Origin: Gammaproteobacteria bacterium
GTDB taxonomy: Bacteria > Pseudomonadota > Gammaproteobacteria > Steroidobacterales > Steroidobacteraceae
Length of the DNA stretch: 64,000 bases
NCBI GenBank assembly: GCA_947469285.1
Contig: CANIOW010000016.1
Span: 1 to 64,000 of the forward strand
Reading direction: 5' to 3'
Shown piece by piece: positions 1-64,000 of this stretch (its first letter is position 1; every line of letters begins with the position of its first letter). Made by a program: the position numbers and the translations under genes. The notes below the pieces were generated by a model. The model saw only the letters and a list, made by a program, of their open reading frames with translations, made no database searches and was not told the DNA's origin.

Positions 1-428
1 AGGAAGCTTTGGCGATTTACCCAGCGAGACGCATCCGTGCAAACGATGTGATCGACCTCTTTGCGGATGTCATGGTGGAGCGCGGTGTGCCTGAATACAT
101 TCGAAGCGACAATGGACCTGAGATGATCGCCAAAGTACTCAGAAACTGGCTAGCCCGGGTTGGCACGAAGACGGCGTTCATTATGCCAGGAAGCCCTTGG
201 GAAAATGGCTACTGCGAGAGCTTTAACGGCAAGCTAAGGAACGAGCTATTGGATGGTGAGATCTTTTACACGCTGAGAGAGGCTCAGGTCATCATCGAGC
301 AGTGGCGATGGCATTACAATCGAATCAGGCCGCATAGCGCACTGGGCTATAAGCCACCTGCACCTGAGACGACGGTGGTGCGTTTGACGATAGTGAGCAA
401 AATAAGCGAGACTCAGATCGCTGCGTAA
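1..428 (+). CDS. IS3-family transposase, C-terminal part (DDE integrase core), 5' end outside the window
   Basis: The frame is open from base 3 and carries the end of an IS3-type OrfB transposase, which cuts and joins element ends. The second catalytic Asp lies in 'RSDNGPE' and the catalytic Glu in 'GYCESFNGKLRNE', 35 residues apart as in the DD(35)E integrase core. The C-terminal 'WHYNRIRPHSALGYKPPAPE' block is typical of this family. The first Asp and the OrfA part lie outside the window. The TTG at 9 is only an internal codon. The stop codon is followed at once by a sequence that recurs inverted near 3.05 kb and is probably the element's right end. Confidence 0.93.
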   Translation, partial: EALAIYPARRIRANDVIDLFADVMVERGVPEYIRSDNGPEMIAKVLRNWLARVGTKTAFIMPGSPWENGYCESFNGKLRNELLDGEIFYTLREAQVIIEQWRWHYNRIRPHSALGYKPPAPETTVVRLTIVSKISETQIAA

Positions 429-467
429 CAGACATCAGAACTGGACCAATTAAAGCAGGTCGGTCAC
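422..467 (+). repeat. Right end of the IS3-family element
   Basis: This 46-nt stretch spans the transposase stop codon and the following non-coding end. It matches the reverse complement of 3052-3097 at 41 of 46 positions. The outer edge reads TGACC inward on the opposite strand, consistent with an IS3-family terminus. The exact boundary and target duplication cannot be fixed because the left end is not in the window. Confidence 0.75.
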
Positions 468-468
468 C

Positions 469-501
469 GGCGCTACCACGCGGGGATTGCGTGGTAGCGC
501 C
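469..501. promoter_or_regulatory. Perfect 13-bp inverted repeat, 7-nt loop
   Basis: The arms GGCGCTACCACGC and GCGTGGTAGCGCC flank a GGGGATT loop. It begins about 2 nt outside the IS end and finishes 27 nt before the MaoC start codon. There is no T-tract, so it is not a classical terminator. It could be an operator, an attenuating 5'-UTR hairpin, or the preferred insertion target of the IS. Confidence 0.6.
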
Positions 502-528
502 ACGGCGGTTCCTTAGAGAGATGCAACC

Positions 529-1398
529 ATGCTCGATTACCAATGCGTTAAGAGCTGGCCGTTTCCGGAGGTCATACAGACTTACGGTGTCCGGGACACG
601 ATGCTCTACGCTCTCGGGCTTGGTATAGGTACCGATCCGCTGAACGAAGCCGAACTGGCCTTCGTCTATGAGGCGCGGCTGCAGGTAGTGCCCACCATGG
701 CAGCCGTGCTGGGCTCGCCGGGTCCGTGGATGCGCGATCCGCGTAGCGGCATCGACTATTCCAAGCTGGTTCATGGCGAGCAAGCGGTAAAAATAATCAA
801 GCCTTTGCCCGCGGCAACGACAATCGTCGCTGCGAACCGCGTGGTTTCGGTTACGGACAAGGGCGCTGGCAAAGGCGCTATTTTGGTCGTGGTTCGCGAG
901 CTACGCGAACAAGGCCACGACGATCTTCTTGCCGAATGCCGCCAGACGTATTTTCTGCGGGCCGATGGTGGCTTCAGTGCCAACGGTGGCCCTAGTGACG
1001 TTGGCCCGGCACCATTGCCTCCGGTTCCTGAGCGCGCTCCAGACGTGGAGTTGTCGTTGGCGACGCTGCCCGGTCAGGCGCTCATCTATCGCCTGAGCGG
1101 TGACTACAACCCGCTGCATGCCGACCCCGCGGCAGCCAAGACGGCCGGCTTCGACCGTCCCATTCTTCACGGGCTGTGTACCTACGGTGTGGCGGCACGC
1201 GTGCTCCTGAAGGCGGTGGGCGCTGCGCGCGCAGAGCAGTTGAAAGAGATTGCGGTGCGCTTCACCGCGCCCGTCTACCCGGGCGAAATACTCCGGTTTG
1301 AATTCTGGCGACAGGGCGGCGGCGAGTGGCGTCTGCGGGCCCATGTAGACGCTCGCGGCGCCGTGGTCCTCAATAATGGTCTGGCGCGGGTCGAATAA
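529..1398 (+). CDS. MaoC-family (R)-specific enoyl-CoA hydratase, hydratase-2 type
   Basis: The 289-residue protein has the double hot-dog layout of hydratase 2 enzymes, which hydrate trans-2-enoyl-CoA to (3R)-hydroxyacyl-CoA. The C-terminal hot dog holds the catalytic signature with Asp192 and His197 in 'SGDYNPLHADP', followed by 'ILHGLCTYG' near 212-220. The N-terminal half is a substrate-binding repeat without that signature. Relatives act on branched or sterol side-chain enoyl-CoAs, so a link to the steroid-type genes further right is possible but inferred. The ATG is preceded by GAGAGATGC, a weak ribosome site. It stands alone between IS ends, with relics downstream. Confidence 0.85.
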   Translation: MLDYQCVKSWPFPEVIQTYGVRDTMLYALGLGIGTDPLNEAELAFVYEARLQVVPTMAAVLGSPGPWMRDPRSGIDYSKLVHGEQAVKIIKPLPAATTIVAANRVVSVTDKGAGKGAILVVVRELREQGHDDLLAECRQTYFLRADGGFSANGGPSDVGPAPLPPVPERAPDVELSLATLPGQALIYRLSGDYNPLHADPAAAKTAGFDRPILHGLCTYGVAARVLLKAVGAARAEQLKEIAVRFTAPVYPGEILRFEFWRQGGGEWRLRAHVDARGAVVLNNGLARVE

Positions 1399-1452
1399 GC
1401 GTCGAGCCCGCTGCGCAGCGAATACGATTTCTTGCCCGTCTCAAGGTCGACC

Positions 1453-1790
1453 TTAAAGCGCAGGCCCACCTTGGTGACCCAGTCCGAGGTAGAGCGTCAA
1501 AGGCTGCCCGGTGAATGCAACGCAGCCGTAGTGCTCGTAGAACTGCTTGGCCTTGTCGTCTTTCGCGTCCACGATCATTGCAAAGGCTGCCACGTCGCGC
1601 CGTGCCTTCAGGCAACGATCCACGGCGCAGGCGAGCAAGAGTTTTCCCATGTTTGTCCGCGCAGATCTTTGTGTACAGCCAACCTGCCCAGGCGAAAGCA
1701 TGGCACGGGGTAGCGAGACAGCTTCTTGCGGGCACTTTCCTGAAGTTCAGTGGCGTCTACAAGTACACCCGCGGGCTCCATCAGGCCCTC
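1453..1790 (-). pseudogene. GNAT acetyltransferase toxin relic, frameshifted and N-terminally truncated
   Basis: Two minus-strand frames together rebuild the C-terminal two thirds of a TacT/AtaT-like GNAT. One frame (to about 1655) reads 'YPVPCFRLGRLAVHKDLRGQ'. The next (from about 1650) reads 'MGKLLLACAVDRCLKARRDV' and ends with 'VDAKDDKAKQFYEHYG'. Joining them restores the acetyl-CoA loop RGQ-x-x-GK if one base is put back, so a single-base deletion near 1652 broke the gene. The N-terminal part and the usual upstream DUF1778/TacA-type antitoxin are absent; an oppositely oriented oxidase fragment starts there instead. Such proteins acetylate aminoacyl-tRNA, but this copy should be inactive. 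Confidence 0.75.
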
Positions 1791-1826
1791 GCTATTAAAA
1801 TCGACGGCAAGGCGTATGTGCTTTAG

Positions 1827-2228
1827 CGGACCAACGTGCAAAGAAACCGGTGGATCAATTCTCAGACGTTTGATCCGGACATTAAGGCCTCGCAGGCCTC
1901 CGTTAAACGCAATACCGCTGAACTGTGGACCCTGACGAACGGGTCGGGTGGTTGGGTGCACCCCATGCACGTGCACTACGAAGAGATGCGGCTGCAGTCG
2001 CGCAATGGCGTGGCACCGCCGGTCTATGAGCAGGGCCGTCTCGATGTGGCGCACCTGGGGCCGGGCGAAACGGTCACCGCTTTTATCCAGTTCCGCGATT
2101 TTCCCGACCCGGAGTTCAACCCGCCCAACCCGGCTTACAAGCCAGAAGCGGGACGCTATGTCATGCATTGCCACAATACGACGCACGAGGACCACGGCAT
2201 GATGGCGCGCTTTGATGTAGTGCCCTAA
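1827..2228 (+). pseudogene. Multicopper oxidase, C-terminal cupredoxin domain only
   Basis: About 130 residues correspond to the last cupredoxin domain of a three-domain multicopper oxidase of the CotA/bilirubin-oxidase type. Copper-ligand motifs are intact: 'HPMHVH' at about 1963-1980 and 'MHCHNTTHEDHGMM' at about 2161-2202. The frame is open only from after the TAG at 1824, and a GTG at 1836 is the first possible start. The first two domains and any signal peptide are missing, so it cannot form the trinuclear site alone. It abuts the truncated GNAT relic head to head, suggesting a deletion or recombination junction near 1790-1830. Confidence 0.8.
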
Positions 2229-2331
2229 GGTCCGTCCCCCACCAGATCGTCGGTCTTAGAAGTAGGATTTTCCCGTTAGCAGGTTTATACAGCTGTCCTC
2301 ATCTGCGGTCTTTGCCTTGGCTGCTGTCGGG

Positions 2332-3039
2332 TTAGTTTAATCCATTGACAAAAACAGCATCGAATTGAAGATGCTGACCAGTCGCACTGTTAGCGAACCC
2401 TGGCAAAATCGACCAAAGATAAAATCCATTCGACTCAAAGAAGTCGAAGAAGTACCGATACAGTTCCTGTCCTTCGTACAAAGGAACGGTAGATAACTCA
2501 AGCTGTACAGCTTTTATTTGCGGAAGTTTTGACAGACAGCCCGCCAGTACTTCCGACTCATACCCTTGCGTGTCAATTTTGAGAAAAATCCTTTCGGATT
2601 GATTGCGATAGGAGTCAAAGACTGAATCTAAAGTGATGACAGGTGTTTCAACTTCTCCTACGTAGATTGATTCAGGAGCGGCAGTTGAATGAGCATCAAG
2701 CATTGGCAAGATGCTCGAGCTATACGAGTTCCTCGAAATGTTTATTTTTGTAGAGCCCAAGTTTGATCCAACAGCGCATCTTGGATGAGCGGTCCATAGG
2801 GCATCTTTTTCAGCATTAAGTGACAGCTTTTGATGCGCGTCTGGCAACGGTTCGAAAGACACGATACGCCGCTTAAACCCCTCTTTTCGAGTTAATAATG
2901 CGTATTGACCGATGTTTGCGCCTACATCAAATATTATGTCTATATTGTGGTGTAAGGTGGGCGGAGGAAGTGGGGGGGTTGATTTTCTCAACTCAAGTCC
3001 CAGAAAATTGAATGAAGTTTTAACAAGTTTTTTGACCAT
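2332..3039 (-). CDS. FkbM-family SAM-dependent methyltransferase
   Basis: The 235-residue protein has the FkbM O-methyltransferase fold. SAM motif I is 'FDVGANIGQY' (37-46), 'SFEPLP' (61-66) holds the acidic ribose-binding residue, and 'LKIDTQGYE' (153-161) is the FkbM signature. Family members methylate hydroxyl groups of sugars, polyketides or glycolipids; the substrate here is unknown. The ATG has a good GAGGAG ribosome site whose upstream edge is only about 1 nt from the inverted IS end. The gene is visibly AT-richer than its neighbours and uses A/T-ending codons such as AAA, TTT and ATA, a sign of recent acquisition. Confidence 0.85.
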   Translation of the reverse strand: MVKKLVKTSFNFLGLELRKSTPPLPPPTLHHNIDIIFDVGANIGQYALLTRKEGFKRRIVSFEPLPDAHQKLSLNAEKDALWTAHPRCAVGSNLGSTKINISRNSYSSSILPMLDAHSTAAPESIYVGEVETPVITLDSVFDSYRNQSERIFLKIDTQGYESEVLAGCLSKLPQIKAVQLELSTVPLYEGQELYRYFFDFFESNGFYLWSILPGFANSATGQHLQFDAVFVNGLN

Positions 3040-3051
3040 AGACTTCTCCTC

Positions 3052-3097
3052 GTGACTGGCCTGCTTTAATTGCTCCAGTGCTGATGTCCGTTACGCA
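3052..3097 (-). repeat. Second IS3-family right end, inverted relative to the first
   Basis: On the minus strand this repeats the 422-467 end with five mismatches, including the terminal TAA of the transposase frame. Both ends therefore point inward and bracket 468-3051. Confidence 0.75.
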
Positions 3098-3178
3098 GCC
3101 AACCGCGCCACCGTTCGATGATGACCGGAGCTGCTCTTGCGTGTAGCAGATCTCACCGCCCAGTAGCTCGTTCCTCAG
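3091..3178 (-). pseudogene. Degenerate IS3 transposase 3' fragment
   Basis: The minus strand here aligns with 230-310 of the left transposase: it encodes 'LRNELLGGEICYT' against 'LRNELLDGEIFYT' in the left copy. It then shifts frame and jumps from the equivalent of 'EQWR' straight to the last codons and stop, losing about 110 nt. Homology stops abruptly near 3178, so the 5' part is deleted. It is a relic of an element related to the one at the left edge. Confidence 0.75.
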
Positions 3179-3375
3179 CCGCCAGGCGGTCCACGCAGAT
3201 CACGAACATGGCATCGGCTTTTTTAGCAGCTGCTGCGCCATTTTGAGGACGAAATGCGACAAAGAGATGACGCATAATTGCCGTCGTCCCAGATTCCAGG
3301 GAGTGCTGCAGGAGAAGTCGAAGTTTACGGACAGCCACGCTCTCGTGGTGCTGAAGCAGGCGGATGTCTATTCCC
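3179..3375. other. Unassigned spacer between the IS relic and yicC
   Basis: I see no supported gene here. A 61-codon minus-strand frame (3153-3338) crosses into the transposase relic and has no recognisable motif. In many gammaproteobacteria gmk lies near yicC; no gmk is visible on this side. Confidence 0.4.
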
Positions 3376-4269
3376 TCACTCCACGTTCTGCACCTGTTCG
3401 CGCATTTGCTCTATCAGCACCTTCATCTCGACCGCGGCGCGGGTGGTGGCGGCGTCTTGGCTCTTCGAGCTGAGCGTGTTGGCTTCACGGTTGAATTCCT
3501 GCATCAGAAAATCCAGTCGGCGTCCGGCAGGTTCGTTGCCAGCGAGGGAACGCTGGACTTCAGTCACATGGCTGCGTAGCCGGTCCAGCTCTTCGTCCAC
3601 ATCCAGCTTCTGTAGCGCCAGCACCAGTTCCTGTTCGAAGCGTTCGCGGTGGGTGTCGGTGGCCACGAACTGCGCCAGCCGCTCGTTTAGCTTCACGCGA
3701 ATGCGTTCGCGCACCTCGGGCAGGCGCGCAGCCACTTCGGCCACCAGCTCCAGCAAACGTTCGGAACGCTCGCCGATCATGCTGGCGGTGCGTGCGCCTT
3801 CGCTGTCGCGGTGAGCGCCCAGTGCTTGGAGCGCGTCCTTCAGCAGTGTCATGGCAGCCAGTTGCAACGGGGCGGTTTCGCGTTCGGGCTCGCGCACCAC
3901 GCCGGGCCAGCGCAGCAGGTCCATGGCGTTCACGCTGCCACCAATGCGGTCGGCCAGCACGCGGGCCTGCGCCGTCAGCGCCGTTAGCAGCGGTTCGTTC
4001 AGCTCCAGCGTTACCTTGCCGGGGGCGGCGGGGCGAAACTGCAGCGTGGCGTCGAGCTTGCCGCGGCGTACCTGGGTGGCGATCAGCGCACGCGCCTCGC
4101 TCTCCAGCGCGCGGAAGTCCTCGGGCAGGCGCAGGCCGACCTCAAGGTAGCGGTGGTTCACGGTGCGCACCTCCCAAACGAGGGTGCCGGCGGGCAGGGC
4201 CGCTTCACGCCGGGCGAAGCCGGTCATGCTGCGGATTGCGGAAACTGACGATTGCGTGGGTTGTGCCAT
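3376..4269 (-). CDS. yicC: YicC-family endoribonuclease
   Basis: The protein is 297 residues, the usual size. The N-terminal 'RSMTGFAR' and 'WEVRTVNHRYLEV' blocks are diagnostic of the YicC-like N domain. The C-terminal DUF1732 domain ends with 'GRRLDFLMQEFNREANTLSSK' followed by 'EMKVLIEQMREQVQN'. Family members are cytoplasmic endoribonucleases that act on structured RNA and some sRNAs. The ATG at 4269 adds about 12 residues before the usual start region near 'RSMTGF', so initiation may be internal. It is divergent from the PP2C gene, 38 nt away. Confidence 0.93.
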   Translation of the reverse strand: MAQPTQSSVSAIRSMTGFARREAALPAGTLVWEVRTVNHRYLEVGLRLPEDFRALESEARALIATQVRRGKLDATLQFRPAAPGKVTLELNEPLLTALTAQARVLADRIGGSVNAMDLLRWPGVVREPERETAPLQLAAMTLLKDALQALGAHRDSEGARTASMIGERSERLLELVAEVAARLPEVRERIRVKLNERLAQFVATDTHRERFEQELVLALQKLDVDEELDRLRSHVTEVQRSLAGNEPAGRRLDFLMQEFNREANTLSSKSQDAATTRAAVEMKVLIEQMREQVQNVE

Positions 4270-4307
4270 ACTTTCAAGCCTAGCAGACCCCGCCCGAAGG
4301 AAGCCGC

Positions 4308-5060
4308 GTGCAATTCGAGTTTGCCGAACTCAGCCTCGTCGGCCATCGCGACGAAAACCAGGACCGTGCCGCCGTGGCCGCCGCCCCGCAGGCGGTATTC
4401 CTGGTGGTGGTGGACGGCATGGGGGGCCACGCCGACGGCGCGCTGGCGGCGGGCACGGCGCGGGCGTCGCTGTTGGCGTCGTTCCACCGTGAAACCGCGC
4501 CCTTGCTGGATCCGCTGGGGTTTTTGCACCGCGCGCTCGGGCGGGCCCACGATGAGGTCTGTGGGTTGGGCGCCGGGTTGCGGATGGAAGCCCGCCCCAG
4601 GGCAACGCTGGCCGTTTGTCTGTTGCAGCTGGGCTGCGCTTACTGGGCGCATATTGGCGACAGCCGGGTGTACCACCTGCGCAATGGCGAAGTGCTCGAG
4701 CGCACGCGCGATCACAGCCATGTGGAAGGGCTGTTCCAGGAAGGCTCCATCACCGCCGCGGAAATGGTGCATCACCCGATGCGGAATTTTGTGGAGTGCT
4801 GCATTGGCGGGGAGCAGGTACTGCCCGAAATGACACTCTCCGGGCAGCGCTCATTGCACCTGGGCGACGTGCTGCTGGTGTGCTCCGATGGCACCTGGGC
4901 GAACTTGAAAGATGAGGAGATAGCAGCCGCCTGGCACGGAGTGCCGGTGGGTGCAGAGGCGCTCGGGGCAGCGCTACAGGCGCTGCTGGAGCGTTCGGTG
5001 GAAGTATCGGCGCCATTCAGTGACAACAGCACCGCGACCGTCGCGCGGTGTGCCCCCTGA
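4308..5060 (+). CDS. PP2C-family serine/threonine protein phosphatase
   Basis: The 250-residue protein is a minimal single-domain PPM phosphatase. Metal-site motifs are in order: 'GHRDENQDR' (12-20), '[11 protein letters not shown]' (34-44), 'HIGDSRVY' (115-122), 'VCSDG' (191-195) and the closing 'SDNSTA' (238-243). It should dephosphorylate Ser/Thr with Mn/Mg in the cytoplasm. No Hanks-type kinase is seen nearby. It starts with GTG, lies 38 nt from divergent yicC, and is followed 10 nt later by rph, so it is probably the first gene of the rph-rdgB-hemW operon. Confidence 0.92.
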
Positions 5061-5070
5061 GGAGAATTTG

Positions 5071-5808
5071 ATGAGCGGATCCCCCTTGGTGCGCGGCAGT
5101 GGCCGCGCCTCTGATCAATTGCGCGCGGTGCGTTTCACCCGTCAGTTCACCCGTCATGCCGAGGGCAGCGTGCTGGTGGAATTTGGCGACACGCGGGTGC
5201 TGTGTACCGCCAGTGTTGAAAACGGCGTGCCTGGCTTTCTGCGCAATACCGGGCAGGGCTGGGTGACGGCGGAATACGGCATGTTGCCGCGTGCCACGCA
5301 TACGCGAAACTCGCGTGAGGCGGCGAAGGGCAAGCAGGGCGGGCGCACGCTGGAAATCCAGCGGCTCATCGGTCGTTCTTTACGGTCGGTGCTGGATATG
5401 CGCGCGCTCGGCGAACGCACCGTCACGCTCGACTGCGATGTGCTGCAGGCCGATGGTGGCACGCGCACGGCGGCGATCACCGGCGCCTATGTGGCGTTGG
5501 TGGACGCCATGGCCATGCTGCAACAGCGGGGCGACCTGAAGCGCAACCCCATCCACGGCGCTATTGCCGCAGTGTCGGTGGGCATTATCGATGGCGTGCC
5601 GTGCTTGGACCTGGACTACGCCGAAGATTCGCGCGCAGAAACCGACATGAATGTGGTGATGAACAGTCTGGGCGCGTATGTCGAGGTGCAGGGCACAGCG
5701 GAGGGCCATGCCTTCCACCGGCACGAGCTGGACCGTTTGCTCGACCTGGCCACGGGCGGCTGCCAGACGCTGCTGCAGGCGCAGCAGGCTTCGCTTGCCG
5801 GCGGCTGA
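5071..5808 (+). CDS. rph: Ribonuclease PH
   Basis: The 245-residue enzyme trims tRNA 3' ends phosphorolytically. The N-terminal '[20 protein letters not shown]', the central '[18 protein letters not shown]' and the '[20 protein letters not shown]' block with the conserved acidic residues are all characteristic, and it ends with '[20 protein letters not shown]'. The ATG at 5071 follows a strong GAGGAGAA; an open frame extends further upstream but has no homology there. The stop overlaps the rdgB start as TGATG. Confidence 0.97.
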
Positions 5809-6482
5809 TGCGCGTCGTTCTCGCCACCACTAACCGCGGCAAGCAGCGCGAGTTTGCGCAGTTGCTGGCGGGTGCGGGCCTGGAGGTGCTGGCGCAGAGC
5901 GACTTCACCGGCGCGCAGGCCGTGCCGGCAGTGGCGGAGACGGGGCTGACGTTTGTGGAGAATGCGCTGCTGAAGGCGCGGCACGCGGCATGGCACACGG
6001 GCTTGCCGGCGCTGGCGGACGATTCGGGTTTGGCGGTGGCCGGTCTGGGGGGCGCACCGGGCATTTGGTCGGCCCGCTACACCGCCTTGCCGGCGCCGAC
6101 CCTGGTGGGGCTCGACCCGTTCGTGGTGGCGGCGCAGCTGGCCGCCGACCCGCGACCGGGAGATGATGCCGCCAACAATGCGCGCTTGCTGGCGGCGCTG
6201 GCCGCCGACCCCACCGCGTCGCGCGCGGCCTGTTATCACTGCGTGCTGGCCTTTGTGCGGCACGCGGCGGACCCGGTGCCATTGCTGGCGCATGGCACTT
6301 GGCAGGGACGCATCACTCTCGAGCCGCGCGGGTTGGGCGGGTTTGGCTACGACCCGTTGTTCGAGTTGGCCGATGGGCGCACGGCGGCGGAGCTGCCCGA
6401 TGCCGAGAAGCACGCGCTCAGCCACCGCGGTACGGCGCTGCGGTCGTTTCTGGTGGCTTGGCGTGCCCTGGCGGTGGGCTAG
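5808..6482 (+). CDS. rdgB: XTP/dITP diphosphatase (non-canonical purine NTP pyrophosphatase)
   Basis: The 224-residue HAM1-family enzyme hydrolyses ITP and XTP to keep them out of DNA. Diagnostic blocks are 'VLATTNRGKQREF' at the N-terminus, 'TFVENALLKARHAA', 'LADDSGLAV' and 'GLGGFGYDPLF', then 'SHRGTALR' near the end. The ATG overlaps the rph stop by one base (TGATG), as in many rph-rdgB pairs, and defines the start. HemW begins 19 nt downstream. Confidence 0.96.
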   Translation: MRVVLATTNRGKQREFAQLLAGAGLEVLAQSDFTGAQAVPAVAETGLTFVENALLKARHAAWHTGLPALADDSGLAVAGLGGAPGIWSARYTALPAPTLVGLDPFVVAAQLAADPRPGDDAANNARLLAALAADPTASRAACYHCVLAFVRHAADPVPLLAHGTWQGRITLEPRGLGGFGYDPLFELADGRTAAELPDAEKHALSHRGTALRSFLVAWRALAVG

Positions 6483-6501
6483 TCATGCACTGGCCGCGCG
6501 C

Positions 6502-7719
6502 ATGCTGACGCTGCCGCCGCTGGGCGTGTATATCCACCTGCCGTGGTGTGTGCGCAAGTGCCCGTACTGCGATTTCAATTCGCATGCGCTGAAGGACGAC
6601 AGTGGCGCCCCGCGGGCGGAAGCGCGCGTGGCCGCGCGGTTGCCGGTGGACCAGGAGGCGGCCTATGTAGCCGCTTTGCTGCTGGACCTAGAGGCCGACC
6701 TGCCGTTGCTCGAAGACGCGAGTGACCGGGCGGTAAGCAGCGTGTTCATTGGCGGGGGCACGCCCAGCCTGTTTTCGGCGGCGGCTATCGCGCGGTTGCT
6801 GCAAGGGTTGCGGGAGCGTTTGCCGTTGGCGGTGGATTGCGAGGTGACGCTGGAGGCGAACCCCGGCACGCTGGAGCGGGGGCGTTTTGCGGGGTATCGC
6901 GAAGCGGGCGTGAACCGCATCTCGGTGGGGGCGCAAAGTTTTTCCGCGGCGCAATTGCAGGCACTGGGTCGTATCCACGGCCCCGACGACACGCGCGCCG
7001 CCGTGGCGGAGCTGCAGGCGGCGGGTCTGCTGAACCACAACCTCGATCTCATGTATGCGCTGCCAGGGCAAACCACGGCCGAGGCGCTGGCGGACGTCGA
7101 GGCGGCGCTGGCATTGGCGCCGCCGCATGTGTCGTACTACCAGCTGACGCTGGAGCCTGGCACGGTGTTTCATCGTCGGCCGCCGGCCGACATGCCGGCA
7201 GAGGATGCGGCTGCGGATCTGGAGTTGGCCGCCCATGCCCGCCTACTGCAGGCGGGCTACGAGCGCTATGAGGTGTCGGCCTGGGCGCGTCCCGGGCATG
7301 CCTGCCAGCACAACCTGAATTACTGGTCGTTTGGCGATTACCTGGGGCTGGGGGCGGGCGCTCACGGCAAGCTGACGCGGCCGTCGAGCGGTGAGATTTT
7401 GCGCACCGAGAAGGCCCGCCAGCCACGTGAATACCAGCGTGATCTGGCGGCGGCGCGCACCCTCCGTCGGGTGGAACCCGCCGAGCGGCCATTTGAGTTC
7501 ATGTTAAATGCGCTGCGGCTGGCGGCGGGCTTCCCGGTGGCCTGGTTTGAAACGCGCGCCGGACTACCTTGGCAGGTGGTTGAGCCGGTCGTGGCGCGGC
7601 TGGCAGAGTTGCGCTGGCTGGTGCCAACGCAGGTGGCCGGGCAGCCCGGATGGCGCCCGACACCGCGCGGATACGCGGTTTTGAACAGCCTGGTGGAGGC
7701 GTTTTTGGTCGGAGATTGA
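6502..7719 (+). CDS. hemW: Radical SAM heme chaperone HemW
   Basis: The 405-residue protein begins with 'LGVYIHLPWCVRKCPYCDF', in which Cys16, Cys20 and Cys23 form the CxxxCxxC site for the 4Fe-4S cluster that binds SAM. 'FIGGGTPSLF' and 'LEANPGTLE' follow in the radical SAM barrel. The HemN/HemW C-terminal domain includes 'FMLNALRLAAGF'. It lacks the extra features of HemN coproporphyrinogen dehydrogenase, so it is the heme-binding chaperone that inserts heme into respiratory enzymes. I chose the ATG at 6502; a longer open frame upstream overlaps rdgB and has no homology. Confidence 0.94.
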   Translation: MLTLPPLGVYIHLPWCVRKCPYCDFNSHALKDDSGAPRAEARVAARLPVDQEAAYVAALLLDLEADLPLLEDASDRAVSSVFIGGGTPSLFSAAAIARLLQGLRERLPLAVDCEVTLEANPGTLERGRFAGYREAGVNRISVGAQSFSAAQLQALGRIHGPDDTRAAVAELQAAGLLNHNLDLMYALPGQTTAEALADVEAALALAPPHVSYYQLTLEPGTVFHRRPPADMPAEDAAADLELAAHARLLQAGYERYEVSAWARPGHACQHNLNYWSFGDYLGLGAGAHGKLTRPSSGEILRTEKARQPREYQRDLAAARTLRRVEPAERPFEFMLNALRLAAGFPVAWFETRAGLPWQVVEPVVARLAELRWLVPTQVAGQPGWRPTPRGYAVLNSLVEAFLVGD

Positions 7720-7726
7720 GGCGAGG

Positions 7727-7760
7727 CTCCCTACCGGGGGGTTGTCAAGCCCCGCGGGAG
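7727..7760 (+). terminator. Possible hemW terminator hairpin
   Basis: CTCCC and GGGAG form the outer stem and CGGGG with CCCCG the inner one, around a roughly 9-nt loop, 8 nt after the hemW stop. There is no following T-tract, so the terminator call is tentative. Confidence 0.4.
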
Positions 7761-7951
7761 AGTTGTGCACAGGAGGCCGCTGGCACCATGAACTGGGCAG
7801 TTACATCGCAAAGCTGCGCTTCAGTATCAAGACATAGAGCCTAAGTCATTGAAGGAACAGCTAAAAACAATCTGTTCATTTTTTAATCAAACTGCCATTT
7901 ATAGGTATTTATGCGTTATGTCTGGCGCGTGAACGGCGCCCGTCCACAGAC

Positions 7952-7974
7952 TTATCCACAGCTTTTGTGGATAA
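7952..7974. promoter_or_regulatory. Facing pair of perfect DnaA boxes
   Basis: TTATCCACA (7952-7960) and its exact reverse complement TGTGGATAA (7966-7974) are separated by 5 nt. Both match the consensus TTATNCACA. A partial GTCCACA lies just upstream at 7942-7948, and an AT-rich tract begins about 90 nt upstream. This can be a DnaA-titrating or regulatory site, or part of a replication origin. Confidence 0.7.
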
Positions 7975-8104
7975 CTTTTCGCCGCCGTTTAAGATGCGCT
8001 GCAGCACCTCAGCGTGCGGTAGGCCACAGTGCCGGCGCACTGCCCTTGCCTGAAAGGCCAGCGGGGGCTATGCTCCGCGGCTCTCTTAACCACGGACGCC
8101 CACC

Positions 8105-8320
<216 letters not shown>

Positions 8321-8396
8321 AGGCCGGTGGGCGTGCTGCCCACTCGTCCGTTTCCCATGTCGGTCGGGAACCTTCACCGGTTCCACCCGTCCAAAG

Positions 8397-8429
8397 AAGG
8401 CGCTCCAGCTCTGCTGGCGGCGCCTTTTT
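8397..8429 (+). terminator. Rho-independent terminator of rpmE
   Basis: AAGGCGC pairs with GCGCCTT, and CCAGC with GCTGG inside it, followed by a TTTTT run. It lies about 75 nt after rpmE. Confidence 0.85.
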
Positions 8430-8485
8430 CATTGGCCATGGTTTGCTTTAGGCTGACACTCACTACGTTTGCGGGACGCTAAACG

Positions 8486-9949
8486 ATGTCTTGTTTCCCT
8501 CTTCGCTCTGTCTATGGCGCCGTGTGGCTGCTGGCGCTTGGCTTGACCGGCCCGGCCCGTGCCGCCACGCCGCTGATGATGTCGGAGAAGGCCGAGGTCA
8601 AGCTGGGGCGCGCGCAGCACCAGCAGGTGGTGCAGGAGTCGGGCCTGTATGACGATGACGCTTTGCAGGCCTACGTGTCGGAGGTGGGCCACAAGCTGGC
8701 GCTGAAGAGCGACCGGCCAACACTTGAGTGGACCTTCACGGTGCTGGATACCGAAGACGTCAATGCCTTCGCGCTGCCGGGGGGGTTCGTGTACGTGTCG
8801 CGTGGCATCTTGCCGTATTTGAACTCGGAGGCTGAACTGGCCGCCGTGCTCGGCCACGAGATTGGGCACGTGACCGCACGCCACGGCTTGAAGCGCCAGA
8901 CGCGCGGTACGCTGGCCAATCTTGGCGCAGCGGCCGCTGCGATCGTCACCGGGCAGCCGCTGGTGGGTGATCTGGCCAACATGGCCGGCGCCGCGCTGGT
9001 CAGCGGCTACGGGCGGGACCAAGAGCTTGAGGCGGACCGCATTGGCGCAGAAATTCTTGCGCGCACCGGCTACGACCCGCAGGCCATCACCCGCGTGGTG
9101 GGGTCGCTGAAAGACCAGGAGACTTTCGAGCTGGCGCGTGCGCGGGCAGAAAACCGCAAGCCCCACATCTACCATGGCCTGTTCGCCTCGCATCCAGACA
9201 ATGACCAGCGTCTGCAGGAAGCCGTGAAGGCCTCCGCTGGCGCGGAAAAGCGCGCCACTGGCCAGGACGAGGGCAAAGAGGTGTATTTCAAGCACATCGA
9301 TGGCGTGGCGGTGGGCACCAGCCGTGCGCAAGGGGTGGTGCATGACAGCCGTTTCTACCATGCGGACATGGGGGTGACCATGGCCTTTCCGCGCGGCTGG
9401 AACGTGGAGAACGAACGCGAGCGCATCAGCGCCACGGCGCCGGACAAGAACACCTTTATGCAAGTGACGGTCGCGGCCATTCCGCCGAAAGTGTCAACGC
9501 CGCGACAGTTTGTGGTGGGGCTGGTGGGCAACCTGGGCTCCGTGGGCGACGCGCATGAACTGACCGTGAATGGCCAGCCGGCCTACACCGCGGTGGTGCG
9601 CGGGGTGCAGACACCCTACGGCGTGCGCCCCACCCGGGTGGTGGTCATCGAGTTCAACAACCAGTACTACCGCATCGACGGCGCCAGCCGCGGCGGGGTG
9701 GCGGTGCCGGAAGCGGACGGCCTGATTTTGTCTTCAGCGCAAACCTTCCGGCGGCTGAAAGACGCCGAATATGCACTGGCCGAGCCGAACCGGTTGAAGA
9801 TCGTCAAGGCAGCCCCCGGCACTACCGTGAGCGCGCTGGCCAAAGCCACGCCACTGAAAGACTACCGCGAAGAGACCCTGCGGCTGTACAACGACTGGTA
9901 CCCCGCCGGCGAACCGGCCGCCGGCGCGCTGGTTAAAACCGTCCGTTAA
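8486..9949 (+). CDS. Periplasmic M48-family metalloprotease
   Basis: The 487-residue protein starts with a Sec signal peptide (hydrophobic 'GAVWLLALGLTG', probable cleavage after 'ARAA' near residue 28). The zinc motif is HEIGH at 124-128. The third zinc ligand is probably the Glu in 'ELEADRIG' near 180. It resembles the BepA/LoiP group that degrades misassembled outer-membrane proteins, but a C-terminal region of about 200 residues replaces the TPR domain of BepA. It is monocistronic, between the rpmE terminator and gltA. Confidence 0.88.
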   Translation: MSCFPLRSVYGAVWLLALGLTGPARAATPLMMSEKAEVKLGRAQHQQVVQESGLYDDDALQAYVSEVGHKLALKSDRPTLEWTFTVLDTEDVNAFALPGGFVYVSRGILPYLNSEAELAAVLGHEIGHVTARHGLKRQTRGTLANLGAAAAAIVTGQPLVGDLANMAGAALVSGYGRDQELEADRIGAEILARTGYDPQAITRVVGSLKDQETFELARARAENRKPHIYHGLFASHPDNDQRLQEAVKASAGAEKRATGQDEGKEVYFKHIDGVAVGTSRAQGVVHDSRFYHADMGVTMAFPRGWNVENERERISATAPDKNTFMQVTVAAIPPKVSTPRQFVVGLVGNLGSVGDAHELTVNGQPAYTAVVRGVQTPYGVRPTRVVVIEFNNQYYRIDGASRGGVAVPEADGLILSSAQTFRRLKDAEYALAEPNRLKIVKAAPGTTVSALAKATPLKDYREETLRLYNDWYPAGEPAAGALVKTVR

Positions 9950-10012
9950 TACCTTGATTTGTGCAGTGCACCGTGACACCCTGCCGGGGCCTAAAATACC
10001 CGCGAGAACCCC

Positions 10013-11308
10013 ATGGCGAAGAAATTCCAGCTGACCAACCTCGAGACCGGCAAGTCATCAGAACTGGCCGCCCTGTCACCGACCGTGGGTCCGGACGTGC
10101 TGAACATCGGCGCGCTGAACAAAGACCATGGGGTGTTTACCTTCGACCCCGGCTTCATGGCCACCGCTTCGTGCGAGTCGAAGATTACCTATATCGACGG
10201 CGACGCAGGCATCTTGCTGTACCGCGGTTACCCGGTAGAGCAGCTGGCGGAAAAAAGCAGCTTCTTGGAAGTGTCTTACCTGCTCATCAACGGTGAATTG
10301 CCCACCGCCGCGCAGCTGAAAGAATTCACCGGCAACATCACCCACCACACCATGCTGAACGAGACGCTGCAGCGTTTCTACAACGGGTTCAACTACGACG
10401 CTCACCCCATGGCGATGGTGTCGGCAGTGGTCGCTTCACTGGCGGCTTTCTACCACGACACCATGGACATCCACAGCCCGCGCCACCGCGAAATCTTCGC
10501 GCATCGCATGCTGGCGAAAATCCCCACCATTGCGGCGGCGGCCTATAAGCATTCCTTGGGCCAGCCGTTCGTCCACCCGCGCAACAATCTCGACTATTGC
10601 AGCAACCTGTTGCACATGTTCTTCGCCGTACCTTGCGAGGAGTATCAGGTAGACCCGGTGGCTGCTGAAGCGCTCGACCTGCTGTTCATTCTCCATGCGG
10701 ACCATGAGCAGAACGCCAGCACCAGCACGGTGCGTCTGGCCGGCAGCACGGGCACCAATCCGTATGCAGCCATCTCTTCTGGCGTGTCGGCGCTGTGGGG
10801 CCCCTCGCACGGCGGCGCCAATGAAAGCGTGTTGGTCATGCTCGAGGAAATTGGCACTGTCGATAACATCCAGCGCTTTCTTTCGAAGGTGAAGGACAAG
10901 GAAGACAACACCAAGCTGATGGGCTTTGGTCATCGGGTGTACAAGAACTTCGATCCGCGCGCGCGCATTATTCGTGCGATGTGCCACAAGGTACTCGCCA
11001 AGCTTGGTCGCGCTGACAACCCGCTGCTCGATCTGGCCTTGCGTCTCGAGGAAATTGCGCTGAAGGACGAATACTTCGTGTCGCGCAAGCTGTACCCGAA
11101 CGTCGACTTCTACTCGGGCATCATTTACAGCGCACTGGGCATCCCGCGCTCGATGTTCACGGTGTTGTTCGCCGTGGCACGCACGGCCGGCTGGGTGGCG
11201 CATTGGCAGGAAATGATCGCTGACCCGGCGATGAAGATTGGCCGGCCACGCCAGCTGTACACCGGTTCGGCCAAGCGCGACTACGCCGACATCGTTGCCC
11301 GCGGCTGA
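10013..11308 (+). CDS. gltA: Citrate synthase
   Basis: The 431-residue type II, hexameric-class citrate synthase condenses oxaloacetate and acetyl-CoA. Catalytic motifs are present: 'GPSHGGANE' with the first His, '[14 protein letters not shown]' with the second His and the Asp, and '[12 protein letters not shown]' near the C-terminus. The length and the N-terminal beta domain ('[15 protein letters not shown]') are usual for Gram-negative GltA. A TAAAAT hexamer at 9992-9997 may be its -10 element. It faces the PBP1A operon across a hairpin. Confidence 0.97.
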
Positions 11309-11334
11309 AGGCCGCGGCTGAGCGCGCCGTGTGG

Positions 11335-11356
11335 GTCGTGGGGTCGTCCCCACGAC
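11335..11356. terminator. Hairpin between convergent gltA and the PBP1A operon
   Basis: A perfect 9-bp stem, GTCGTGGGG with CCCCACGAC, encloses TCGT. It ends exactly at the stop codon of the minus-strand gene. Being symmetrical it could stop transcription from both sides, but there is no T-tract. Confidence 0.5.
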
Positions 11357-11967
11357 TACTGCGCGCTGAGCAACACCCGCAGTTCGTCGATCGTGGCGCG
11401 GCGCAGTGGCCGGCCATCGGTCGCTGACAGTGGCGCCTGACGCAGGCCATCCAACGGAAATACCAGCGCGTCGACGGTGACGGTGGCGACGCCAAAACGT
11501 ACCGCGGGCGTTAGCGCCCAGGCGTCGGCGCGCAGCTTGACGCGACGCTCTACCAGTTCATGGGGCACGGCCGTGTCCATCAAGCGGATGGTCAGGGCTT
11601 CGGGACGTTCGCTGAACACGTGGAGCTGCACTTCGGTATTGCGCGTGGCGGTGCCGGCCAGTACCGGGCCCACCAGCCGTGGGGTGAAGTCCTGCAGCAT
11701 TTCCATCGCCACCAGCGCGGTCTGGCGCAGGCTGCGTACCGTATCGCCATGCGTGTCTGCTTCAAACAGCCGCTGGTATTCGCGCAGGGCCACTTCAATT
11801 TCCGCGTTGCTTGGCAACACCGCGCCTTCGAAGGTGCCGAAGCGTTCGGCGGCCTTGCGTTTGGCAAAGCCGAAATCGTCGATGCCGTGCTCGGCCATCA
11901 GGCGCGCGGCCTCCACTGCCAACGTCCGGCGCAGGGCGTCACCGCGGCCCCCCGCGTAGCGCGTCAA
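11356..11967 (-). CDS. Conserved hypothetical protein downstream of PBP1A
   Basis: I do not recognise a defined domain in this 203-residue protein. It has a helical N-terminal half ('LAVEAARLMAEHGIDDFGFAK', then a basic and acidic mix) and a beta-rich C-terminal half ('TEVQLHVFSERPEALTIRL'). It has no signal peptide or membrane segment. Similar proteobacterial proteins are sometimes labelled as ligase- or nucleotidyltransferase-like without experimental support. The frame starts at a TTG overlapping the PBP1A stop as TTGA, which suggests translational coupling; the first internal ATG is about 24 codons in. Its position suggests a cell-wall role, which is only inference. Confidence 0.7.
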   Translation of the reverse strand: MTRYAGGRGDALRRTLAVEAARLMAEHGIDDFGFAKRKAAERFGTFEGAVLPSNAEIEVALREYQRLFEADTHGDTVRSLRQTALVAMEMLQDFTPRLVGPVLAGTATRNTEVQLHVFSERPEALTIRLMDTAVPHELVERRVKLRADAWALTPAVRFGVATVTVDALVFPLDGLRQAPLSATDGRPLRRATIDELRVLLSAQ

Positions 11968-14441
11968 AACAGCGGCTCCTCGGCGGGCTGCGTATCGTCA
12001 CTGGCGGGGGTGGTGGGGGCCCCGGGGGTCCCCGCAGCGCCTGCGGGCAAGTGGCCAGCCATGAACAGCTCGGTGATGGCGTCGGTGTCGCTGGCACCGG
12101 CCAGCTGGCCGGTGGTGGGCGAGATGCGTGCGGTAACGATGCCATCGGGTGCCGGCAGACGATGTTCGGGCACGCCGCGCAGGGCTTCGCGCATGAACGA
12201 GACCCACATCGGCAGCGCGGTGCGGCCGCCTTCTTCATTGGCGCCGAGCGTTCGCTCTTGGTCGAAACCGACCCAGGCAGTGCCCACCAGGTCGGCATTG
12301 AAGCCCGAGAACCAGGTGTCGCGCTTGTCGTTGGTGGTACCGGTCTTGCCGGCCAGATCCGTTCGGCCGAGGGCAAGCGCGCGCATCGCCGTTCCGCGGC
12401 GAATGACATCGCGCATCATGTCGGTCATCAGGTAGGCGTTGGCCGCCTCCAGGACGCGGGGTGCCACGCGGTCGGGTCCGATACGCGGGCCAGTGCCGCC
12501 CACGTCCGCCAGGCGCGTTACCCCGGCCGTTACGTCGTTCGTCCGCAGCGGCGGGGTCAGCGACAGGTCCGCCGCAGCCTCGCTCACACAGTCGCGGCAC
12601 ACCACCCGCGGCACAGCTTGCATCAGCACCTTGCCGTCCGGGCCTTCGAGCCGTTCAATGAGATAGGGCTGAACCTGGTAGCCACCGTTGGCGAACACGG
12701 TATAGCCAGTGGCGACCCGTAGCGGCGCCAGCTGGGCGGTGCCAAGCGCTAGCGTGAGGTTGCGCGGCAGTTCTTCACGCCTGAAACCAAATTTGGTCAG
12801 CGCTTCGGCGGCGGTGTCGATGCCAACGGCACGGAGCACACGGATGCTCACCAGATTGCGTGAACGCACGAGCGCTTCGCGTAGCCGGGTGGGGCCGCTG
12901 AACTCGCCGTTATCGTTTTCCGGCCGCCAGTCAGGGATTTCGCCATCCCCTTCATAAACCACGGGCGCGTCCAGCACCACGCTGGCGGCGGTGAAGCCCT
13001 GGTCAAGTGCCGCGGAATACAGGAACGGCTTGAAGGCAGAGCCCACTTGCCGCCGTGACTGCACCGCACGGTTGAACTTGCTGGCGTTAAAGTCGAAGCC
13101 GCCACTGAGAGCAACCACCGCGCCATCCTCCGGGTCGAGCGCCACGAAGGCGCCTTGCACGGCGGGCACCTGCACTAGCAGCGCCTGTCCGGGTGCCGTA
13201 GGCAGCGTGTAGATGATGTCGCCGCGCCGCACGATGTCGCTCGCGGTTTTCGGGGACGGCCCGACACCGGCATGGACACCGGGCTTGCGCGCCCACAGCA
13301 GGCCTGGCTCCCAGCTGATATGCCGGTGTTCGCCGTCTTCGGTGTACACCTCCAACGACTGGGCGCCGACGGTGATCACCACGGCAGGCACCAGACCGCC
13401 AGTGCGCGGCACTTCTACCAGCGCTTCGCGCCAGCCGGCTTCGTCGGTGGCCAGCACGCCCTGGGCCACGGGTCCACGCCAGCCGTGGCGGCGGTCGTAT
13501 TCCAGCAAGGTGGCGCGCAAGGCCACATCGGCCGCCCGCTGCAGGCGCGCGTCAACGGTGGTGGTCACCTTGTAGCCATCGGTGTAGAGCGCCTCGCCGT
13601 ATTGCTGAAACAGCGTGGCGCGCACCATTTCCGCGACATAGGGCGCGTCGACGCCCGCTCCTGCGCTGTGCGAGTGTGACTGCATGGGCACGGCGAGGGC
13701 GGCGGCGTATTCCTCGTCGGTGATATGGCCTTTGGTATGCATGCGCCGCAGCACATAGGCGCGGCGATGGCGGGTGGCTTCAGGGTTCACCACCGGGTTA
13801 ACGCGCGCCGGGCGCTGCGGCAGGCCACCGAGGGTGGCGGCCTCGGCAATGGTGAGTTCGTCGAGCCCCTTGCCGAAATAGACCTCGGCGGCTGCGGCCA
13901 CGCCGTAGGCGCGCTCGCCGAGGTAGATCTTGTTCAGATATAGCGTGAGGATCTCTTTCTTGGAGAACGCGGATTCCAGACGGAAAGAAAGGAAGATTTC
14001 ACGCAGCTTGCGCTTCAGTTCTTTCTCGCGGCCCAAGAACATGTTGCGTGCCAGTTGTTGGGTGATGGTGCTGCCGCCCTGCGACAGCTCACCCCGCACG
14101 ATCACCAAGAACAGCGAACGCCCGAGGCCCATCAGGTCGATGCCGCCATGCTGGAAAAAGCGGTCGTCCTCGGCGTCGATGAAGGCCTGCACCACGTGGG
14201 GTGGGATGTCGTCGAACTGCACGGGTACCCGGCGCTGGTCGCCAATCTGGGCCAGTAACTGGCCGTCGCGGCTGTAAACGCGCAGCGGCAGCTGTAGCCG
14301 CACGTCGCGGAGCTGCTCCACTGCCGGCAGGCCCGGGGCCAGGTAGTAAAAGGTTCCCGCACCGAGGAGCAGCACCAGGGCGGCCCCGCTGAAGGCTGCC
14401 GTGGCGGCCCAGGACAGTAGCCGAACGTGAAGTGGCTTCAA
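11964..14441 (-). CDS. mrcA: Penicillin-binding protein 1A, bifunctional transglycosylase/transpeptidase
   Basis: The 825-residue class A PBP has a single N-terminal membrane anchor (about 10-35). The GT51 domain has catalytic Glu91 in 'DAEDDRFFQHGG' and 'GGSTITQQLARNMFL' (122-136). The transpeptidase domain has the SxxK motif Ser468-Lys471, 'SRN' (527-529) and 'KTGTT' (699-703). It polymerises and cross-links peptidoglycan in the periplasm. The gene is divergent from pilM, an arrangement known from pseudomonads and xanthomonads. Its stop overlaps the start of a small hypothetical gene. Confidence 0.95.
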   Translation of the reverse strand: MKPLHVRLLSWAATAAFSGAALVLLLGAGTFYYLAPGLPAVEQLRDVRLQLPLRVYSRDGQLLAQIGDQRRVPVQFDDIPPHVVQAFIDAEDDRFFQHGGIDLMGLGRSLFLVIVRGELSQGGSTITQQLARNMFLGREKELKRKLREIFLSFRLESAFSKKEILTLYLNKIYLGERAYGVAAAAEVYFGKGLDELTIAEAATLGGLPQRPARVNPVVNPEATRHRRAYVLRRMHTKGHITDEEYAAALAVPMQSHSHSAGAGVDAPYVAEMVRATLFQQYGEALYTDGYKVTTTVDARLQRAADVALRATLLEYDRRHGWRGPVAQGVLATDEAGWREALVEVPRTGGLVPAVVITVGAQSLEVYTEDGEHRHISWEPGLLWARKPGVHAGVGPSPKTASDIVRRGDIIYTLPTAPGQALLVQVPAVQGAFVALDPEDGAVVALSGGFDFNASKFNRAVQSRRQVGSAFKPFLYSAALDQGFTAASVVLDAPVVYEGDGEIPDWRPENDNGEFSGPTRLREALVRSRNLVSIRVLRAVGIDTAAEALTKFGFRREELPRNLTLALGTAQLAPLRVATGYTVFANGGYQVQPYLIERLEGPDGKVLMQAVPRVVCRDCVSEAAADLSLTPPLRTNDVTAGVTRLADVGGTGPRIGPDRVAPRVLEAANAYLMTDMMRDVIRRGTAMRALALGRTDLAGKTGTTNDKRDTWFSGFNADLVGTAWVGFDQERTLGANEEGGRTALPMWVSFMREALRGVPEHRLPAPDGIVTARISPTTGQLAGASDTDAITELFMAGHLPAGAAGTPGAPTTPASDDTQPAEEPLF

Positions 14442-14531
14442 GAAACGTGATCCAAGCGATTGCAGTAAGGCTGCTGATTATGCATAGTTCGGGGGCAGTC
14501 TGCGGGAAGGCTCATGAAATTTGCCAATAAC

Positions 14532-14545
14532 TAACTATATAGTTA
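14532..14545. promoter_or_regulatory. 14-bp perfect palindrome in the mrcA-pilM divergent promoter region
   Basis: TAACTATATAGTTA is fully self-complementary and lies in the 164-nt divergent gap, 60 nt before pilM. It may be a repressor or activator site for one or both operons; no regulator is assigned. Confidence 0.5.
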
Positions 14546-14605
14546 CGCTAACATCCTCGAATTACATGGCGTAATGCCGCCTAATGGTCTGAGGCTAAAG
14601 GAAAT

Positions 14606-15685
14606 ATGCGGCGCTTTCTCCAAAAGCTCACCTTCGCCCAGCGGGCCCCGCTTATCGGGCTCGACATCACCACCTCGTCGGTCAAGCTGATTGAGCTGTC
14701 GTTGTCGGGTGACCAGTACCGGGTCGAGTCTTATGCCGCAGAGGCCACGCCCCACAGTGCGGTCAGCGACAAGGCCATCGTCGACGCAGCCGCCATCGGT
14801 GAAGTCATTCGCCGTGCGCTGAAGCGCGCTGGCGCCCGTTCCAGCGATGTGGCGGTGGCTATTTCCGGTGACGCTGCCATCACCAAGCTCATTCAAATGC
14901 CGCGCTCGCTGTCCGAGCAGGACCTGGAGGCGCAGATCGAACTGCAAGCCGACCAGTACATCCCCTTCCCCATGGAAGACGTGGCCTACGACTTCGAAGT
15001 CATCGGACCGAACCCGAAAGACCCGGAGATGAATGATGTGTTGCTCGTTGCCACTCGCAACGAGAACGTCGAGCAGCGTCTGGCGGCGGTGGCCGCCGCA
15101 GGCCTGAACTGCCGACTGGTGGACGTGGAAGCGTTCGCGCTGGAAAATGCCTGCAAACTGCTGACGCACCATATGCCGGATGGCGGCTTAGGGCGCACCG
15201 TGGCGGTGGTCGATTTTGGTGCCAGCACCACCACCTTCAGCGTGCTGCAGGACCTGAAAGTGGTCTACACGCGGGACTTCGCGTTTGGCGGGCAGCAGCT
15301 CACCGAAGAGATCATGCGCACTTACGGGCTCAGCATGGAAGAAGCCGGGCGGGCCAAGAAAGAGGGCGGTCTGCCGTCTAACTACCAGTCCGAAGTGCTC
15401 GACCCGTTTATTGATGACATGACCCAGCAGGTCAGTCGCAGTCTCCAGTTCTATCTCGCCTCCGGTAATGGCCGTGAGCAGCCTGAACAGATTCTGGTCT
15501 GCGGCGGCTGCGCCAACATTCCCGGGGTGGCGGATGTCATCGCCAGCCGCGTCGGGATCCCGGCCGAAAAGGGTGACCCCCTAGGTCAAATGAAGCTGTC
15601 CGGCAAGGCCAAGGCGCTGGGGGTCCGCAAGGATGCCACCGCGCTGCTAACGGCTTGTGGGCTAGCGCTGCGGAGCTTCGACTGA
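14606..15685 (+). CDS. pilM: Type IV pilus inner-membrane assembly protein PilM
   Basis: The 359-residue actin/FtsA-like protein sits on the cytoplasmic face and binds ATP and the PilN N-terminus. 'PLIGLDITTSSVKLIEL' is the phosphate-1 motif, 'TVAVVDFGASTTTFSV' the phosphate-2 motif and 'ILVCGGCANIPGV' the adenosine motif. It is the first gene of pilMNOPQ, with AAAGGA upstream of the ATG. Its stop overlaps the pilN start (TGATG). Confidence 0.96.
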   Translation: MRRFLQKLTFAQRAPLIGLDITTSSVKLIELSLSGDQYRVESYAAEATPHSAVSDKAIVDAAAIGEVIRRALKRAGARSSDVAVAISGDAAITKLIQMPRSLSEQDLEAQIELQADQYIPFPMEDVAYDFEVIGPNPKDPEMNDVLLVATRNENVEQRLAAVAAAGLNCRLVDVEAFALENACKLLTHHMPDGGLGRTVAVVDFGASTTTFSVLQDLKVVYTRDFAFGGQQLTEEIMRTYGLSMEEAGRAKKEGGLPSNYQSEVLDPFIDDMTQQVSRSLQFYLASGNGREQPEQILVCGGCANIPGVADVIASRVGIPAEKGDPLGQMKLSGKAKALGVRKDATALLTACGLALRSFD

Positions 15686-16317
15686 TGCCGCGGATTAATC
15701 TACTTCCTTGGCGGTTGGAAGAGCGCCAGCGCCGCGCCAAACAGTTCTACCTGGCAGTGGCAGGCGCCGTGCTTGCCGGCGTGGCGGTGGCCTTGATGGG
15801 CAGCTTAGTGGTGACCAGCCTCACCAACAGCGAACGTGAGCGTAACGCTTACCTCAAAACCGAGATCGCCGCACTCGATCGACAGATTACCGAGATTCTC
15901 GGGCTTGAGACGCAGCGCTCACGCTTGCTCGGACGTATGGAAATTATCGAGCGTCTGCAGCGCAGCCGTCCGGAGATCGTGCATGTCTTCGACGAACTGG
16001 TGCGCACGCTGCCTGAGGGGATCTACCTCACTTCCGTGCGGCAGACCGGCCGCAAGCTGGAGCTGAAAGGCCTCGCCCAATCGAGCACGCGAGTGTCGAC
16101 CTTCATGCGTAATATTGAGGCTTCCGCGTGGCTGAGTAACCCGGAGCTGCAGCTGGTGGAAACCAAGGGTATTTCCGCCGTGGCCACTGGGGGCGCCGAA
16201 TTCGTCCTGACGGTGCAGCAAAAAGGCCCCGACCCGGAGGCGGAAATCCGCGCGCTAACGCCCGGCGCCAAGGGCCGGTTGCGCCGACCCACCGCCGGTA
16301 ACGGGGGTGCCCCATGA
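15685..16317 (+). CDS. pilN: Type IV pilus assembly protein PilN
   Basis: The 210-residue bitopic membrane protein begins with 'PRINLLPWR', the conserved cytoplasmic peptide that docks into PilM. One transmembrane helix (about 25-47) and a periplasmic coiled coil and ferredoxin-like domain follow. It dimerises with PilO in the alignment subcomplex. The start is set by the one-base overlap with pilM, and the end overlaps pilO by 4 nt. Confidence 0.95.
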   Translation: MPRINLLPWRLEERQRRAKQFYLAVAGAVLAGVAVALMGSLVVTSLTNSERERNAYLKTEIAALDRQITEILGLETQRSRLLGRMEIIERLQRSRPEIVHVFDELVRTLPEGIYLTSVRQTGRKLELKGLAQSSTRVSTFMRNIEASAWLSNPELQLVETKGISAVATGGAEFVLTVQQKGPDPEAEIRALTPGAKGRLRRPTAGNGGAP

Positions 16318-16964
16318 ACCTGATCGAAGAACTGCAGCGGCTCGATCCGAAAGAGCCAGGCCGTTGGCCACTGTCCATCCGCGCGCTGGCGGTGGCCTTG
16401 GTCTTCGTGATCGCTTCGTTTCTCTTCGGCATGCTGTTCGTGTGGAACACCCAGGTAGAGGAATACGATCAAGTGAAGGCCGAGCAGGAGCAGCTCTGGC
16501 AACAGTTCGATGACAAGCAGCGCAAGGCGGCCAATTTCGACGCCTACCGTGCCCAGCTTAAAGACATGGAGCGTTCCTTCGGCGCCATGCTGCGGCAGTT
16601 GCCGGGCCGCACTGAAGTGCCGAACCTGCTGGTGGATATTTCCCAGACGGGCCTCGCGGCCGGCCTCGAGGAAAAACTGTTCCAGCCGGCGGCTGAACAG
16701 AAGCAGGATTTTTACGCCGAACTCCCCATCAAGATCCGGTTGACAGGCTCGTACCACGAGCTGGGCAGCTTCGTCAGCGGCATTGCCGCTTTGCCGCGTA
16801 TCGTCACCCTGCACGAGCTGCAGCTGGTGCCCGAGACCGGAAAGGGCGTGGCTCCCGACCAGCTAACCCTCGATTTAACCGCTAAGACCTACCGCTACCT
16901 CGAGGATGAGGAAATGAGCGCGGACACGGCCAAGGGCAAACGTCCGCCGGGGGTGTCGCCATGA
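16314..16964 (+). CDS. pilO: Type IV pilus assembly protein PilO
   Basis: The 216-residue protein has a short cytoplasmic tail, a transmembrane helix (about 22-45), a coiled coil and a periplasmic domain with 'LPGRTEVPNLLVDISQTGLA', a conserved PilO block. It pairs with PilN in the inner-membrane alignment complex. It overlaps pilN and pilP by 4 nt each. Confidence 0.95.
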   Translation: MNLIEELQRLDPKEPGRWPLSIRALAVALVFVIASFLFGMLFVWNTQVEEYDQVKAEQEQLWQQFDDKQRKAANFDAYRAQLKDMERSFGAMLRQLPGRTEVPNLLVDISQTGLAAGLEEKLFQPAAEQKQDFYAELPIKIRLTGSYHELGSFVSGIAALPRIVTLHELQLVPETGKGVAPDQLTLDLTAKTYRYLEDEEMSADTAKGKRPPGVSP

Positions 16965-17476
16965 ATCGCTCCATCACTCGGGTCGCCACCTTGGCCCTGC
17001 TGGTACTGGCCACCACGCTGGGCGCGTGCGCGGGCGGTATGACGGAGCTACAGGAGCGTGTCGCAGAGGCGAAGAAACGGCCGGGCGGACGCATTCAGCC
17101 GCTCCCCGAGATCAAGCCCTACGAGACCTTCAACTACGATCCTGCCGGTATGCGTTCGCCATTCGAACCCAGCGATCCCTCGGCTGGGGCGCAGGGTGGC
17201 TTGCGTCCGGACTCGACCCGCACGCGTGAATTCTTGGAACAATATTCGCTCGACACGCTGCGCATGGTGGGTACCTTGCGCCGTGGTGGAAATGTGTATG
17301 GGCTGGTGCAAACCAAAGACGGACTGGTTCACCGCGTAGCGGTGGGCAACTACCTCGGTCAGGCAGACGGTCATATCATCGTCATAGCCGAGGCTAAGAT
17401 CTCGCTCATCGAGATCGTGCCGGACGGGCTCGGGGGGTTCATGGAACGTCCCGCTGCGCTCGCGCTAGCAAACTGA
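16961..17476 (+). CDS. pilP: Type IV pilus lipoprotein PilP
   Basis: The 171-residue protein has a lipoprotein signal with lipobox 'LGAC' (Cys23). The PilP domain includes 'YDPAGMRSPFEP' and 'LDTLRMVGTLRRGG'. It links the PilN-PilO complex to the secretin PilQ. It overlaps pilO by 4 nt and is followed 19 nt later by pilQ. Confidence 0.95.
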   Translation: MNRSITRVATLALLVLATTLGACAGGMTELQERVAEAKKRPGGRIQPLPEIKPYETFNYDPAGMRSPFEPSDPSAGAQGGLRPDSTRTREFLEQYSLDTLRMVGTLRRGGNVYGLVQTKDGLVHRVAVGNYLGQADGHIIVIAEAKISLIEIVPDGLGGFMERPAALALAN

Positions 17477-17495
17477 ATTCGGGGAGACCTGCGAC

Positions 17496-19718
17496 ATGAA
17501 CCTCAAGTGTGAAGCAATGCAGCAACAGGATGGCCAGATGGTCGCTCGATGGTTGCGGCGAATTCTGCCCGCCCTGCTCCTGGCCCAGTGCACGGCGTTT
17601 GCCTTGCCGGTGGCAGCGCAATCCCCACCCAACCGCCTGGAGGCCGTGGAGGTGCAGGCTTTGTCAGGGCAGCAGGTGCAGTTCCGACTGCGTACCAGCG
17701 GCCCTGCGCCGCAACCTTTGGCCTTTACCATCGATAAACCAGCCCGCATTTCGCTAGACCTGCCGGGCGTGTCGCTGGCGCTGGTGTCGCGGCGTATTGA
17801 TGTGAAGACGGGTGGTGTCGACAGCGTTGTCGCCGGTGAAGCCGGTGGCCGGACGCGCGTGGTGCTGAACCTCGACTCGATGCTCCCGTACGAAACGCAG
17901 GTGGAGGGTAATTCCGTGGTGATCACGGTGGGCGCGCCGCCGACCGGTGTGGCCGTGGCTGCCCGCGTGGCGGCACCAGAAGCCCAGTCGTCAACCTCGG
18001 CAGTGGCGACAACGCCCGCGGCGGCGGCTGCGCGCCGTATCGACAGCATTGATTTCCGTCGTGGCGCTGACGGCGCCGGACGGGTCATCGTTCGGCTGTC
18101 GGATCCGCGTACCCCGGTGAATGTGCGCCAGGAAGGCAGTCAGGTGGTGGTCGACTTCATCGACGCGACCCTGTCCGATGCCTTAGCCAAACGCTATGAC
18201 GTCACGGACTTCGCCACGCCTGTCACTTATATCGACGCGGTGCGTAATGAAGGCGCTGCGCGCCTCGTGATTGCCGCGGGCGCAGACTTTGAGCAGCTCG
18301 CCTACCAGAGCGACGACCAGTATGTGGTCGAGATTAAGCCGCCGGTGAAGACCAAAGCGGTGGCGGACGAACGCAAAGAATATGTGGGCGAACGCTTAAC
18401 GCTCAACTTCCAGGATATCGAGGTGCGCGCGGTGCTGCAGTTGCTGGCAGATACCAGCGGGCAGAACATCGTGGTCAGCGACTCGGTCTCCGGCAGTGTC
18501 ACGCTGCGGCTGCAGAACGTGCCTTGGGATCAGGCGCTGGATATCGTCATGCGCGCCAAGGGGCTCGACATGCGCCGGCAGGAAAATGTCATCCTGGTCG
18601 GTCCGGCCGAGGAGCTGGCCGCGCGCGAAAAAGCGGATCTCCAAGCCCGTAAGGACGTGCAGGAGCTGGCGCCGCTGCGCAGCGAATATCTGCAGGTGAA
18701 CTATGCCAAGGCCACGGATCTGGCAGCGCTCATCAAAGCGGGTGGCGGCTCCGCGGGTAATTCGTTGTTGTCTTCGCGTGGCAGCGTGGGTGTGGATGAA
18801 CGCACCAACACCTTGCTGCTACAAGATGTGCCCGAGAAGCTCACCGACATTCGGCGCCTCGTGGCAACGCTCGACATTGCGGTGCGTCAGGTACTGATCG
18901 AGTCGCGTATCGTTATCGTCAACGACGACTTCTCGCGCGAACTGGGGGTACGCCTTGGCGCGAACTACTTCGAGTCGCGCGGTGCTGACAAGGGGCTGTT
19001 TACGGTCGGTGGCTCCGCTTCGGGCACGAACACCGCCGTGGCCGGCGCGATTGAAAATCTGGCCAGCAGCGGCAGCATCTTTCCAGTCAAAGTGCCTACC
19101 GGAAGCACCAACTACACCGACCGCTACAACGTGAACCTGCCGGTGAGCAATCCGGCCGGCCGAGTGTCGTTGGCGCTGCTCGATTTCCCGTGGATGCTTG
19201 ACCTGGAACTGTCTGCCGCACAGGCCGAGGGTCGTGGCGAAATTGTGTCCTCGCCGCGGCTGATCACGGCCAACCAGCGTGAGGCCAGCATTGAACAAGG
19301 CGTAGAAATTCCCTATCAGGAGTCTTCGTCGTCCGGTGCCACCACCACGCAGTTCAAGAAAGCGGTGTTGTCGCTGCGCGTGAAGCCACAAATCACCCCG
19401 GACAACCGCATTATCCTGGACCTGACGATCAGCAAGGACAGTGTCGGCCAGTTGGTCGCCAGTGCCACCGGTGGCAATGTGCCGTCCATCGATACCCGCG
19501 TGATTACCACGCAGGTGTTGGTCAATGACGGCCAGACCGTCGTTCTCGGCGGCATCATGGAAACCGAGCAGCGCGAGTCGGAGCGCAAAGTGCCCGTGCT
19601 AGGCGACGTGCCGGGCCTTGGGAATTTGTTTAAGAGCAAGACGCGCACGCACAACAAGAAAGAGTTGCTCATCTTCGTCACGCCGAAGATATTGCGCGAG
19701 GGCGTTAGCCTCTACTGA
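17496..19718 (+). CDS. pilQ: Type IV pilus secretin PilQ
   Basis: The 740-residue outer-membrane secretin gates pilus passage. After a signal peptide (cleavage near 'VAAQ' at about residue 42) come two AMIN domains that bind peptidoglycan (about 45-130 and 185-260). An STN/N0 domain starts at 'LTLNFQDIEVRAVLQLLAD', then come an N1 domain and the secretin domain with 'VSSPRLITANQREASIEQG' and the closing 'KKELLIFVTPKIL'. The ATG follows GGGGAGA. AroK starts 2 nt after the stop. Confidence 0.96.
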   Translation: MNLKCEAMQQQDGQMVARWLRRILPALLLAQCTAFALPVAAQSPPNRLEAVEVQALSGQQVQFRLRTSGPAPQPLAFTIDKPARISLDLPGVSLALVSRRIDVKTGGVDSVVAGEAGGRTRVVLNLDSMLPYETQVEGNSVVITVGAPPTGVAVAARVAAPEAQSSTSAVATTPAAAAARRIDSIDFRRGADGAGRVIVRLSDPRTPVNVRQEGSQVVVDFIDATLSDALAKRYDVTDFATPVTYIDAVRNEGAARLVIAAGADFEQLAYQSDDQYVVEIKPPVKTKAVADERKEYVGERLTLNFQDIEVRAVLQLLADTSGQNIVVSDSVSGSVTLRLQNVPWDQALDIVMRAKGLDMRRQENVILVGPAEELAAREKADLQARKDVQELAPLRSEYLQVNYAKATDLAALIKAGGGSAGNSLLSSRGSVGVDERTNTLLLQDVPEKLTDIRRLVATLDIAVRQVLIESRIVIVNDDFSRELGVRLGANYFESRGADKGLFTVGGSASGTNTAVAGAIENLASSGSIFPVKVPTGSTNYTDRYNVNLPVSNPAGRVSLALLDFPWMLDLELSAAQAEGRGEIVSSPRLITANQREASIEQGVEIPYQESSSSGATTTQFKKAVLSLRVKPQITPDNRIILDLTISKDSVGQLVASATGGNVPSIDTRVITTQVLVNDGQTVVLGGIMETEQRESERKVPVLGDVPGLGNLFKSKTRTHNKKELLIFVTPKILREGVSLY

Positions 19719-19720
19719 CC

Positions 19721-20296
19721 GTGCGCAGCCTGTTTTTGGTCGGACCCATGGGGTCCGGTAAAACGGCCGTGGGACGTGCGGCTGCACGGTTGCTGCAGCT
19801 GCAGTTCGTGGACAGCGACGCGGAGATCGAGCGTACTACCGGCGTCGACATCACCTACATCTTCGAACGCGAAGGTGAGGCGGGCTTCCGCGAACGCGAG
19901 GCGGAAGCCATCGCTGAACTTACCAATCGGACGGGGTGTCTGTTGTCGACCGGCGGCGGTGCGGTGCTCTTACCGCAAAACCGCGCCGTGCTCCACGAGC
20001 GCGGGTTCGTGGTCTATCTGCATACGTCCGTCACCGAGCAAACCGAGCGCACCGCCCATGGCCAGCACCGGCCGCTGTTGCAGGGCGCGGCCGACCCCTA
20101 TGCCCGGTTGGCGGAACTGATGATGTTTCGTGAGCCTTTGTATCGGGAGGTGGCGCACGCCGTGGTCAGCACCGACCGGCGCAAGGTGCAGTCCGTGGCG
20201 GAGGACGTGGCGGCGGCCTACCGCGCCGCGCTGGCGTTGCCGGAACCACTGCCTGATGCCGTAGACTTAAGCCTTCCCGAGCCCCCGGCGTCCTGA
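19721..20296 (+). CDS. aroK: Shikimate kinase
   Basis: The 191-residue kinase phosphorylates shikimate in the aromatic amino acid pathway. The Walker A motif is 'GPMGSGKT' (8-15), the shikimate-binding Asp is in 'FVDSDAEIE', and 'STGGGAVL' is the glycine-rich loop. It starts with GTG, 2 nt after pilQ. The C-terminal extension past the kinase core is slightly longer than usual. The pilQ-aroK-aroB order is the common gammaproteobacterial one. Confidence 0.95.
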   Translation: MRSLFLVGPMGSGKTAVGRAAARLLQLQFVDSDAEIERTTGVDITYIFEREGEAGFREREAEAIAELTNRTGCLLSTGGGAVLLPQNRAVLHERGFVVYLHTSVTEQTERTAHGQHRPLLQGAADPYARLAELMMFREPLYREVAHAVVSTDRRKVQSVAEDVAAAYRAALALPEPLPDAVDLSLPEPPAS

Positions 20297-20334
20297 CGCC
20301 CGCTCCTTGCCCTTCGCAACCACGCCGCGCCGCC

Positions 20335-21435
20335 ATGCCTCCGCCTGTCCAAAGACTCGATGTCGTTCTGCCGGACGCCCGGTATCCGATTCACATCGGT
20401 AGCGGACTGCTGGCTGCACCGCGGACCTGGTGTGCCGAGCTGCCTGCCGGGCCGCTGCTGGTGGTGTCCAACCCCACCGTCGCGCCGCTATATCTTGACC
20501 AGTTGCTGCTGGCCCTGCGCAGCGTGCACCCCGAGCGGCGAGTGCACGTGTGTCTGGTGCCGGATGGTGAGGCGCATAAATCGCTGGCCACATTGGCCTT
20601 GGTGTTCGACGCGCTGGTGGCGCACCGCATTCCACGGGACGGTGGTCTGGTGGCCCTGGGCGGGGGGGTTATCGGCGATCTCACCGGTTTTGCGGCCGCC
20701 ACCTGGCAGCGTGGTGTGGCCTGCGTGCAGATCCCCACCACCTTGCTGGCCCAAGTCGACAGTTCGGTCGGCGGTAAAACCGCCGTCAACCATCCTGGTG
20801 GCAAGAATCTCATTGGCGCCTTTCACCAGCCCGCGCTGGTGGTGGCAGACACGGCGACACTGGCCACGCTGCCGACGCGTGAGTTTGCGGCGGGCCTGGC
20901 CGAGGTGGCCAAATACGGCTTCATCCAAGATGCCGCGTTCATTGACTGGCTGGAGGCGAATGCTGTGGCGCTTTGTGCGCGCGACCCCGCCGCACTGGCG
21001 TACGCCATTCGGCGCAGTTGTGAGATGAAAGCGCATTTGGTCGCTATCGATGAGCGCGAGCAGGGCCCGCGGGCGCTGCTCAACCTGGGGCACACCTTTG
21101 GTCATGCTTTCGAGGCCGGTGCCGGTTATGGCCAGTTCCTGCATGGGGAAGCGGTGGCTATCGGGATGGTCTTGGCAGCGGGGTTGTCGCAGCGCCTGGG
21201 CTGGCTAACGCTGGCAGAGGTGCAACGCGTACGTGCCCTGCTAGAAGCCTTGGGCCTGCCAGTGCTGCCCCCACGCCTGGGAGTGGAGCGCACGCTCGAC
21301 TTGATGCGTCTGGATAAGAAAGTACTGCAAGGCCAGTTGCGGCTGGTGCTGCTGCGCCGCTTGGGCGAGGGCGTGGTGACAGCAGATTATCCTCACGCAG
21401 CATTGCTCGCCGAATTGCAGGCGTCGGTCGCATGA
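20335..21435 (+). CDS. aroB: 3-dehydroquinate synthase
   Basis: The 366-residue NAD- and zinc-dependent enzyme makes 3-dehydroquinate from DAHP. 'GGGVIGDLTGFAAATWQRG' is the NAD/phosphate motif, and 'IPTTLLAQVDSSVGGKTAVNH' and 'LNLGHTFGHAFE' hold the metal ligands and the catalytic Lys. It is followed by dgt with a 4-nt ATGA overlap. Confidence 0.97.
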   Translation: MPPPVQRLDVVLPDARYPIHIGSGLLAAPRTWCAELPAGPLLVVSNPTVAPLYLDQLLLALRSVHPERRVHVCLVPDGEAHKSLATLALVFDALVAHRIPRDGGLVALGGGVIGDLTGFAAATWQRGVACVQIPTTLLAQVDSSVGGKTAVNHPGGKNLIGAFHQPALVVADTATLATLPTREFAAGLAEVAKYGFIQDAAFIDWLEANAVALCARDPAALAYAIRRSCEMKAHLVAIDEREQGPRALLNLGHTFGHAFEAGAGYGQFLHGEAVAIGMVLAAGLSQRLGWLTLAEVQRVRALLEALGLPVLPPRLGVERTLDLMRLDKKVLQGQLRLVLLRRLGEGVVTADYPHAALLAELQASVA

Positions 21436-22604
21436 GTGGCCTCCTGCGACCGGACCCCGACTGCGGACTGGCGCCATATGCGCAACATGAAGCAGGTTCG
21501 GTCGGGCGTTTGCATGCGGAAGCCGGGCCGGGGCTGCGTGGCGAATTTCAACGTGATCGCGATCGTATCGTGCACAGCAGCGCTTTTCGCCGCCTGGTCT
21601 ACAAGACACAGGTGTTTGTTAACCACGAGGGCGATCTATACCGCACTCGTTTAACGCATTCTTTGGAAGTGGCGCAGGTGGCGCGCTCGGTGGCGCGGGT
21701 GTTGCGCCTCAATGAAGCGCTGTGCGAGGCCATCTCATTGGCCCATGATCTGGGACATACGCCGTTCGGGCATGCCGGTCAGGATGCGTTGAATGAATGC
21801 ATGCGCGACTATGGCGGCTTCGAACACAACCTGCAGAGTCTGCGGGTGGTGGATGAGCTGGAAGAGAAATACGCGGCTTTCCCCGGTTTGAATCTCACCT
21901 TTGAAACGCGGGAAGGCATTCTCAAGCACTGCAGCACGCGCAATGCGGCGCCTCTGGGCGAGGTGGGGCGGCGTTTTCTGGAGCGCCGCCAGCCGTCGCT
22001 AGAAGCGCAGCTGGCTAATGTGGCCGATGAGGTGGCATATAACCACCATGACGTTGACGACGGTCTGCGCGCTGGACTGATCGAGCTCGACGAGCTGGAT
22101 CAGGTCGGTTTGTTTCGCCGGCACCACGCGGCGGTGCGTGCGGCGCATGCGGGCCTGGCAGAGCGGCGGCTCATCTATGAGGTGGTGCGACGCATGATCA
22201 ATGAAGTGATCACCGATCTGACCACCGCCACCCAGGAACGACTCGTCGCGGCGGCCCCCGCCAATGTCGAAGCGGTGCGTGCGGCGGGCGAATCGTTGGT
22301 CGGTTTCAGCCCTGCCATTGCGGCCGACCATCTGGCGCTCAAGCAGTTCCTGCGGGAGCGGGTCTACCGCCATTTCCGGGTCGTGCGCATGACCACCAAG
22401 GCGCAACGCACGCTCAAAGACCTGTTTCGTGGTTACTTTGAGGATGTCCGGCTGCTGCCGGGTGAACACTGCGAAGCCGCGTATCGGCTGGAGGCCATCG
22501 ACGGCGAGGCCGGGCGGGCGCGGGCCGTGGCGGACTATATTGCTGGCATGACGGACCGTTTTGCGATCAGCGAGCACTCACGCCTTTACGACCCGGCGGT
22601 TTAA
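21432..22604 (+). CDS. dgt: dGTPase-like HD-domain triphosphohydrolase
   Basis: The 390-residue protein has the HD-domain metal ligands in 'RLTHSLEVAQVARSVAR' and 'SLAHDLGHTPFGHAG', then 'NVADEVAYNHHDVDDGLRAG'. It matches the short Dgt-like group that hydrolyses dNTPs to nucleoside and triphosphate. It is coupled to aroB by an overlap and appears to end the pil-aro operon. Confidence 0.94.
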   Translation: MSGLLRPDPDCGLAPYAQHEAGSVGRLHAEAGPGLRGEFQRDRDRIVHSSAFRRLVYKTQVFVNHEGDLYRTRLTHSLEVAQVARSVARVLRLNEALCEAISLAHDLGHTPFGHAGQDALNECMRDYGGFEHNLQSLRVVDELEEKYAAFPGLNLTFETREGILKHCSTRNAAPLGEVGRRFLERRQPSLEAQLANVADEVAYNHHDVDDGLRAGLIELDELDQVGLFRRHHAAVRAAHAGLAERRLIYEVVRRMINEVITDLTTATQERLVAAAPANVEAVRAAGESLVGFSPAIAADHLALKQFLRERVYRHFRVVRMTTKAQRTLKDLFRGYFEDVRLLPGEHCEAAYRLEAIDGEAGRARAVADYIAGMTDRFAISEHSRLYDPAV

Positions 22605-22640
22605 TGCGCGCTGGCGCAGGTGCAGGTGTAGTTCGTAATA

Positions 22641-22667
22641 GGAAAGTGCGCAGACTACGCATTTTCC
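22641..22667. promoter_or_regulatory. Inverted repeat in the dgt-Rieske gap
   Basis: GGAAAGTGCG and CGCATTTTCC are 10-bp arms with one G-U-compatible mismatch around a 7-nt spacer. It lies 37 nt after dgt and about 110 nt before the oxygenase gene, so it may be an operator or part of a terminator. Confidence 0.4.
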
Positions 22668-22684
22668 ACGACTTGGGTTAAAAG

Positions 22685-22700
22685 AAGGCGTTTTCGCCTT
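22685..22700 (+). terminator. Short hairpin after dgt
   Basis: AAGGCG and CGCCTT flank TTTT, followed by TCC. It is compact and lies between dgt and the catabolic block; it may terminate the pil-aro-dgt transcript. Confidence 0.4.
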
Positions 22701-22779
22701 TCCAATCCGCCTACGTATTACGATAATGCTAACATCGGCATCGGGCCCGGCAGTACGCACTGGAGCCTTAGGGGGTTCA

Positions 22780-23868
22780 ATGGCCACGACGAAAGATTAC
22801 GGCTTGGGTGAATACACCTTTCCGCGCGGGTGGTTCATGGTGGCAGACGCCACCACAGTGACCGCCATTCCCAAAGCGGTGCGCTTTTTTGGTACCGACT
22901 TTGCGCTCTACCGTGGCAAGACCAGTGGTAAGGCCATCCTCCTCGATGCCTATTGCCCGCACATGGGCACCCACATCGCCAAGAACACCACCTCGTATGC
23001 CGTGCTCGACGGTCAGGTCGAGGGAGATTCCATTCGTTGTCCCTACCATGCCTGGCGCTTTGGACCGGATGGAAAGTGCGACCACATTCCCTACTACGAT
23101 GGCCCCATTCCGAAGGCGGCGAGTGTGCGCTCTTGGCCGGTGATGGAGACGATGGGGTGCGTGTATGTGTGGTACGACCCGGAAGGGGGCGAGCCGGACT
23201 ACGCCGTGCCCTCGCATCCTGAATGGGATGACCCGCAATGGGTGCGCTGGAAAATCGACGATCTCGGTGAGCTGCACGCGCATCCGCAGGAAATTATCGA
23301 CAACATCACCGACCTCACGCATCTCGGTCCCATCCACGGCTCTACGGTGGAATATTTCGAGAACGAATTTCGTGGCCCACAGGCGATCCAGCGTCAGGGC
23401 GGCGGACACCGCACACTGGTCTCTGCTGACGGTTCGCTGCTGCACACCGACACTTGGTATACGGGCCCTGGCATTCTCTACTCGAGTGTTCGCGGTTTTT
23501 ACGACGCCCTCATGTACATCACGCACACGCCCGTCGAAGACGGCTCGGTTTATGTGTGGCATGGGCTGATGGTGAAATCGGCGCACGCGGTGGCCACGGC
23601 GGAAGACGTGACGAACGCACGTCTGTTCCAGGAAGCCAGCCGCCTGGCGTTCGCGCAGGACTTCGAGGTGTGGTCGTCCAAGCGCCCCTGTTTGCAAGTG
23701 TTGCAGTTACCCACCGACGGACCCTTTCACAAAGCACGCGCTTGGTACAAACAGTTCTTTCAGCCGCGCAGCAAGGCGGCGGAACTGTGTAAACAAGTCG
23801 ATGGCGTCTATACCGTCAAGGGCATGCCAGCGGCGCCGGCATCCGCCAAGGTCGGCCAGCGTTACTGA
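22780..23868 (+). CDS. Rieske non-heme iron oxygenase, KshA-like (3-ketosteroid 9-alpha-hydroxylase type)
   Basis: The 362-residue oxygenase component has a Rieske cluster motif with Cys59-x-His61 and Cys87-x2-His90 and a mononuclear iron site in 'NITDLTHLGPIH', with the Asn175-x2-Asp178-x2-His181-x4-His186 pattern. It resembles KshA and related proteobacterial steroid oxygenases, which need a separate reductase; no reductase gene is in the window. The Rieske loop between the two half-motifs is 25 residues, longer than in classical KshA. The ATG at 22780 follows AGGGGG; an in-frame ATG further upstream has no such support. It leads an operon with two acyl-CoA dehydrogenases. Confidence 0.85.
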   Translation: MATTKDYGLGEYTFPRGWFMVADATTVTAIPKAVRFFGTDFALYRGKTSGKAILLDAYCPHMGTHIAKNTTSYAVLDGQVEGDSIRCPYHAWRFGPDGKCDHIPYYDGPIPKAASVRSWPVMETMGCVYVWYDPEGGEPDYAVPSHPEWDDPQWVRWKIDDLGELHAHPQEIIDNITDLTHLGPIHGSTVEYFENEFRGPQAIQRQGGGHRTLVSADGSLLHTDTWYTGPGILYSSVRGFYDALMYITHTPVEDGSVYVWHGLMVKSAHAVATAEDVTNARLFQEASRLAFAQDFEVWSSKRPCLQVLQLPTDGPFHKARAWYKQFFQPRSKAAELCKQVDGVYTVKGMPAAPASAKVGQRY

Positions 23869-23888
23869 ACCTAGCAGCTGTTGCCACC

Positions 23889-25055
23889 ATGCAGTTTGTC
23901 TTCACCGAAGAACAGATACTCATTCGCGATACCGCGCGCGAGTTCTGCAATGAACACGCCACCTCGGCCCGGGTGCGCGCGGCCTTGGCGGCGCCGGGCG
24001 GCTACGAACCAGCGCTGTGGTCCGAGCTGCTGACGATGGGCTGGGCCGGTATTGCCGTGCCGGAAGCCTATGGCGGCAGTGGTTTGGGTTGGGTGGAGCT
24101 GTGCCTGCTGCAGGCAGAGCAAGGGCGCCGGTTGGTGCCGTCACCGTTTTTTGCCACCGCTGCGCTGGCCGCGCCGTTATGGCTGCAGGTGGCCACGGCC
24201 GCACAACAAGCCGAATGGCTGCCAGCGCTGGTAAGCGGCGCGCACCAGTTTGCCTGTGCGGTGACGGGTGCCGGAGGACAGCCCGGCGCCACCGGCCTGA
24301 CCGCCACCCTGACCCCCCATCGTGCAGGCGGTTACCGACTGACCGGCGCTGCCAATTACGTCATTCATGGCCAGACCGCCGACAGCTTGCTGGTGGCCGC
24401 CCGTGCGCCTGGCAGTACCGGTGACGCTGGACTGAGTCTGGTGCGCGTGCCGGCCGATGCGCGGGGCGTCACTCGTACAGCGCAGGTGATGCTCGACTTA
24501 ACACGCCCGATGTCACGCGTGGAGTTTCACGCCGTGGATTTGCCCGCCGAGCAGGTGCTGGGCACGGCCGAAGCAGCAGGCCCGGCACTGGCCACCGTCT
24601 TGCAGCTGGCGCGCATTGCACTGGCGGCCGAGTGTGTGGGTGGCGCGGAATATGTGCTGGAAATGACCACGGACTATGCCCGCCAGCGGGTGCAGTTTGG
24701 TCGCCCGATTGGCAGCTTCCAGGCGGTCAAACACCGCTTGGCCGACATGATGGTGGCGGTGGAGGCGGCGAAATCGGCAGCTTGGTATGCCGCCTGCGTC
24801 GCGGCGGAGTCGCCCGCGGAGCTGCCGGAAGCGGCGGCTATTGCCAAGAGCAACTGCAGCGACGCATTTTTTAACTGCGCCGCCAACGGGATCCAGCTGC
24901 ATGGCGGCATTGGCTACACTTGGGACCACGACGCCCATCTGTACTTCAAGCGTGCGCGCGCTGCCGCCACGCTGCTCGGCAGTCCCGCATGGCAGCGTGA
25001 GCAGCTCGCCACGTTGATGGGGCTTGGCGCGAGCGCGGCGCCCCCGGTGTACTGA
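23889..25055 (+). CDS. Acyl-CoA dehydrogenase subunit (heteromeric steroid type)
   Basis: The 388-residue protein has the acyl-CoA dehydrogenase layout: an alpha-helical N domain ('MGWAGIAVPEAYGGSGLGWV'), a beta middle domain, and a C domain with 'YARQRVQFGRPIGSFQAVKH' and 'QLHGGIGYTWDHDAHLYFK'. Its C-terminal 'GYTWDHD' block and the tandem partner gene resemble the FadE/ChsE-type subunits that form alpha2beta2 enzymes for steroid side chains or rings. Flavin-binding residues (RxxFGRP, QLHGG) are kept here. It lies 20 nt after the Rieske gene and 19 nt before the next dehydrogenase. Confidence 0.85.
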   Translation: MQFVFTEEQILIRDTAREFCNEHATSARVRAALAAPGGYEPALWSELLTMGWAGIAVPEAYGGSGLGWVELCLLQAEQGRRLVPSPFFATAALAAPLWLQVATAAQQAEWLPALVSGAHQFACAVTGAGGQPGATGLTATLTPHRAGGYRLTGAANYVIHGQTADSLLVAARAPGSTGDAGLSLVRVPADARGVTRTAQVMLDLTRPMSRVEFHAVDLPAEQVLGTAEAAGPALATVLQLARIALAAECVGGAEYVLEMTTDYARQRVQFGRPIGSFQAVKHRLADMMVAVEAAKSAAWYAACVAAESPAELPEAAAIAKSNCSDAFFNCAANGIQLHGGIGYTWDHDAHLYFKRARAAATLLGSPAWQREQLATLMGLGASAAPPVY

Positions 25056-25074
25056 TGCCAAGGCAGCTACCGAC

Positions 25075-26259
25075 ATGAAACTGGGTTTTACTCCTACTCA
25101 GGAAGCCTTTCGCCGCGATGCCGCGGCGTGGCTGGAAGCGCAGCTGTCTGGCGCTTTCAGCGATCTGCGTGGTGTCACCGGCCAAATGGCACTGCTAGAG
25201 CGGCGCATCGAGTGGGAGCAGGCGCTCGGTCGGGAGCGCTTCAGCGCCATTGGTTGGCCCGAGCAGTTCGGTGGTCGCGATGCCACGCTGGGCGAACAGG
25301 TGATCTTCGCCGAAGAGTATGCGCGGGCCGGCGCGCCCGGACGCGTGGGGCACATGGGGATTGAGCTGGCCGGCCCCACCTTGCTCGCCTTTGGTACCGA
25401 CGCGCAGAAGCAGCGTTTCCTGCTGCCCATCGCGCGGGGTGAAGAATTCTGGTGCCAGGGCTATTCAGAACCCAATGCCGGTAGCGATCTGGCCAATGTG
25501 CGCACCCACGCAGCGTTGGTAGACACACCCACAGGACCGCGTTGGCAGGTCAATGGTCAAAAAATCTGGACTTCACTCGCCACCTTCGCGCACTGGGCGT
25601 TTGTCGTTTGCCGTACGGAGCCGGGTACGCAGGGCCATAAAGGCCTGTCTTATCTACTGGTGCCGACGCAACAACCTGGCGTCACCATCCGTCCGATCCG
25701 GCAGATGAACGGTGAGGCCGAGTTCAACGAAACGTTCTTTGCTGATGCGCTGACGGACGCCGACAATATCGTGGGTGCGCCGGGTGGCGGCTGGGCGGTG
25801 GCCATGGGGACACTCGCCTTTGAACGTGGCGTGTCCACGCTGGCCCAGCAGATGTCCTTCCGTAATGAACTCGATCGCCTGGTGGCGGCGGCCAAGGCCA
25901 ACGGCGCCGCACGCGACCCGGGTTTGCGCTTGCGGCTGGCCGACGCCTACAGCGGTTTGCGCATCATGCGTTACAGCGCGCTACGCATGCTCAGCCAGAC
26001 GGACGGCGGCGAGTTGAGTGGCGCTGCCTTCACCTACAAGATTTACTGGGCCACCTGGCGCAAGAAGCTGGGTGAGTTGATCATGGATGTGCTTGGACCG
26101 GAAGGCGAAATTGCCCGCGGTCTGCCCTATGAATGGGCGGAATTGCAAGGCGTGTTCTTTTCATCGCGGTCCGACACTATTTACGGCGGTACCAACCAGA
26201 TCCAGCGCAATCTCATTGCCGAGCGTGCCCTCGGGCTGCCCCGCGAGCCGCGTGGTTGA
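25075..26259 (+). CDS. Acyl-CoA dehydrogenase, partner subunit
   Basis: The 394-residue paralogue has 'GWPEQFGGRDATLGEQVIF' in the N domain, 'CQGYSEPNAGSDLANVRT' in the flavin-contact strand and 'YGGTNQIQRNLIAERALG' at the C-terminus. Where medium-chain enzymes have the catalytic Glu in YEGT, this protein has YGGT (370-373). Glu250 in 'LAFERG' occupies the alternative base position known from isovaleryl- and long-chain-type enzymes. With the preceding subunit it should form a heteromer that desaturates a bulky acyl-CoA. I chose the ATG at 25075. Confidence 0.85.
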   Translation: MKLGFTPTQEAFRRDAAAWLEAQLSGAFSDLRGVTGQMALLERRIEWEQALGRERFSAIGWPEQFGGRDATLGEQVIFAEEYARAGAPGRVGHMGIELAGPTLLAFGTDAQKQRFLLPIARGEEFWCQGYSEPNAGSDLANVRTHAALVDTPTGPRWQVNGQKIWTSLATFAHWAFVVCRTEPGTQGHKGLSYLLVPTQQPGVTIRPIRQMNGEAEFNETFFADALTDADNIVGAPGGGWAVAMGTLAFERGVSTLAQQMSFRNELDRLVAAAKANGAARDPGLRLRLADAYSGLRIMRYSALRMLSQTDGGELSGAAFTYKIYWATWRKKLGELIMDVLGPEGEIARGLPYEWAELQGVFFSSRSDTIYGGTNQIQRNLIAERALGLPREPRG

Positions 26260-26293
26260 TCGTGCTAGCCTGTACTCCTCCCAAGAGAGTCCT

Positions 26294-26797
26294 ATGAACC
26301 GAACCCGAGCACAGGCGACACCACTGGCGTCCAAGCCAGAGCTTTACGCCACGGATGACATCGACCGCAAGATCATTGCCTTGCTGCGCGCCAACGGCCG
26401 CGCCACTAACCAGCAAATAGCGCGCAGCCTGAAGATTGCCGCTACCACGGTCAGTGGCCGTATCCGCCGCCTGGAACAGACCAAGGCCATGCGGGTGGTG
26501 GCCGTGTCGGATTTCTCGGCACTGGGCTACAAGGTGTTGCTGGCAGTGGGTATCGAAGTGCAAGGACGAGCGGCACAAGACGTCGCCGAAGAGCTAGCGC
26601 TGTTCCCGGAAGTGTTTGCGGCGCACCTCATGACTGGGGCGCGTGATATTGAGATTCTGGTGGCGCTACACGACTTGGCAGAGCTGCAGCCGTTCCTGAT
26701 GGAAAAAATAACGCGCGTTAAGGGCATTCGCAGCATGACCGCGGGTATTGCTGCCGACATCGTTAAGTTCAACTTTGACGTAGCACCCATCCGATGA
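26294..26797 (+). CDS. Lrp/AsnC-family transcriptional regulator (first of a tandem pair)
   Basis: The 167-residue protein has an N-terminal helix-turn-helix in 'DRKIIALLRANGRATNQQIA' followed by 'TVSGRIRRLEQ' (about 24-62) and a C-terminal RAM/AsnC effector domain that ends at 'VKFNFDVAPIR'. The start is the ATG after AAGAGAGTCCT. It overlaps the second regulator by 4 nt and sits 34 nt after the dehydrogenase gene, so it is probably co-transcribed with the catabolic genes. The ligand may be a CoA ester or pathway acid, which is inference. Confidence 0.88.
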   Translation: MNRTRAQATPLASKPELYATDDIDRKIIALLRANGRATNQQIARSLKIAATTVSGRIRRLEQTKAMRVVAVSDFSALGYKVLLAVGIEVQGRAAQDVAEELALFPEVFAAHLMTGARDIEILVALHDLAELQPFLMEKITRVKGIRSMTAGIAADIVKFNFDVAPIR

Positions 26798-27291
26798 AAA
26801 CCCCGGAAGTGCAGCTCGATGCGCTCGATCGTCGCATCATCGACCTGCTGACGCAGGATGCACGCGTTAGCAACCGGCAGGTAGCGGCCCAGCTGAATGT
26901 CACCGAGGGCACTATCCGTGGCCGTATCCGTCGGCTGGAGAAGGGAAATTGCATTCGGCTCACGGCGGTCACCAACATCGCCTACCTGGGTTCGCCGAAG
27001 ATGGTGCTGATCGGGATCCAAGTGGAACACGCGCAGCTGAAGAACCTCTGCGCGAAGTTGTCCGCCATGCCCGACATCGGCGCCGTGATCGTCATGTTGG
27101 GGCGTTATGACATTCTGGCCATCGGTTTGTATAGCACCCTCGAAGAGGTGGTGGCGGTGGCTAACAACCGCATCCTGTCACTCCCGGGCGTACGCCATGT
27201 GGAAACCTCCATCGCAGTCAACACTTTGAAGTACGACCATCGCGTAGCGAAAATTACGCCGCCCATGAAGGCGGGTCCGCGCGACGCCTAA
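26794..27291 (+). CDS. Lrp/AsnC-family transcriptional regulator (second of a tandem pair)
   Basis: The 165-residue paralogue has 'LDRRIIDLLTQDARVSNRQV' and 'TIRGRIRRLEKGN' as the helix-turn-helix region and a RAM domain with 'DIGAVIVMLGRYDILAIGLY'. Its RAM domain differs clearly from the first copy, so the two may bind different ligands or form a hetero-oligomer. The overlap with the first gene is ATGA. A KstD-like dehydrogenase starts 20 nt downstream. Confidence 0.88.
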   Translation: MKTPEVQLDALDRRIIDLLTQDARVSNRQVAAQLNVTEGTIRGRIRRLEKGNCIRLTAVTNIAYLGSPKMVLIGIQVEHAQLKNLCAKLSAMPDIGAVIVMLGRYDILAIGLYSTLEEVVAVANNRILSLPGVRHVETSIAVNTLKYDHRVAKITPPMKAGPRDA

Positions 27292-27311
27292 AACTTTTGG
27301 AGAAGCATTTA

Positions 27312-29012
27312 ATGGCCACCCCGCGGCACCCCGAAGAAACTTTTGATGTCATCGTTGTTGGTACCGGTGCCCCCGGGCTCACCGCCGCGCTCACGGCGGC
27401 CTATCACGGTGCGCGTGTGGTGGTGGTGGAACGCGGTCATCTCTGGGGCGGCACTTCCGCCACCTCGGGTGGCACTATCTGGATTCCGAACAACCACCTG
27501 ATTGCCCCTGCCGGCGGCGAAGATAACCCGGCGGATGCTTTGCGTTACATCCGCGGGCTGGCCGGTGAAGAGGCGAGTGTGGAGCGTGTGCAGGCTTTCG
27601 TCGATGCTGCGCCGCGCATGGTGCGTTTTCTGGCCGACCATTCGGAGTTGCAGTTCGAGGCGCTGGATAGTTACTGCGACTACCATCCGGAACTGCCGGG
27701 TGGCCGCATGGGCTACCGGAGCATTCAGGCGCTGCCGATCAAATCGGACCTGCTGGCGCGTGACTTCGACACCTTGCAGCCACCGCATGTGTCCACTACC
27801 GCGTTTGGTCGCATCAACTGGACGGCGAAGGAAGCGCGCCCGCTCATCACTCAGGCCAAAGGTGCTAAATCCATCTTCCTGAAGATTGCCGCCAAGTACT
27901 GGCTCGATATTGGGCAGCGCCTGAAGACGCCCCGTGACCGGCGCATTACGGGCGGCGGCGCGTTGGTGGCGCGTTTGCGGCGTTCGCTGAATCAGCGCCA
28001 GGTGCCCATACGCCTGTCGACGGCGTTGGTGGATTACGTCCTCGAGAACGGCCGGGTGGTCGGCATCGAGGTAGAAAGTGGGGGTTATCGCCAGGTGCTG
28101 CGAGCGACGCAAGGCGTGGTGGTGGCCTCCGGCGGCTTTGAGCGCAACCCGGAGCTGCGGCGACAGCATTTGCCGGGCCCGACCAGTACGGCCTGGACGG
28201 GCGGCAATCCGTTTAACACCGGCGAGCCGATTGCCGCTGCCATGCGTCTAGGCGCCAAAATGCACCTGCTGGACGCCGCTTGGTGGGCGCCTGGTTTCAA
28301 GCTGGCTGACGAAGACCGCGCGCGCCCCATGTTCGTGGAGCGCTCGCTCCCCGGTTCGATCATGGTCGATCAAAGTGGACGGCGCTTTTGCAACGAAGCG
28401 GCGTCCTACCATGTCACGGGTACCGTGATGGCTGAGCGCGCCGCGACGGGGGGTACGGCACCGAGCTGGTTTGTGTTCGATGCGCGCTTCCGTGGCAAGT
28501 ACGCGCTGGGTCCGCTCTTTCCGGGCCCGCCGGCGTTCGACCGTAGTGTGAAGCCCAGTATGCGTGCGCTGCTCAAGCGGGCCGATACCCTGGCTGAGTT
28601 GGCAGCGCTGATCGGCGTGGAGGCCGCGACCTTCAGCGCCACCGTAGAGCAGTTTAATGCCGATGCGCGGACGGGCAAGGACACGCTGTTTGGCCGTGGC
28701 GACAGTGCCTATGACCGTTACTACGGTGACGATGCGGTGCAACCCAACCCGTGCCTGCTGCCGCTGGAGAGGGGCCCGTTTTATGCGCTTCCCATCCTGC
28801 CGTGCGATCTGGGAACCAAGGGCGGCATGCTCACCGACGTGGAGGCGCGTGTGCTGCACGAGGATGGCAGCATCATCGAAGGCCTGTATGCCGTGGGTAA
28901 CTGCGCCGCCTCACCGATGGGGCGTAGTTATCCGGCCGCAGGCGCCACGCTTGGTCCGGGCATGACCTTCGCTTGGCTCGCAGCCCGCCATGCCTTGGGT
29001 GTCACCGGTTAA
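27312..29012 (+). CDS. KstD-like FAD-dependent 3-ketosteroid delta-1-dehydrogenase
   Basis: The 566-residue flavoprotein has the FAD motif 'VIVVGTGAPGLTAALTAAYH', then 'GGTSATSGGTIWIPNN', which is near-diagnostic for KstD-type enzymes. The C-terminal 'GRSYPAAGATLGPGMTFAWL' keeps the Tyr and Gly that hold the 3-keto group in characterised KstD. The enzyme would introduce the 1,2 double bond into ring A. The ATG at 27312 follows TTGGAGAAG; an upstream in-frame TTG is less likely. The membrane protein that follows starts 28 nt later. Confidence 0.88.
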   Translation: MATPRHPEETFDVIVVGTGAPGLTAALTAAYHGARVVVVERGHLWGGTSATSGGTIWIPNNHLIAPAGGEDNPADALRYIRGLAGEEASVERVQAFVDAAPRMVRFLADHSELQFEALDSYCDYHPELPGGRMGYRSIQALPIKSDLLARDFDTLQPPHVSTTAFGRINWTAKEARPLITQAKGAKSIFLKIAAKYWLDIGQRLKTPRDRRITGGGALVARLRRSLNQRQVPIRLSTALVDYVLENGRVVGIEVESGGYRQVLRATQGVVVASGGFERNPELRRQHLPGPTSTAWTGGNPFNTGEPIAAAMRLGAKMHLLDAAWWAPGFKLADEDRARPMFVERSLPGSIMVDQSGRRFCNEAASYHVTGTVMAERAATGGTAPSWFVFDARFRGKYALGPLFPGPPAFDRSVKPSMRALLKRADTLAELAALIGVEAATFSATVEQFNADARTGKDTLFGRGDSAYDRYYGDDAVQPNPCLLPLERGPFYALPILPCDLGTKGGMLTDVEARVLHEDGSIIEGLYAVGNCAASPMGRSYPAAGATLGPGMTFAWLAARHALGVTG

Positions 29013-29040
29013 ATTCCCGCCCGTTTTTTTGGAGCGTGTT

Positions 29041-29667
29041 ATGCAGCCCCGTACCCGTCGTTTTGCGACTCTGCTGGCCGCAGTGGGTTGGACCGCGCTG
29101 GTGTTACAGTTTTATCTGACCACTACTCATCAGATGGCCGAGGGTCGGAGCTTCTGGTGGGGCGTGGTGGTTTACTGCGGCTACTTCACCCTAACCACCA
29201 ATGCGTTTTGCGCACTGGTGGCCACGGCCCATGCCGTGCCTGAACGTTTGGCGGCGCGTTGGGCGTGGTGGCGGCAACCCGTGGTGGTCACGTGCGCGAT
29301 GGTGTCGATCATCATCGTCGGCAGTGTCTATTTTCTGTTGCTGCGTCATCAGTACCACCCCGAAGGCTTGCAATGGGTGGTGGACCGCTTCTTGCACTAT
29401 CTGATTCCACCAGCGTTTGTGCTTTTCTGGTGGCGCGAAGTGCCGCATGGTCGTCTGGAGTGGATGCACTTACCGCAGATGCTGCTCTACCCTTCGGTCT
29501 ATCTGCTTTACCTGCTGATTCGCGGTGGCCTGACCGGCGAGTATCCTTACTTCTTCATTGATGTTGCGCGGCTCGGGTACCTCCAGGCGTTATTGAATGC
29601 CTTGGGTGTAGCGGCATTGTTTACCGTGCTGGCATCTTTGGGTGTGAAGGCTAAGCGTCGGCGATAG
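29041..29667 (+). CDS. Pr6Pr-family membrane protein
   Basis: The 208-residue protein has about six transmembrane segments, starting with 'FATLLAAVGWTALVLQFYL' and 'VVVYCGYFTLTTNAFCALVA', the latter typical of the Pr6Pr group. A central 'HYLIPPAFVLFWW' and a late 'PQMLLYPSVYLLYLLIRGG' complete it. Function is unknown in this family. The ATG has a TTGGAG site. Its 3' end overlaps the convergent flavoprotein gene by 17 nt. Co-location with steroid genes suggests transport or membrane integration of a hydrophobic substrate, which is inference. Confidence 0.75.
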   Translation: MQPRTRRFATLLAAVGWTALVLQFYLTTTHQMAEGRSFWWGVVVYCGYFTLTTNAFCALVATAHAVPERLAARWAWWRQPVVVTCAMVSIIIVGSVYFLLLRHQYHPEGLQWVVDRFLHYLIPPAFVLFWWREVPHGRLEWMHLPQMLLYPSVYLLYLLIRGGLTGEYPYFFIDVARLGYLQALLNALGVAALFTVLASLGVKAKRRR

Positions 29668-31348
29668 CCTTGGCGGCGCGCCGCCCGGAAAATACGCCGT
29701 CAGCGATCGACAGGCCGCTCACGTACAAATGCGAAGGCACGCCCACTGCCGTGCGGCCGGCGGCGTAGAGCCCGGGCACGGCCTGCCCGTCTTCCCGCAG
29801 CACCTGCCCGGTGGCTTCGTCCACGACCAGTCCGCCCAGGGTGAGCACCGCGCAGGGCAATAAGGGAAAATCTAGCGAAATATCCATGAGGTAGTAGGGT
29901 GCCTTTAGCTCGACGATATCCGCTACATCACGACCGAAAGCATCCGGGATTTCGCCGCGGCTGGCAGCAGCGCTGGCGGCCAGGGTGGCCTCTAACGCTT
30001 GTGGTGGACAACCGAGCAAGGCCGCCAAGGCCGTGCTGTTGTGGGCCTTCTTCAGGCCGAACAGCAGGTTCACCCAAGCCAACTGCCACTGGAAGGTGAG
30101 CAACTTCCACGGATTGCTCTGCTTCCAGGATTGGCGCACCAGTGTGCGGTCGAGAATGAGCCAGGCTTTGCCGGCCTGCTCTTCGCACATGGCCGCACCG
30201 ATCGTGGCGCCATAGCTCAGTTCGTTGACGAAGCGCTCGCCGGCGCGGTTGACGATGAGCCCATGCGACCAGGCTTCTGGTGGATTGATGAAGCGCCAAG
30301 CGGAACTGCGGTCCATCCGCGCCGTACCTGCGCCAACGCTCTGGCCGAGCCGAATGCCGCTGCCATCATCGCCGGCGGTCCCAAGTGGGAGGCCAGCGGC
30401 ATATTTTGGTGAGTGATGCTGCAGCATGGCGCGGTTGTAGACAAAGCCACCGGCCGACAGCACCACGCCGCGTCGCGCACGAATGAAACGGGTAACGCGC
30501 TGCTTGGCTTCAATAGCTGCAGCCCGGCCGAGCCAGCGGAAGGCGCGCTGGTGGACGTAGCGGGCACCCGGGAGTAAGAACGGGTAAATGGTGAACAGCC
30601 ATTTGGCGCGTGCCAGACAGCGTTCATGGTCGCGCCAGGCGGCGGAGTCTGCGGGCAGCTGCAGTACTTTGATGCCCAGCACCCGGCCCGTGCCGTCCAC
30701 CACCAGCTGCCGCACTTCCGCTTTACGGTGCAGCTGCAGGCCAAGACGGAGGGCTGCGTCGCGCAGTGGCCAGAAGAGGGCCCCCCCCAGATCCGTGCCG
30801 CTACGACGACGAAACCCCGGGTCGCCACGGTGACCGCGTGCCGCGGGCTTGGCCACGGCACGGCTGGCAGGCAACAAGGTATTGTCCGGGTGGTAGAGAA
30901 AATAGTTGAGACTGGGATAAGACGTCTTACGCTTGTAGACGGTGGGGTGAAACTGCACGCCATGCTGGATGAGCCACTCGGTGTGGTTAGGGCTCTCTGC
31001 GCAGAAGCGGCGCAAGGTGGCGTCGCTCACGACGCCCTGTGTTTCCAGCTGCAGATAGCGAAACATGTCCTCGACGGTGTCTGCTTCGCCGGCCGCGCGC
31101 TGAATGCTAGTGCCACCACCGGCATAAAACACACCACCGCTCGCTTCGGTGGCGCCACCACCCAGCTGCCGGTCCACGGCAATAACGCTCAGTCCGCGTT
31201 CAAGGCCATCTAGCGCCGCGGCCACGCCCGCACCGCCGAGGCCGACCACGACCACATCCGCCACTTCGTCCCATAGCACCGCATCGCTCGTGGTGACAGT
31301 CAGCGGCGCTTCGACAGCCGAGTACCAGTGGGGATCGCTGGGGTTCAT
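29651..31348 (-). CDS. FAD-binding dehydrogenase, KstD/fumarate-reductase-like
   Basis: The 565-residue flavoprotein has 'ADVVVVGLGGAGVAAALDGL' as the FAD motif and 'GGGATEASGGVFYAGGGTS' next to it, and ends with 'SHLYVSGLSIADGVFSGRRA'. It belongs to the same superfamily as KstD but to a different branch, and lacks the Tyr-x-x-x-Gly of the KstD C-terminus. It may be a delta-4(5-alpha) or other ring dehydrogenase. It is downstream of the CoA ligase on the same strand with a 22-nt gap. Confidence 0.8.
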   Translation of the reverse strand: MNPSDPHWYSAVEAPLTVTTSDAVLWDEVADVVVVGLGGAGVAAALDGLERGLSVIAVDRQLGGGATEASGGVFYAGGGTSIQRAAGEADTVEDMFRYLQLETQGVVSDATLRRFCAESPNHTEWLIQHGVQFHPTVYKRKTSYPSLNYFLYHPDNTLLPASRAVAKPAARGHRGDPGFRRRSGTDLGGALFWPLRDAALRLGLQLHRKAEVRQLVVDGTGRVLGIKVLQLPADSAAWRDHERCLARAKWLFTIYPFLLPGARYVHQRAFRWLGRAAAIEAKQRVTRFIRARRGVVLSAGGFVYNRAMLQHHSPKYAAGLPLGTAGDDGSGIRLGQSVGAGTARMDRSSAWRFINPPEAWSHGLIVNRAGERFVNELSYGATIGAAMCEEQAGKAWLILDRTLVRQSWKQSNPWKLLTFQWQLAWVNLLFGLKKAHNSTALAALLGCPPQALEATLAASAAASRGEIPDAFGRDVADIVELKAPYYLMDISLDFPLLPCAVLTLGGLVVDEATGQVLREDGQAVPGLYAAGRTAVGVPSHLYVSGLSIADGVFSGRRAAKAIADA

Positions 31349-31370
31349 AGAGAAATATCCATAGAGTGGG

Positions 31371-33020
31371 TCAGTCGCGCAATTGGAACTTCATCACTTT
31401 GCCCGCGGCATTCACCGGCAGTGCCGCAACGAAGACCACTTGACGCGGCACTTTGTAGTTGGCCATTTCGCTGCGGCACCAGGCGGTAATTTCACTGGCG
31501 GTCACTGCGCTGTCGGGGCGCTTGACGATGACCGCCTTGCCCACTTCCCCCATCCGCTCATCGGGAATGCCCAGCACAGCCACTTGCGCGATCGCTGGGT
31601 GAGTACTCATCAGCCGCTCGATTTCCGCCGGGTAACAATTGAAGCCGCCGCAGATGTACATGTCTTTCATGCGGTCGGTAATGCGCAGATAGCCTTCCGC
31701 ATCACGCACCGCGATGTCGCCAGTGTGCAGCCAGCCATCACGGTCGATGGCTTCTGCGGTGGCGGCGGGGTCATCTAGATAGCCTTGCATGACGTTGAAA
31801 CCGCGGACCCACAGTTCACCGGGCACGCCGATGGCGCAGTCCTGACCCGCTGGATCTACGAAACGCACCTCCACGCCCGGGATAGGGGTGCCGCAGGAGC
31901 TGGCGATGCGTTCCACGCTGTCACCGAGGCGGCACATCGAGACCAGACCGGTGGATTCGGTCAGGCCATAACCGGTTAGCACGATGTGGAACCCAAGTTC
32001 GTCGTGCATGCGCTGGATGAGCACGGGGGGGACGCTGGCGGCGCCAGTGATGGCGACGCGCAGCGAGGACAGGTCATATTGCGCGCGCTGCGGGTGTGCG
32101 AGCAGTGACTGGAAGAGGGTTGGTGGCCCGGGCAGAATGGTAATGCGGTCCGCCACGATGCGGCGCAGCACTTCACCCGCATCGAATACCGCCATGGGCA
32201 GGATGGTGGCGCCGTGCAGCAGGCAGACCAGCCAGCCACTCTTGTAGCCGAACACGTGGAAGAAGGGATTCACGATGAGATAGCGGTCGCCGCTGCGGAG
32301 GCTGACGGCGGTGGCCCAGGCGCGGTAAGAACGGGTGTTCTGGCCATGCGTGCACACCACACCCTTGGGTAAGCCGGTGGTGCCCGACGTGAACAGGATG
32401 TCGGCGACGGTGGTCGGCGTGAGCGCATCGACGGCGGCCGTGACGATGCTGGTGGGCACCGCTTCCCCGCTGGCGATGAACGCCGCCCAGTCGACGGCGA
32501 CTGGCAGGTCGCCGGTAGCGGCCGCCAGTGCGCTGGCCGCGTCACCCTCAAGGGGCGGGAGGCGTACCAGCTGCTGCAGCTCCGGGAGTGGTTCGCCGTG
32601 CAGCAGGGTGGGGTAGTCGGTGCCGAGGAAGGGTGCGGCGGTGAACAGCACGCGCGCGTGGCTGCGGCGCAGGATATCGGCGGCTTCACGCCCCCGCAGG
32701 CGGGTGTTGAGGGGCACCAGTGCCGCACCGAGGCATTGCGCCCCCAGGGCCGCGAGAATCCACTCCGGTTGGTTGGGTGCCCACACGGCCACCCGGTCGC
32801 CGCTGCGGACGCCGGCGGCATGCAAGGCCTTGGCGGTGGCCATCACGTCGGCCCACAGCTGGGCAAAACTCCATTGGCGGGTGGGCGTCTCCAATGCCGG
32901 GCGGTCCTGCCACACGCGTGCGGCTGCGCGCAGGGCGCCAGGCCCGGTGGCTTCGCTGGCCACTTCGCTGGCGATCTCTGTGGTCACTTCGCTGGCTGGT
33001 GCGTGCGCCGCAGTCGTCAT
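31371..33020 (-). CDS. Acyl-CoA ligase, FadD3-like AMP-forming
   Basis: The 549-residue AMP-dependent ligase has the P-loop 'FTSGTTGLPKG' (about 205), 'YGLTES', 'GDIAVRDAEGYLRITDRMKD' and 'GKVMKFQLRD', with the catalytic Lys in 'AAGKVMK'. The best-known relatives activate the HIP acid formed from steroid rings C and D. The ATG at 33020 has an AGGAG site 9 nt upstream; an alternative ATG 24 nt further up lacks one. The N-terminus holds a low-complexity Ser-Glu-Val/Ala repeat. Confidence 0.82.
   Translation of the reverse strand: MTTAAHAPASEVTTEIASEVASEATGPGALRAAARVWQDRPALETPTRQWSFAQLWADVMATAKALHAAGVRSGDRVAVWAPNQPEWILAALGAQCLGAALVPLNTRLRGREAADILRRSHARVLFTAAPFLGTDYPTLLHGEPLPELQQLVRLPPLEGDAASALAAATGDLPVAVDWAAFIASGEAVPTSIVTAAVDALTPTTVADILFTSGTTGLPKGVVCTHGQNTRSYRAWATAVSLRSGDRYLIVNPFFHVFGYKSGWLVCLLHGATILPMAVFDAGEVLRRIVADRITILPGPPTLFQSLLAHPQRAQYDLSSLRVAITGAASVPPVLIQRMHDELGFHIVLTGYGLTESTGLVSMCRLGDSVERIASSCGTPIPGVEVRFVDPAGQDCAIGVPGELWVRGFNVMQGYLDDPAATAEAIDRDGWLHTGDIAVRDAEGYLRITDRMKDMYICGGFNCYPAEIERLMSTHPAIAQVAVLGIPDERMGEVGKAVIVKRPDSAVTASEITAWCRSEMANYKVPRQVVFVAALPVNAAGKVMKFQLRD
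32951..32996. repeat. Short direct repeats in the FadD3-like N-terminus
   Basis: CTTCGCTGGC occurs at 32951, 32963 and 32987, a 12-nt period. In the protein it gives the SEV/SEA repeat at residues about 10-25. It adds length to the N-terminus without disturbing the ligase fold. Confidence 0.6.
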
Positions 33021-33093
33021 TGATTTGGTCTCCTGAAGCCCCACGCTTCGGCGGCTATCATGCTATAAAAATGCCTGATGCGTATCGAACCTA

Positions 33094-33105
33094 GTAAAAT
33101 TTTAC
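33094..33105. promoter_or_regulatory. 12-bp palindrome between divergent fadD3-like and SDR genes
   Basis: GTAAAATTTTAC lies in the 106-nt divergent gap, 21 nt before the SDR ATG and 73 nt before the ligase ATG. It may bind a repressor of both operons. No regulator in the window is assigned. Confidence 0.5.
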
Positions 33106-33126
33106 GCACTATGCGAGACTCAAAAA

Positions 33127-33906
33127 ATGTCTTTAAGCTTTGATTTTGCGGGGTCGGTGGTGGTTGTCACCGGGGGTGGCAAGGGCATTGGCCGTGGTAT
33201 TTCCGAGGCGTTTCTGGCCGCCGGCGCCGTGGTGGTGGTGTGTGGCCGGCAGGCGCCGCCGACCTTGCCCGCGGCCGCCGGGCGGAGCGCCGAATTTCTG
33301 CCTTGCGATGTGCGCGACGCGGCGGCCGTGGCTGCTTTTTTCGAGGCGGTGGTCGCGCAGCATGGCCGCTTGGATGTGCTGGTTAACAACGCCGGTGGCG
33401 CACCGCCGCATACCGCCGCGGACGTGTCTGCCCGGCTGGCGGAACGCATCATTCAGCTGAATCTACTCGGTCCGCTGTACTGCGCGCAGGCAGCCTACCG
33501 CCAGATGCTCCAGCAAGGCAGCGGCGCTATCATCAACATCGCCAGTGTGGCGGGCGCACGACCGACTCCCGGCAGTGCCACTTATGGGGCGGCTAAAGCT
33601 GGCCTGCTCAATCTGTCGCGTTCGCTGGCGATGGAGTGGGGCCCGCAGGTGCGCGTGAATGCCATCGTTGCCGGACTGATGGCGGCTGACAATCTCGATG
33701 AATTCTACGGCGGCGCCGCTGGCGTGAAACGTATCGACGCCATGCTGCCGCTGGGGCGTATGGGCAAGCCGGAAGACATTGCGGCGGCCTGTTTGTATCT
33801 GGCTTCACCAATGGCAGCCTATGTCAGTGGCGCAACGCTAGAGGTCCACGGCGGCGGCGAGCCGCCGGCATTTTTGTATCTGGCGGGCCAGCCGGCACCA
33901 CCTTAA
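33127..33906 (+). CDS. Short-chain dehydrogenase/reductase
   Basis: The 259-residue classical SDR has 'TGGGKGIGRG' (15-24) for NAD(P), 'NNAG' (87-90) and the catalytic Ser140, Tyr153 and Lys157. The substrate is unknown; similar enzymes oxidise or reduce hydroxyl or keto groups of steroid intermediates. It is divergent from the CoA ligase and 37 nt before a second SDR. Confidence 0.88.
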   Translation: MSLSFDFAGSVVVVTGGGKGIGRGISEAFLAAGAVVVVCGRQAPPTLPAAAGRSAEFLPCDVRDAAAVAAFFEAVVAQHGRLDVLVNNAGGAPPHTAADVSARLAERIIQLNLLGPLYCAQAAYRQMLQQGSGAIINIASVAGARPTPGSATYGAAKAGLLNLSRSLAMEWGPQVRVNAIVAGLMAADNLDEFYGGAAGVKRIDAMLPLGRMGKPEDIAAACLYLASPMAAYVSGATLEVHGGGEPPAFLYLAGQPAPP

Positions 33907-33943
33907 GATCAATATTCGTAGCACTACGAGGGGGGGAAGGACT

Positions 33944-34825
33944 ATGACAACGAAAACTGAGGCGCGGGTGGCGGTCGTCACTGGGGCCAGTCGTGGTGCG
34001 GGCAAGGGCATTGCTTTGGGGCTGGGTCAGCGTGGCTTGACGGTCTATGTCACTGGCCGTTCCACCGACAAGAGCTTGGGGATGAGCAAGGGTGAGGCCC
34101 TGCCGGGTACCGTGCACGAGACCGCGGCGGAGATTACTCGCCTGGGTGGACAGGGTATTGCGGTGGGCTGCGACCATGACGATGAAGCCCAGGTCGCTGC
34201 GCTGTTTGCACGCGTGGCACGCGAATCGGGGCACCTCGACATCTTGGTCAACAACGCCACTTTCATCCATGACAATCTCATCGATGCCGGCGGGTTCTGG
34301 GAGAAGCCGCTGGACTTTGTGCGGATCTTGGATGTCGGCCTGCGCTCGGCCTATGTGGCCAGCTGGCATGCGGCGCGCATGATGGTGCCACGTAAGAGCG
34401 GTCTCATTACCTTTGTCTCCTCGTTCGGTGCCAGCTGCTATATGCACGGCCCGGCCTACGGCGCGCAGAAAGCCGGCCTCGATAAATTCGCCGCCGACAT
34501 GGGCGTGGACCTTGAAGGGACTGGCGTTGCCGCGGTGTCGCTGTGGCTGGGGCCGCAGATTACCGAGCGCACGGCGATCGCGGTGCGTGAGCGCCCCGAC
34601 CAGTACAGCGAGTTCATGAAAATCGCTGAAACGCCCCAGTTCAATGGGCGTGTCGTCGAGGCGCTGGCGCGTGACCCGGCCTTGGCCAAGAAAAATGGCC
34701 AGACGCTGGTGACGGCCGAACTGGCGGTGGAATACGGCATTCAAGATGAAGGCGGGCGCCAACCGCCGTCGTACCGGGAGATGCTGGGCGCGCCACGCAT
34801 TCCCCATCCTGCCAAGGTTATCTGA
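33944..34825 (+). CDS. Short-chain dehydrogenase/reductase, DHRS1-like
   Basis: The 293-residue SDR has the nucleotide motif 'TGASRGAGKG' (13-22), 'NNAT' (103-106) and Ser160, Tyr172 and Lys176. The longer loop 'GRSTDKSLGMSKGEALPGT' and the C-terminal extension resemble the DHRS1 branch, whose members reduce steroid and xenobiotic carbonyls. It is followed 4 nt later by the flavin reductase. Confidence 0.86.
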   Translation: MTTKTEARVAVVTGASRGAGKGIALGLGQRGLTVYVTGRSTDKSLGMSKGEALPGTVHETAAEITRLGGQGIAVGCDHDDEAQVAALFARVARESGHLDILVNNATFIHDNLIDAGGFWEKPLDFVRILDVGLRSAYVASWHAARMMVPRKSGLITFVSSFGASCYMHGPAYGAQKAGLDKFAADMGVDLEGTGVAAVSLWLGPQITERTAIAVRERPDQYSEFMKIAETPQFNGRVVEALARDPALAKKNGQTLVTAELAVEYGIQDEGGRQPPSYREMLGAPRIPHPAKVI

Positions 34826-34829
34826 GCCG

Positions 34830-35393
34830 GTGCCAGTCAGTCCGTCGGCCGAAGCTGGCGCACCGGCTATTCCGTTGCGCGCGTTGCGCGATGCCTTTGG
34901 GGCATTCGCAACCGGCGTCACTGTGGTTACTGCGGTCCGGCCTGACGGCGAACCGGTAGGCATCACGGCCAATTCGTTCTGTTCGGTGTCGCTGGAGCCG
35001 CCACTGGTCTTGTGGTGCTTGGTCAATTCCAGTCCGAGTCTTCCAGCCTTTGCGCTAGGGGCAGCGTTTGCGGTGCACATCCTCGCCGATGGCCAGCGCG
35101 ATGTGGCGATGCACTTTGCGCGTTCCGGCAAGGACAAGTTCGAGGTAGACGCCGTGGGGCGCCTGCAGCCGGAGCCGCCGCGCCTGCACGGGGTGCGGGC
35201 GCGGCTGGATTGCCGGGTGCAGACGCTGCACGCCGGGGGCGACCACACCATTATTGTGGGCGACGTGCTGGTGGTGGAGCGCAGTACGGCCTCGCCGTTG
35301 CTGTTTGCCGATGGCAAATTCGGTCGCTACACCCTCGACGCCGGGGCACCGGTCGTGAACCACTGGAGTGGCTTGCACGGCGACTGGCTGTGA
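34830..35393 (+). CDS. Flavin reductase component of a two-component monooxygenase (HsaB/HpaC-like)
   Basis: The 187-residue protein has the FMN-binding split-barrel fold with 'FATGVTVVTAVRPDGEPVGI' and 'TANSFCSVSLEPPLVLWCL'. Such reductases supply FADH2/FMNH2 to a partner monooxygenase; HsaB serves the steroid A-ring hydroxylase. No such monooxygenase is in the window. The GTG at 34830 is the start most compatible with the 4-nt spacing from the preceding gene. Confidence 0.85.
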   Translation: MPVSPSAEAGAPAIPLRALRDAFGAFATGVTVVTAVRPDGEPVGITANSFCSVSLEPPLVLWCLVNSSPSLPAFALGAAFAVHILADGQRDVAMHFARSGKDKFEVDAVGRLQPEPPRLHGVRARLDCRVQTLHAGGDHTIIVGDVLVVERSTASPLLFADGKFGRYTLDAGAPVVNHWSGLHGDWL

Positions 35394-35487
35394 ACGGCGA
35401 CGCGAAGGCGCAATCGTTGCGATTGGTGGAGAATGTGATGTGTCGTGCGCTTGCCCTAGGGATGAACCGTTAGTGAATGCTGCCAGT

Positions 35488-36555
35488 ATGGCGCGCGTGC
35501 GCCCCGCACCCCCGGGCATGGAATGGTACCCGCTGGCGCCACCAGCGCTGGGAGCCGCGGTCGATTTTCAGGACGGACTACGCTGGTTGCGCATCCCCCT
35601 CCCCGGACGCTTGGACCATATCAATGTCTGGCTGTTGCCGGCGCAGGGCAGTGGCTGGTGGCTCGTGGACACCGGCATGGGGGTGCCGGTGGCGCACGCT
35701 GCCTGGGACGCGCTGGTCCAAGAACATGCCCTCGAGAGCACATTGCGCGGCATTTTGGTGACCCACCATCATCCCGACCATTTCGGCATGGCCGCCGCCC
35801 TTGCCACACGGTGTGACGTCGAGGTCAGAATGAGCCGCGAAGCCCACCGCGCCGGTGGCTGGGCCTATGCGGGTAATGCACCGGAACTCCTCGCCAGTTT
35901 CGGCGCGCACTGGGGCTTGGATTACGCCCGTGTGCTGGACCAGGCAAATGCCCGCCACCTGTTCCGGCAAGTGATCTCCGGGGTGCCACCGGTGACGCAG
36001 CCGCTGGAAGATGGCGAGGTGCTCACGGGCACCGACCTGCCGTGGTCGGTGACCTTGCACGACGGCCATGCGGAGGGCCATGCCTGTCTGTACGCTGCCA
36101 CCGCTGGCTTGTTCATTGCGGGCGACGAATTGCTGCCCACCATTTCCAGCAACGTGAGCGTCTATGCGCAAAGCGGGCTGGTCGACCCACTGGAGGATCA
36201 TTTCAAGTCCGTGCGGCGCTTGCGCATGTTGTCCACTGACACGCTGGTGCTGCCGGCCCATGGTCGGCCGTTCTACGGCGCCCATGCACGTCTGGATTTG
36301 CTCGAAGCCGAGCACGCGGCGCGTCTGGTGGAGATTCTCGAGCATGCCAGCGAGCCGTGTTCGGTCATGGAAATGTCCACCAAGTTGTTTCGTGGGCGCA
36401 CTTTGGATGGCATGAACCAGCTGCTGGCCTTAGGCGAGACCATTGCCCATCTGCACTATCTCGAACGCCGCGGTGAGCTGCAGCGGGTGGAAGTGGCGCA
36501 CCATGCCGCCGGCCAAGAGGCTGCGCCGCGTTTTATCCGCGCGACGCTGGCTTGA
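35488..36555 (+). CDS. Metallo-beta-lactamase-fold hydrolase
   Basis: The 355-residue protein has the HxHxDH zinc motif in 'THHHPDHFG', then 'DGHAEGHACLY' and 'LPAHGRPF' with further metal ligands. The C-terminal winged-helix-like segment is of the LACTB2 type. It may be a thioesterase, lactonase or glyoxalase-type hydrolase; the substrate is not clear. The ATG at 35488 is the best start; GTG at 35473 is an alternative. It is the last gene of the catabolic block on this strand. Confidence 0.82.
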   Translation: MARVRPAPPGMEWYPLAPPALGAAVDFQDGLRWLRIPLPGRLDHINVWLLPAQGSGWWLVDTGMGVPVAHAAWDALVQEHALESTLRGILVTHHHPDHFGMAAALATRCDVEVRMSREAHRAGGWAYAGNAPELLASFGAHWGLDYARVLDQANARHLFRQVISGVPPVTQPLEDGEVLTGTDLPWSVTLHDGHAEGHACLYAATAGLFIAGDELLPTISSNVSVYAQSGLVDPLEDHFKSVRRLRMLSTDTLVLPAHGRPFYGAHARLDLLEAEHAARLVEILEHASEPCSVMEMSTKLFRGRTLDGMNQLLALGETIAHLHYLERRGELQRVEVAHHAAGQEAAPRFIRATLA

Positions 36556-36563
36556 GCTGGCGA

Positions 36564-36579
36564 GGCCACCCCGGTGGCC
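36564..36579 (+). terminator. Small hairpin after the catabolic block
   Basis: GGCCAC pairs with GTGGCC around CCCG, 8 nt after the hydrolase stop. No T-tract; tentative. Confidence 0.35.
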
Positions 36580-36670
36580 ATGGCCGGCCGCGGCGCGGCG
36601 GTCGGTAGGGCGCTGGGGCCGCCGGAGCCACTGCGCGTACAATGTAGCCTTCCCCTGAGGAGCCCGCTGC

Positions 36671-37381
36671 ATGACGCCCAAGCCTATTCCGTGCCGTGAA
36701 CGTCTTATTTTTGCCATGGATGTCGCCGACGCCACGGAGGCGCGTCAGTTGGTCGGCCAGCTGGGCGACAGCGTCGAGTTTTACAAGATCGGTCTTGAGC
36801 TGTTCATGGCCGGCGGCTACTTCGAGCTGCTGGACTGGATGGTAGCGCGCAACAAAAAGCTGTTCGTCGACCTGAAGTTCTTCGACATCCCAGCCACGGT
36901 CGCCGCTGCGGTGAAACGCCTCAACGGGCGCGGGGTTACCTTCACCACAGTGCATGGCAATCAGGCCATCATGGAGGCGGCCGCCAGCGCCAAAGAGGAT
37001 GTGAAGGTACTGGCTGTCACCGTGCTCACTTCCCTCGATCGCGGCGACCTGGACGATCTGGGTTTCCAGTGTGATGTGCAGCAACTGGTGCTCTCCCGCG
37101 CAAAACGGGCGCTGGCTACGGGCGTTGATGGCGTGGTCTCCAGCGGCATGGAAGCGGCGCTGCTGCGTGGGCATTTGGACCACAAACTGCTGGTGGTCAC
37201 ACCGGGTATTCGCCCCGTAGATAACCGCCCAAGCGACGACCAAAAGCGCGTGCTGACACCCACCGCGGCTTTCCAGGCAGGCGCGGATTACATTGTGGTG
37301 GGTCGTCCCATTCGCGATGCAGCAGACCCGCGTGCCGCGGCGGAAAAAATTCAGACGGAAATTGCCACGGTGTTCGCATGA
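36671..37381 (+). CDS. pyrF: Orotidine-5'-phosphate decarboxylase
   Basis: The 236-residue TIM-barrel enzyme makes UMP. The catalytic '[12 protein letters not shown]' with its Lys and Asps is intact, and 'TPGIRP' and 'VVGRPI' are the phosphate-binding loops. A TACAAT hexamer at 36638-36643 may be its -10. It overlaps hemE by 4 nt. Confidence 0.96.
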
Positions 37382-38451
37382 GCGCCCGTCCGCCCCTGCA
37401 AAACGACATTTTCCTTCGCGCCTTGCTGCGGCAGAAGACGGACCGGACGCCGGTGTGGATGATGCGTCAGGCCGGACGCTACCTGCCCGAGTACCGTGCG
37501 ACGCGCACGCAGGCCGGTAGTTTTCTGCAGTTGTGCATGAATCCGCAGCTCGCTTGTGAAGTGACACTGCAGCCGTTGGCGCGCTTTCGGCTCGACGCGG
37601 CCATTCTGTTTTCCGACATTCTCACCATTCCCCATGCCATGAATGTGGGGCTTGAATTCGAGGCGGGGGAAGGACCGGTGATCCAGCGTCCGGTGCGCTC
37701 GCGGGCGGATGTCGACGCACTGCCCATTCCAGATCCTGAAGTCGAACTGCGTTACGTCATGGACGCGGTGCGGCTGATTCGTCAGGAACTCGGTGGCCGC
37801 GTGCCGCTGATCGGTTTTGCGGGCAGTCCATGGACCGTCGGCAGTTACATGGTAGAGGGCGGCAGTTCCAAGAACTTCTCGCGCATCAAGGGCATGCTCT
37901 ACGCAGACCCGACGACGCTGCATGCGCTGCTCGAAAAACTGACCGAAGCGACCATCCGGTATCTGAACGGCCAGATGGCGGCCGGTGCGCAGGCGCTGAT
38001 GATTTTCGATACCTGGGGTGGCGTGCTCAGCCCGCGCGACTATCACGACTTTTCGCTGCAATACATGGCGCGCATCATCGACGGTCTCGACAAAGAACCC
38101 GAGGGCCGCCGGGTGCCGGTCATCTTGTTCACCAAGGGCGGTGGTGCCTGGTTGCCGCAGATGGTGCGGGCGGGTGCCGACGCACTTGGCGTGGACTGGA
38201 CCACGGACCTAGCGGAGGCGCGTGCTGCGGTGCGTGACAGCGTGGCGTTGCAGGGCAATCTCGACCCGAACGTGCTTTACGCGCCGCATGCGGTCATTCG
38301 CGAGGAAGTAGCGCGGACGCTGGCCAGCTATGGCCACGGCCATGGCCACGTGTTCAATCTCGGTCACGGCATTCATCTCGATGTTGATCCGGAACGTGCT
38401 GGAACGATGGTCGAGGCCGTGCACGAATTCTCGCCGCAGTACCACCGCTAG
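37378..38451 (+). CDS. hemE: Uroporphyrinogen decarboxylase
   Basis: The 357-residue enzyme decarboxylates uroporphyrinogen III in heme synthesis. '[18 protein letters not shown]' near the N-terminus and '[17 protein letters not shown]' are characteristic, and 'LDPNVLYAP' and 'FNLGHGI' lie near the end. It is coupled to pyrF by ATGA. Confidence 0.97.
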
Positions 38452-38459
38452 CTCTGAAC

Positions 38460-38476
38460 GCCCAGCCACGCTGGGC
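38460..38476. terminator. Hairpin between convergent hemE and the efflux operon
   Basis: GCCCAGC and GCTGGGC flank CAC. It lies in the 29-nt convergent gap and could act on both transcripts; no T-tract. Confidence 0.5.
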
Positions 38477-38480
38477 CCGT

Positions 38481-39821
38481 CTAGAGCGCACCAATGGCGT
38501 GAGCTAGGCGCAGCCGCGACAACGCCAGATCGAATTCTGCGCCGTCACGGTCGCCGCTGGCTGCGGTACGCAGGCGCACGGCATCCAGCACCTGCGTGTT
38601 GCTGGTCAGCCCCGCGCCATACTGCTCGCGGCTCTGCCGTTCGTTCTCCGCTGCTTCCACCATGGCCGCCGCCGCTACCTGCAGCCGGGCCGCGGCGTCA
38701 TGCGTCTCCAGCCAGGCACTGCGGACTTGGAGTTCGACGCCTGAACGTGCGTCGTCTGCGCGCTGCGCGTTGGCGCGAGCAGCAAAACGCAGCGCAGCCG
38801 CGCGCTGGCGGGTAGCGCCGCCGTCGAAGAGTTGCCACTGTAGTCCGATGCCGACCATGGAATAGTTCTGCCGGTCGAGCAGTTGCGAGCCTACATGCTG
38901 CCAGCCGCCCGTCAGGGCCAGTTGCGGCCATTGTCGGCGTGCCTCTGCGGTGGCCTCTGCGCTTAACTGTTCCGTGCGTGAGCCAAGCGCAAACAGTTCA
39001 GGCCGCGCAGCCACGGCGGTTTTGATCAGCTCGGTCAGCGGCACGGCTTCACTGACGAGACTGGCTGGGAGGATCGCCTCGAGGTTCACCACCCGGTCTT
39101 GCGGTTCCCCGAGCTGCCGGTTGTAGGCAGCCAGCGCCAGCGCCGCGGTGTGGCTGGCGGTCAGCCGTTGTTGCTCGGCGTGAGCCAGCGACACCTTGGC
39201 CGCCAGTAGATCGCTCATGGGCACCAGATCTTGCTCCACCATGGCGGTTACATCGCGGTGATGGGACGCAAGCCCCGCTACGGTGGCTTCGGCGGTGGCG
39301 TGGCTGCGCACGGCGCGGAGGACCTCCACATAGGCGGCGGCCACCGCCAGCCGCAAGTCGGCGCCAGCGCTCGTGTGTAGTGCATCGGCGGCGCGTTCAG
39401 CGGCACGCGCGGCCTGGATGCCGGCAGTGAGACGGCCGCCGGTGAAGAGCGGTAGCCGCAATTCCACGCTGCCGAGCCGTAGCTCATCGTCGGCAAACAG
39501 CGGCGGTGAGCGGAATGCGAAGTCGGGAGTGGAGAAGGCGAGCGCAGGCGAGGCGGACAACCGGGAAATACTCCCGCTAGCGGTCAGAGTCGGGAGCCTT
39601 CCAGCCTGCGCGGCACGCCGCTCGGCCGTAGCCGCGGCCACGTCGCTGGCGGCGGCAGCGAGGAGCGGATCGTTGTGCGCGGCTTTATACCACGCCTCTT
39701 GCAGATTTTCGGCCGGCGCCGCGGCACTGGCACAGCAGCCTGCCAGCCAGACGCTGCTGAGAACCAGGCGGTGGACCCAGTGGCGTGTGGGGCGCTGCAG
39801 CTGCGCTGGCAGATTAGTCAT
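38481..39821 (-). CDS. TolC-family outer-membrane factor (lipoprotein type) of RND system 1
   Basis: The 446-residue protein has a lipobox 'LAGC' (Cys29) and two OEP repeats of the TolC/NodT fold with long coiled-coil stretches ('AARAAERAADALHTSAGADL'). It forms the outer-membrane channel. The ATG at 39821 overlaps the permease end by 8 nt; an upstream in-frame ATG lies inside the permease gene. Confidence 0.88.
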   Translation of the reverse strand: MTNLPAQLQRPTRHWVHRLVLSSVWLAGCCASAAAPAENLQEAWYKAAHNDPLLAAAASDVAAATAERRAAQAGRLPTLTASGSISRLSASPALAFSTPDFAFRSPPLFADDELRLGSVELRLPLFTGGRLTAGIQAARAAERAADALHTSAGADLRLAVAAAYVEVLRAVRSHATAEATVAGLASHHRDVTAMVEQDLVPMSDLLAAKVSLAHAEQQRLTASHTAALALAAYNRQLGEPQDRVVNLEAILPASLVSEAVPLTELIKTAVAARPELFALGSRTEQLSAEATAEARRQWPQLALTGGWQHVGSQLLDRQNYSMVGIGLQWQLFDGGATRQRAAALRFAARANAQRADDARSGVELQVRSAWLETHDAAARLQVAAAAMVEAAENERQSREQYGAGLTSNTQVLDAVRLRTAASGDRDGAEFDLALSRLRLAHAIGAL

Positions 39822-42800
39822 GAAGGCTTGCTCCGCTCTCGAGGGTGACCTGCTCATCCGGGCGGCCATGGGCCGCGCGCCGCGACAAGAAGGCGTAATA
39901 CAACACCGGGATGAGCACCAAGGTGAGCAATGTGGAAACGGCGATGCCGAAGATGAGTGACACCGCCAACCCGCTGAAAATGGGGTCGTCTAGAATGAAC
40001 AGTGCACCCAGCATGGCGGCCAGTGCGGTGAGTGTGATGGGCTTGGCGCGCACTACCCCGGCAGCCACCACCGCATCGGCCAGCAGCCGGCCGGCAGCGA
40101 CTTCAGAATTGATGAAGTCGACCAGCAGGATCGAGTTGCGCACGATGATGCCGGCCAGCGCGATCATGCCGATCATCGAGGTGGCCGTGAATTGCATGCC
40201 GAGCAGCGCATGGCCTGGCATGACGCCGATGAGCGTTAGCGGAATGGGGGCCATGATAATGAGCGGTACGGCATAGGAGCCGAACTGGGCGACCACCAGC
40301 AGGTAGATGAGTACCAAGCCCACGGAGTAGGCCAGGCCCATGTCGCGGAAGGTGTCGAGCGTGACTTGCCACTCGCCGTCCCATTTCACAGCGCTCAGGC
40401 CAGGGTCGGTGGGTGCGGAATTGAAGCGCTGTTCCACGTTCTCTAGACCGGCCGGGCTGTCATTAAGACGGCTCACGATGCCGAACATGCCGTACAACGG
40501 ACTGTCGAGCGGACCTGCCATGTCTCCCGTGACATAAGCGACCGGCAACAAATCTTTGTGATGGCGGGTGCTGTCCCAGGGCTCCTGTTGCAGGCTGGCG
40601 AAGGACGACAAGGACACGCGGGTGCCGTTGGCGGCCCGCACTTCCAGTGCCAATAGTTGCTGTGGCGCCGACTTCGCAACTACCGGCAGCTCTACGCGGA
40701 CGGCGACTGGCTGCTGGGTGGGTTCGGCGTGTAGGAAGGTGGCGTCGGTGCCAGCCAATGCAATGGCCACCACCTGGCTCACTTGCGCCTGCGTCACGCC
40801 GTAGTGTGCGGCGCGCTGCCGATCGATCACGAGGCGCCACTGGCGTGCGGGACCTTCGAGGCTGTCATTGACATCCACCACATCAGGCTCAGTAGTGAAC
40901 AGCTGACGCAAGTGGGTGGCAATCGCTATGCGTGCGGAGTGCGTGGCCGCGTAGACCTCGGCGACGATGGGGGCGTGTACGGGTGGGCCTGGCGGCACTT
41001 CTACTACCTGCACCACCGCTCCGTAGCGCTGCGCAATGGCGCTAAGCGCTGGCCTGACGCCGCGCGCAATCTCATGGCTGGAGCGCTGGCGCTGGTGCTT
41101 GTCGACGAGGTTGACCTGCAAGTCGCCGAGATGGGGCGCTTGGCGCTGCGCATATTGTCGTACCAAGCCGTTGAAATTAATGGGCGCCGCGGTGCCGGCA
41201 TAGGCTTGGTAATCGGTCACCTCCGGTACTTGGACGATGACCGCGGACAAGGCGGATAGCACGCGCGCGGTCTGTTCGACGGGCGCACCTTCCGGCAAGT
41301 CGACCACGACCTGGAATTCGCTCTTGTTATCGAACGGCAGCATTTTGAGCACTACCAACTTCACGCCGGCGAGACCGGCCGCGGCCACGATGGCCAGGGC
41401 AATGCCGCCATACAGGCGGTGCCGCCGACGGCGCGCCCCTGACTGGTCGAGTAATGGGCGCATGTAGCGTTCGAAATGACGCTCTAGCCAAGTATCGAGC
41501 CGGGACGCGCCGGCATGCGCCGCGCTGCTTTTTGCCAGCAGGCGACGGGTGAGCCAGGGCGTGAAGATGAGCGCGACCGCCAGCGAGATGAGCATGCCGA
41601 GGCTGGAATTGATAGGAATAGGGCTCATGTACGGCCCCATCAAGCCACTCACGAAGGCCATGGGTAACAGGGCCGCAATCACGGTGAAAGTCGCCAGAAT
41701 GGTGGGGCCGCCTACTTCGTCAACGGCGACGGGAATGATCTGGTCCGCATCGCCACCCCGGGCCAGATGGCGATGGATATTCTCCACCACCACGATCGCG
41801 TCATCGACGAGGATGCCGATCGAGAAGATCAGGGCGAACAGCGACACGCGATTTAGCGTGAATCCCCAGGCCCAGGAGGCAAACAGCGTGGCCGCGAGCG
41901 TGACCACCACCGCCGCACCGACCACCACCGCTTCGCGCCGCCCCATGGTCAGTACCACTAGCAACACCACGCAGGCGGTGGCGAAGAGCAGTTTCTGGAT
42001 GAGTTTTTGCGCCTTATCGTTCGCCGTGACGCCATAGTTTCGCGTCACTGTCAGGTGTACGTCGTCGGGGATTACGCTGCCGCGCAAGGTGTCGAGCCGC
42101 TGAAGCACCTGCTCAGCGACTTCGATGGCATTTTGTCCGGGCTTTTTAGACACGGCGAGCGTCACGGCTGGTGCATCGTCTACCCGCGGCAAGCCGCGCA
42201 GGCTGCGGCCGGCGCCGGTACCGAACCATACATAGGATTCGGCTTGATCGGGCTGCGCACGAATCTGTCCAAGATCGCTGAGATAGACCGGGCGATGGCC
42301 CTCCATGCCGACCACCAGTTCAGTGACCTCTTTGGCATCGGCCAGAAAGCCGCCGACGGTTACCGGTGCCTGTCCGGCGCTGCCGGTGGTGGCGCCCACC
42401 TGCCGCACCAGATTGGCCGCCTGCAGTCGGCCGACGATCTCATCGAGGGTCAGGCCATGGCCCGCCAACGCCGACGGGTCGAGCTCAACGTGCACTAACG
42501 GCGCTGGTGCACCCACGGTGTAGACATCTCGCGTGCCTGGCACGCGCTGCACTTCCGCTTCCACGGAGCGCGCGATGCGCCCTAGGTCGGCAGCGCCCTG
42601 CTGCCCGCCCTCGCGCCAGAGGGTGACGCTGAGTATTGGTACATCATCAATACTGCCAGGCCGGACGAGCGGCTTAAGCACGCCGAGGTTGGCCGGCCGC
42701 CAGTCTTCGTTGGCATAGATGGCGTTGTACAGGCGGACCACTGCCTCGGTGCGTGGTTCGCCCACGGCAAACTCCACGGTGAGCACGGCCAGTCCGGGCC

Positions 42801-43074
42801 GGGACGCCGAGTAGATATGTTTGATCCCGGAAATTTCTGCCAGCACCTGTTCCATCGGCGTCGCCACCAGGCTCTCCACCTCAGCGCTGGAGGCCCCGGG
42901 GAACGGGATGAATACATTGGCAAAGGTGACATCGATCTGCGGTTCTTCTTCGCGCGGCGTGACGAGTACGGCAAACAGGCCAGCGAGCAGGGCGAGGACC
43001 GCTAGCAACGGCGTTAACTGGCGGTTCAGGAAATAGCGGGCCAGCTGCCCGGAAAAACCGAGCGGGGTCTTCAT
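39814..43074 (-). CDS. RND efflux permease 1 (AcrB/HAE1-like)
   Basis: The 1086-residue inner-membrane pump has 12 predicted transmembrane helices and the two large periplasmic loops. The N-terminal '[20 protein letters not shown]' is TM1 and '[19 protein letters not shown]' in TM4 holds the paired proton-relay Asps. 'NSILLVDFI' near the C-terminus is typical. The cargo is unknown. It overlaps the membrane fusion gene by 4 nt. Confidence 0.92.
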
Positions 43075-44207
43075 GGAGCAGTGCCAGCGGGTGCCTGCGC
43101 TTGTTCGAGCCGCACTTGCTGCAGCGCCAGCGCGGTGTCTACGGCGATTTGATCACCCACGGAGACTCCTGCCAGCACCTCGCGACGCTCGCCACGCAAC
43201 ACACCCAGGCGCACTTGGCGGAGGCGCGTGCGCCCTTGCTGCGGTTCCCAGACATAAACGGCGGTGATCTCATCGCGTTCGATGATGGCGCTGAGCGGGA
43301 CGGACAGTTGAGTCGTGGCCGCTCCCGGGACGCCGACCGTGATATGGGCGCCCGGCAGTAGGCCAGTCAATGGGCCAGTCAATGGGCCAGAGATGTTGGT
43401 CGGCAGCGTGAAGCGGATACGGCGCGAACCACTGGCTGGATCGAGCACGGGGAAGACGGTAGAGGGGGCGAGTGTGAGCGGCCCCGAAGGCAGTAGCAGT
43501 ACGGCGTGGCCCGTGCTGCGTACGGCTTCAGCCGCGTCGGCCGGCAGGTCCACGCTCACCCGCAGCGCCTCGGTGGCTAGCAAGGTGAACAGCGGCGTGC
43601 CGCTGGCAACTGTCTCGCCGAGTCGCACCTGACGGGAGGTGATCACCGCACTATAAGGGGCAGTCACCTGCGTATAAGCCAGGCCTTCGCGGGCGGCGTC
43701 CACCCCTGCCCGCGCGGCCGCAAGGCGTGCCTGCGCCGCTTCATGGGCGGCGGTAGCGCTATCCAGCGTGGCTTTGGGTACCACCTGCCGGGCGTGCATC
43801 TCTGTGATACGCCCAAAGCGGTTCGCCGCTTCTACGGCCGCGGCACTGGCTTCGCGCAAAGCGGCCTCAGCCTGCAAGGCGCCGGCGCGCCTTTCGGCAG
43901 AACGTAAGCGGACCACCACACTGCCCGCCGCCACTCGTTGGCCAACATCTTGCAGCCATGCCGCTACCGTGCCGTTCGTTTGCGCGCTGATCTGGGTCTC
44001 GTTGACTGCTTCGACCTGGCCATCGAAGCGGCGCTCATTCGCGGTGCTGGCAGCCTGCAGGTGCTCCACGGCAAACGGGGCGGTGGCATTCGGGTTGCCG
44101 GCGGTGGGCGGCTTGGCGTGGCAGGCACCCAGCGACATCAGTAACACCAACCAGCCTGACAGGCGCAGCGGGCAGATGGCAGCAGGCGAAGCATGGTCCA
44201 GCAGCAT
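43071..44207 (-). CDS. RND membrane-fusion protein 1 (lipoprotein)
   Basis: The 378-residue periplasmic adaptor has lipobox 'LGAC' (Cys29), a barrel-sandwich hybrid domain with a helical hairpin and a beta barrel. 'SAQTNGTVAAWLQDVGQRVA' is the lipoyl half-motif and 'YTQVTAPYSAVITSRQVRLG' the second. The ATG at 44207 follows AGGGA. A tandem 12-bp duplication occurs within it. It is divergent from the ArsR gene. Confidence 0.9.
   Translation of the reverse strand: MLLDHASPAAICPLRLSGWLVLLMSLGACHAKPPTAGNPNATAPFAVEHLQAASTANERRFDGQVEAVNETQISAQTNGTVAAWLQDVGQRVAAGSVVVRLRSAERRAGALQAEAALREASAAAVEAANRFGRITEMHARQVVPKATLDSATAAHEAAQARLAAARAGVDAAREGLAYTQVTAPYSAVITSRQVRLGETVASGTPLFTLLATEALRVSVDLPADAAEAVRSTGHAVLLLPSGPLTLAPSTVFPVLDPASGSRRIRFTLPTNISGPLTGPLTGLLPGAHITVGVPGAATTQLSVPLSAIIERDEITAVYVWEPQQGRTRLRQVRLGVLRGERREVLAGVSVGDQIAVDTALALQQVRLEQAQAPAGTAP
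43361..43390. repeat. 12-bp tandem repeat inside the membrane-fusion gene
   Basis: GGCCAGTCAATG occurs twice in tandem and is followed by a half copy. In the protein it gives 'GPLTGPLTG', so copy changes would stay in frame. Confidence 0.75.
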
Positions 44208-44273
44208 GGCGAATTTCCCTAAGTGGCAGACCGAACCGCCACTGCGTTCCGAGGCACCAACCATGGGCAGTAT

Positions 44274-44310
44274 ATTAGCGGTAACTAATTTAGCAATACG
44301 TACATTAGCG
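44274..44310. promoter_or_regulatory. Three TTAGC(G/A) direct repeats at 15-bp spacing, operator candidate
   Basis: TTAGCG at 44275, TTAGCA at 44290 and TTAGCG at 44305 are 15 bp apart. The first also forms an inverted repeat ATTAG-N6-CTAAT (44274-44289). They lie in the divergent gap between the membrane-fusion gene and the ArsR gene, so the ArsR-type protein is the obvious candidate ligand. Confidence 0.6.
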
Positions 44311-44324
44311 ATATCGGAAATGCC

Positions 44325-44741
44325 ATGATTGGCTATACTGCGCCAATGAATGCTCTGAAACCCCGTTCTCGCGGAGCCACGTCGCGCCGCAGTACCACCG
44401 CCCGTCGGGGTGTGGCTGCTACGACCAGCGGCGTGGAAGATCTCTTGCCGCATGCCGAAAGCGCGGCCGGCTTACTGCGCAGCCTCGCTAACCCGCAACG
44501 ACTCATGATTCTCTGTCACTTAAATGGCGGGCCTCTGTCCGTCAGCGAACTGAACCTGCGCGTGCCATTAAGTCAGTCGGCGCTCTCGCAGCATTTGGCC
44601 AAACTTCGCGAGGGCGAGCTGGTGTTAACCGAGCGCGAGGGGCAGGTCATTCGCTATTCGTTGGCGCCCGGGCCGGCCGCCGCTGTCGTTGCAACCCTGC
44701 AGCGCCTGTTCTGCGCGGACACCTCGCGCAAGGGCCGGTGA
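44325..44741 (+). CDS. ArsR-family repressor with BigR/SqrR-type cysteine pair
   Basis: The 138-residue winged-helix protein has 'SVSELNLRVPLSQSALSQHL' as the DNA-binding helix pair (about 72-91). It lacks the ELCVCD metal site of arsenic and cadmium sensors. Its only cysteines are Cys64 in 'MILCHL' and Cys130 in 'RLFCAD', spaced by 66. This is the same spacing as Cys42/Cys108 of BigR and Cys41/Cys107 of SqrR, which form a polysulfide bridge when reactive sulfur rises. It likely represses the divergent RND pump. A later ATG at 44346 is also possible. Confidence 0.85.
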   Translation: MIGYTAPMNALKPRSRGATSRRSTTARRGVAATTSGVEDLLPHAESAAGLLRSLANPQRLMILCHLNGGPLSVSELNLRVPLSQSALSQHLAKLREGELVLTEREGQVIRYSLAPGPAAAVVATLQRLFCADTSRKGR

Positions 44742-44745
44742 GCAC

Positions 44746-45642
44746 ATGAATCTACGTGATCTCAAATATCTCGTGGCGCTGGCCGACACGCGCCACTTTG
44801 GCAAAGCGGCTGCGCGCTGTTTCGTCAGCCAGCCCACGTTGTCGGCGCAGATCAAGAAGCTGGAAGATTACCTGGGTGTGCTGCTCGTAGAGCGGCAGCC
44901 GCGTAATGTGGCGCTCACCGCCGCCGGCGAGCTGGTGGTAGAGCGTGCCCGTCGCGTGGTGCGCGACACGGACGACATTGTCGATCTGGTGCAATTATCC
45001 CGGGACCCGCTCGCCGGAAAGTTGCGGGTGGGTCTCATCCCAACCATCGCGCCTTACTTGTTGCCACGCGTCGCAACACGCTTGCGTAAAGCGTTACCAA
45101 AGCTGCAGCTGCTGTTATTTGAATACCAGACAGGTCCCATGCTCCACAAGTTGCGCGCCGGTGACATCGACATGGCGATCTTGGCATTGCCCATAGAAGA
45201 CGACGGCTTCGACAGCCAGTCACTATACGCAGAAGCGTTTCTGGTGGCGGTTCCCACCGGACATCGCTTTACCGAGCAGACCAGCGTCCAGCTGGCAGAC
45301 CTGAATGGCGAGACCCTGCTGCTGCTGGAGGATGGTCACTGCTTGCGTGATCAGGCGCTGGAGGTGTGCAGTCGCCTTGAAGTGAATGAAGAAACGGACT
45401 TTCGCGCCACCAGTCTTGAAACGCTGCGCCAGATGGTGGGAGCGGGCCTTGGCATTACGCTCATGCCGCAACTGGCCACGGAAGGTCCGTTTGCGGCGGG
45501 TAAGCAGCTGGTCATCCGGCCGTTTGCGGCGCCCCCGCCGGGCCGTACCGTGGGCGCGCTCTGGCGCCGCAGTTCCACCCGGCAGCCGGCCATTGCCGCC
45601 GTCAATGCGGTCATCGCCAAGGCTCTGGAGCAGGCGCCGTGA
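44746..45642 (+). CDS. oxyR: LysR-family peroxide-sensing regulator OxyR
   Basis: The 298-residue protein has the LysR helix-turn-helix 'FGKAAARCFVSQPTLSAQIK' at the N-terminus. Cys199 and Cys208 in 'EDGHCLRDQALEVC' are at the same numbers as in E. coli OxyR, where they form the H2O2-sensing disulfide. The ATG at 44746 lies 4 nt after the ArsR stop, and the end overlaps yheU as GTGA. Confidence 0.94.
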   Translation: MNLRDLKYLVALADTRHFGKAAARCFVSQPTLSAQIKKLEDYLGVLLVERQPRNVALTAAGELVVERARRVVRDTDDIVDLVQLSRDPLAGKLRVGLIPTIAPYLLPRVATRLRKALPKLQLLLFEYQTGPMLHKLRAGDIDMAILALPIEDDGFDSQSLYAEAFLVAVPTGHRFTEQTSVQLADLNGETLLLLEDGHCLRDQALEVCSRLEVNEETDFRATSLETLRQMVGAGLGITLMPQLATEGPFAAGKQLVIRPFAAPPPGRTVGALWRRSSTRQPAIAAVNAVIAKALEQAP

Positions 45643-45908
45643 GCCAGAACGACAGCGACGGGCAGCCCGCGTCGCCCGAAGAGCCGTCCGAGCCGGTGGT
45701 GGTGCCGCCTGAGGCGCTAGCGGCGGAACTGCGCCGCGCGGTGATCGAAGCCTTCGTGCTGCGTGAGGGCACGGAGTATGGCGAACGTGAATTCACCCTC
45801 GAAGAAAAAGTGCAGCACGTGGAAGGGCAGTTACTGAAGGGGCTGGTGCAGATCGTTTTTGATCCGAACACGCAGAGCATCGACCTGCGGCTGAAGGACC
45901 GGCGCTAG
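45639..45908 (+). CDS. yheU: YheU-family protein (UPF0270)
   Basis: The 89-residue protein matches YheU from 'VPPEALAAELRRAVIEAFVL' through 'REGTEYGEREFTLEEKV', with about 20 extra acidic residues in front. The function is not known. It starts with GTG, overlapping oxyR by 4 nt. Its stop overlaps that of the convergent pump gene. Confidence 0.88.
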   Translation: MSQNDSDGQPASPEEPSEPVVVPPEALAAELRRAVIEAFVLREGTEYGEREFTLEEKVQHVEGQLLKGLVQIVFDPNTQSIDLRLKDRR

Positions 45909-48900
45909 CCCGGCGAACGGACGGTCACCGCAGGCGGAAACAGCTTGTACATGGCTGGCGTCACCAGCCGCGCCAGCAAGGTGGAGGATAACAGCCCGCC
46001 AATGATGACCACCGCCAGCGGCGAGTACAGTGGTGAACCCTGTACGGCCAAGGGCATCAGTCCCCCGATGGCCGTGGCGGAGGTCAGCAGAATGGGGAAA
46101 AAGCGGATCTCGCCGGCCTCCTCAATGGCCGCATCCAGTGTTTTGCCATCGGCGCGCAGCTGGTTGGTGAAATCTACCAGCAAGATAGAATTCTTGATCT
46201 CGATACCGAGCAAGGCGAGCAAGCCGATGATGCCCGTGAACGACAGCGTATAGCCGGTCAAGAGCAATGCCAGCAATGCGCCGGTCACGCCGAGCGGCAC
46301 CACGGTGGCCACGATGAGCGTGGAGCGGAAGCTGCCGAACTCCAGCACCAACACCGCGAGGATACCAAAGCCAGCCACCAGAAATGCAGTGCCGATGCCC
46401 CCGAAAGCTTCCTCGCGAGCTTCTACTTCACCGGCCGCGGTGAGGCGGTAGCCGGCGGGCAGATGTAGTTCCCGCTCCAGTCGCTGCAGCAAGGCGCGGG
46501 TGACCTTGTCGGTGCTGAAGCCGGTGACGGTGTAGGCAGAGATGGTGACCTGCCGCTCGCGACTAAACCGATTGATGACGTTGGGCGCAGTTTCAAAATG
46601 TGGCGCGGCAATCTGTGACAGTGGCACTTGCTGGCCGGTGACAGTATTGACACGAATTTGTGGCAGCATCTCCAGCGTTGGGCGATCGGTGATCGGCAGG
46701 CGCAGCATGATGGGGTATTCGTCGCCGTCCGCCTCGCGAAATTTACCGAGAGCCTGCCCGGCAATGGCCACCCGCACAGTGCGGTCGGCCTCTACTGGCG
46801 CCACGCCCAGCAGTGCGGCTTTGGCAGGGTCGATGCCCAGGTTCAGATCGGTACGGCTTAAGCGGACCGGGTTATTGATGTCGCGCAAACCCGGCAGGGT
46901 CTTCATGATGCCTTCGAGTTCACCAGCCAGTCGACGCAGCGTCGCCAGTTCCGGGCCGGTGATTCGCATGGCCACCGGGGAGTCCACGGGTGGCCCATTT
47001 TCATACTGCTTAACGGTGATGCGGGCCGCCGGGTAAGCGCGGAATTTTTCGCGCAGCACATCGAAGAACGCTGGAGTATGGCGCGGCTCGAATTGGTGGA
47101 GTTCCACCAAGATATCGCCGATGTTGGCGGAAGTGCCGCGTGGAAAGACGTTGTAGTAGATAAAGGCCTGACTGTGCCCCACGTTAGTGAACCATTGCTT
47201 CACTTCGCGATGTCTGGCGAGTTCCGCTTCCACAAACCGCAGTGCGCTGTCGGTTTCCAGCAGGCTGGCACCATCTGGGGCATCGACGCGAATCATGAAC
47301 TGCGGCACATCGGCCATCGGGAACACACTGACACCGATGACTGGGATGAGCGCGAGCGACCCAAAAAATACCGCACTGGCGGCGAGCAGCGTGCGCTTGG
47401 GTTTCAGTAACGCCCAACGCAAGGCTGGGCCATAGACACGGTGGATGGTGCGCATGGTGCGCTGTAGTAGGCGGTCGGCCAGAGCGTCGATCCGCGCCAA
47501 GCGTCCTTGGCCCTCGGTGCCTGGGTTGCGCAGCAGGCGGGAGGAGAGGAACGGGATGATGGTGTAGGCAACGATCATCGACGAGATAACGGTCATCATG
47601 ACGGCCGCGGGTAGCGAACGGATGAAAGCGCCTGAGCCACCGGGCAAAAACAGCAGCGGGAGGAAAGCAAATAACAGTGCCGCCGTGCAGCCGAGCACGG
47701 CCAGCGCAATTTGGTCTGTGGCCAGGATGGCTGCTTCGCGACGGCTGTGGCCCATGCGGATGAAGCGGGCGATATTCTCTACCACCACGATGCTGTCATC
47801 GACCAGCAGCCCCAAGGCGAGGATGAAGCCGGCGATGGAGAGCTGGTTTAATGAGAAGCCAGAGAAATACAGCGCGGACAGTCCCATGGCGAGCGATAAC
47901 GGAATGGAGAGCATGACCACACCGGCGGCGCGCATGCCCAGTGGCAATAGGGTGATCAGCACCAGTGCGATGGCGATGGCGAAATCTTGCCCGAGGCGAG
48001 TGAGGCGCCGGTCGACATTGCGGGACTGGTCGAAGCCGGGCGCGAGTTGGATGTCTTTGGGCAGGCCCCGCGCGTAGTCGGCAAAGGCCTGTTCCACGCC
48101 TTCGCGGACTTTGAAGATGTTCTGGTTGTCTTTCTGACTGGCGGTAATGAATACCGCACGGTGCCCGTTGTAGCGACCGAGATAGCGGTGCTCTTCGGTG
48201 GACCAGGACACGGTGGCTACATCCCGCAGCCGGGCGACGCGGCCGTGGTTGGCGCCAACCACGGTGTCTGCCACTTCCTGCAGCGTTTTGTAGGCGCCGG
48301 TGGTTTTAAGGTCGTAACGGCGCAGGCCGGCATCCACCGCACCGCCCGGAATGCTGGCATTTTCTCCTTGCACGGCCAGGGCCAGTTGTTGCAGCGTTAC
48401 CCCAGTACGACCGAGGCGTTCAAGATCCACTGCAATGCGCACCTCGGGGTTCGGGTAGGCCCAGGTTTCTGCCTGCCGAATACCGGGGACGCGTTCCAGC
48501 CGGTCCTTGAGTTCGCGCGCACGCTTTTCCAGTTCGCGCCAGCTGGCGGTGTCACTCACCAGCGCGGCTTGCAGGATGTTGGCTCGCGCCGGGTTGGCGC
48601 GTCGCAGGTCGATGTAAGCCAGATCCGCGGGCAGCTGCGGTCTTAGTCGGTTGAATTCACGGATGACGTCGTCCTGCTTTTTCTCAGGATCGCCCACATA
48701 GTTGAATTCGACATGCACCAGCGCCAGGCCATCATAGGCACTGCTGATGATCTTCTTCACATCATCGAGCTCGTTGATGGCATCTTCGATGGGGTCCACC
48801 ACCAGCCGTTCCATCTCGCCGGGATCGGCGCCGGGATAGGCGATGGTGATAGTCACTGCCGGGAAGGCAAATGCCGGGTCTTCGGCGCGCGGCATGTTGA

Positions 48901-48988
48901 GATAGCTGTTCAGGCCCACGGCGACCAGCAGCCCAAACATCACCAGCGTGAACTGCCATTGGCGAACGGCGAACGCCCAGATGCGCAT
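45905..48988 (-). CDS. RND efflux permease 2 (HAE1-like)
   Basis: The 1027-residue pump has 12 helices. 'RQWQFTLVMFGLLVAVGLNS' is TM1 and 'LGLLVDDSIVVVENIARFI' holds the paired Asps of the proton path. '[20 protein letters not shown]' lies in the C-terminal half. It differs clearly from pump 1. It is 8 nt downstream of its adaptor gene. Confidence 0.92.
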   Translation of the reverse strand: MRIWAFAVRQWQFTLVMFGLLVAVGLNSYLNMPRAEDPAFAFPAVTITIAYPGADPGEMERLVVDPIEDAINELDDVKKIISSAYDGLALVHVEFNYVGDPEKKQDDVIREFNRLRPQLPADLAYIDLRRANPARANILQAALVSDTASWRELEKRARELKDRLERVPGIRQAETWAYPNPEVRIAVDLERLGRTGVTLQQLALAVQGENASIPGGAVDAGLRRYDLKTTGAYKTLQEVADTVVGANHGRVARLRDVATVSWSTEEHRYLGRYNGHRAVFITASQKDNQNIFKVREGVEQAFADYARGLPKDIQLAPGFDQSRNVDRRLTRLGQDFAIAIALVLITLLPLGMRAAGVVMLSIPLSLAMGLSALYFSGFSLNQLSIAGFILALGLLVDDSIVVVENIARFIRMGHSRREAAILATDQIALAVLGCTAALLFAFLPLLFLPGGSGAFIRSLPAAVMMTVISSMIVAYTIIPFLSSRLLRNPGTEGQGRLARIDALADRLLQRTMRTIHRVYGPALRWALLKPKRTLLAASAVFFGSLALIPVIGVSVFPMADVPQFMIRVDAPDGASLLETDSALRFVEAELARHREVKQWFTNVGHSQAFIYYNVFPRGTSANIGDILVELHQFEPRHTPAFFDVLREKFRAYPAARITVKQYENGPPVDSPVAMRITGPELATLRRLAGELEGIMKTLPGLRDINNPVRLSRTDLNLGIDPAKAALLGVAPVEADRTVRVAIAGQALGKFREADGDEYPIMLRLPITDRPTLEMLPQIRVNTVTGQQVPLSQIAAPHFETAPNVINRFSRERQVTISAYTVTGFSTDKVTRALLQRLERELHLPAGYRLTAAGEVEAREEAFGGIGTAFLVAGFGILAVLVLEFGSFRSTLIVATVVPLGVTGALLALLLTGYTLSFTGIIGLLALLGIEIKNSILLVDFTNQLRADGKTLDAAIEEAGEIRFFPILLTSATAIGGLMPLAVQGSPLYSPLAVVIIGGLLSSTLLARLVTPAMYKLFPPAVTVRSPG

Positions 48989-48996
48989 GGCGTGGC

Positions 48997-50040
48997 TTAG
49001 CGCCGCACGGTGACGTGGTCACCGGCAGTGACAAAGGAGGCGCCATCCACCACCACCCATTCGCCGGGGCGCAGGCCTTCGAGTACTTCCACGCGTTCGC
49101 CGACCAGCCGTCCGACCCGCACCTCGCGGCGTTGTACCACGTCGCCTTCGACCACCATGACCACGGCACGGTCGGCGCTGGCTTCAAGCAACACGGTGTT
49201 GGCCACCACGGGCACTGGCGTGGCCTTGACATCGACGGCGCGGGGCAGCCAGGCGCGTGCAACCATGCCGCGGGCGAAACCCTCAGCCGTGTCCTTCACC
49301 ATCACCTCGATCTGAAAGGTCCCGGTGACCGGATCGGCAGCGCGCGCCACGTTGCGGACTTCACCGAGAAAATCGCGGCCGGGATAAGCGTCGAACTGCA
49401 GGCGCGCTGGCAGGCCGGGACGCAGCTGCACCACTTCACGATCGGCGACGCCGAGTTTTACGACCCAGCCTTGGTTGGTGCCGCCCACTACCAGTACCGG
49501 CTGTCCGGCCGGAACCAGTTCATCGCGTTGCACGAGTTTTTGCAGCACCACCCCGTCGGCTGGCGCTTCAATGCGCGCATAGCGCGCATTGAATTCCACA
49601 GCTTGCAGTTGCGCAGCGCTGACTCGTGCGGCCGTGGTCAGGTCGTCAAGATTTTCCCGCGTGGCCACGCCGTCGGCAAACAGCGCCTGCCCACGCTCCA
49701 GATCGCGGGTGGCTTTGGCGGCGGCTTCGCGCGCTTGCGTTGTGGCAGAGCGAATTTCCGTTTCCCGCAAGCGTGCCAGCAGCTGTCCGCGGCGAATGCT
49801 TTGGCCTTCTTCAACGAGCATGGCTTCCACCACGCCGCCCATCTTGAACGACAGCCGCGCCTCATCCAACGGCGCCAGCAGACCCACGGCGCGAATGTCG
49901 TCGGTGAGTACGGCATTGTTCACTGCGGCGACGCGCACGCTCCGGACCGGACGGTTGTCGACGGGCGGTGGGTTGCTGGCACTGCAAGCGGTCAGAGCAA
50001 GGCAGAACGCCAGCAGTGTGTAGCGGTTTACAGTGTTCAT
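48997..50040 (-). CDS. RND membrane-fusion protein 2 (lipoprotein)
   Basis: The 347-residue adaptor has lipobox 'LTAC' (Cys19) and the paired lipoyl motifs 'VVEAMLVEEGQSIRRGQLLA' and 'YARIEAPADGVVLQKLVQRD'. It is the middle gene of the OMF-MFP-permease operon; its start overlaps the OMF stop by 4 nt. Confidence 0.9.
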   Translation of the reverse strand: MNTVNRYTLLAFCLALTACSASNPPPVDNRPVRSVRVAAVNNAVLTDDIRAVGLLAPLDEARLSFKMGGVVEAMLVEEGQSIRRGQLLARLRETEIRSATTQAREAAAKATRDLERGQALFADGVATRENLDDLTTAARVSAAQLQAVEFNARYARIEAPADGVVLQKLVQRDELVPAGQPVLVVGGTNQGWVVKLGVADREVVQLRPGLPARLQFDAYPGRDFLGEVRNVARAADPVTGTFQIEVMVKDTAEGFARGMVARAWLPRAVDVKATPVPVVANTVLLEASADRAVVMVVEGDVVQRREVRVGRLVGERVEVLEGLRPGEWVVVDGASFVTAGDHVTVRR

Positions 50041-51500
50041 GGGGTGATACCAGTGTCGATGCCAGATGGCGTGCGGCCGAGGGCGTAGTCGAGTTGGGCC
50101 AGCGCGGATAAGGCGCCCAAGCGGGTGCCGTCGATATTCAGGCGGGCCGCCGTCAAGGTGCGCCGTGCGTCGATAAATTCCGCCTGATTGGCGGCGCCCA
50201 GATCGCGCTTGCGCGAGACGATACGAAACGCCCCTTGCGCGGCGAAGACTCGCTGTTCAGCGGTGCGTAGCGAGGCGCGTTGCACCAGAAAGTCTTCGAC
50301 GGCCTGTTGCACCTCCCGGTTCACTTGGAAGGTGGCATCTTCACGGCGTGCGCGGGCTTCATCAAGACGCGCCGCGGCAACGGCGAGGCCCGCGCGGTCT
50401 GCGCCCCCGGAGAATAAATTGAATTTCACCACGACAGAGGCGAGAGCAAAACGCTCGTCGGCAGAAAAGCCGTAGCGGGTGCCTTGGATGCCCGTGGTCA
50501 GTTGCAGTCCCACCTGTGGCTGGAACGCGGCACGAGCCGCGCGTCCGCTGGCGCGTGCGCCATCAATGGCGGCATCTAACTGCTTGAGCTCAGCGCGGGC
50601 GGCCAGCGCGATGGGCTGCAGTGCTGCGGGTGACAGCGCGGCGTCGTCGACCAGGGCGAGATCCCCAGGCACCACCAGGGCTTCTGGCAGGGGTGTGTTG
50701 CCCGGCTTGGCACGCAGGGCATTCACATAGACGGCCAGCTGGCCGTCGGCGTTGCGCATTTCTAATACTTGCTGCTCTACTTCCAACAGGTCGGCGCGGG
50801 CGCGAAAGACCCGGTCTTCAGTGACTTTTCCGGCGCGGAACAAGCTGTCATTGATGCGCAAGTTTTCCGTCGCCAGTGCCTCGGTTTCCTGCAGCACCAC
50901 TTGCCCCGCACGCGCGCGCAGCCAGGCGTAGTAGGCCTGCTTCAGGTCACGGGCCAGACGTACGGCATAGGCCTCGCTGCTTGCCGTACTGGCACGCAGC
51001 TCTGCTTGCGCGGCGTCGCGCCCTGCGCCGAGACGGGCGTCGTACAGTGGCTGCGTCAGGGTCAGTGTGGTTTCCTGCTCGCGCTGGCGAATAAACGTGA
51101 ACTGCTGGTTAGCGATGCGTGGAAACTGCGCTGGGTGCCCTTGGGCGACCAGTTGTGCATCCAGCGCGGCGTACACCGGATTGAGCAAGTCACCCAGTGG
51201 AAATTCGATGGTCCGGCCGCCATCCGCTCGCGTGTACCGGGCGGAGAAATCGAGGGACGGCGCATACCGCGCCCGGGCACGGTCCAGTTCGGCCAGCTGA
51301 CGGGCCACACCGGCCTGTTCGGCCTTCAGGCCTTGGTTGGCCGCCAGCGCCTCCGTGACCAAGGCGGTGGTGGTGTCCGCGAGACTCAGCGTGGGCACCT
51401 GGGTCGTCCCCAAGGCCGGCCACAGCAGCGCCAGCAGCAGCCCGTAGCCGCAGGTGCCTCTGGTCGGCGGGGTAACAGCAGGGGAAGGCAGACGCTGCAT
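50037..51500 (-). CDS. TolC-family outer-membrane factor of RND system 2
   Basis: The 487-residue channel protein has a signal peptide ('GYGLLLALLWPALGTTQ') and two OEP repeats. It lacks a lipobox, unlike the OMF of system 1. I chose the ATG at 51500, 11 nt after the regulator stop; a frame from 51539 would overlap the regulator. Confidence 0.88.
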   Translation of the reverse strand: MQRLPSPAVTPPTRGTCGYGLLLALLWPALGTTQVPTLSLADTTTALVTEALAANQGLKAEQAGVARQLAELDRARARYAPSLDFSARYTRADGGRTIEFPLGDLLNPVYAALDAQLVAQGHPAQFPRIANQQFTFIRQREQETTLTLTQPLYDARLGAGRDAAQAELRASTASSEAYAVRLARDLKQAYYAWLRARAGQVVLQETEALATENLRINDSLFRAGKVTEDRVFRARADLLEVEQQVLEMRNADGQLAVYVNALRAKPGNTPLPEALVVPGDLALVDDAALSPAALQPIALAARAELKQLDAAIDGARASGRAARAAFQPQVGLQLTTGIQGTRYGFSADERFALASVVVKFNLFSGGADRAGLAVAAARLDEARARREDATFQVNREVQQAVEDFLVQRASLRTAEQRVFAAQGAFRIVSRKRDLGAANQAEFIDARRTLTAARLNIDGTRLGALSALAQLDYALGRTPSGIDTGITP

Positions 51501-51510
51501 CGCTGGAGTC

Positions 51511-52155
51511 TCAGGCGGCGGGGTCGGTGCACAGAGCATGGCGGAGCAGCAAGATGGCTTGATCGGCCAGCTGTTGCAGGGGCAGACCTTGCCGTGCCAA
51601 TGCGGCGCTCTTGGTGGTCATCAGTTGCAGCGTGCCGTGCATGAAACCCCACAGCGTCAATGCGGTGGCCATGGAGGCGCCTAGGTCAGGGCGAATGCTG
51701 CCATCGGCGCGCCCGGCCTCCAGGGCTTGCACCACTTCAGCGAGCACTGCGTCGCCAGCGGCAGCACAGGCGGTGAGGGTGTCGCCTCCCTCAGCCGGTT
51801 GCAGGGCCGCCTGAAACCGCGCGCAGGCGTCAAAATAGTGAGGAAATTCATGTGCGAAGGCCATGTAGGCGCGGCCGATCGCTTCGATCTTGTCCGCACC
51901 GCAGCCGTGCGCAGCGGCGGTGTGGAAGCGTTGCTGCAGCAAGCCGAAGGCGCGCGTGACGATGACCAGGTGCAGGTCATTGCGGTCGCGGAAGTACACA
52001 TAAAGCAAAGCGCGTGACAGCCGGGCTTCGCGCGCCAACTGGTCCATGGTCAGGCCGTTCCAGCCCTGCGTGGCGTAGAGGCGCTCGGCGGCTTCGATAA
52101 TTTCGAGGCGGCGCTGCTCTTTTTCGGTTTCGCGACGTTCGGTCAGGTAGGACAT
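51511..52155 (-). CDS. TetR/AcrR-family repressor
   Basis: The 214-residue regulator has the TetR DNA-binding domain: 'RLEIIEAAERLYATQGWNGL' then 'TMDQLAREARLSRALLYVYF'. The C-terminal ligand domain is all helical. It is the first gene of the pump 2 operon. I chose the ATG at 52155, with AGGA 7 nt upstream; upstream ATGs at 52176 and 52185 are less well placed and overlap the operator candidate. Confidence 0.9.
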   Translation of the reverse strand: MSYLTERRETEKEQRRLEIIEAAERLYATQGWNGLTMDQLAREARLSRALLYVYFRDRNDLHLVIVTRAFGLLQQRFHTAAAHGCGADKIEAIGRAYMAFAHEFPHYFDACARFQAALQPAEGGDTLTACAAAGDAVLAEVVQALEAGRADGSIRPDLGASMATALTLWGFMHGTLQLMTTKSAALARQGLPLQQLADQAILLLRHALCTDPAA

Positions 52156-52174
52156 GCGGCCATCCTGCCGCGTC

Positions 52175-52191
52175 ATTGACACCACGTCAAT
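52175..52191. promoter_or_regulatory. Inverted repeat upstream of the TetR gene
   Basis: ATTGAC-N5-GTCAAT has 6-bp arms and lies 20 nt before the ATG. It is the likely autoregulatory operator of the TetR protein. Confidence 0.5.
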
Positions 52192-52219
52192 TAATAAACA
52201 GTTGTCCAGCCGGCGCTGT

Positions 52220-53224
52220 CTAGACCACCCGGCCGGAGGCTTCGCCCCGCTGCCAGGCCGTGAGGTGGCCGGCCAGTTGGTCGAGCGAGCGCTGCCGCGC
52301 TTCCACGGCTGCCCAAGCCGTGTGGGGGGTGACGAGCAGGCGGGTGAGGTCGGCGGCCAGCAGTGGGTTGCCGTCCACCGGTGGCTCTTGCGTCAGCACA
52401 TCGATGGCGGCGCCGCCGATCTGCCCGGCCCGCAAGGCGGTGGCGAGGGCGGTGGCATCCACCAGTCCGCCACGGGCGGTGTTCACCAACAGGGCATCCC
52501 GTTTCATCAGTGCCAGCTCCGCGGCACCGATGAGGTGGGTGGTGGCGGGCGTGAGCGGGCAGTGCAGCGACACGATGTCGGCGCGGCGCAGCAGCTCGTG
52601 CAGCGGTACCCGGCCGGTCGCGGCCTGGGTGCTGGCATTACCGCCGGCGCGCTCGGCGATGAGGGTGTGCATGCCAAAAGCGGTGCCGATACGGATGACG
52701 CCCCGTGCCAGCGTGCCGTGGCCGACGATGCCGAGGGTGAGCCCGGACAGTTCGCGGACCGGGAACTGCAGCATGGAGAAATTGGCCGCCTGCTGCCAGG
52801 CACCCGCTTTCAGCGCCGCATCGTATTCACGCAGGTGGTGCGTCAGCGCCAGAATGACGCCCCACACATGCTGCGCCACACTCTGGGTGCAGTAGTCGCT
52901 GATGTTGCACACGGCAATGCCGTGGTGGCGCGCGGCTTCGAGGTCGATGTTGTTGACGCCGGTCGCGGTCAGGCCGATGAACTTCAAGGCGGGGCTGGCG
53001 GCCATGAGCGCCGCGTCGATGCGTACTTTGTTGAGCAGCACCACCTGCATGCCGGCAATGCGTGCAGCCACCTGGGCCGGCGCAGTGTTGTCGTGGCAGA
53101 CCAGGCCGGGCACGGCCACTTCTAATGCGGCGGTACTCAGGTCGTCGCCGAGGGTGGCGAAGTCGAGAAAGGTGGCGCGCCACGCGGGGTGGGCGGGCAG
53201 GTGGGGTGGGTTGGGGGTGGTCAT
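52220..53224 (-). CDS. D-2-hydroxyacid dehydrogenase (hydroxypyruvate/glyoxylate reductase-like)
   Basis: The 334-residue NAD(P)-dependent enzyme has '[15 protein letters not shown]' as the dinucleotide motif, catalytic Arg in 'NTARGGLVD', Glu in 'TQEPPVDG' and His in 'TPHTAW'. It resembles HprA-type glycerate dehydrogenases. The motif has GxGxxA rather than GxGxxG. The ATG overlaps the glpK stop as ATGA, pointing to co-translation in C3 metabolism. Confidence 0.88.
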
Positions 53225-54744
53225 TCGCGGTGCCAGTCTTTGGCGCGTTCCACGGCGCGGGCCCACTGGGCCATGCGCTGCGCGGCGGCGTCGCGCGACA
53301 GTTGCGGCAGGAAGCGGCGGTCTTCCTGCCAGTGGGTGGCCAGTTCATCGGTCGACTGCCAGTAACCACACCCGAGGCCGGCGAGGTAGGCGGCGCCCAG
53401 CGCCGTGGTTTCGGTCACACGCGGACGCACCACCGGCACGCCGAGCAGGTCTGCCTGAAATTGCATCAGTAGGTTGTTGGCAGTGGCGCCGCCATCCACA
53501 CGCAGTTCGCCGAGCGGCGTCGGTGCGTCGGCCTGCATGGCGGCTAACAATTCGGCGCTTTGGAAGGCGATGGACTCCAGTGCTGCGCGCGCGAGGTGGG
53601 CGCGCGTGGTGCCGCGAGACAGGCCGATGATCAGGCCGCGCGCGTTGGCATCCCAATGTGGGCTGCCAAGGCCGGTGAACGCGGGCACGCAGAACACGCC
53701 TTCGGTGCTCGGCACGCTGGCGGCCAGCGCTTCGACAGCGGCGGATTGTTCGATGAGGCCGAGCCCGTCGCGGAGCCATTGCACCACCGCGCCACCCATA
53801 AATACGCTGCCTTCGAGGGCGTATTGCAGGGCCGGAGCGCCGCTCGCGTCGCCGCTTAGCCCCCAGGCCACGGTGCTCAGCAAACGGTGTTGCGACACGG
53901 CCGGCGTGGCGCCGGTGTGCATCAGCAAAAAGCAGCCAGTGCCATAGGTGTTCTTGGCCATGCCGGGTTGGAAACAGGCCTGACCAAACAGCGCCGCCTG
54001 TTGGTCGCCGGCAATGCCCGTGATGGGGACCTCGACCTCCCCAATACGCGCGAGCGGGCGCGGCCCGCTCCAGTGGGCGCCGAGGGAAGAGGGCACCACC
54101 GTTGGCAGGACCGCCGCTGGTACCCGCAAGAGGCGCAGCATCTGTGCGTCCCAGCGCCCGCTGTGCAGGTTCAGCAGCAGCGTGCGGCTGGCGTTACTGA
54201 CGTCCGTCAGATGGTGCTGACCGCCCGTCAGTTGCCACACCAGCCAGCTATCGATGGTGCCAAATGCCAGCTCCCCGCGTTCGGCGCGGGCGCGGGCGCC
54301 TGCCACGTGGTCGAGCATCCAGCTCAGCTTGGTGCCCGAAAAATAAGGGTCCAGGCGCAGCCCCGTGCGCTGCATCACTTCCGGTTCATGGCCGGCGGCC
54401 ACCAGCTGCGTACAGGCCTCGGCGGTCCGCCGGTCCTGCCAGACAATGGCCCGGTGGAGGGGCTGGCCGGTGGCGCGGTCCCACAGCACGCTGGTTTCAC
54501 GCTGGTTGGTGATGCCCACCGCGGCCAGCTGCTGCGGCCTGACACCGGCTTGCTGCAGCACGGCGTGGATGGTGGCGGACTGCGTCGCCCAGATCTCCAG
54601 CGCATCGTGTTCCACCCAGCCGGACGCCGGGAAGTGCTGCGCGAACTCCCGCTGCGCTACCGCCACCACCGCCCCGCGATGGTCGAACAGGATGGAGCGC
54701 GAACTGGTGGTGCCTTGGTCCAGAGCGAGAATGTAGCGGTTCAT
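53221..54744 (-). CDS. glpK: Glycerol kinase
   Basis: The 507-residue FGGY kinase phosphorylates glycerol. The N-terminal '[19 protein letters not shown]', '[20 protein letters not shown]' and '[20 protein letters not shown]' are standard. No glpF, glpD or glpR is nearby, and the pairing with a hydroxyacid dehydrogenase is not the usual glp layout. Confidence 0.96.
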
Positions 54745-54948
54745 GGAGCGACATCATAAGGCGCCCGGGCGCGGTGGCGAGAGTTCGTCGCCCATGGCGC
54801 GGTGTGCTGTCAGCGCGACGGTGCCCGAGTCATCGCCTTGGGTGCTTTACCTACGCCGCGCTCTGCCGCAGGCTAGCGCTATGTCCAGTGCCTGCTGTCC
54901 GTTCCCGTCTTGTGCTTTACCCCGGCGGTGGCTGGGTTGCCGGCGCCT

Positions 54949-56967
54949 ATGAGCACGGCCCAAGGCAGCGAGGGAACCCTCGAGGTAGCGTTTGCCCATG
55001 CTCAGGGGCTGTTGCGCGACCAGCCGGCTTTGGCCGTCGAGCAGGCCTTGGAAATTCTGCAGCTGGCGCCGGGGCATCCCGGCACCACCTTGCTGCTGGG
55101 CATGGCACAGCGACTCGCCGGCGATGCCACCGGCGCGGTAGCAACGCTGGCGGGTCTGGCGGGAGCGCAGCCCCGCCATGCCTCGACCCAGCACGAATAT
55201 GCGCTGGCGCTGTCCGCCGCTGGGCAGCCAGCGGCGGCCCTCGCTCCGCTGCGCCAAGCACTGGTGCTGCACCCCGAGCTGCCAGACGCCTGGCGGCTGC
55301 TGGGGGATCTGTACACCGCCACCGGTGAGGCAGCGGCCGCAGATGCCGCCTATGCACGGCATATCCGTGCGGCGACTCGCGACCCCCGGCTGCAAGTACC
55401 GGCCTTGGCCTTGTGCGAGAACCGTATTCCGGAAGCGGAAGCGCTGTTGCGGCGGCATCTAAAAGCCTTTCCAACGGATGTCGCGGCCATTCGCATGCTG
55501 GCTGAAGTGGCGGCGCGCCTTGGACGCAATCGCGATGCGGGTCATTTACTGGAACGCTGCTTGGAATTGGCCCCCGGGTTCGATGCGGCACGGCACAACT
55601 ACGCCATCATTCTTAATCGGCAGAACCAGCCGGCCGCCGCCCTGCAGCACCTCGACGCGCTGTTGCTGCGCGAGCCGCACAATCCGGGTTACCGCAACTT
55701 GAAGGCCGCGGTGCTGGCGCGCATTGGCGATTGTCAGGAGTCGATCGAGATTTATGCCGAACTGCTCGAGCGGCATCCCGAGCAGCCGAAGCTCTGGATG
55801 AGCTATGGCCACGCGCTGAGCGCGGCCGGCCGCGAACCGGACAGCATTGCCGCGTATCGCCAGTGTATCGAGCAGGCGCCGGCTGGCGGCGAGGCGTACT
55901 GGAGCCTGGCCAACCTGAAGACCTTCCGCTTCACGGCAGCAGAAAGAGCAGCGATGCAGTTGCAGCTTGCGCAGCCGGAGTTGCCAGCCGATGACCGGCT
56001 GCATTTCCATTTCGCTCTGGGTAAAGCGCTGGAAGATGCTGCTGAATTCGCTACTGCCTTTGTGCAGTATGCCGCGGGCAACCACCAGCGCCGCGCGCAG
56101 ATAGGCTATTCCGCCGCGCAGACCCATGCGCTGGTGCTGCGCTCGCAAAGCCTGCTGACGCCGGCGTTTTTCGCTGCGCGAGCCACGGCGGGCGCCAGCG
56201 CACCCGACCCCATTTTCATTGTCGGTCTGCCGCGGGCGGGGTCCACCCTCATCGAGCAAATACTGGCGAGTCATTCTTTGGTGGAGGGCACCATGGAGCT
56301 GCCCAACATTATTAATACCGCGCGCACGCTCGCCGACCGCAGGACAGGCAAGGACACCGCCGGTTATCTGGAAGTGATGGCGAGCCTGCCGGTAGCGCAG
56401 TGGCGTGAGCTGGGCGAACGCTATCTGGCGGAAACCCGCATTCATCGCCAGACGGGGCGGCCCTTTTTTATCGACAAGATGCCGAATAATTTTCTGCACC
56501 TCGGGCTCATTCGCCTAATGTTGCCGAACGCCAAAATCATCGATGCGCGGCGGCACCCCATGGCCTGCTGTTTCTCGAGTTTTAAACAACACTTCGCGCG
56601 CGGGCAGCATTTTTCCTACGACCTGACGGACCTTGGACGCTATTACGGCGACTACGTGGCGCTGCTGGCGCACTACGACGCGGTGTTTCCCGGGCAGATC
56701 CACCGGGTCATTTACGAACGGATGATCGATGACACCGAAACCGAAGTGCGCCGGCTGCTCGAGTATTGCGGCCTGCCCTTTGAAGCCGCCTGTTTGCAGT
56801 TCCACACCACGCAGCGCGCGGTGAAAACCGCGAGCGCGCAGCAGGTGCGACAGCCCATCTTCCGTGAGGGACTGGAGCACTGGCGCCATTTTGAGCCGTG
56901 GTTGGGCGCGCTAAGTGCAGCTCTGGGGCCGGTGCTTGAGGCCTACCCCGAGGCCCCCGCGAGCTGA
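54949..56967 (+). CDS. TPR-repeat sulfotransferase
   Basis: The 672-residue protein has an N-terminal array of TPR repeats (about 10-330) and a C-terminal sulfotransferase domain. 'VGLPRAGSTLIEQILASH' near 425 is the PAPS 5'-phosphosulfate loop, and 'IDARRHPMACCFSSF' holds the 3'-phosphate-binding Arg/Ser. It has no signal peptide. The acceptor may be a peptide or protein. It precedes a TonB receptor by 70 nt. The ATG at 54949 is the best start; an upstream frame has no homology. Confidence 0.87.
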   Translation: MSTAQGSEGTLEVAFAHAQGLLRDQPALAVEQALEILQLAPGHPGTTLLLGMAQRLAGDATGAVATLAGLAGAQPRHASTQHEYALALSAAGQPAAALAPLRQALVLHPELPDAWRLLGDLYTATGEAAAADAAYARHIRAATRDPRLQVPALALCENRIPEAEALLRRHLKAFPTDVAAIRMLAEVAARLGRNRDAGHLLERCLELAPGFDAARHNYAIILNRQNQPAAALQHLDALLLREPHNPGYRNLKAAVLARIGDCQESIEIYAELLERHPEQPKLWMSYGHALSAAGREPDSIAAYRQCIEQAPAGGEAYWSLANLKTFRFTAAERAAMQLQLAQPELPADDRLHFHFALGKALEDAAEFATAFVQYAAGNHQRRAQIGYSAAQTHALVLRSQSLLTPAFFAARATAGASAPDPIFIVGLPRAGSTLIEQILASHSLVEGTMELPNIINTARTLADRRTGKDTAGYLEVMASLPVAQWRELGERYLAETRIHRQTGRPFFIDKMPNNFLHLGLIRLMLPNAKIIDARRHPMACCFSSFKQHFARGQHFSYDLTDLGRYYGDYVALLAHYDAVFPGQIHRVIYERMIDDTETEVRRLLEYCGLPFEAACLQFHTTQRAVKTASAQQVRQPIFREGLEHWRHFEPWLGALSAALGPVLEAYPEAPAS

Positions 56968-57037
56968 TCATCCCTGCGCAGTTGTTGGCGAAATGCTACA
57001 GTCGGGCAAGACGCAACACACGATAGGGGATTGGACC

Positions 57038-59416
57038 ATGACCCGTAGTCGCAAACGCAAACTGCAGCGTGCCACCGCCCACTGGATGGGCCTGTCGCTG
57101 ACCCCAGTGCTGCTGGCCAGCTCGTTCGCCGCGCAGGCGCAGCAGAGCGCCACCGAGGACGCGGGTATTTTGGATGAGGTCATCGTCACCGCCCAAAAGC
57201 GCTCGGAAGATGTGCAGAAGGTGCCCATCAGCCTGCAGGTCATCGGCGGTGAAAAGCTGGAGCAATTGCAGGTGGGTAGCTTCGATGACTACGCCAAGTT
57301 CCTGCCCAGTGTCAGCTTCCAGTCGCTCGGGCCAGGCCAGGCGCAGCTGTATTTCCGCGGTGTTGCCAGCGGCGGCGACGGCCTGCACGCCGGTTCGCTG
57401 CCAGCCACCGGGTTGTATCTCGACGAAACGCCCGTCACCACCATCGGCGGTGCGCTCGATATTCATGTCTATGACATCGCCCGCGTGGAGGCGCTGGCTG
57501 GCCCACAGGGGACACTCTATGGCGCCAGTTCGCTGTCGGGCACGTTGCGCATCCTCACCAACAAGCCTGACCCGTCTGGCTTCTCGTCCAGCTTCGATGT
57601 TGAGGCCAACAAGTTCGGCAAGGGCGACGCTGGCGGCAGCTTCGAAGGCTACGTCAATATCCCCCTGTCGGAGCGCACGGCGGTCCGCTTGGTCGGGTAC
57701 TACGACCATGACGGTGGCTACATCAACAACGTGCCGGGCACACTGACTTACCAGCGTGGCAATGGCGTCGACCCCGATTCGCCATTGACTATCGATAACG
57801 CGGCGCTGGTCAAAGACCGCTTTAACGATGTAGAGACCTATGGTGGTCGTGCGGCGTTGAAGATCGACCTGGACGACAACTGGTCGATCACGCCTAGCGT
57901 GCTCTACCAGCACCAAGAAGCGAACGGCGCTTTTGCCTTTAATCCGCAACTAGGCGATCTGGCCGTGCAGGAATTTCGGGGTGACTACAACCGCGATGAC
58001 TGGTATCTGGCGTCGCTGGCGGTGGAAGGGAGGGTCGGTAATTTCGACCTGATGTATTCCGGCAGTTGGTTTGAGCGAGAGGTGGATAACGGTTCCGACT
58101 ACTCGGCTTACACCGTGGCCTACGACCAGTTCGGTTCGGGCTATACGCGTTTCGCGGATGGCAATGGCAATCTAGCGGACCCGACCCAGCAGTACCGTGC
58201 CCGCGACAAATACACCAAGTCCAGTCACGAAATCCGTTTGTCATCGCCGGTGGATGCGCCGTTTCGCTATGTCGTGGGTGCCTTCCTGCAGCGCCAGACC
58301 GACAACATCCGCGCCGAGTACATCATCGACGGGCTGCCGGTAGAGTATGAGGTGAGCGGTCAGGCGGATACCTTGTTTCTTACGCAGCAAGACCGCGTGG
58401 ACCGCGACTACGCGCTGTTTGGTGAAGCCACTTACGATCTGACCGAGCGCTGGAAACTGAGCGTCGGTGTGCGCGGCTTCAAGGTCAAGAACACGCTCTA
58501 CGGCTTCTTTGGTTATAAGACCGGTGCAACTAGCCAAGACATTTGCTTCACGCCGGTGGTCACCGACGCCAATCTTCCCTGTGTCAATACCGACAAGCTG
58601 CGGAAGGAGTCTGGTGAAACGCATAAGGTCAACCTGACTTACCAGATCAACGACCAAGCGATGGTCTACGGCACTTACTCCACCGGCTATCGGCCCGGGG
58701 GTAATAACCGTCGGGTCGAGATAGTCTCGTACGCCTCGGACGAGCTGACGAACCTGGAGCTGGGTTGGAAGACGACCTTGCTGGAAGGGCGCATGCGCTT
58801 TAACGGCGCGGTGTTCTTTGAAAAATGGACCGGGGTACAGCTGGGCATTGCGGGCCTGAATGGCATCACCTCCATCCTCAATGCCGGTGATGCTGAGGTG
58901 AAAGGGATCGAAGGCGATGTGAGCTGGCGGCTGCTGGACAGCCTGACGGTCAGCGCTTCGGCCACCTATGTTCAGGCCAAAACCACCACCAATTTTTGCC
59001 CGGCACCGAATGGGGTGGTCACCTCGGTCTGTGACAGCCCGACGGCGGCGGCGGGTACCCAGCTGCCGGTGACGCCGAAGTTCAAGGCGAATGCCACCGC
59101 GCGTTATGTGTTCAACCTGGGAACGCTGGATGGTTTTGCGCAAGGCTCGCTGGTCCACCAGGGCAGCAGTTCCTACAGCCTTGAGGCGGACAAGAACGCG
59201 ATTGTCGGCGGCATTCCAGCCTTTACCACCACCGACTTGTCGTTAGGTGTTGGCAAAGACCACTGGACGGTGTCTGCCTACATCGAAAATGTCTTCGACA
59301 AACGCGGGCAGGTGACGCGGGTGGCGCAGTGCAGCGACGACTACTGCTATCAAAACGCCCGTATCTACCCGATCAAGCCGATGCTGTTTGGCGTTAAATA
59401 CGGCATGAAGTTCTAA
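57038..59416 (+). CDS. TonB-dependent outer-membrane receptor
   Basis: The 792-residue protein has a signal peptide ending near 'AQAQQ' (about 35), a TonB box 'DEVIVTAQKR', a plug domain with 'LAGPQGTLYGASSLSGTLRI' and a C-terminal 22-strand barrel ending in 'FGVKYGMKF'. It imports a siderophore, vitamin or other large ligand. The start has GGGGA. It belongs to the large family with the VIVTAQKR box that is often found in proteobacteria degrading complex substrates. It is convergent with the next gene. Confidence 0.92.
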   Translation: MTRSRKRKLQRATAHWMGLSLTPVLLASSFAAQAQQSATEDAGILDEVIVTAQKRSEDVQKVPISLQVIGGEKLEQLQVGSFDDYAKFLPSVSFQSLGPGQAQLYFRGVASGGDGLHAGSLPATGLYLDETPVTTIGGALDIHVYDIARVEALAGPQGTLYGASSLSGTLRILTNKPDPSGFSSSFDVEANKFGKGDAGGSFEGYVNIPLSERTAVRLVGYYDHDGGYINNVPGTLTYQRGNGVDPDSPLTIDNAALVKDRFNDVETYGGRAALKIDLDDNWSITPSVLYQHQEANGAFAFNPQLGDLAVQEFRGDYNRDDWYLASLAVEGRVGNFDLMYSGSWFEREVDNGSDYSAYTVAYDQFGSGYTRFADGNGNLADPTQQYRARDKYTKSSHEIRLSSPVDAPFRYVVGAFLQRQTDNIRAEYIIDGLPVEYEVSGQADTLFLTQQDRVDRDYALFGEATYDLTERWKLSVGVRGFKVKNTLYGFFGYKTGATSQDICFTPVVTDANLPCVNTDKLRKESGETHKVNLTYQINDQAMVYGTYSTGYRPGGNNRRVEIVSYASDELTNLELGWKTTLLEGRMRFNGAVFFEKWTGVQLGIAGLNGITSILNAGDAEVKGIEGDVSWRLLDSLTVSASATYVQAKTTTNFCPAPNGVVTSVCDSPTAAAGTQLPVTPKFKANATARYVFNLGTLDGFAQGSLVHQGSSSYSLEADKNAIVGGIPAFTTTDLSLGVGKDHWTVSAYIENVFDKRGQVTRVAQCSDDYCYQNARIYPIKPMLFGVKYGMKF

Positions 59417-59431
59417 GTTTGGCGGGCGGTT

Positions 59432-60208
59432 TTAGAATTCGTATTCGAGCTGCAGCCGCAGCGTGGTTTGCGGCGTGGCTTGGGTGGCGCCGAATAACAC
59501 CGCCGCGTTCCACTCCAACGCTCGACCTTGGCTGAGGTGTACCTCACCGAAGGCCGCCGGGCCTACTTTGTGTTCCTGGTCGCGGCCGGCGCTCCACCGG
59601 TTCCAGCGCCCAACCGAACCGAAAGCCTGTACGCCCCAGCCAAGCGCTTCGCTGGCTGAGTATTTCAGTTGCGCCTGATAGTGCAGCTCGGTGTCGTGTG
59701 CCGTGCGGGCGTCGATATGCTGCTGGAGCAACAGGTTCAAGGTGCCTTCCACAGCGCCTCGCCGGTAGTGCATGAGCGGGCCATAGGTCAGTTCGTAGCC
59801 TTCGGCCCGCTCCCGCGGTCGTTCAATCTCCAGCAGCAAGCCCGCGCTGAAGCCATTGGCCGCATGGACATCGCCGTCACCGTCGGGGTCCGTGTCGATG
59901 CTGGCCGGCGTGAGGCGCACACGGTTTTCCCATTCCCAGGCTTCCAGGGTGGTCCCGCCGCCGGGCTCCCGCGACCATTTTGCCAGCACCTCGGTGAACC
60001 AGCGGTCGGTGACGCTATGGCCAACGCCCAGAAAAGCGCCCGAGGCGCCGTCACCGCCGTGGGAGCCGAAGCCAAAGTCCACCTCCGATCTGCCGCCCTG
60101 CGTCGGGAGGGAAATGACGTACTCGGCTGGGCCGGCGAGCGTGGGCAGAGGAGCCGTGGCCAAGGCGAGCAACAGGGCGGTGCGGAGTGCGAGTGCGGGT
60201 TTGGGCAT
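59432..60208 (-). CDS. Secreted beta-rich protein of unknown function, likely outer-membrane barrel
   Basis: I do not recognise a named family. The 258-residue protein has a signal peptide ('LRTALLLALATAPLPTLAG') and an amphipathic beta pattern through to 'TTLRLQLEYEF', with a terminal Phe as in outer-membrane barrels. The ATG has an AGGAG site. A Fur-like palindrome lies 38 nt upstream, so it may be iron-regulated. It ends 15 nt from the convergent TonB receptor. Confidence 0.72.
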   Translation of the reverse strand: MPKPALALRTALLLALATAPLPTLAGPAEYVISLPTQGGRSEVDFGFGSHGGDGASGAFLGVGHSVTDRWFTEVLAKWSREPGGGTTLEAWEWENRVRLTPASIDTDPDGDGDVHAANGFSAGLLLEIERPRERAEGYELTYGPLMHYRRGAVEGTLNLLLQQHIDARTAHDTELHYQAQLKYSASEALGWGVQAFGSVGRWNRWSAGRDQEHKVGPAAFGEVHLSQGRALEWNAAVLFGATQATPQTTLRLQLEYEF

Positions 60209-60240
60209 GGTCGGGTCTCCTGAGGAAGAGCCCCGACTCT

Positions 60241-60281
60241 AATGCGAATAGTTCCTATTTGCAATAGGAACTATTCTCGTT
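60241..60281. promoter_or_regulatory. Fur-like double operator with perfect 13-bp arms
   Basis: GAATAGTTCCTAT and ATAGGAACTATTC (60246-60258 and 60264-60276) flank TTGCA. Each half overlaps a 19-bp stretch that matches the AATGAGAATAATTCTCATT Fur pattern at about 14-15 positions. It sits upstream of the minus-strand secreted protein and 87 nt before the RDD gene, so it could control either. Confidence 0.55.
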
Positions 60282-60367
60282 TAGAACCCGTTTCCAGACA
60301 CGCCCCACGGCGGGAACCCCCTCAGGCATGATGGAGTGAAGCCCCTGCGCATGCCCCGGAACCCCCT

Positions 60368-60907
60368 ATGACCGCCACACCGCCCCCGCTGCCGGCCACC
60401 ATGACGGTCGCGTATGCCGGTGCCTGGCGGCGCATGGCCGCCATCAATCTTGATCTGTTGCTGTTCACGGTGCCGGTGGTGGCCTATCTGTGGACGGGCC
60501 ATGATCTCTGGCCGCTCCTTACGTCGGCTCGCTTCTGGGCTGGCAGCGCCGTCCTTGGCTGGGGGTACTTCACCTGGCCGACGCATCGCTATGGCGGCAC
60601 CCCCGGCAAACTGCTGGTGGGTCTGCGCGTGCAAGACGAGCAGACCGGAGCGCTGCTGAGCTACGGCGGCGCGGTCGCGCGCTACCTGGGGTATTACCTT
60701 TCGGCGCTAACGCTGGGCATGGGTTTCCTGATGCAGCCGTTCACACAAAAGCAGCAGGCCTTGCATGACAAGATTGCCCGCTGCGTGGTCATGGATGTTC
60801 GTCGACGACCCGCGTGGCACATCTGGCTGATCAACCTCGCTTACTGCGTGGCGTCGATGGGCGTTGATGCGGTGCTGGAAGTGCGTTTGCTCGATAGCTT
60901 TACATAA
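60368..60907 (+). CDS. RDD-family membrane protein
   Basis: The 179-residue protein has about four membrane segments and the RDD layout: 'WRRMAAINLDLLLFTVPVVA', then 'THRYGGTPGKLLVGLRVQDE' and 'QALHDKIARCVVM'. Its role is unknown; some relatives act in ion or solute transport. There is no clear operon partner. Confidence 0.82.
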   Translation: MTATPPPLPATMTVAYAGAWRRMAAINLDLLLFTVPVVAYLWTGHDLWPLLTSARFWAGSAVLGWGYFTWPTHRYGGTPGKLLVGLRVQDEQTGALLSYGGAVARYLGYYLSALTLGMGFLMQPFTQKQQALHDKIARCVVMDVRRRPAWHIWLINLAYCVASMGVDAVLEVRLLDSFT

Positions 60908-61050
60908 CGCTCGGCAGTACAGGACAACTCTGGTTTCCGCGCCTTTAAAAACTGTCGAATGGAACGCAGATTGCTGCATTGCTAGTCGGTAACTGCTCAG
61001 CTCCTAAATTCAACCCAGAGCACGACGCTCTGTTACGTGGAGCTACGAGC

Positions 61051-62511
61051 ATGCTGAAGAATATGAATCCCCGGTTGCCGCTGGCCGTCACTCTTTTCAG
61101 TGTGGTCATGGCTGGCTGCGGCGGCGGTGGCGGTGGTGCGGCGGCGCCTATCGCCAACACGCCCGTGGTCCCAGCCTCGGTGACCACCTACGTCACTGGC
61201 GTCATCACTGGCTTTGGCAGCATCATCATCAACGGTGTGCGCTACGAGTCAGATTCGGCAACGGTCTCAAAGGAAGGCAAGACAGCCACCGTAGCGGATC
61301 TGAAAACGGGCGAAGTAGTGCAAATTCGCGTGGAAAAAGACTCGGCGGGCGTTAACCATGCCAAGGCCGTGGAGCAAAGCCGTCTCGCACAAGGTGCCGT
61401 TGAAGCCGTGGACTTGGCGGCCAACACCCTCACCATTGCCGGGCAGACCATTCTGGTCACCGTGGATACCATTTTCGACCCCGCCATTGCGGGTGGCGCA
61501 CTCGCCGGTATTGCGGTGGGCGACATCATCGAAGTCCATGGCTTTGCCAGCAGCACGGGCGCACCCCAGGCCACCCGTATTGAAAAAGCCGATCCCGCCG
61601 ACACTGAAATTGAAGTGACCGGCAAGGTGACGGCACTGGACGCAACTGCCAAGCGCTTCACGATTGGCACGCAGGTGGTGGACTACGCCACTGCTACGCT
61701 CGTGGGTCTGGCGAGCAGCGGCCCGGCCGATGGCGACTTGGTAGAAGTCAAAGGCACGACGCTGTTGGGAGACGGTGCGTTGCAGGCCGTTCGCGTCAAG
61801 AAAGAAGATGGCGGGATGCAAGGGCAGAAGGGTGACTCAGGTGAGCTGGGTGGCCTGGTGACCAACTTTGTGTCCGTCACTGACTTTGCGGTGAATGGTC
61901 AGAAGATCACCACCGACAGCACCACCGTCTATGTGGGCGGTGTGGCCGGCGATCTGAAGCTCGACGCCAAAGTGGAGATTGAAGGTCAGCTGGATGTTGC
62001 CGGCGTGCTGGTGGCGGACCGCGTGATCTTCAAGCTGGAATCAACACTGGAAATTCAAGCGCCCGTTGATGCGGTGGATACCACGGCAAGCACTGTCACT
62101 GCTCTTGGCTTGGTGTTTACCGTGAATGCCGATACGCGCAAGGAAGACAGCGTGACCGGTAACCACTTCTTTAGCCTCGCCGATGTGCATGCTGGGGACT
62201 ATCTGGAAGTGGCGGGGTACCCGGATACGGCGAATGCCGGCAAGTGGATTGCCACCAAGCTGGAGCTGCGCACCACGCGGGCGAAGGTGTCTATCGAAGG
62301 CTTGGCCGAGCAACTACTCTCGCCAGACTTCTCGGTAGGCGGCATTGCGGTGTCCACCACCCTGAGCACCACGTTCAAGGACGGTAACACCACCCTCACC
62401 CAAGAAGAGTTCTTTGCCCTGACTGGCAAGCGGGTGGATGTGGAAGGCACCTGGACTGGCGCCGCACCGTTGGTTGCGACGAAGGTCAAGATTGCCGGCG
62501 CGCGGCATTGA
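61051..62511 (+). CDS. DUF5666-domain lipoprotein
   Basis: The 486-residue protein has lipobox 'MAGC' (Cys23) followed by a run of glycines. It contains several tandem beta-rich OB-like repeats of the DUF5666 kind ('GVITGFGSIIINGVRYESDS', 'GKVTALDATAKRFTIG'). The function is unknown. I chose the ATG at 61051 with GGAG upstream; a longer frame to 60979 precedes it without homology. Confidence 0.8.
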   Translation: MLKNMNPRLPLAVTLFSVVMAGCGGGGGGAAAPIANTPVVPASVTTYVTGVITGFGSIIINGVRYESDSATVSKEGKTATVADLKTGEVVQIRVEKDSAGVNHAKAVEQSRLAQGAVEAVDLAANTLTIAGQTILVTVDTIFDPAIAGGALAGIAVGDIIEVHGFASSTGAPQATRIEKADPADTEIEVTGKVTALDATAKRFTIGTQVVDYATATLVGLASSGPADGDLVEVKGTTLLGDGALQAVRVKKEDGGMQGQKGDSGELGGLVTNFVSVTDFAVNGQKITTDSTTVYVGGVAGDLKLDAKVEIEGQLDVAGVLVADRVIFKLESTLEIQAPVDAVDTTASTVTALGLVFTVNADTRKEDSVTGNHFFSLADVHAGDYLEVAGYPDTANAGKWIATKLELRTTRAKVSIEGLAEQLLSPDFSVGGIAVSTTLSTTFKDGNTTLTQEEFFALTGKRVDVEGTWTGAAPLVATKVKIAGARH

Positions 62512-62533
62512 TTTGATCCGCTATTGAGCGGGT

Positions 62534-62564
62534 GGTGGGGGCAAGCATTCAGCTTGCTCCCACC
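62534..62564 (+). terminator. Hairpin after the DUF5666 gene
   Basis: GGTGGGGGCAAGC pairs with GCTTGCTCCCACC (one G-U pair) around ATTCA, 23 nt after the stop. No T-tract follows, but the 13-bp stem is strong. Confidence 0.55.
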
Positions 62565-62623
62565 AGATCTACAGCCACCGCGCAGGACTGCTAGACTGCC
62601 CCGACGAAACGCTGGGGGGCAAG

Positions 62624-63433
62624 ATCGATAACACCTACATTATTCGGGGTGGCCGCGACGGCCGCGAACGACTCCGATTGCTGGCGCGTGTCATGCGCGA
62701 GCCGAGTATGGCGTTGCTGTCACGCGCCGGAGTGGCCCCGGGGGCACGCTGCCTAGAGGTGGCTTGCGGCGGCGGCGATCTGGCCTGCGACATGGCTCGC
62801 TTGGTAGGCCCTGCAGGGAGTGTGCTGGGTACTGACGTGGATGTGCCGCAACTGGACATCGCGCGCGCTGAAGCGCTGGCACAAGGCCTTGGCAATCTCC
62901 AATTCGAATGTTCCGACATCACGCAGGACCCCATCACGGAGGCCTTCGATGTCATTCACGTGCGCTTTTTGCTGACGCATCTGGCCGACCCGGTTGCAGC
63001 GGTTGCCAAGCTGGTGGCCGCGTTGAAGGTGGGCGGTGTTCTCATCGTGGAGGACATCGACTTCCACGGACAATTCGCCTATCCACCGTTGCCAGCCGCA
63101 GACCGCTATAGCGAGCTGTACACGCGCACGGTGCAGGCACGCGGCGGCGACCCGTTCATCGGCTGCCGTCTGCCCTCGATGCTGTTAGCGGCGGGTCTCG
63201 ACGCTGTCGAGGTACAGGTGTCGCACCCGGTCGGGCTGGCGGGCGAAGTGAAACTGGTAACGCCCATCACCATGGAAAACATTGCAGAGGCGGTGGTGGG
63301 GGCGGCGTTGGCCTCCCGTGCGGAGGTCGACCAAATCGTCGATGCGCTTTACGCCTTTGCGCGTGCGCCGGACACGCTGCTCAGCTGCCCGCGGATTGTG
63401 CAGACCTGGGGCCGGCGCACCGCCACCCGCTAG
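62624..63433 (+). CDS. Class I SAM-dependent methyltransferase
   Basis: The methyltransferase domain has 'LEVACGGGDLACDMARLVG' as motif I and 'GTDVDVPQLDIARAEA' as motif II, with 'FDVIHVRFLLTHLADP' later. Homology begins before the first standard start: the frame upstream of the TTG at 62678 reads 'YIIRGGRDGRERLRLLARVM', which looks like the family N-terminus. No ATG or GTG is in frame there, but GGGGGG lies just before an ATC at 62624. I mark the likely upstream extent; the TTG at 62678 is the conservative start (251 residues). The substrate is unknown. Confidence 0.75.
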   Translation: MDNTYIIRGGRDGRERLRLLARVMREPSMALLSRAGVAPGARCLEVACGGGDLACDMARLVGPAGSVLGTDVDVPQLDIARAEALAQGLGNLQFECSDITQDPITEAFDVIHVRFLLTHLADPVAAVAKLVAALKVGGVLIVEDIDFHGQFAYPPLPAADRYSELYTRTVQARGGDPFIGCRLPSMLLAAGLDAVEVQVSHPVGLAGEVKLVTPITMENIAEAVVGAALASRAEVDQIVDALYAFARAPDTLLSCPRIVQTWGRRTATR

Positions 63434-63460
63434 CGTTTAGGGGTTGAGGGGGAGGACGTC

Positions 63461-64000
63461 TTGGCTATTAGTCTGCTGGAAGAGTTCCTGCTGCTGACGC
63501 TTGAAGACAGCGGCGGTCAGTTCGACACGGTGCCCGAGATCTTCCTGACCTGCGGTGTGGCGGGCGCGGTGCTCATGGACCTGGCGTTGCAAGGCCGGAT
63601 CGACTCGGATCAGCAGGCCATCTGGGTGGTTGATGCCACACCCACCGGCGACCCGGTGCTGGATGCGGTGCTACAGACCCTGGACGCTGAACCGCAGCGG
63701 CTGGAGACCGGCGTGTGGTTGCGGCGCTTGTCGAAGACTGCGCTCGATCATCGCCGGACCGCTATTCGCCGTTTATGTGAGCTGGGCGTGCTGCGCGAAG
63801 CCAACTCCAGCTTTCTGTGGGTGATGCAGTCGCGGCGCTACCCGACTGACCAAGGCCAGGAGCGTGTCGAAGCCAAGCGACGCATTCTGCACCTGCTGTT
63901 CAGCCACGAGATTCCCACGCCGCGTGATGGCGCACTGGTTTCCCTGGCTGCGGCTTGCCTGGTGTTCGAGCGCACGCTCACGCCGGGCATGCTGACGGAC
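63461..64000 (+). CDS. GPP34 (GOLPH3-like) family protein, 3' end outside the window
   Basis: 180 codons are visible without a stop. 'LLEEFLLLTLEDSGG' at the start and 'AGAVLMDLALQGRID' are hallmarks of the GPP34 domain, which in eukaryotes binds PI4P at Golgi membranes; the bacterial function is unclear. It starts with TTG after a strong GGGGGAGGA site. The end of the gene lies beyond the window. Confidence 0.83.
   Translation, partial: MAISLLEEFLLLTLEDSGGQFDTVPEIFLTCGVAGAVLMDLALQGRIDSDQQAIWVVDATPTGDPVLDAVLQTLDAEPQRLETGVWLRRLSKTALDHRRTAIRRLCELGVLREANSSFLWVMQSRRYPTDQGQERVEAKRRILHLLFSHEIPTPRDGALVSLAAACLVFERTLTPGMLTD

Follow-up and report, generated by a model that had tools for sequence, protein, structure and literature searches.

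Genes at the locus

The window (the whole 64,000-nucleotide stretch of DNA analysed here) contains a gene for an ArsR repressor of the SqrR/BigR/HlyU/YgaV type (arsR, positions 44325–44741, + strand), followed on the same strand by oxyR (44746–45642) and a yheU-like gene of the UPF0270 family (45639–45908). Only 4 nt separate the arsR stop codon from the oxyR ATG, with a ribosome-site-like GGTGAG seen by eye across the junction, and the yheU-like gene overlaps the end of oxyR. The arsR ATG at 44325 has the sequence GGAA just 5′ to it; an alternative ATG at 44346 is possible, and its use would shift the cysteine numbers given below by 7.

Divergent from arsR on the − strand is a block of three genes (44216–38481) encoding a periplasmic adaptor (MFP, 43071–44216), an RND permease (RND1, 39814–43074) and a TolC-type outer membrane channel (38481–39869, with a likelier start, judged by eye, near 39821). 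The adaptor matches HlyD_3 and HlyD_D23, scores above the cut-off for RND_mfp and has what appears by eye to be a lipoprotein-like signal. With MFP, ACR_tran permease and OEP channel encoded in order, the block specifies a tripartite pump and is presumably co-transcribed. An earlier, sequence-only reading of this DNA had described arsR as divergent from an RND operon and as leading straight into oxyR and yheU, and it was right on both counts, coordinates included.

The proton relay of AcrB comprises an aspartate pair in TM4 and a lysine in TM10. RND1 retains the TM4 aspartate pair (DD) and has an arginine, Arg979, at the place of the TM10 lysine of RND2 (and of AcrB). This arginine is found in 39 of 40 aligned RND1 sequences (two of them the window itself), the fortieth having a gap. 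RND1 scores 446 bits against a drug-type model and 201 bits against CusA/CzcA, both below cut-off, and the CzcB-like score of the MFP also lies below its NCBIfam cut-off. RND2 is a second permease (45905–48988, − strand), an ancestral neighbour of oxyR–yheU that lies outside the sulfur module. No structured RNA reached the gathering threshold between 38000 and 52500.

The ArsR regulator

The translated ArsR protein is 138 amino acids long and contains exactly two cysteines, Cys64 and Cys130 (numbered from the ATG at 44325), with a spacing of 66. When ArsR was compared with the PDB using phmmer, SqrR, HlyU, YgaV, NolR and BigR ranked first, and in the five alignments displayed the cysteine pair aligns with cysteines of SqrR (6o8l) and HlyU; the SqrR residues matched are C41 and C107. 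Both cysteines are kept in all 110 aligned ArsR sequences, the window included, a count that is biased towards conservation by 80 loci found with search patterns that included the cysteine peptides. The spacing is 66 in 106 of these sequences and 67 in the remaining four. In a set found without cysteine-containing patterns the pair is again kept in 30 of 30 sequences (window included), these being 30 of the 48 matches listed and mostly the best-scoring, with the other 18 weaker.

The AlphaFold model of ArsR has a mean pLDDT of 85, with residues 1 to ~34 weakly predicted. Its nearest structures are those of SqrR, HlyU, BigR and YgaV (Z 14.7–16.4), the SqrR forms among them being the reduced, diamide-treated, tetrasulfide and disulfide proteins. 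Structures of metal sensors come next, at Z 13–14, so the fold alone separates the two groups modestly, and it is the cysteine pair and the absence of metal ligands that carry the argument for a persulfide sensor. Metal-responsive ArsR proteins have a CxC motif in helix 3 or a His/acid site in helix 5. By eye, ArsR has no CxC motif, and its predicted last helix (residues 117–136) has no histidine. Two cysteines spaced as in BigR and SqrR, and no metal site, were exactly what the sequence-only reading had reported.

Among NCBIfam models, HTH_metalloreg gives 78.9 against a cut-off of 55, a model that covers the ArsR family in general, and the BigR equivalog NF040642 gives 73 bits against a cut-off of 155, for which reason we do not name the protein BigR. 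What ArsR shares with the SqrR/BigR/HlyU/YgaV group is the cysteine pair, the closest fold and sequence and the lack of a metal motif; the group's sulfide-metabolism neighbours are seen in the loci of relatives rather than within the window itself. The chemistry that defines the group is a di- to tetrasulfide bridge formed with persulfides, accompanied by loss of DNA binding, and a lack of reaction with H2O2. Clustered by similarity, SqrR, BigR and HlyU fall together as sensors of reactive sulfur, while H2O2 sensors are placed separately (PMC10509353).

A conserved dyad over the predicted pump promoter

The intergenic gap between arsR and the MFP gene, 108 bp in length, holds a conserved dyad, ATTAG-N6-CTAAT. 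When arsR upstream regions were lined up by eye, the common element was TATATTAG-N6-CTAATTTAG, and in the window we propose TATTAG-N6-CTAATTTAG at 44273–44293, in the divergent promoter region, as the operator. A search for sigma-70-like consensus sites found one match where 0.4 was expected. It lies on the pump strand (TTGCTA/16 nt/TATACT, 44269–44296, − strand), where it is the candidate promoter of the pump genes, and the proposed operator covers its spacer. No + strand sigma-70-like site for arsR or oxyR was found in 44100–46000.

With at most one mismatch, 37 of 45 pump-bearing loci have the dyad upstream of arsR (15 exact), a set that includes the window, two loci in which the RND protein is a distant homologue (L035 and L068, 34–36%) and the near-duplicates L012/L056, L003/L031 and L085/L097. 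It is likewise present in 32 of 65 other homologous loci (16 exact). Within-sequence letter shuffles reach it in 0.8% (pump loci) and 1.9% (others), although the shuffle and Fisher controls ignore relatedness, and downstream stretches contain it in 0 of 45 and 0 of 65 loci. A gap of 5 gives 0 pump loci and 4 others, and a gap of 7 gives 4 and 1, respectively. The eight pump loci without the dyad at this threshold include five (L045, L073, L077, L093 and L103) with no dyad at two or fewer mismatches in the 360 nt searched. Being widespread both with and without a pump, the dyad seems to serve as operator for a large part of this group of regulators.

Within this genome the extended pattern TATTAGN6CTAATNTAG occurs exactly once, at 44273–44293, over the predicted pump promoter, which points to a dedicated local switch. 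A wider regulon was considered and rejected: allowing three mismatches gives 19 places, as against 61 for a reversed-pattern control, so weaker matches do not rise above the control and we claim the exact site only. The nearest of these weaker places to the PDO-rhodanese gene described below is ~8 kb away from it.

Sulfur genes around the pump in related genomes

Homologous arsR loci were annotated by BLAST against the window proteins, and their neighbours were named using Pfam, NCBIfam and the PDB. An RND1/MFP1 pump is present in 26 of 80 named loci, with the MFP gene divergent from arsR in 24 of the 26. Sulfide:quinone oxidoreductase (SQR) is encoded in 17 of the 26 pump-bearing loci and in 0 of the 54 pumpless ones, the BLAST query being a single type of SQR; since 16 of the 54 pumpless loci (and 6 of the 26 pump-bearing loci) are shorter than 12 kb, some absences may be due to truncation. 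Among the pump-bearing loci of culturable relatives, that of Solimonas variicoloris (L036) has SQR and that of Luteimonas marina (L043) has none. The identity of the SQR neighbour comes from its match to PDB 3sz0 (E 6e-169), no NCBIfam SQR cut-off being reached. The gene lies between MFP and arsR in several loci, including those of Lysobacter and Dyella; elsewhere it separates RND from TolC or is the next gene after RND, as in several members of the window's own family. A persulfide-dioxygenase-like MBL protein is a further neighbour (nearest NCBIfam profile Blh, below cut-off; PDB matches including ETHE1).

A survey of 78 related genomes gives a similar picture, with RND1 (at least 58% identity) in 27, SQR in 17 and both in 15, that is, in 15 of the 17 SQR genomes (Fisher 3.6e-7, relatedness ignored). 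Judged by eye from the coordinates, 12 of these 15 pairs are on one strand and no more than 2 kb apart. Of the 27 relatives with the pump, 16 have an ArsR gene at most 2.6 kb from RND1 and 11 have none within that distance; in one of the 11 (G015) a contig break is the probable cause.

In the present genome, the RND and TolC genes abut at the point that SQR occupies in several relatives, and SQR was not found elsewhere in the assembly with the query that was positive in 17 of the 78 relatives. A homologue of BpPRF (PDB 5ve3), a persulfide dioxygenase-rhodanese fusion, is encoded on contig C1 (E 1e-153, with ETHE1 and rhodanese matches too), so sulfane sulfur may be handled by another route here.

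Other genes recur beside the module in some relatives. An OsmC-like gene (called by BLAST to the Pfam OsmC protein of L004) adjoins RND1 on the side away from arsR in 8 of the 26 pump loci (L043, L051, L060, L066, L077, L085, L090 and L097). Old-yellow-enzyme (N-ethylmaleimide reductase-like) genes lie directly 3′ of arsR in L033, L034, L005/L114 and L008/L117 and are present in 2 of the 26 named pump loci; neither they nor OsmC-like genes occur in any of the 54 pumpless named loci. In L031 and L003/L112, the gene after arsR encodes a luciferase-like monooxygenase, and the dioxygenase-like gene is divergent.

At class level the permease is found in other company. RND1 matches at 1e-200 in at least 175 of 369 class genomes, in tiers of ~53–63% and 42–45% identity, and SQR is present in 103; the two lie within ~2 kb of each other in four genomes among the matches listed (G234, G327, G344 and G385, by eye). 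In 20 RND1 contexts of 13.5–14.5 kb from other families, no SQR was found and ArsR (at least 40% identity) was near RND1 in two (L229 and L233). The idea that RND1 is intrinsically linked to sulfur was therefore dropped, since most of its homologues at ~53–63% identity have neither ArsR nor SQR close by. We therefore see a general pump family, one subfamily of which appears to have joined the sulfur module. A tree of 81 RND sequences, built with a quick method, agrees: the window falls in a clade of 39, of which 37 have ArsR (support 95), a grouping confounded with taxonomy and with the source of the sequences (arsR search or RND search). In 12 of the 20 class-level contexts (in the range L215–L231) a LysR gene lies beyond the permease; in L215 and L227, the two examined, it is followed by a small gene and then an AI-2E-type transporter gene.

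The changed neighbourhood of oxyR

OxyR is a LysR protein in which Cys199 is the peroxidatic and Cys208 the resolving cysteine. The window protein retains both C199 and C208, and its best PDB matches are OxyR proteins. Against the NCBIfam equivalog NF008361, the best of 52 families, it scores 300.6 bits with a cut-off of 329, so the name rests on the cysteine pair and the PDB matches. It is the sole OxyR match in this genome at E ≤1e-15.

In three genomes of the same genus (G001–G003) the order is rimO–oxyR–yheU, with oxyR 77–79% identical to that of the window. RND2 lies beyond yheU in G002 and G003, the contig stretch of G001 ending first. The present genome retains yheU and RND2, but its rimO lies on contig C4 and the arsR–pump block stands in the place of rimO; in G003, arsR–MFP is found at another site, next to an AMP-binding gene. 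A rimO–oxyR spacer of ~240 nt in G003 is replaced here by the 4 nt after arsR. That the block has replaced rimO suggests capture of oxyR by the repressor's operon, and with the spacer replaced and no + strand promoter seen, the most economical interpretation is that expression of oxyR has come to depend on the promoter of arsR.

Could the adjacency be an accident of rearrangement, the sensor and pump forming a sulfane-sulfur module by themselves and oxyR having its own promoter inside arsR, or receiving negligible read-through? We consider this somewhat unlikely. The presence of rimO, the usual upstream gene, on another contig indicates that a rearrangement did happen, and adjacency to oxyR had to be discarded as a conserved association: the arsR–oxyR order is absent from all three same-genus genomes, and no OxyR-like gene (at least 40% identity) was found in the 26 named arsR–pump loci. 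Against an accident are the 4-nt gap with its GGTGAG, the lack of a + strand sigma-70-like site over the interval searched and the replacement of the spacer that the genus has 5′ of oxyR. The adjacency is thus real but local. The sequence-only reading is partly supported as a whole, and the coupling to peroxide sensing that it put forward holds only at the level of gene order, with the status of this oxyR as the only match in its favour and the absence of that order in same-genus genomes and named pump loci against it; any functional link between oxyR and the arsR–pump unit is predicted from position. Another arsR–oxyR neighbourhood occurs in L044 (5633–7339), from a Beijerinckiaceae MAG, where an OxyR-like gene (47%) precedes an arsR homologue by ~530 nt, with no pump.

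Comparison with known systems

In fold, in the places and spacing of its cysteines and in lacking a metal site, ArsR resembles SqrR of Rhodobacter capsulatus, BigR of Xylella and Acinetobacter, HlyU of Vibrio and YgaV of E. coli; it differs from them in its apparent targets, which are an entire RND pump and, judging from gene order, oxyR. In E. coli, oxyR is not known to lie inside the operon of a persulfide repressor.

The company that ArsR keeps is already in print. A survey reports sqr, pdo, rhodanese and RND efflux genes as neighbours of sulfane-sulfur ArsRs (PMC12423496); the text consulted describes no operator for this pump, no anatomy of an SQR–RND operon and no linkage to oxyR. In Azospira suillum, efflux pump, SQR and RND MFP genes lie in one operon (Dsui_3440–3443) that is highly expressed under H2S oxidation and has a Bar-seq fitness effect, although deletion of the whole operon left the H2S oxidation rate unchanged (PMC5358917). 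In gene content this operon is like the SQR–pump loci of the window's relatives, but the word ‘ArsR’ appears nowhere in that paper's text. MexR and MexAB–OprM offer a parallel, in that sulfane sulfur releases a thiol-based repressor from the RND pump operon next to it (PMC11211675). MexR, however, belongs to the MarR family and uses inter-subunit cysteine chemistry. MexR–MexAB–OprM is not known to be linked to SQR. In the openly licensed PMC literature (title and start of abstract), no RND export of octasulfur and no arsR–oxyR operon was found beyond PMC12423496 and PMC5358917, and no named substrate was found there for RND pumps near sulfane-sulfur regulators. What is new, on a known kind of sensor in known company, is the conserved site, the absence of SQR and the apparent capture of oxyR.

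In E. coli, OxyR is itself a sensor of sulfane sulfur (PMC6831875), and with C199 kept the OxyR of the window could do the same. YgaV, for its part, binds the katG promoter, which OxyR also controls (PMC9774250). Crosstalk between sulfur and peroxide responses therefore has precedent; counting against it, the responses of A. baumannii to sulfide and to H2O2 are largely independent (PMC7315123).

A model for the locus

Our preferred reading, to which we give a probability of roughly 0.7, is that ArsR is a sulfane-sulfur sensor and repressor of MFP–RND–TolC, and that transcription from the arsR promoter probably extends through oxyR and yheU. From the features above we infer a persulfide/polysulfide-sensing repressor of the SqrR/BigR/HlyU/YgaV group. 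The reduced dimer would bind ATTAG-N6-CTAAT at 44273–44293, blocking the leftward MFP–RND–TolC promoter and probably also its own rightward promoter. Persulfides would link Cys64 and Cys130 by a polysulfide bridge, releasing ArsR from DNA and allowing transcription in both directions. The pump would derive from a sulfide-detoxification operon, which includes SQR in many relatives, and its probable task is to clear a toxic compound that arises in the metabolism of sulfide or sulfane sulfur. Because SQR is absent and the block lies directly before the only oxyR, the arsR promoter probably serves oxyR and yheU too, and the expression of both probably rises with sulfane sulfur; the arrangement suggests that one sulfur signal may control both pump and oxyR. 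Sulfur-stress control of the pump, as proposed in the sequence-only reading, is well supported by inference from the type of sensor, the dyad over the predicted promoter and the SQR and dioxygenase-like genes of relatives. If the model is correct, the operon of one sensor carries a second, a natural rewiring that may place peroxide defence under a sulfur sensor.

It is unlikely that ArsR is instead a general thiol-redox switch responding to peroxide, hypochlorite or electrophiles, with a pump that exports electrophiles or oxidised products and oxyR part of a single oxidative-stress operon. The cysteines of BigR and HlyU can be sulfenylated (PMC5823870), and the old-yellow-enzyme and OsmC-like genes that adjoin the module in some relatives would suit such a role, but H2O2-sensing ArsRs form a separate cluster (PMC10509353) and the pump loci are linked to SQR.

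The preferred sulfane-sulfur model also has a stronger form, which we regard as doubtful. Here the RND1 subfamily would be a dedicated sulfane-sulfur exporter, its cargo being products of SQR such as hydrophobic polysulfanes, octasulfur or small molecules in persulfidated form, and the genome's only oxyR would have been captured by a persulfide repressor, arming peroxide defence ahead of peroxide. An SQR-linked pump clade behind one conserved site offers a handle on whether RND pumps export reactive sulfur.

That ArsR responds to a metal or metalloid and controls an RND pump for metal efflux is very improbable, and this candidate was rejected: its family, the HTH_metalloreg score and the below-cut-off CzcB-like score of the MFP would fit, but no CxC motif, helix-5 histidine or other ligands were seen by eye, the closest structures are of non-metal sensors and the drug-type score of RND1 exceeds its CusA/CzcA score, both below cut-off.

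Facing the oxyR–yheU end of the locus is a second RND system (45905–52185), comprising a permease, an MFP and an OEP together with a TetR gene, which is probably an ordinary TetR-controlled pump.
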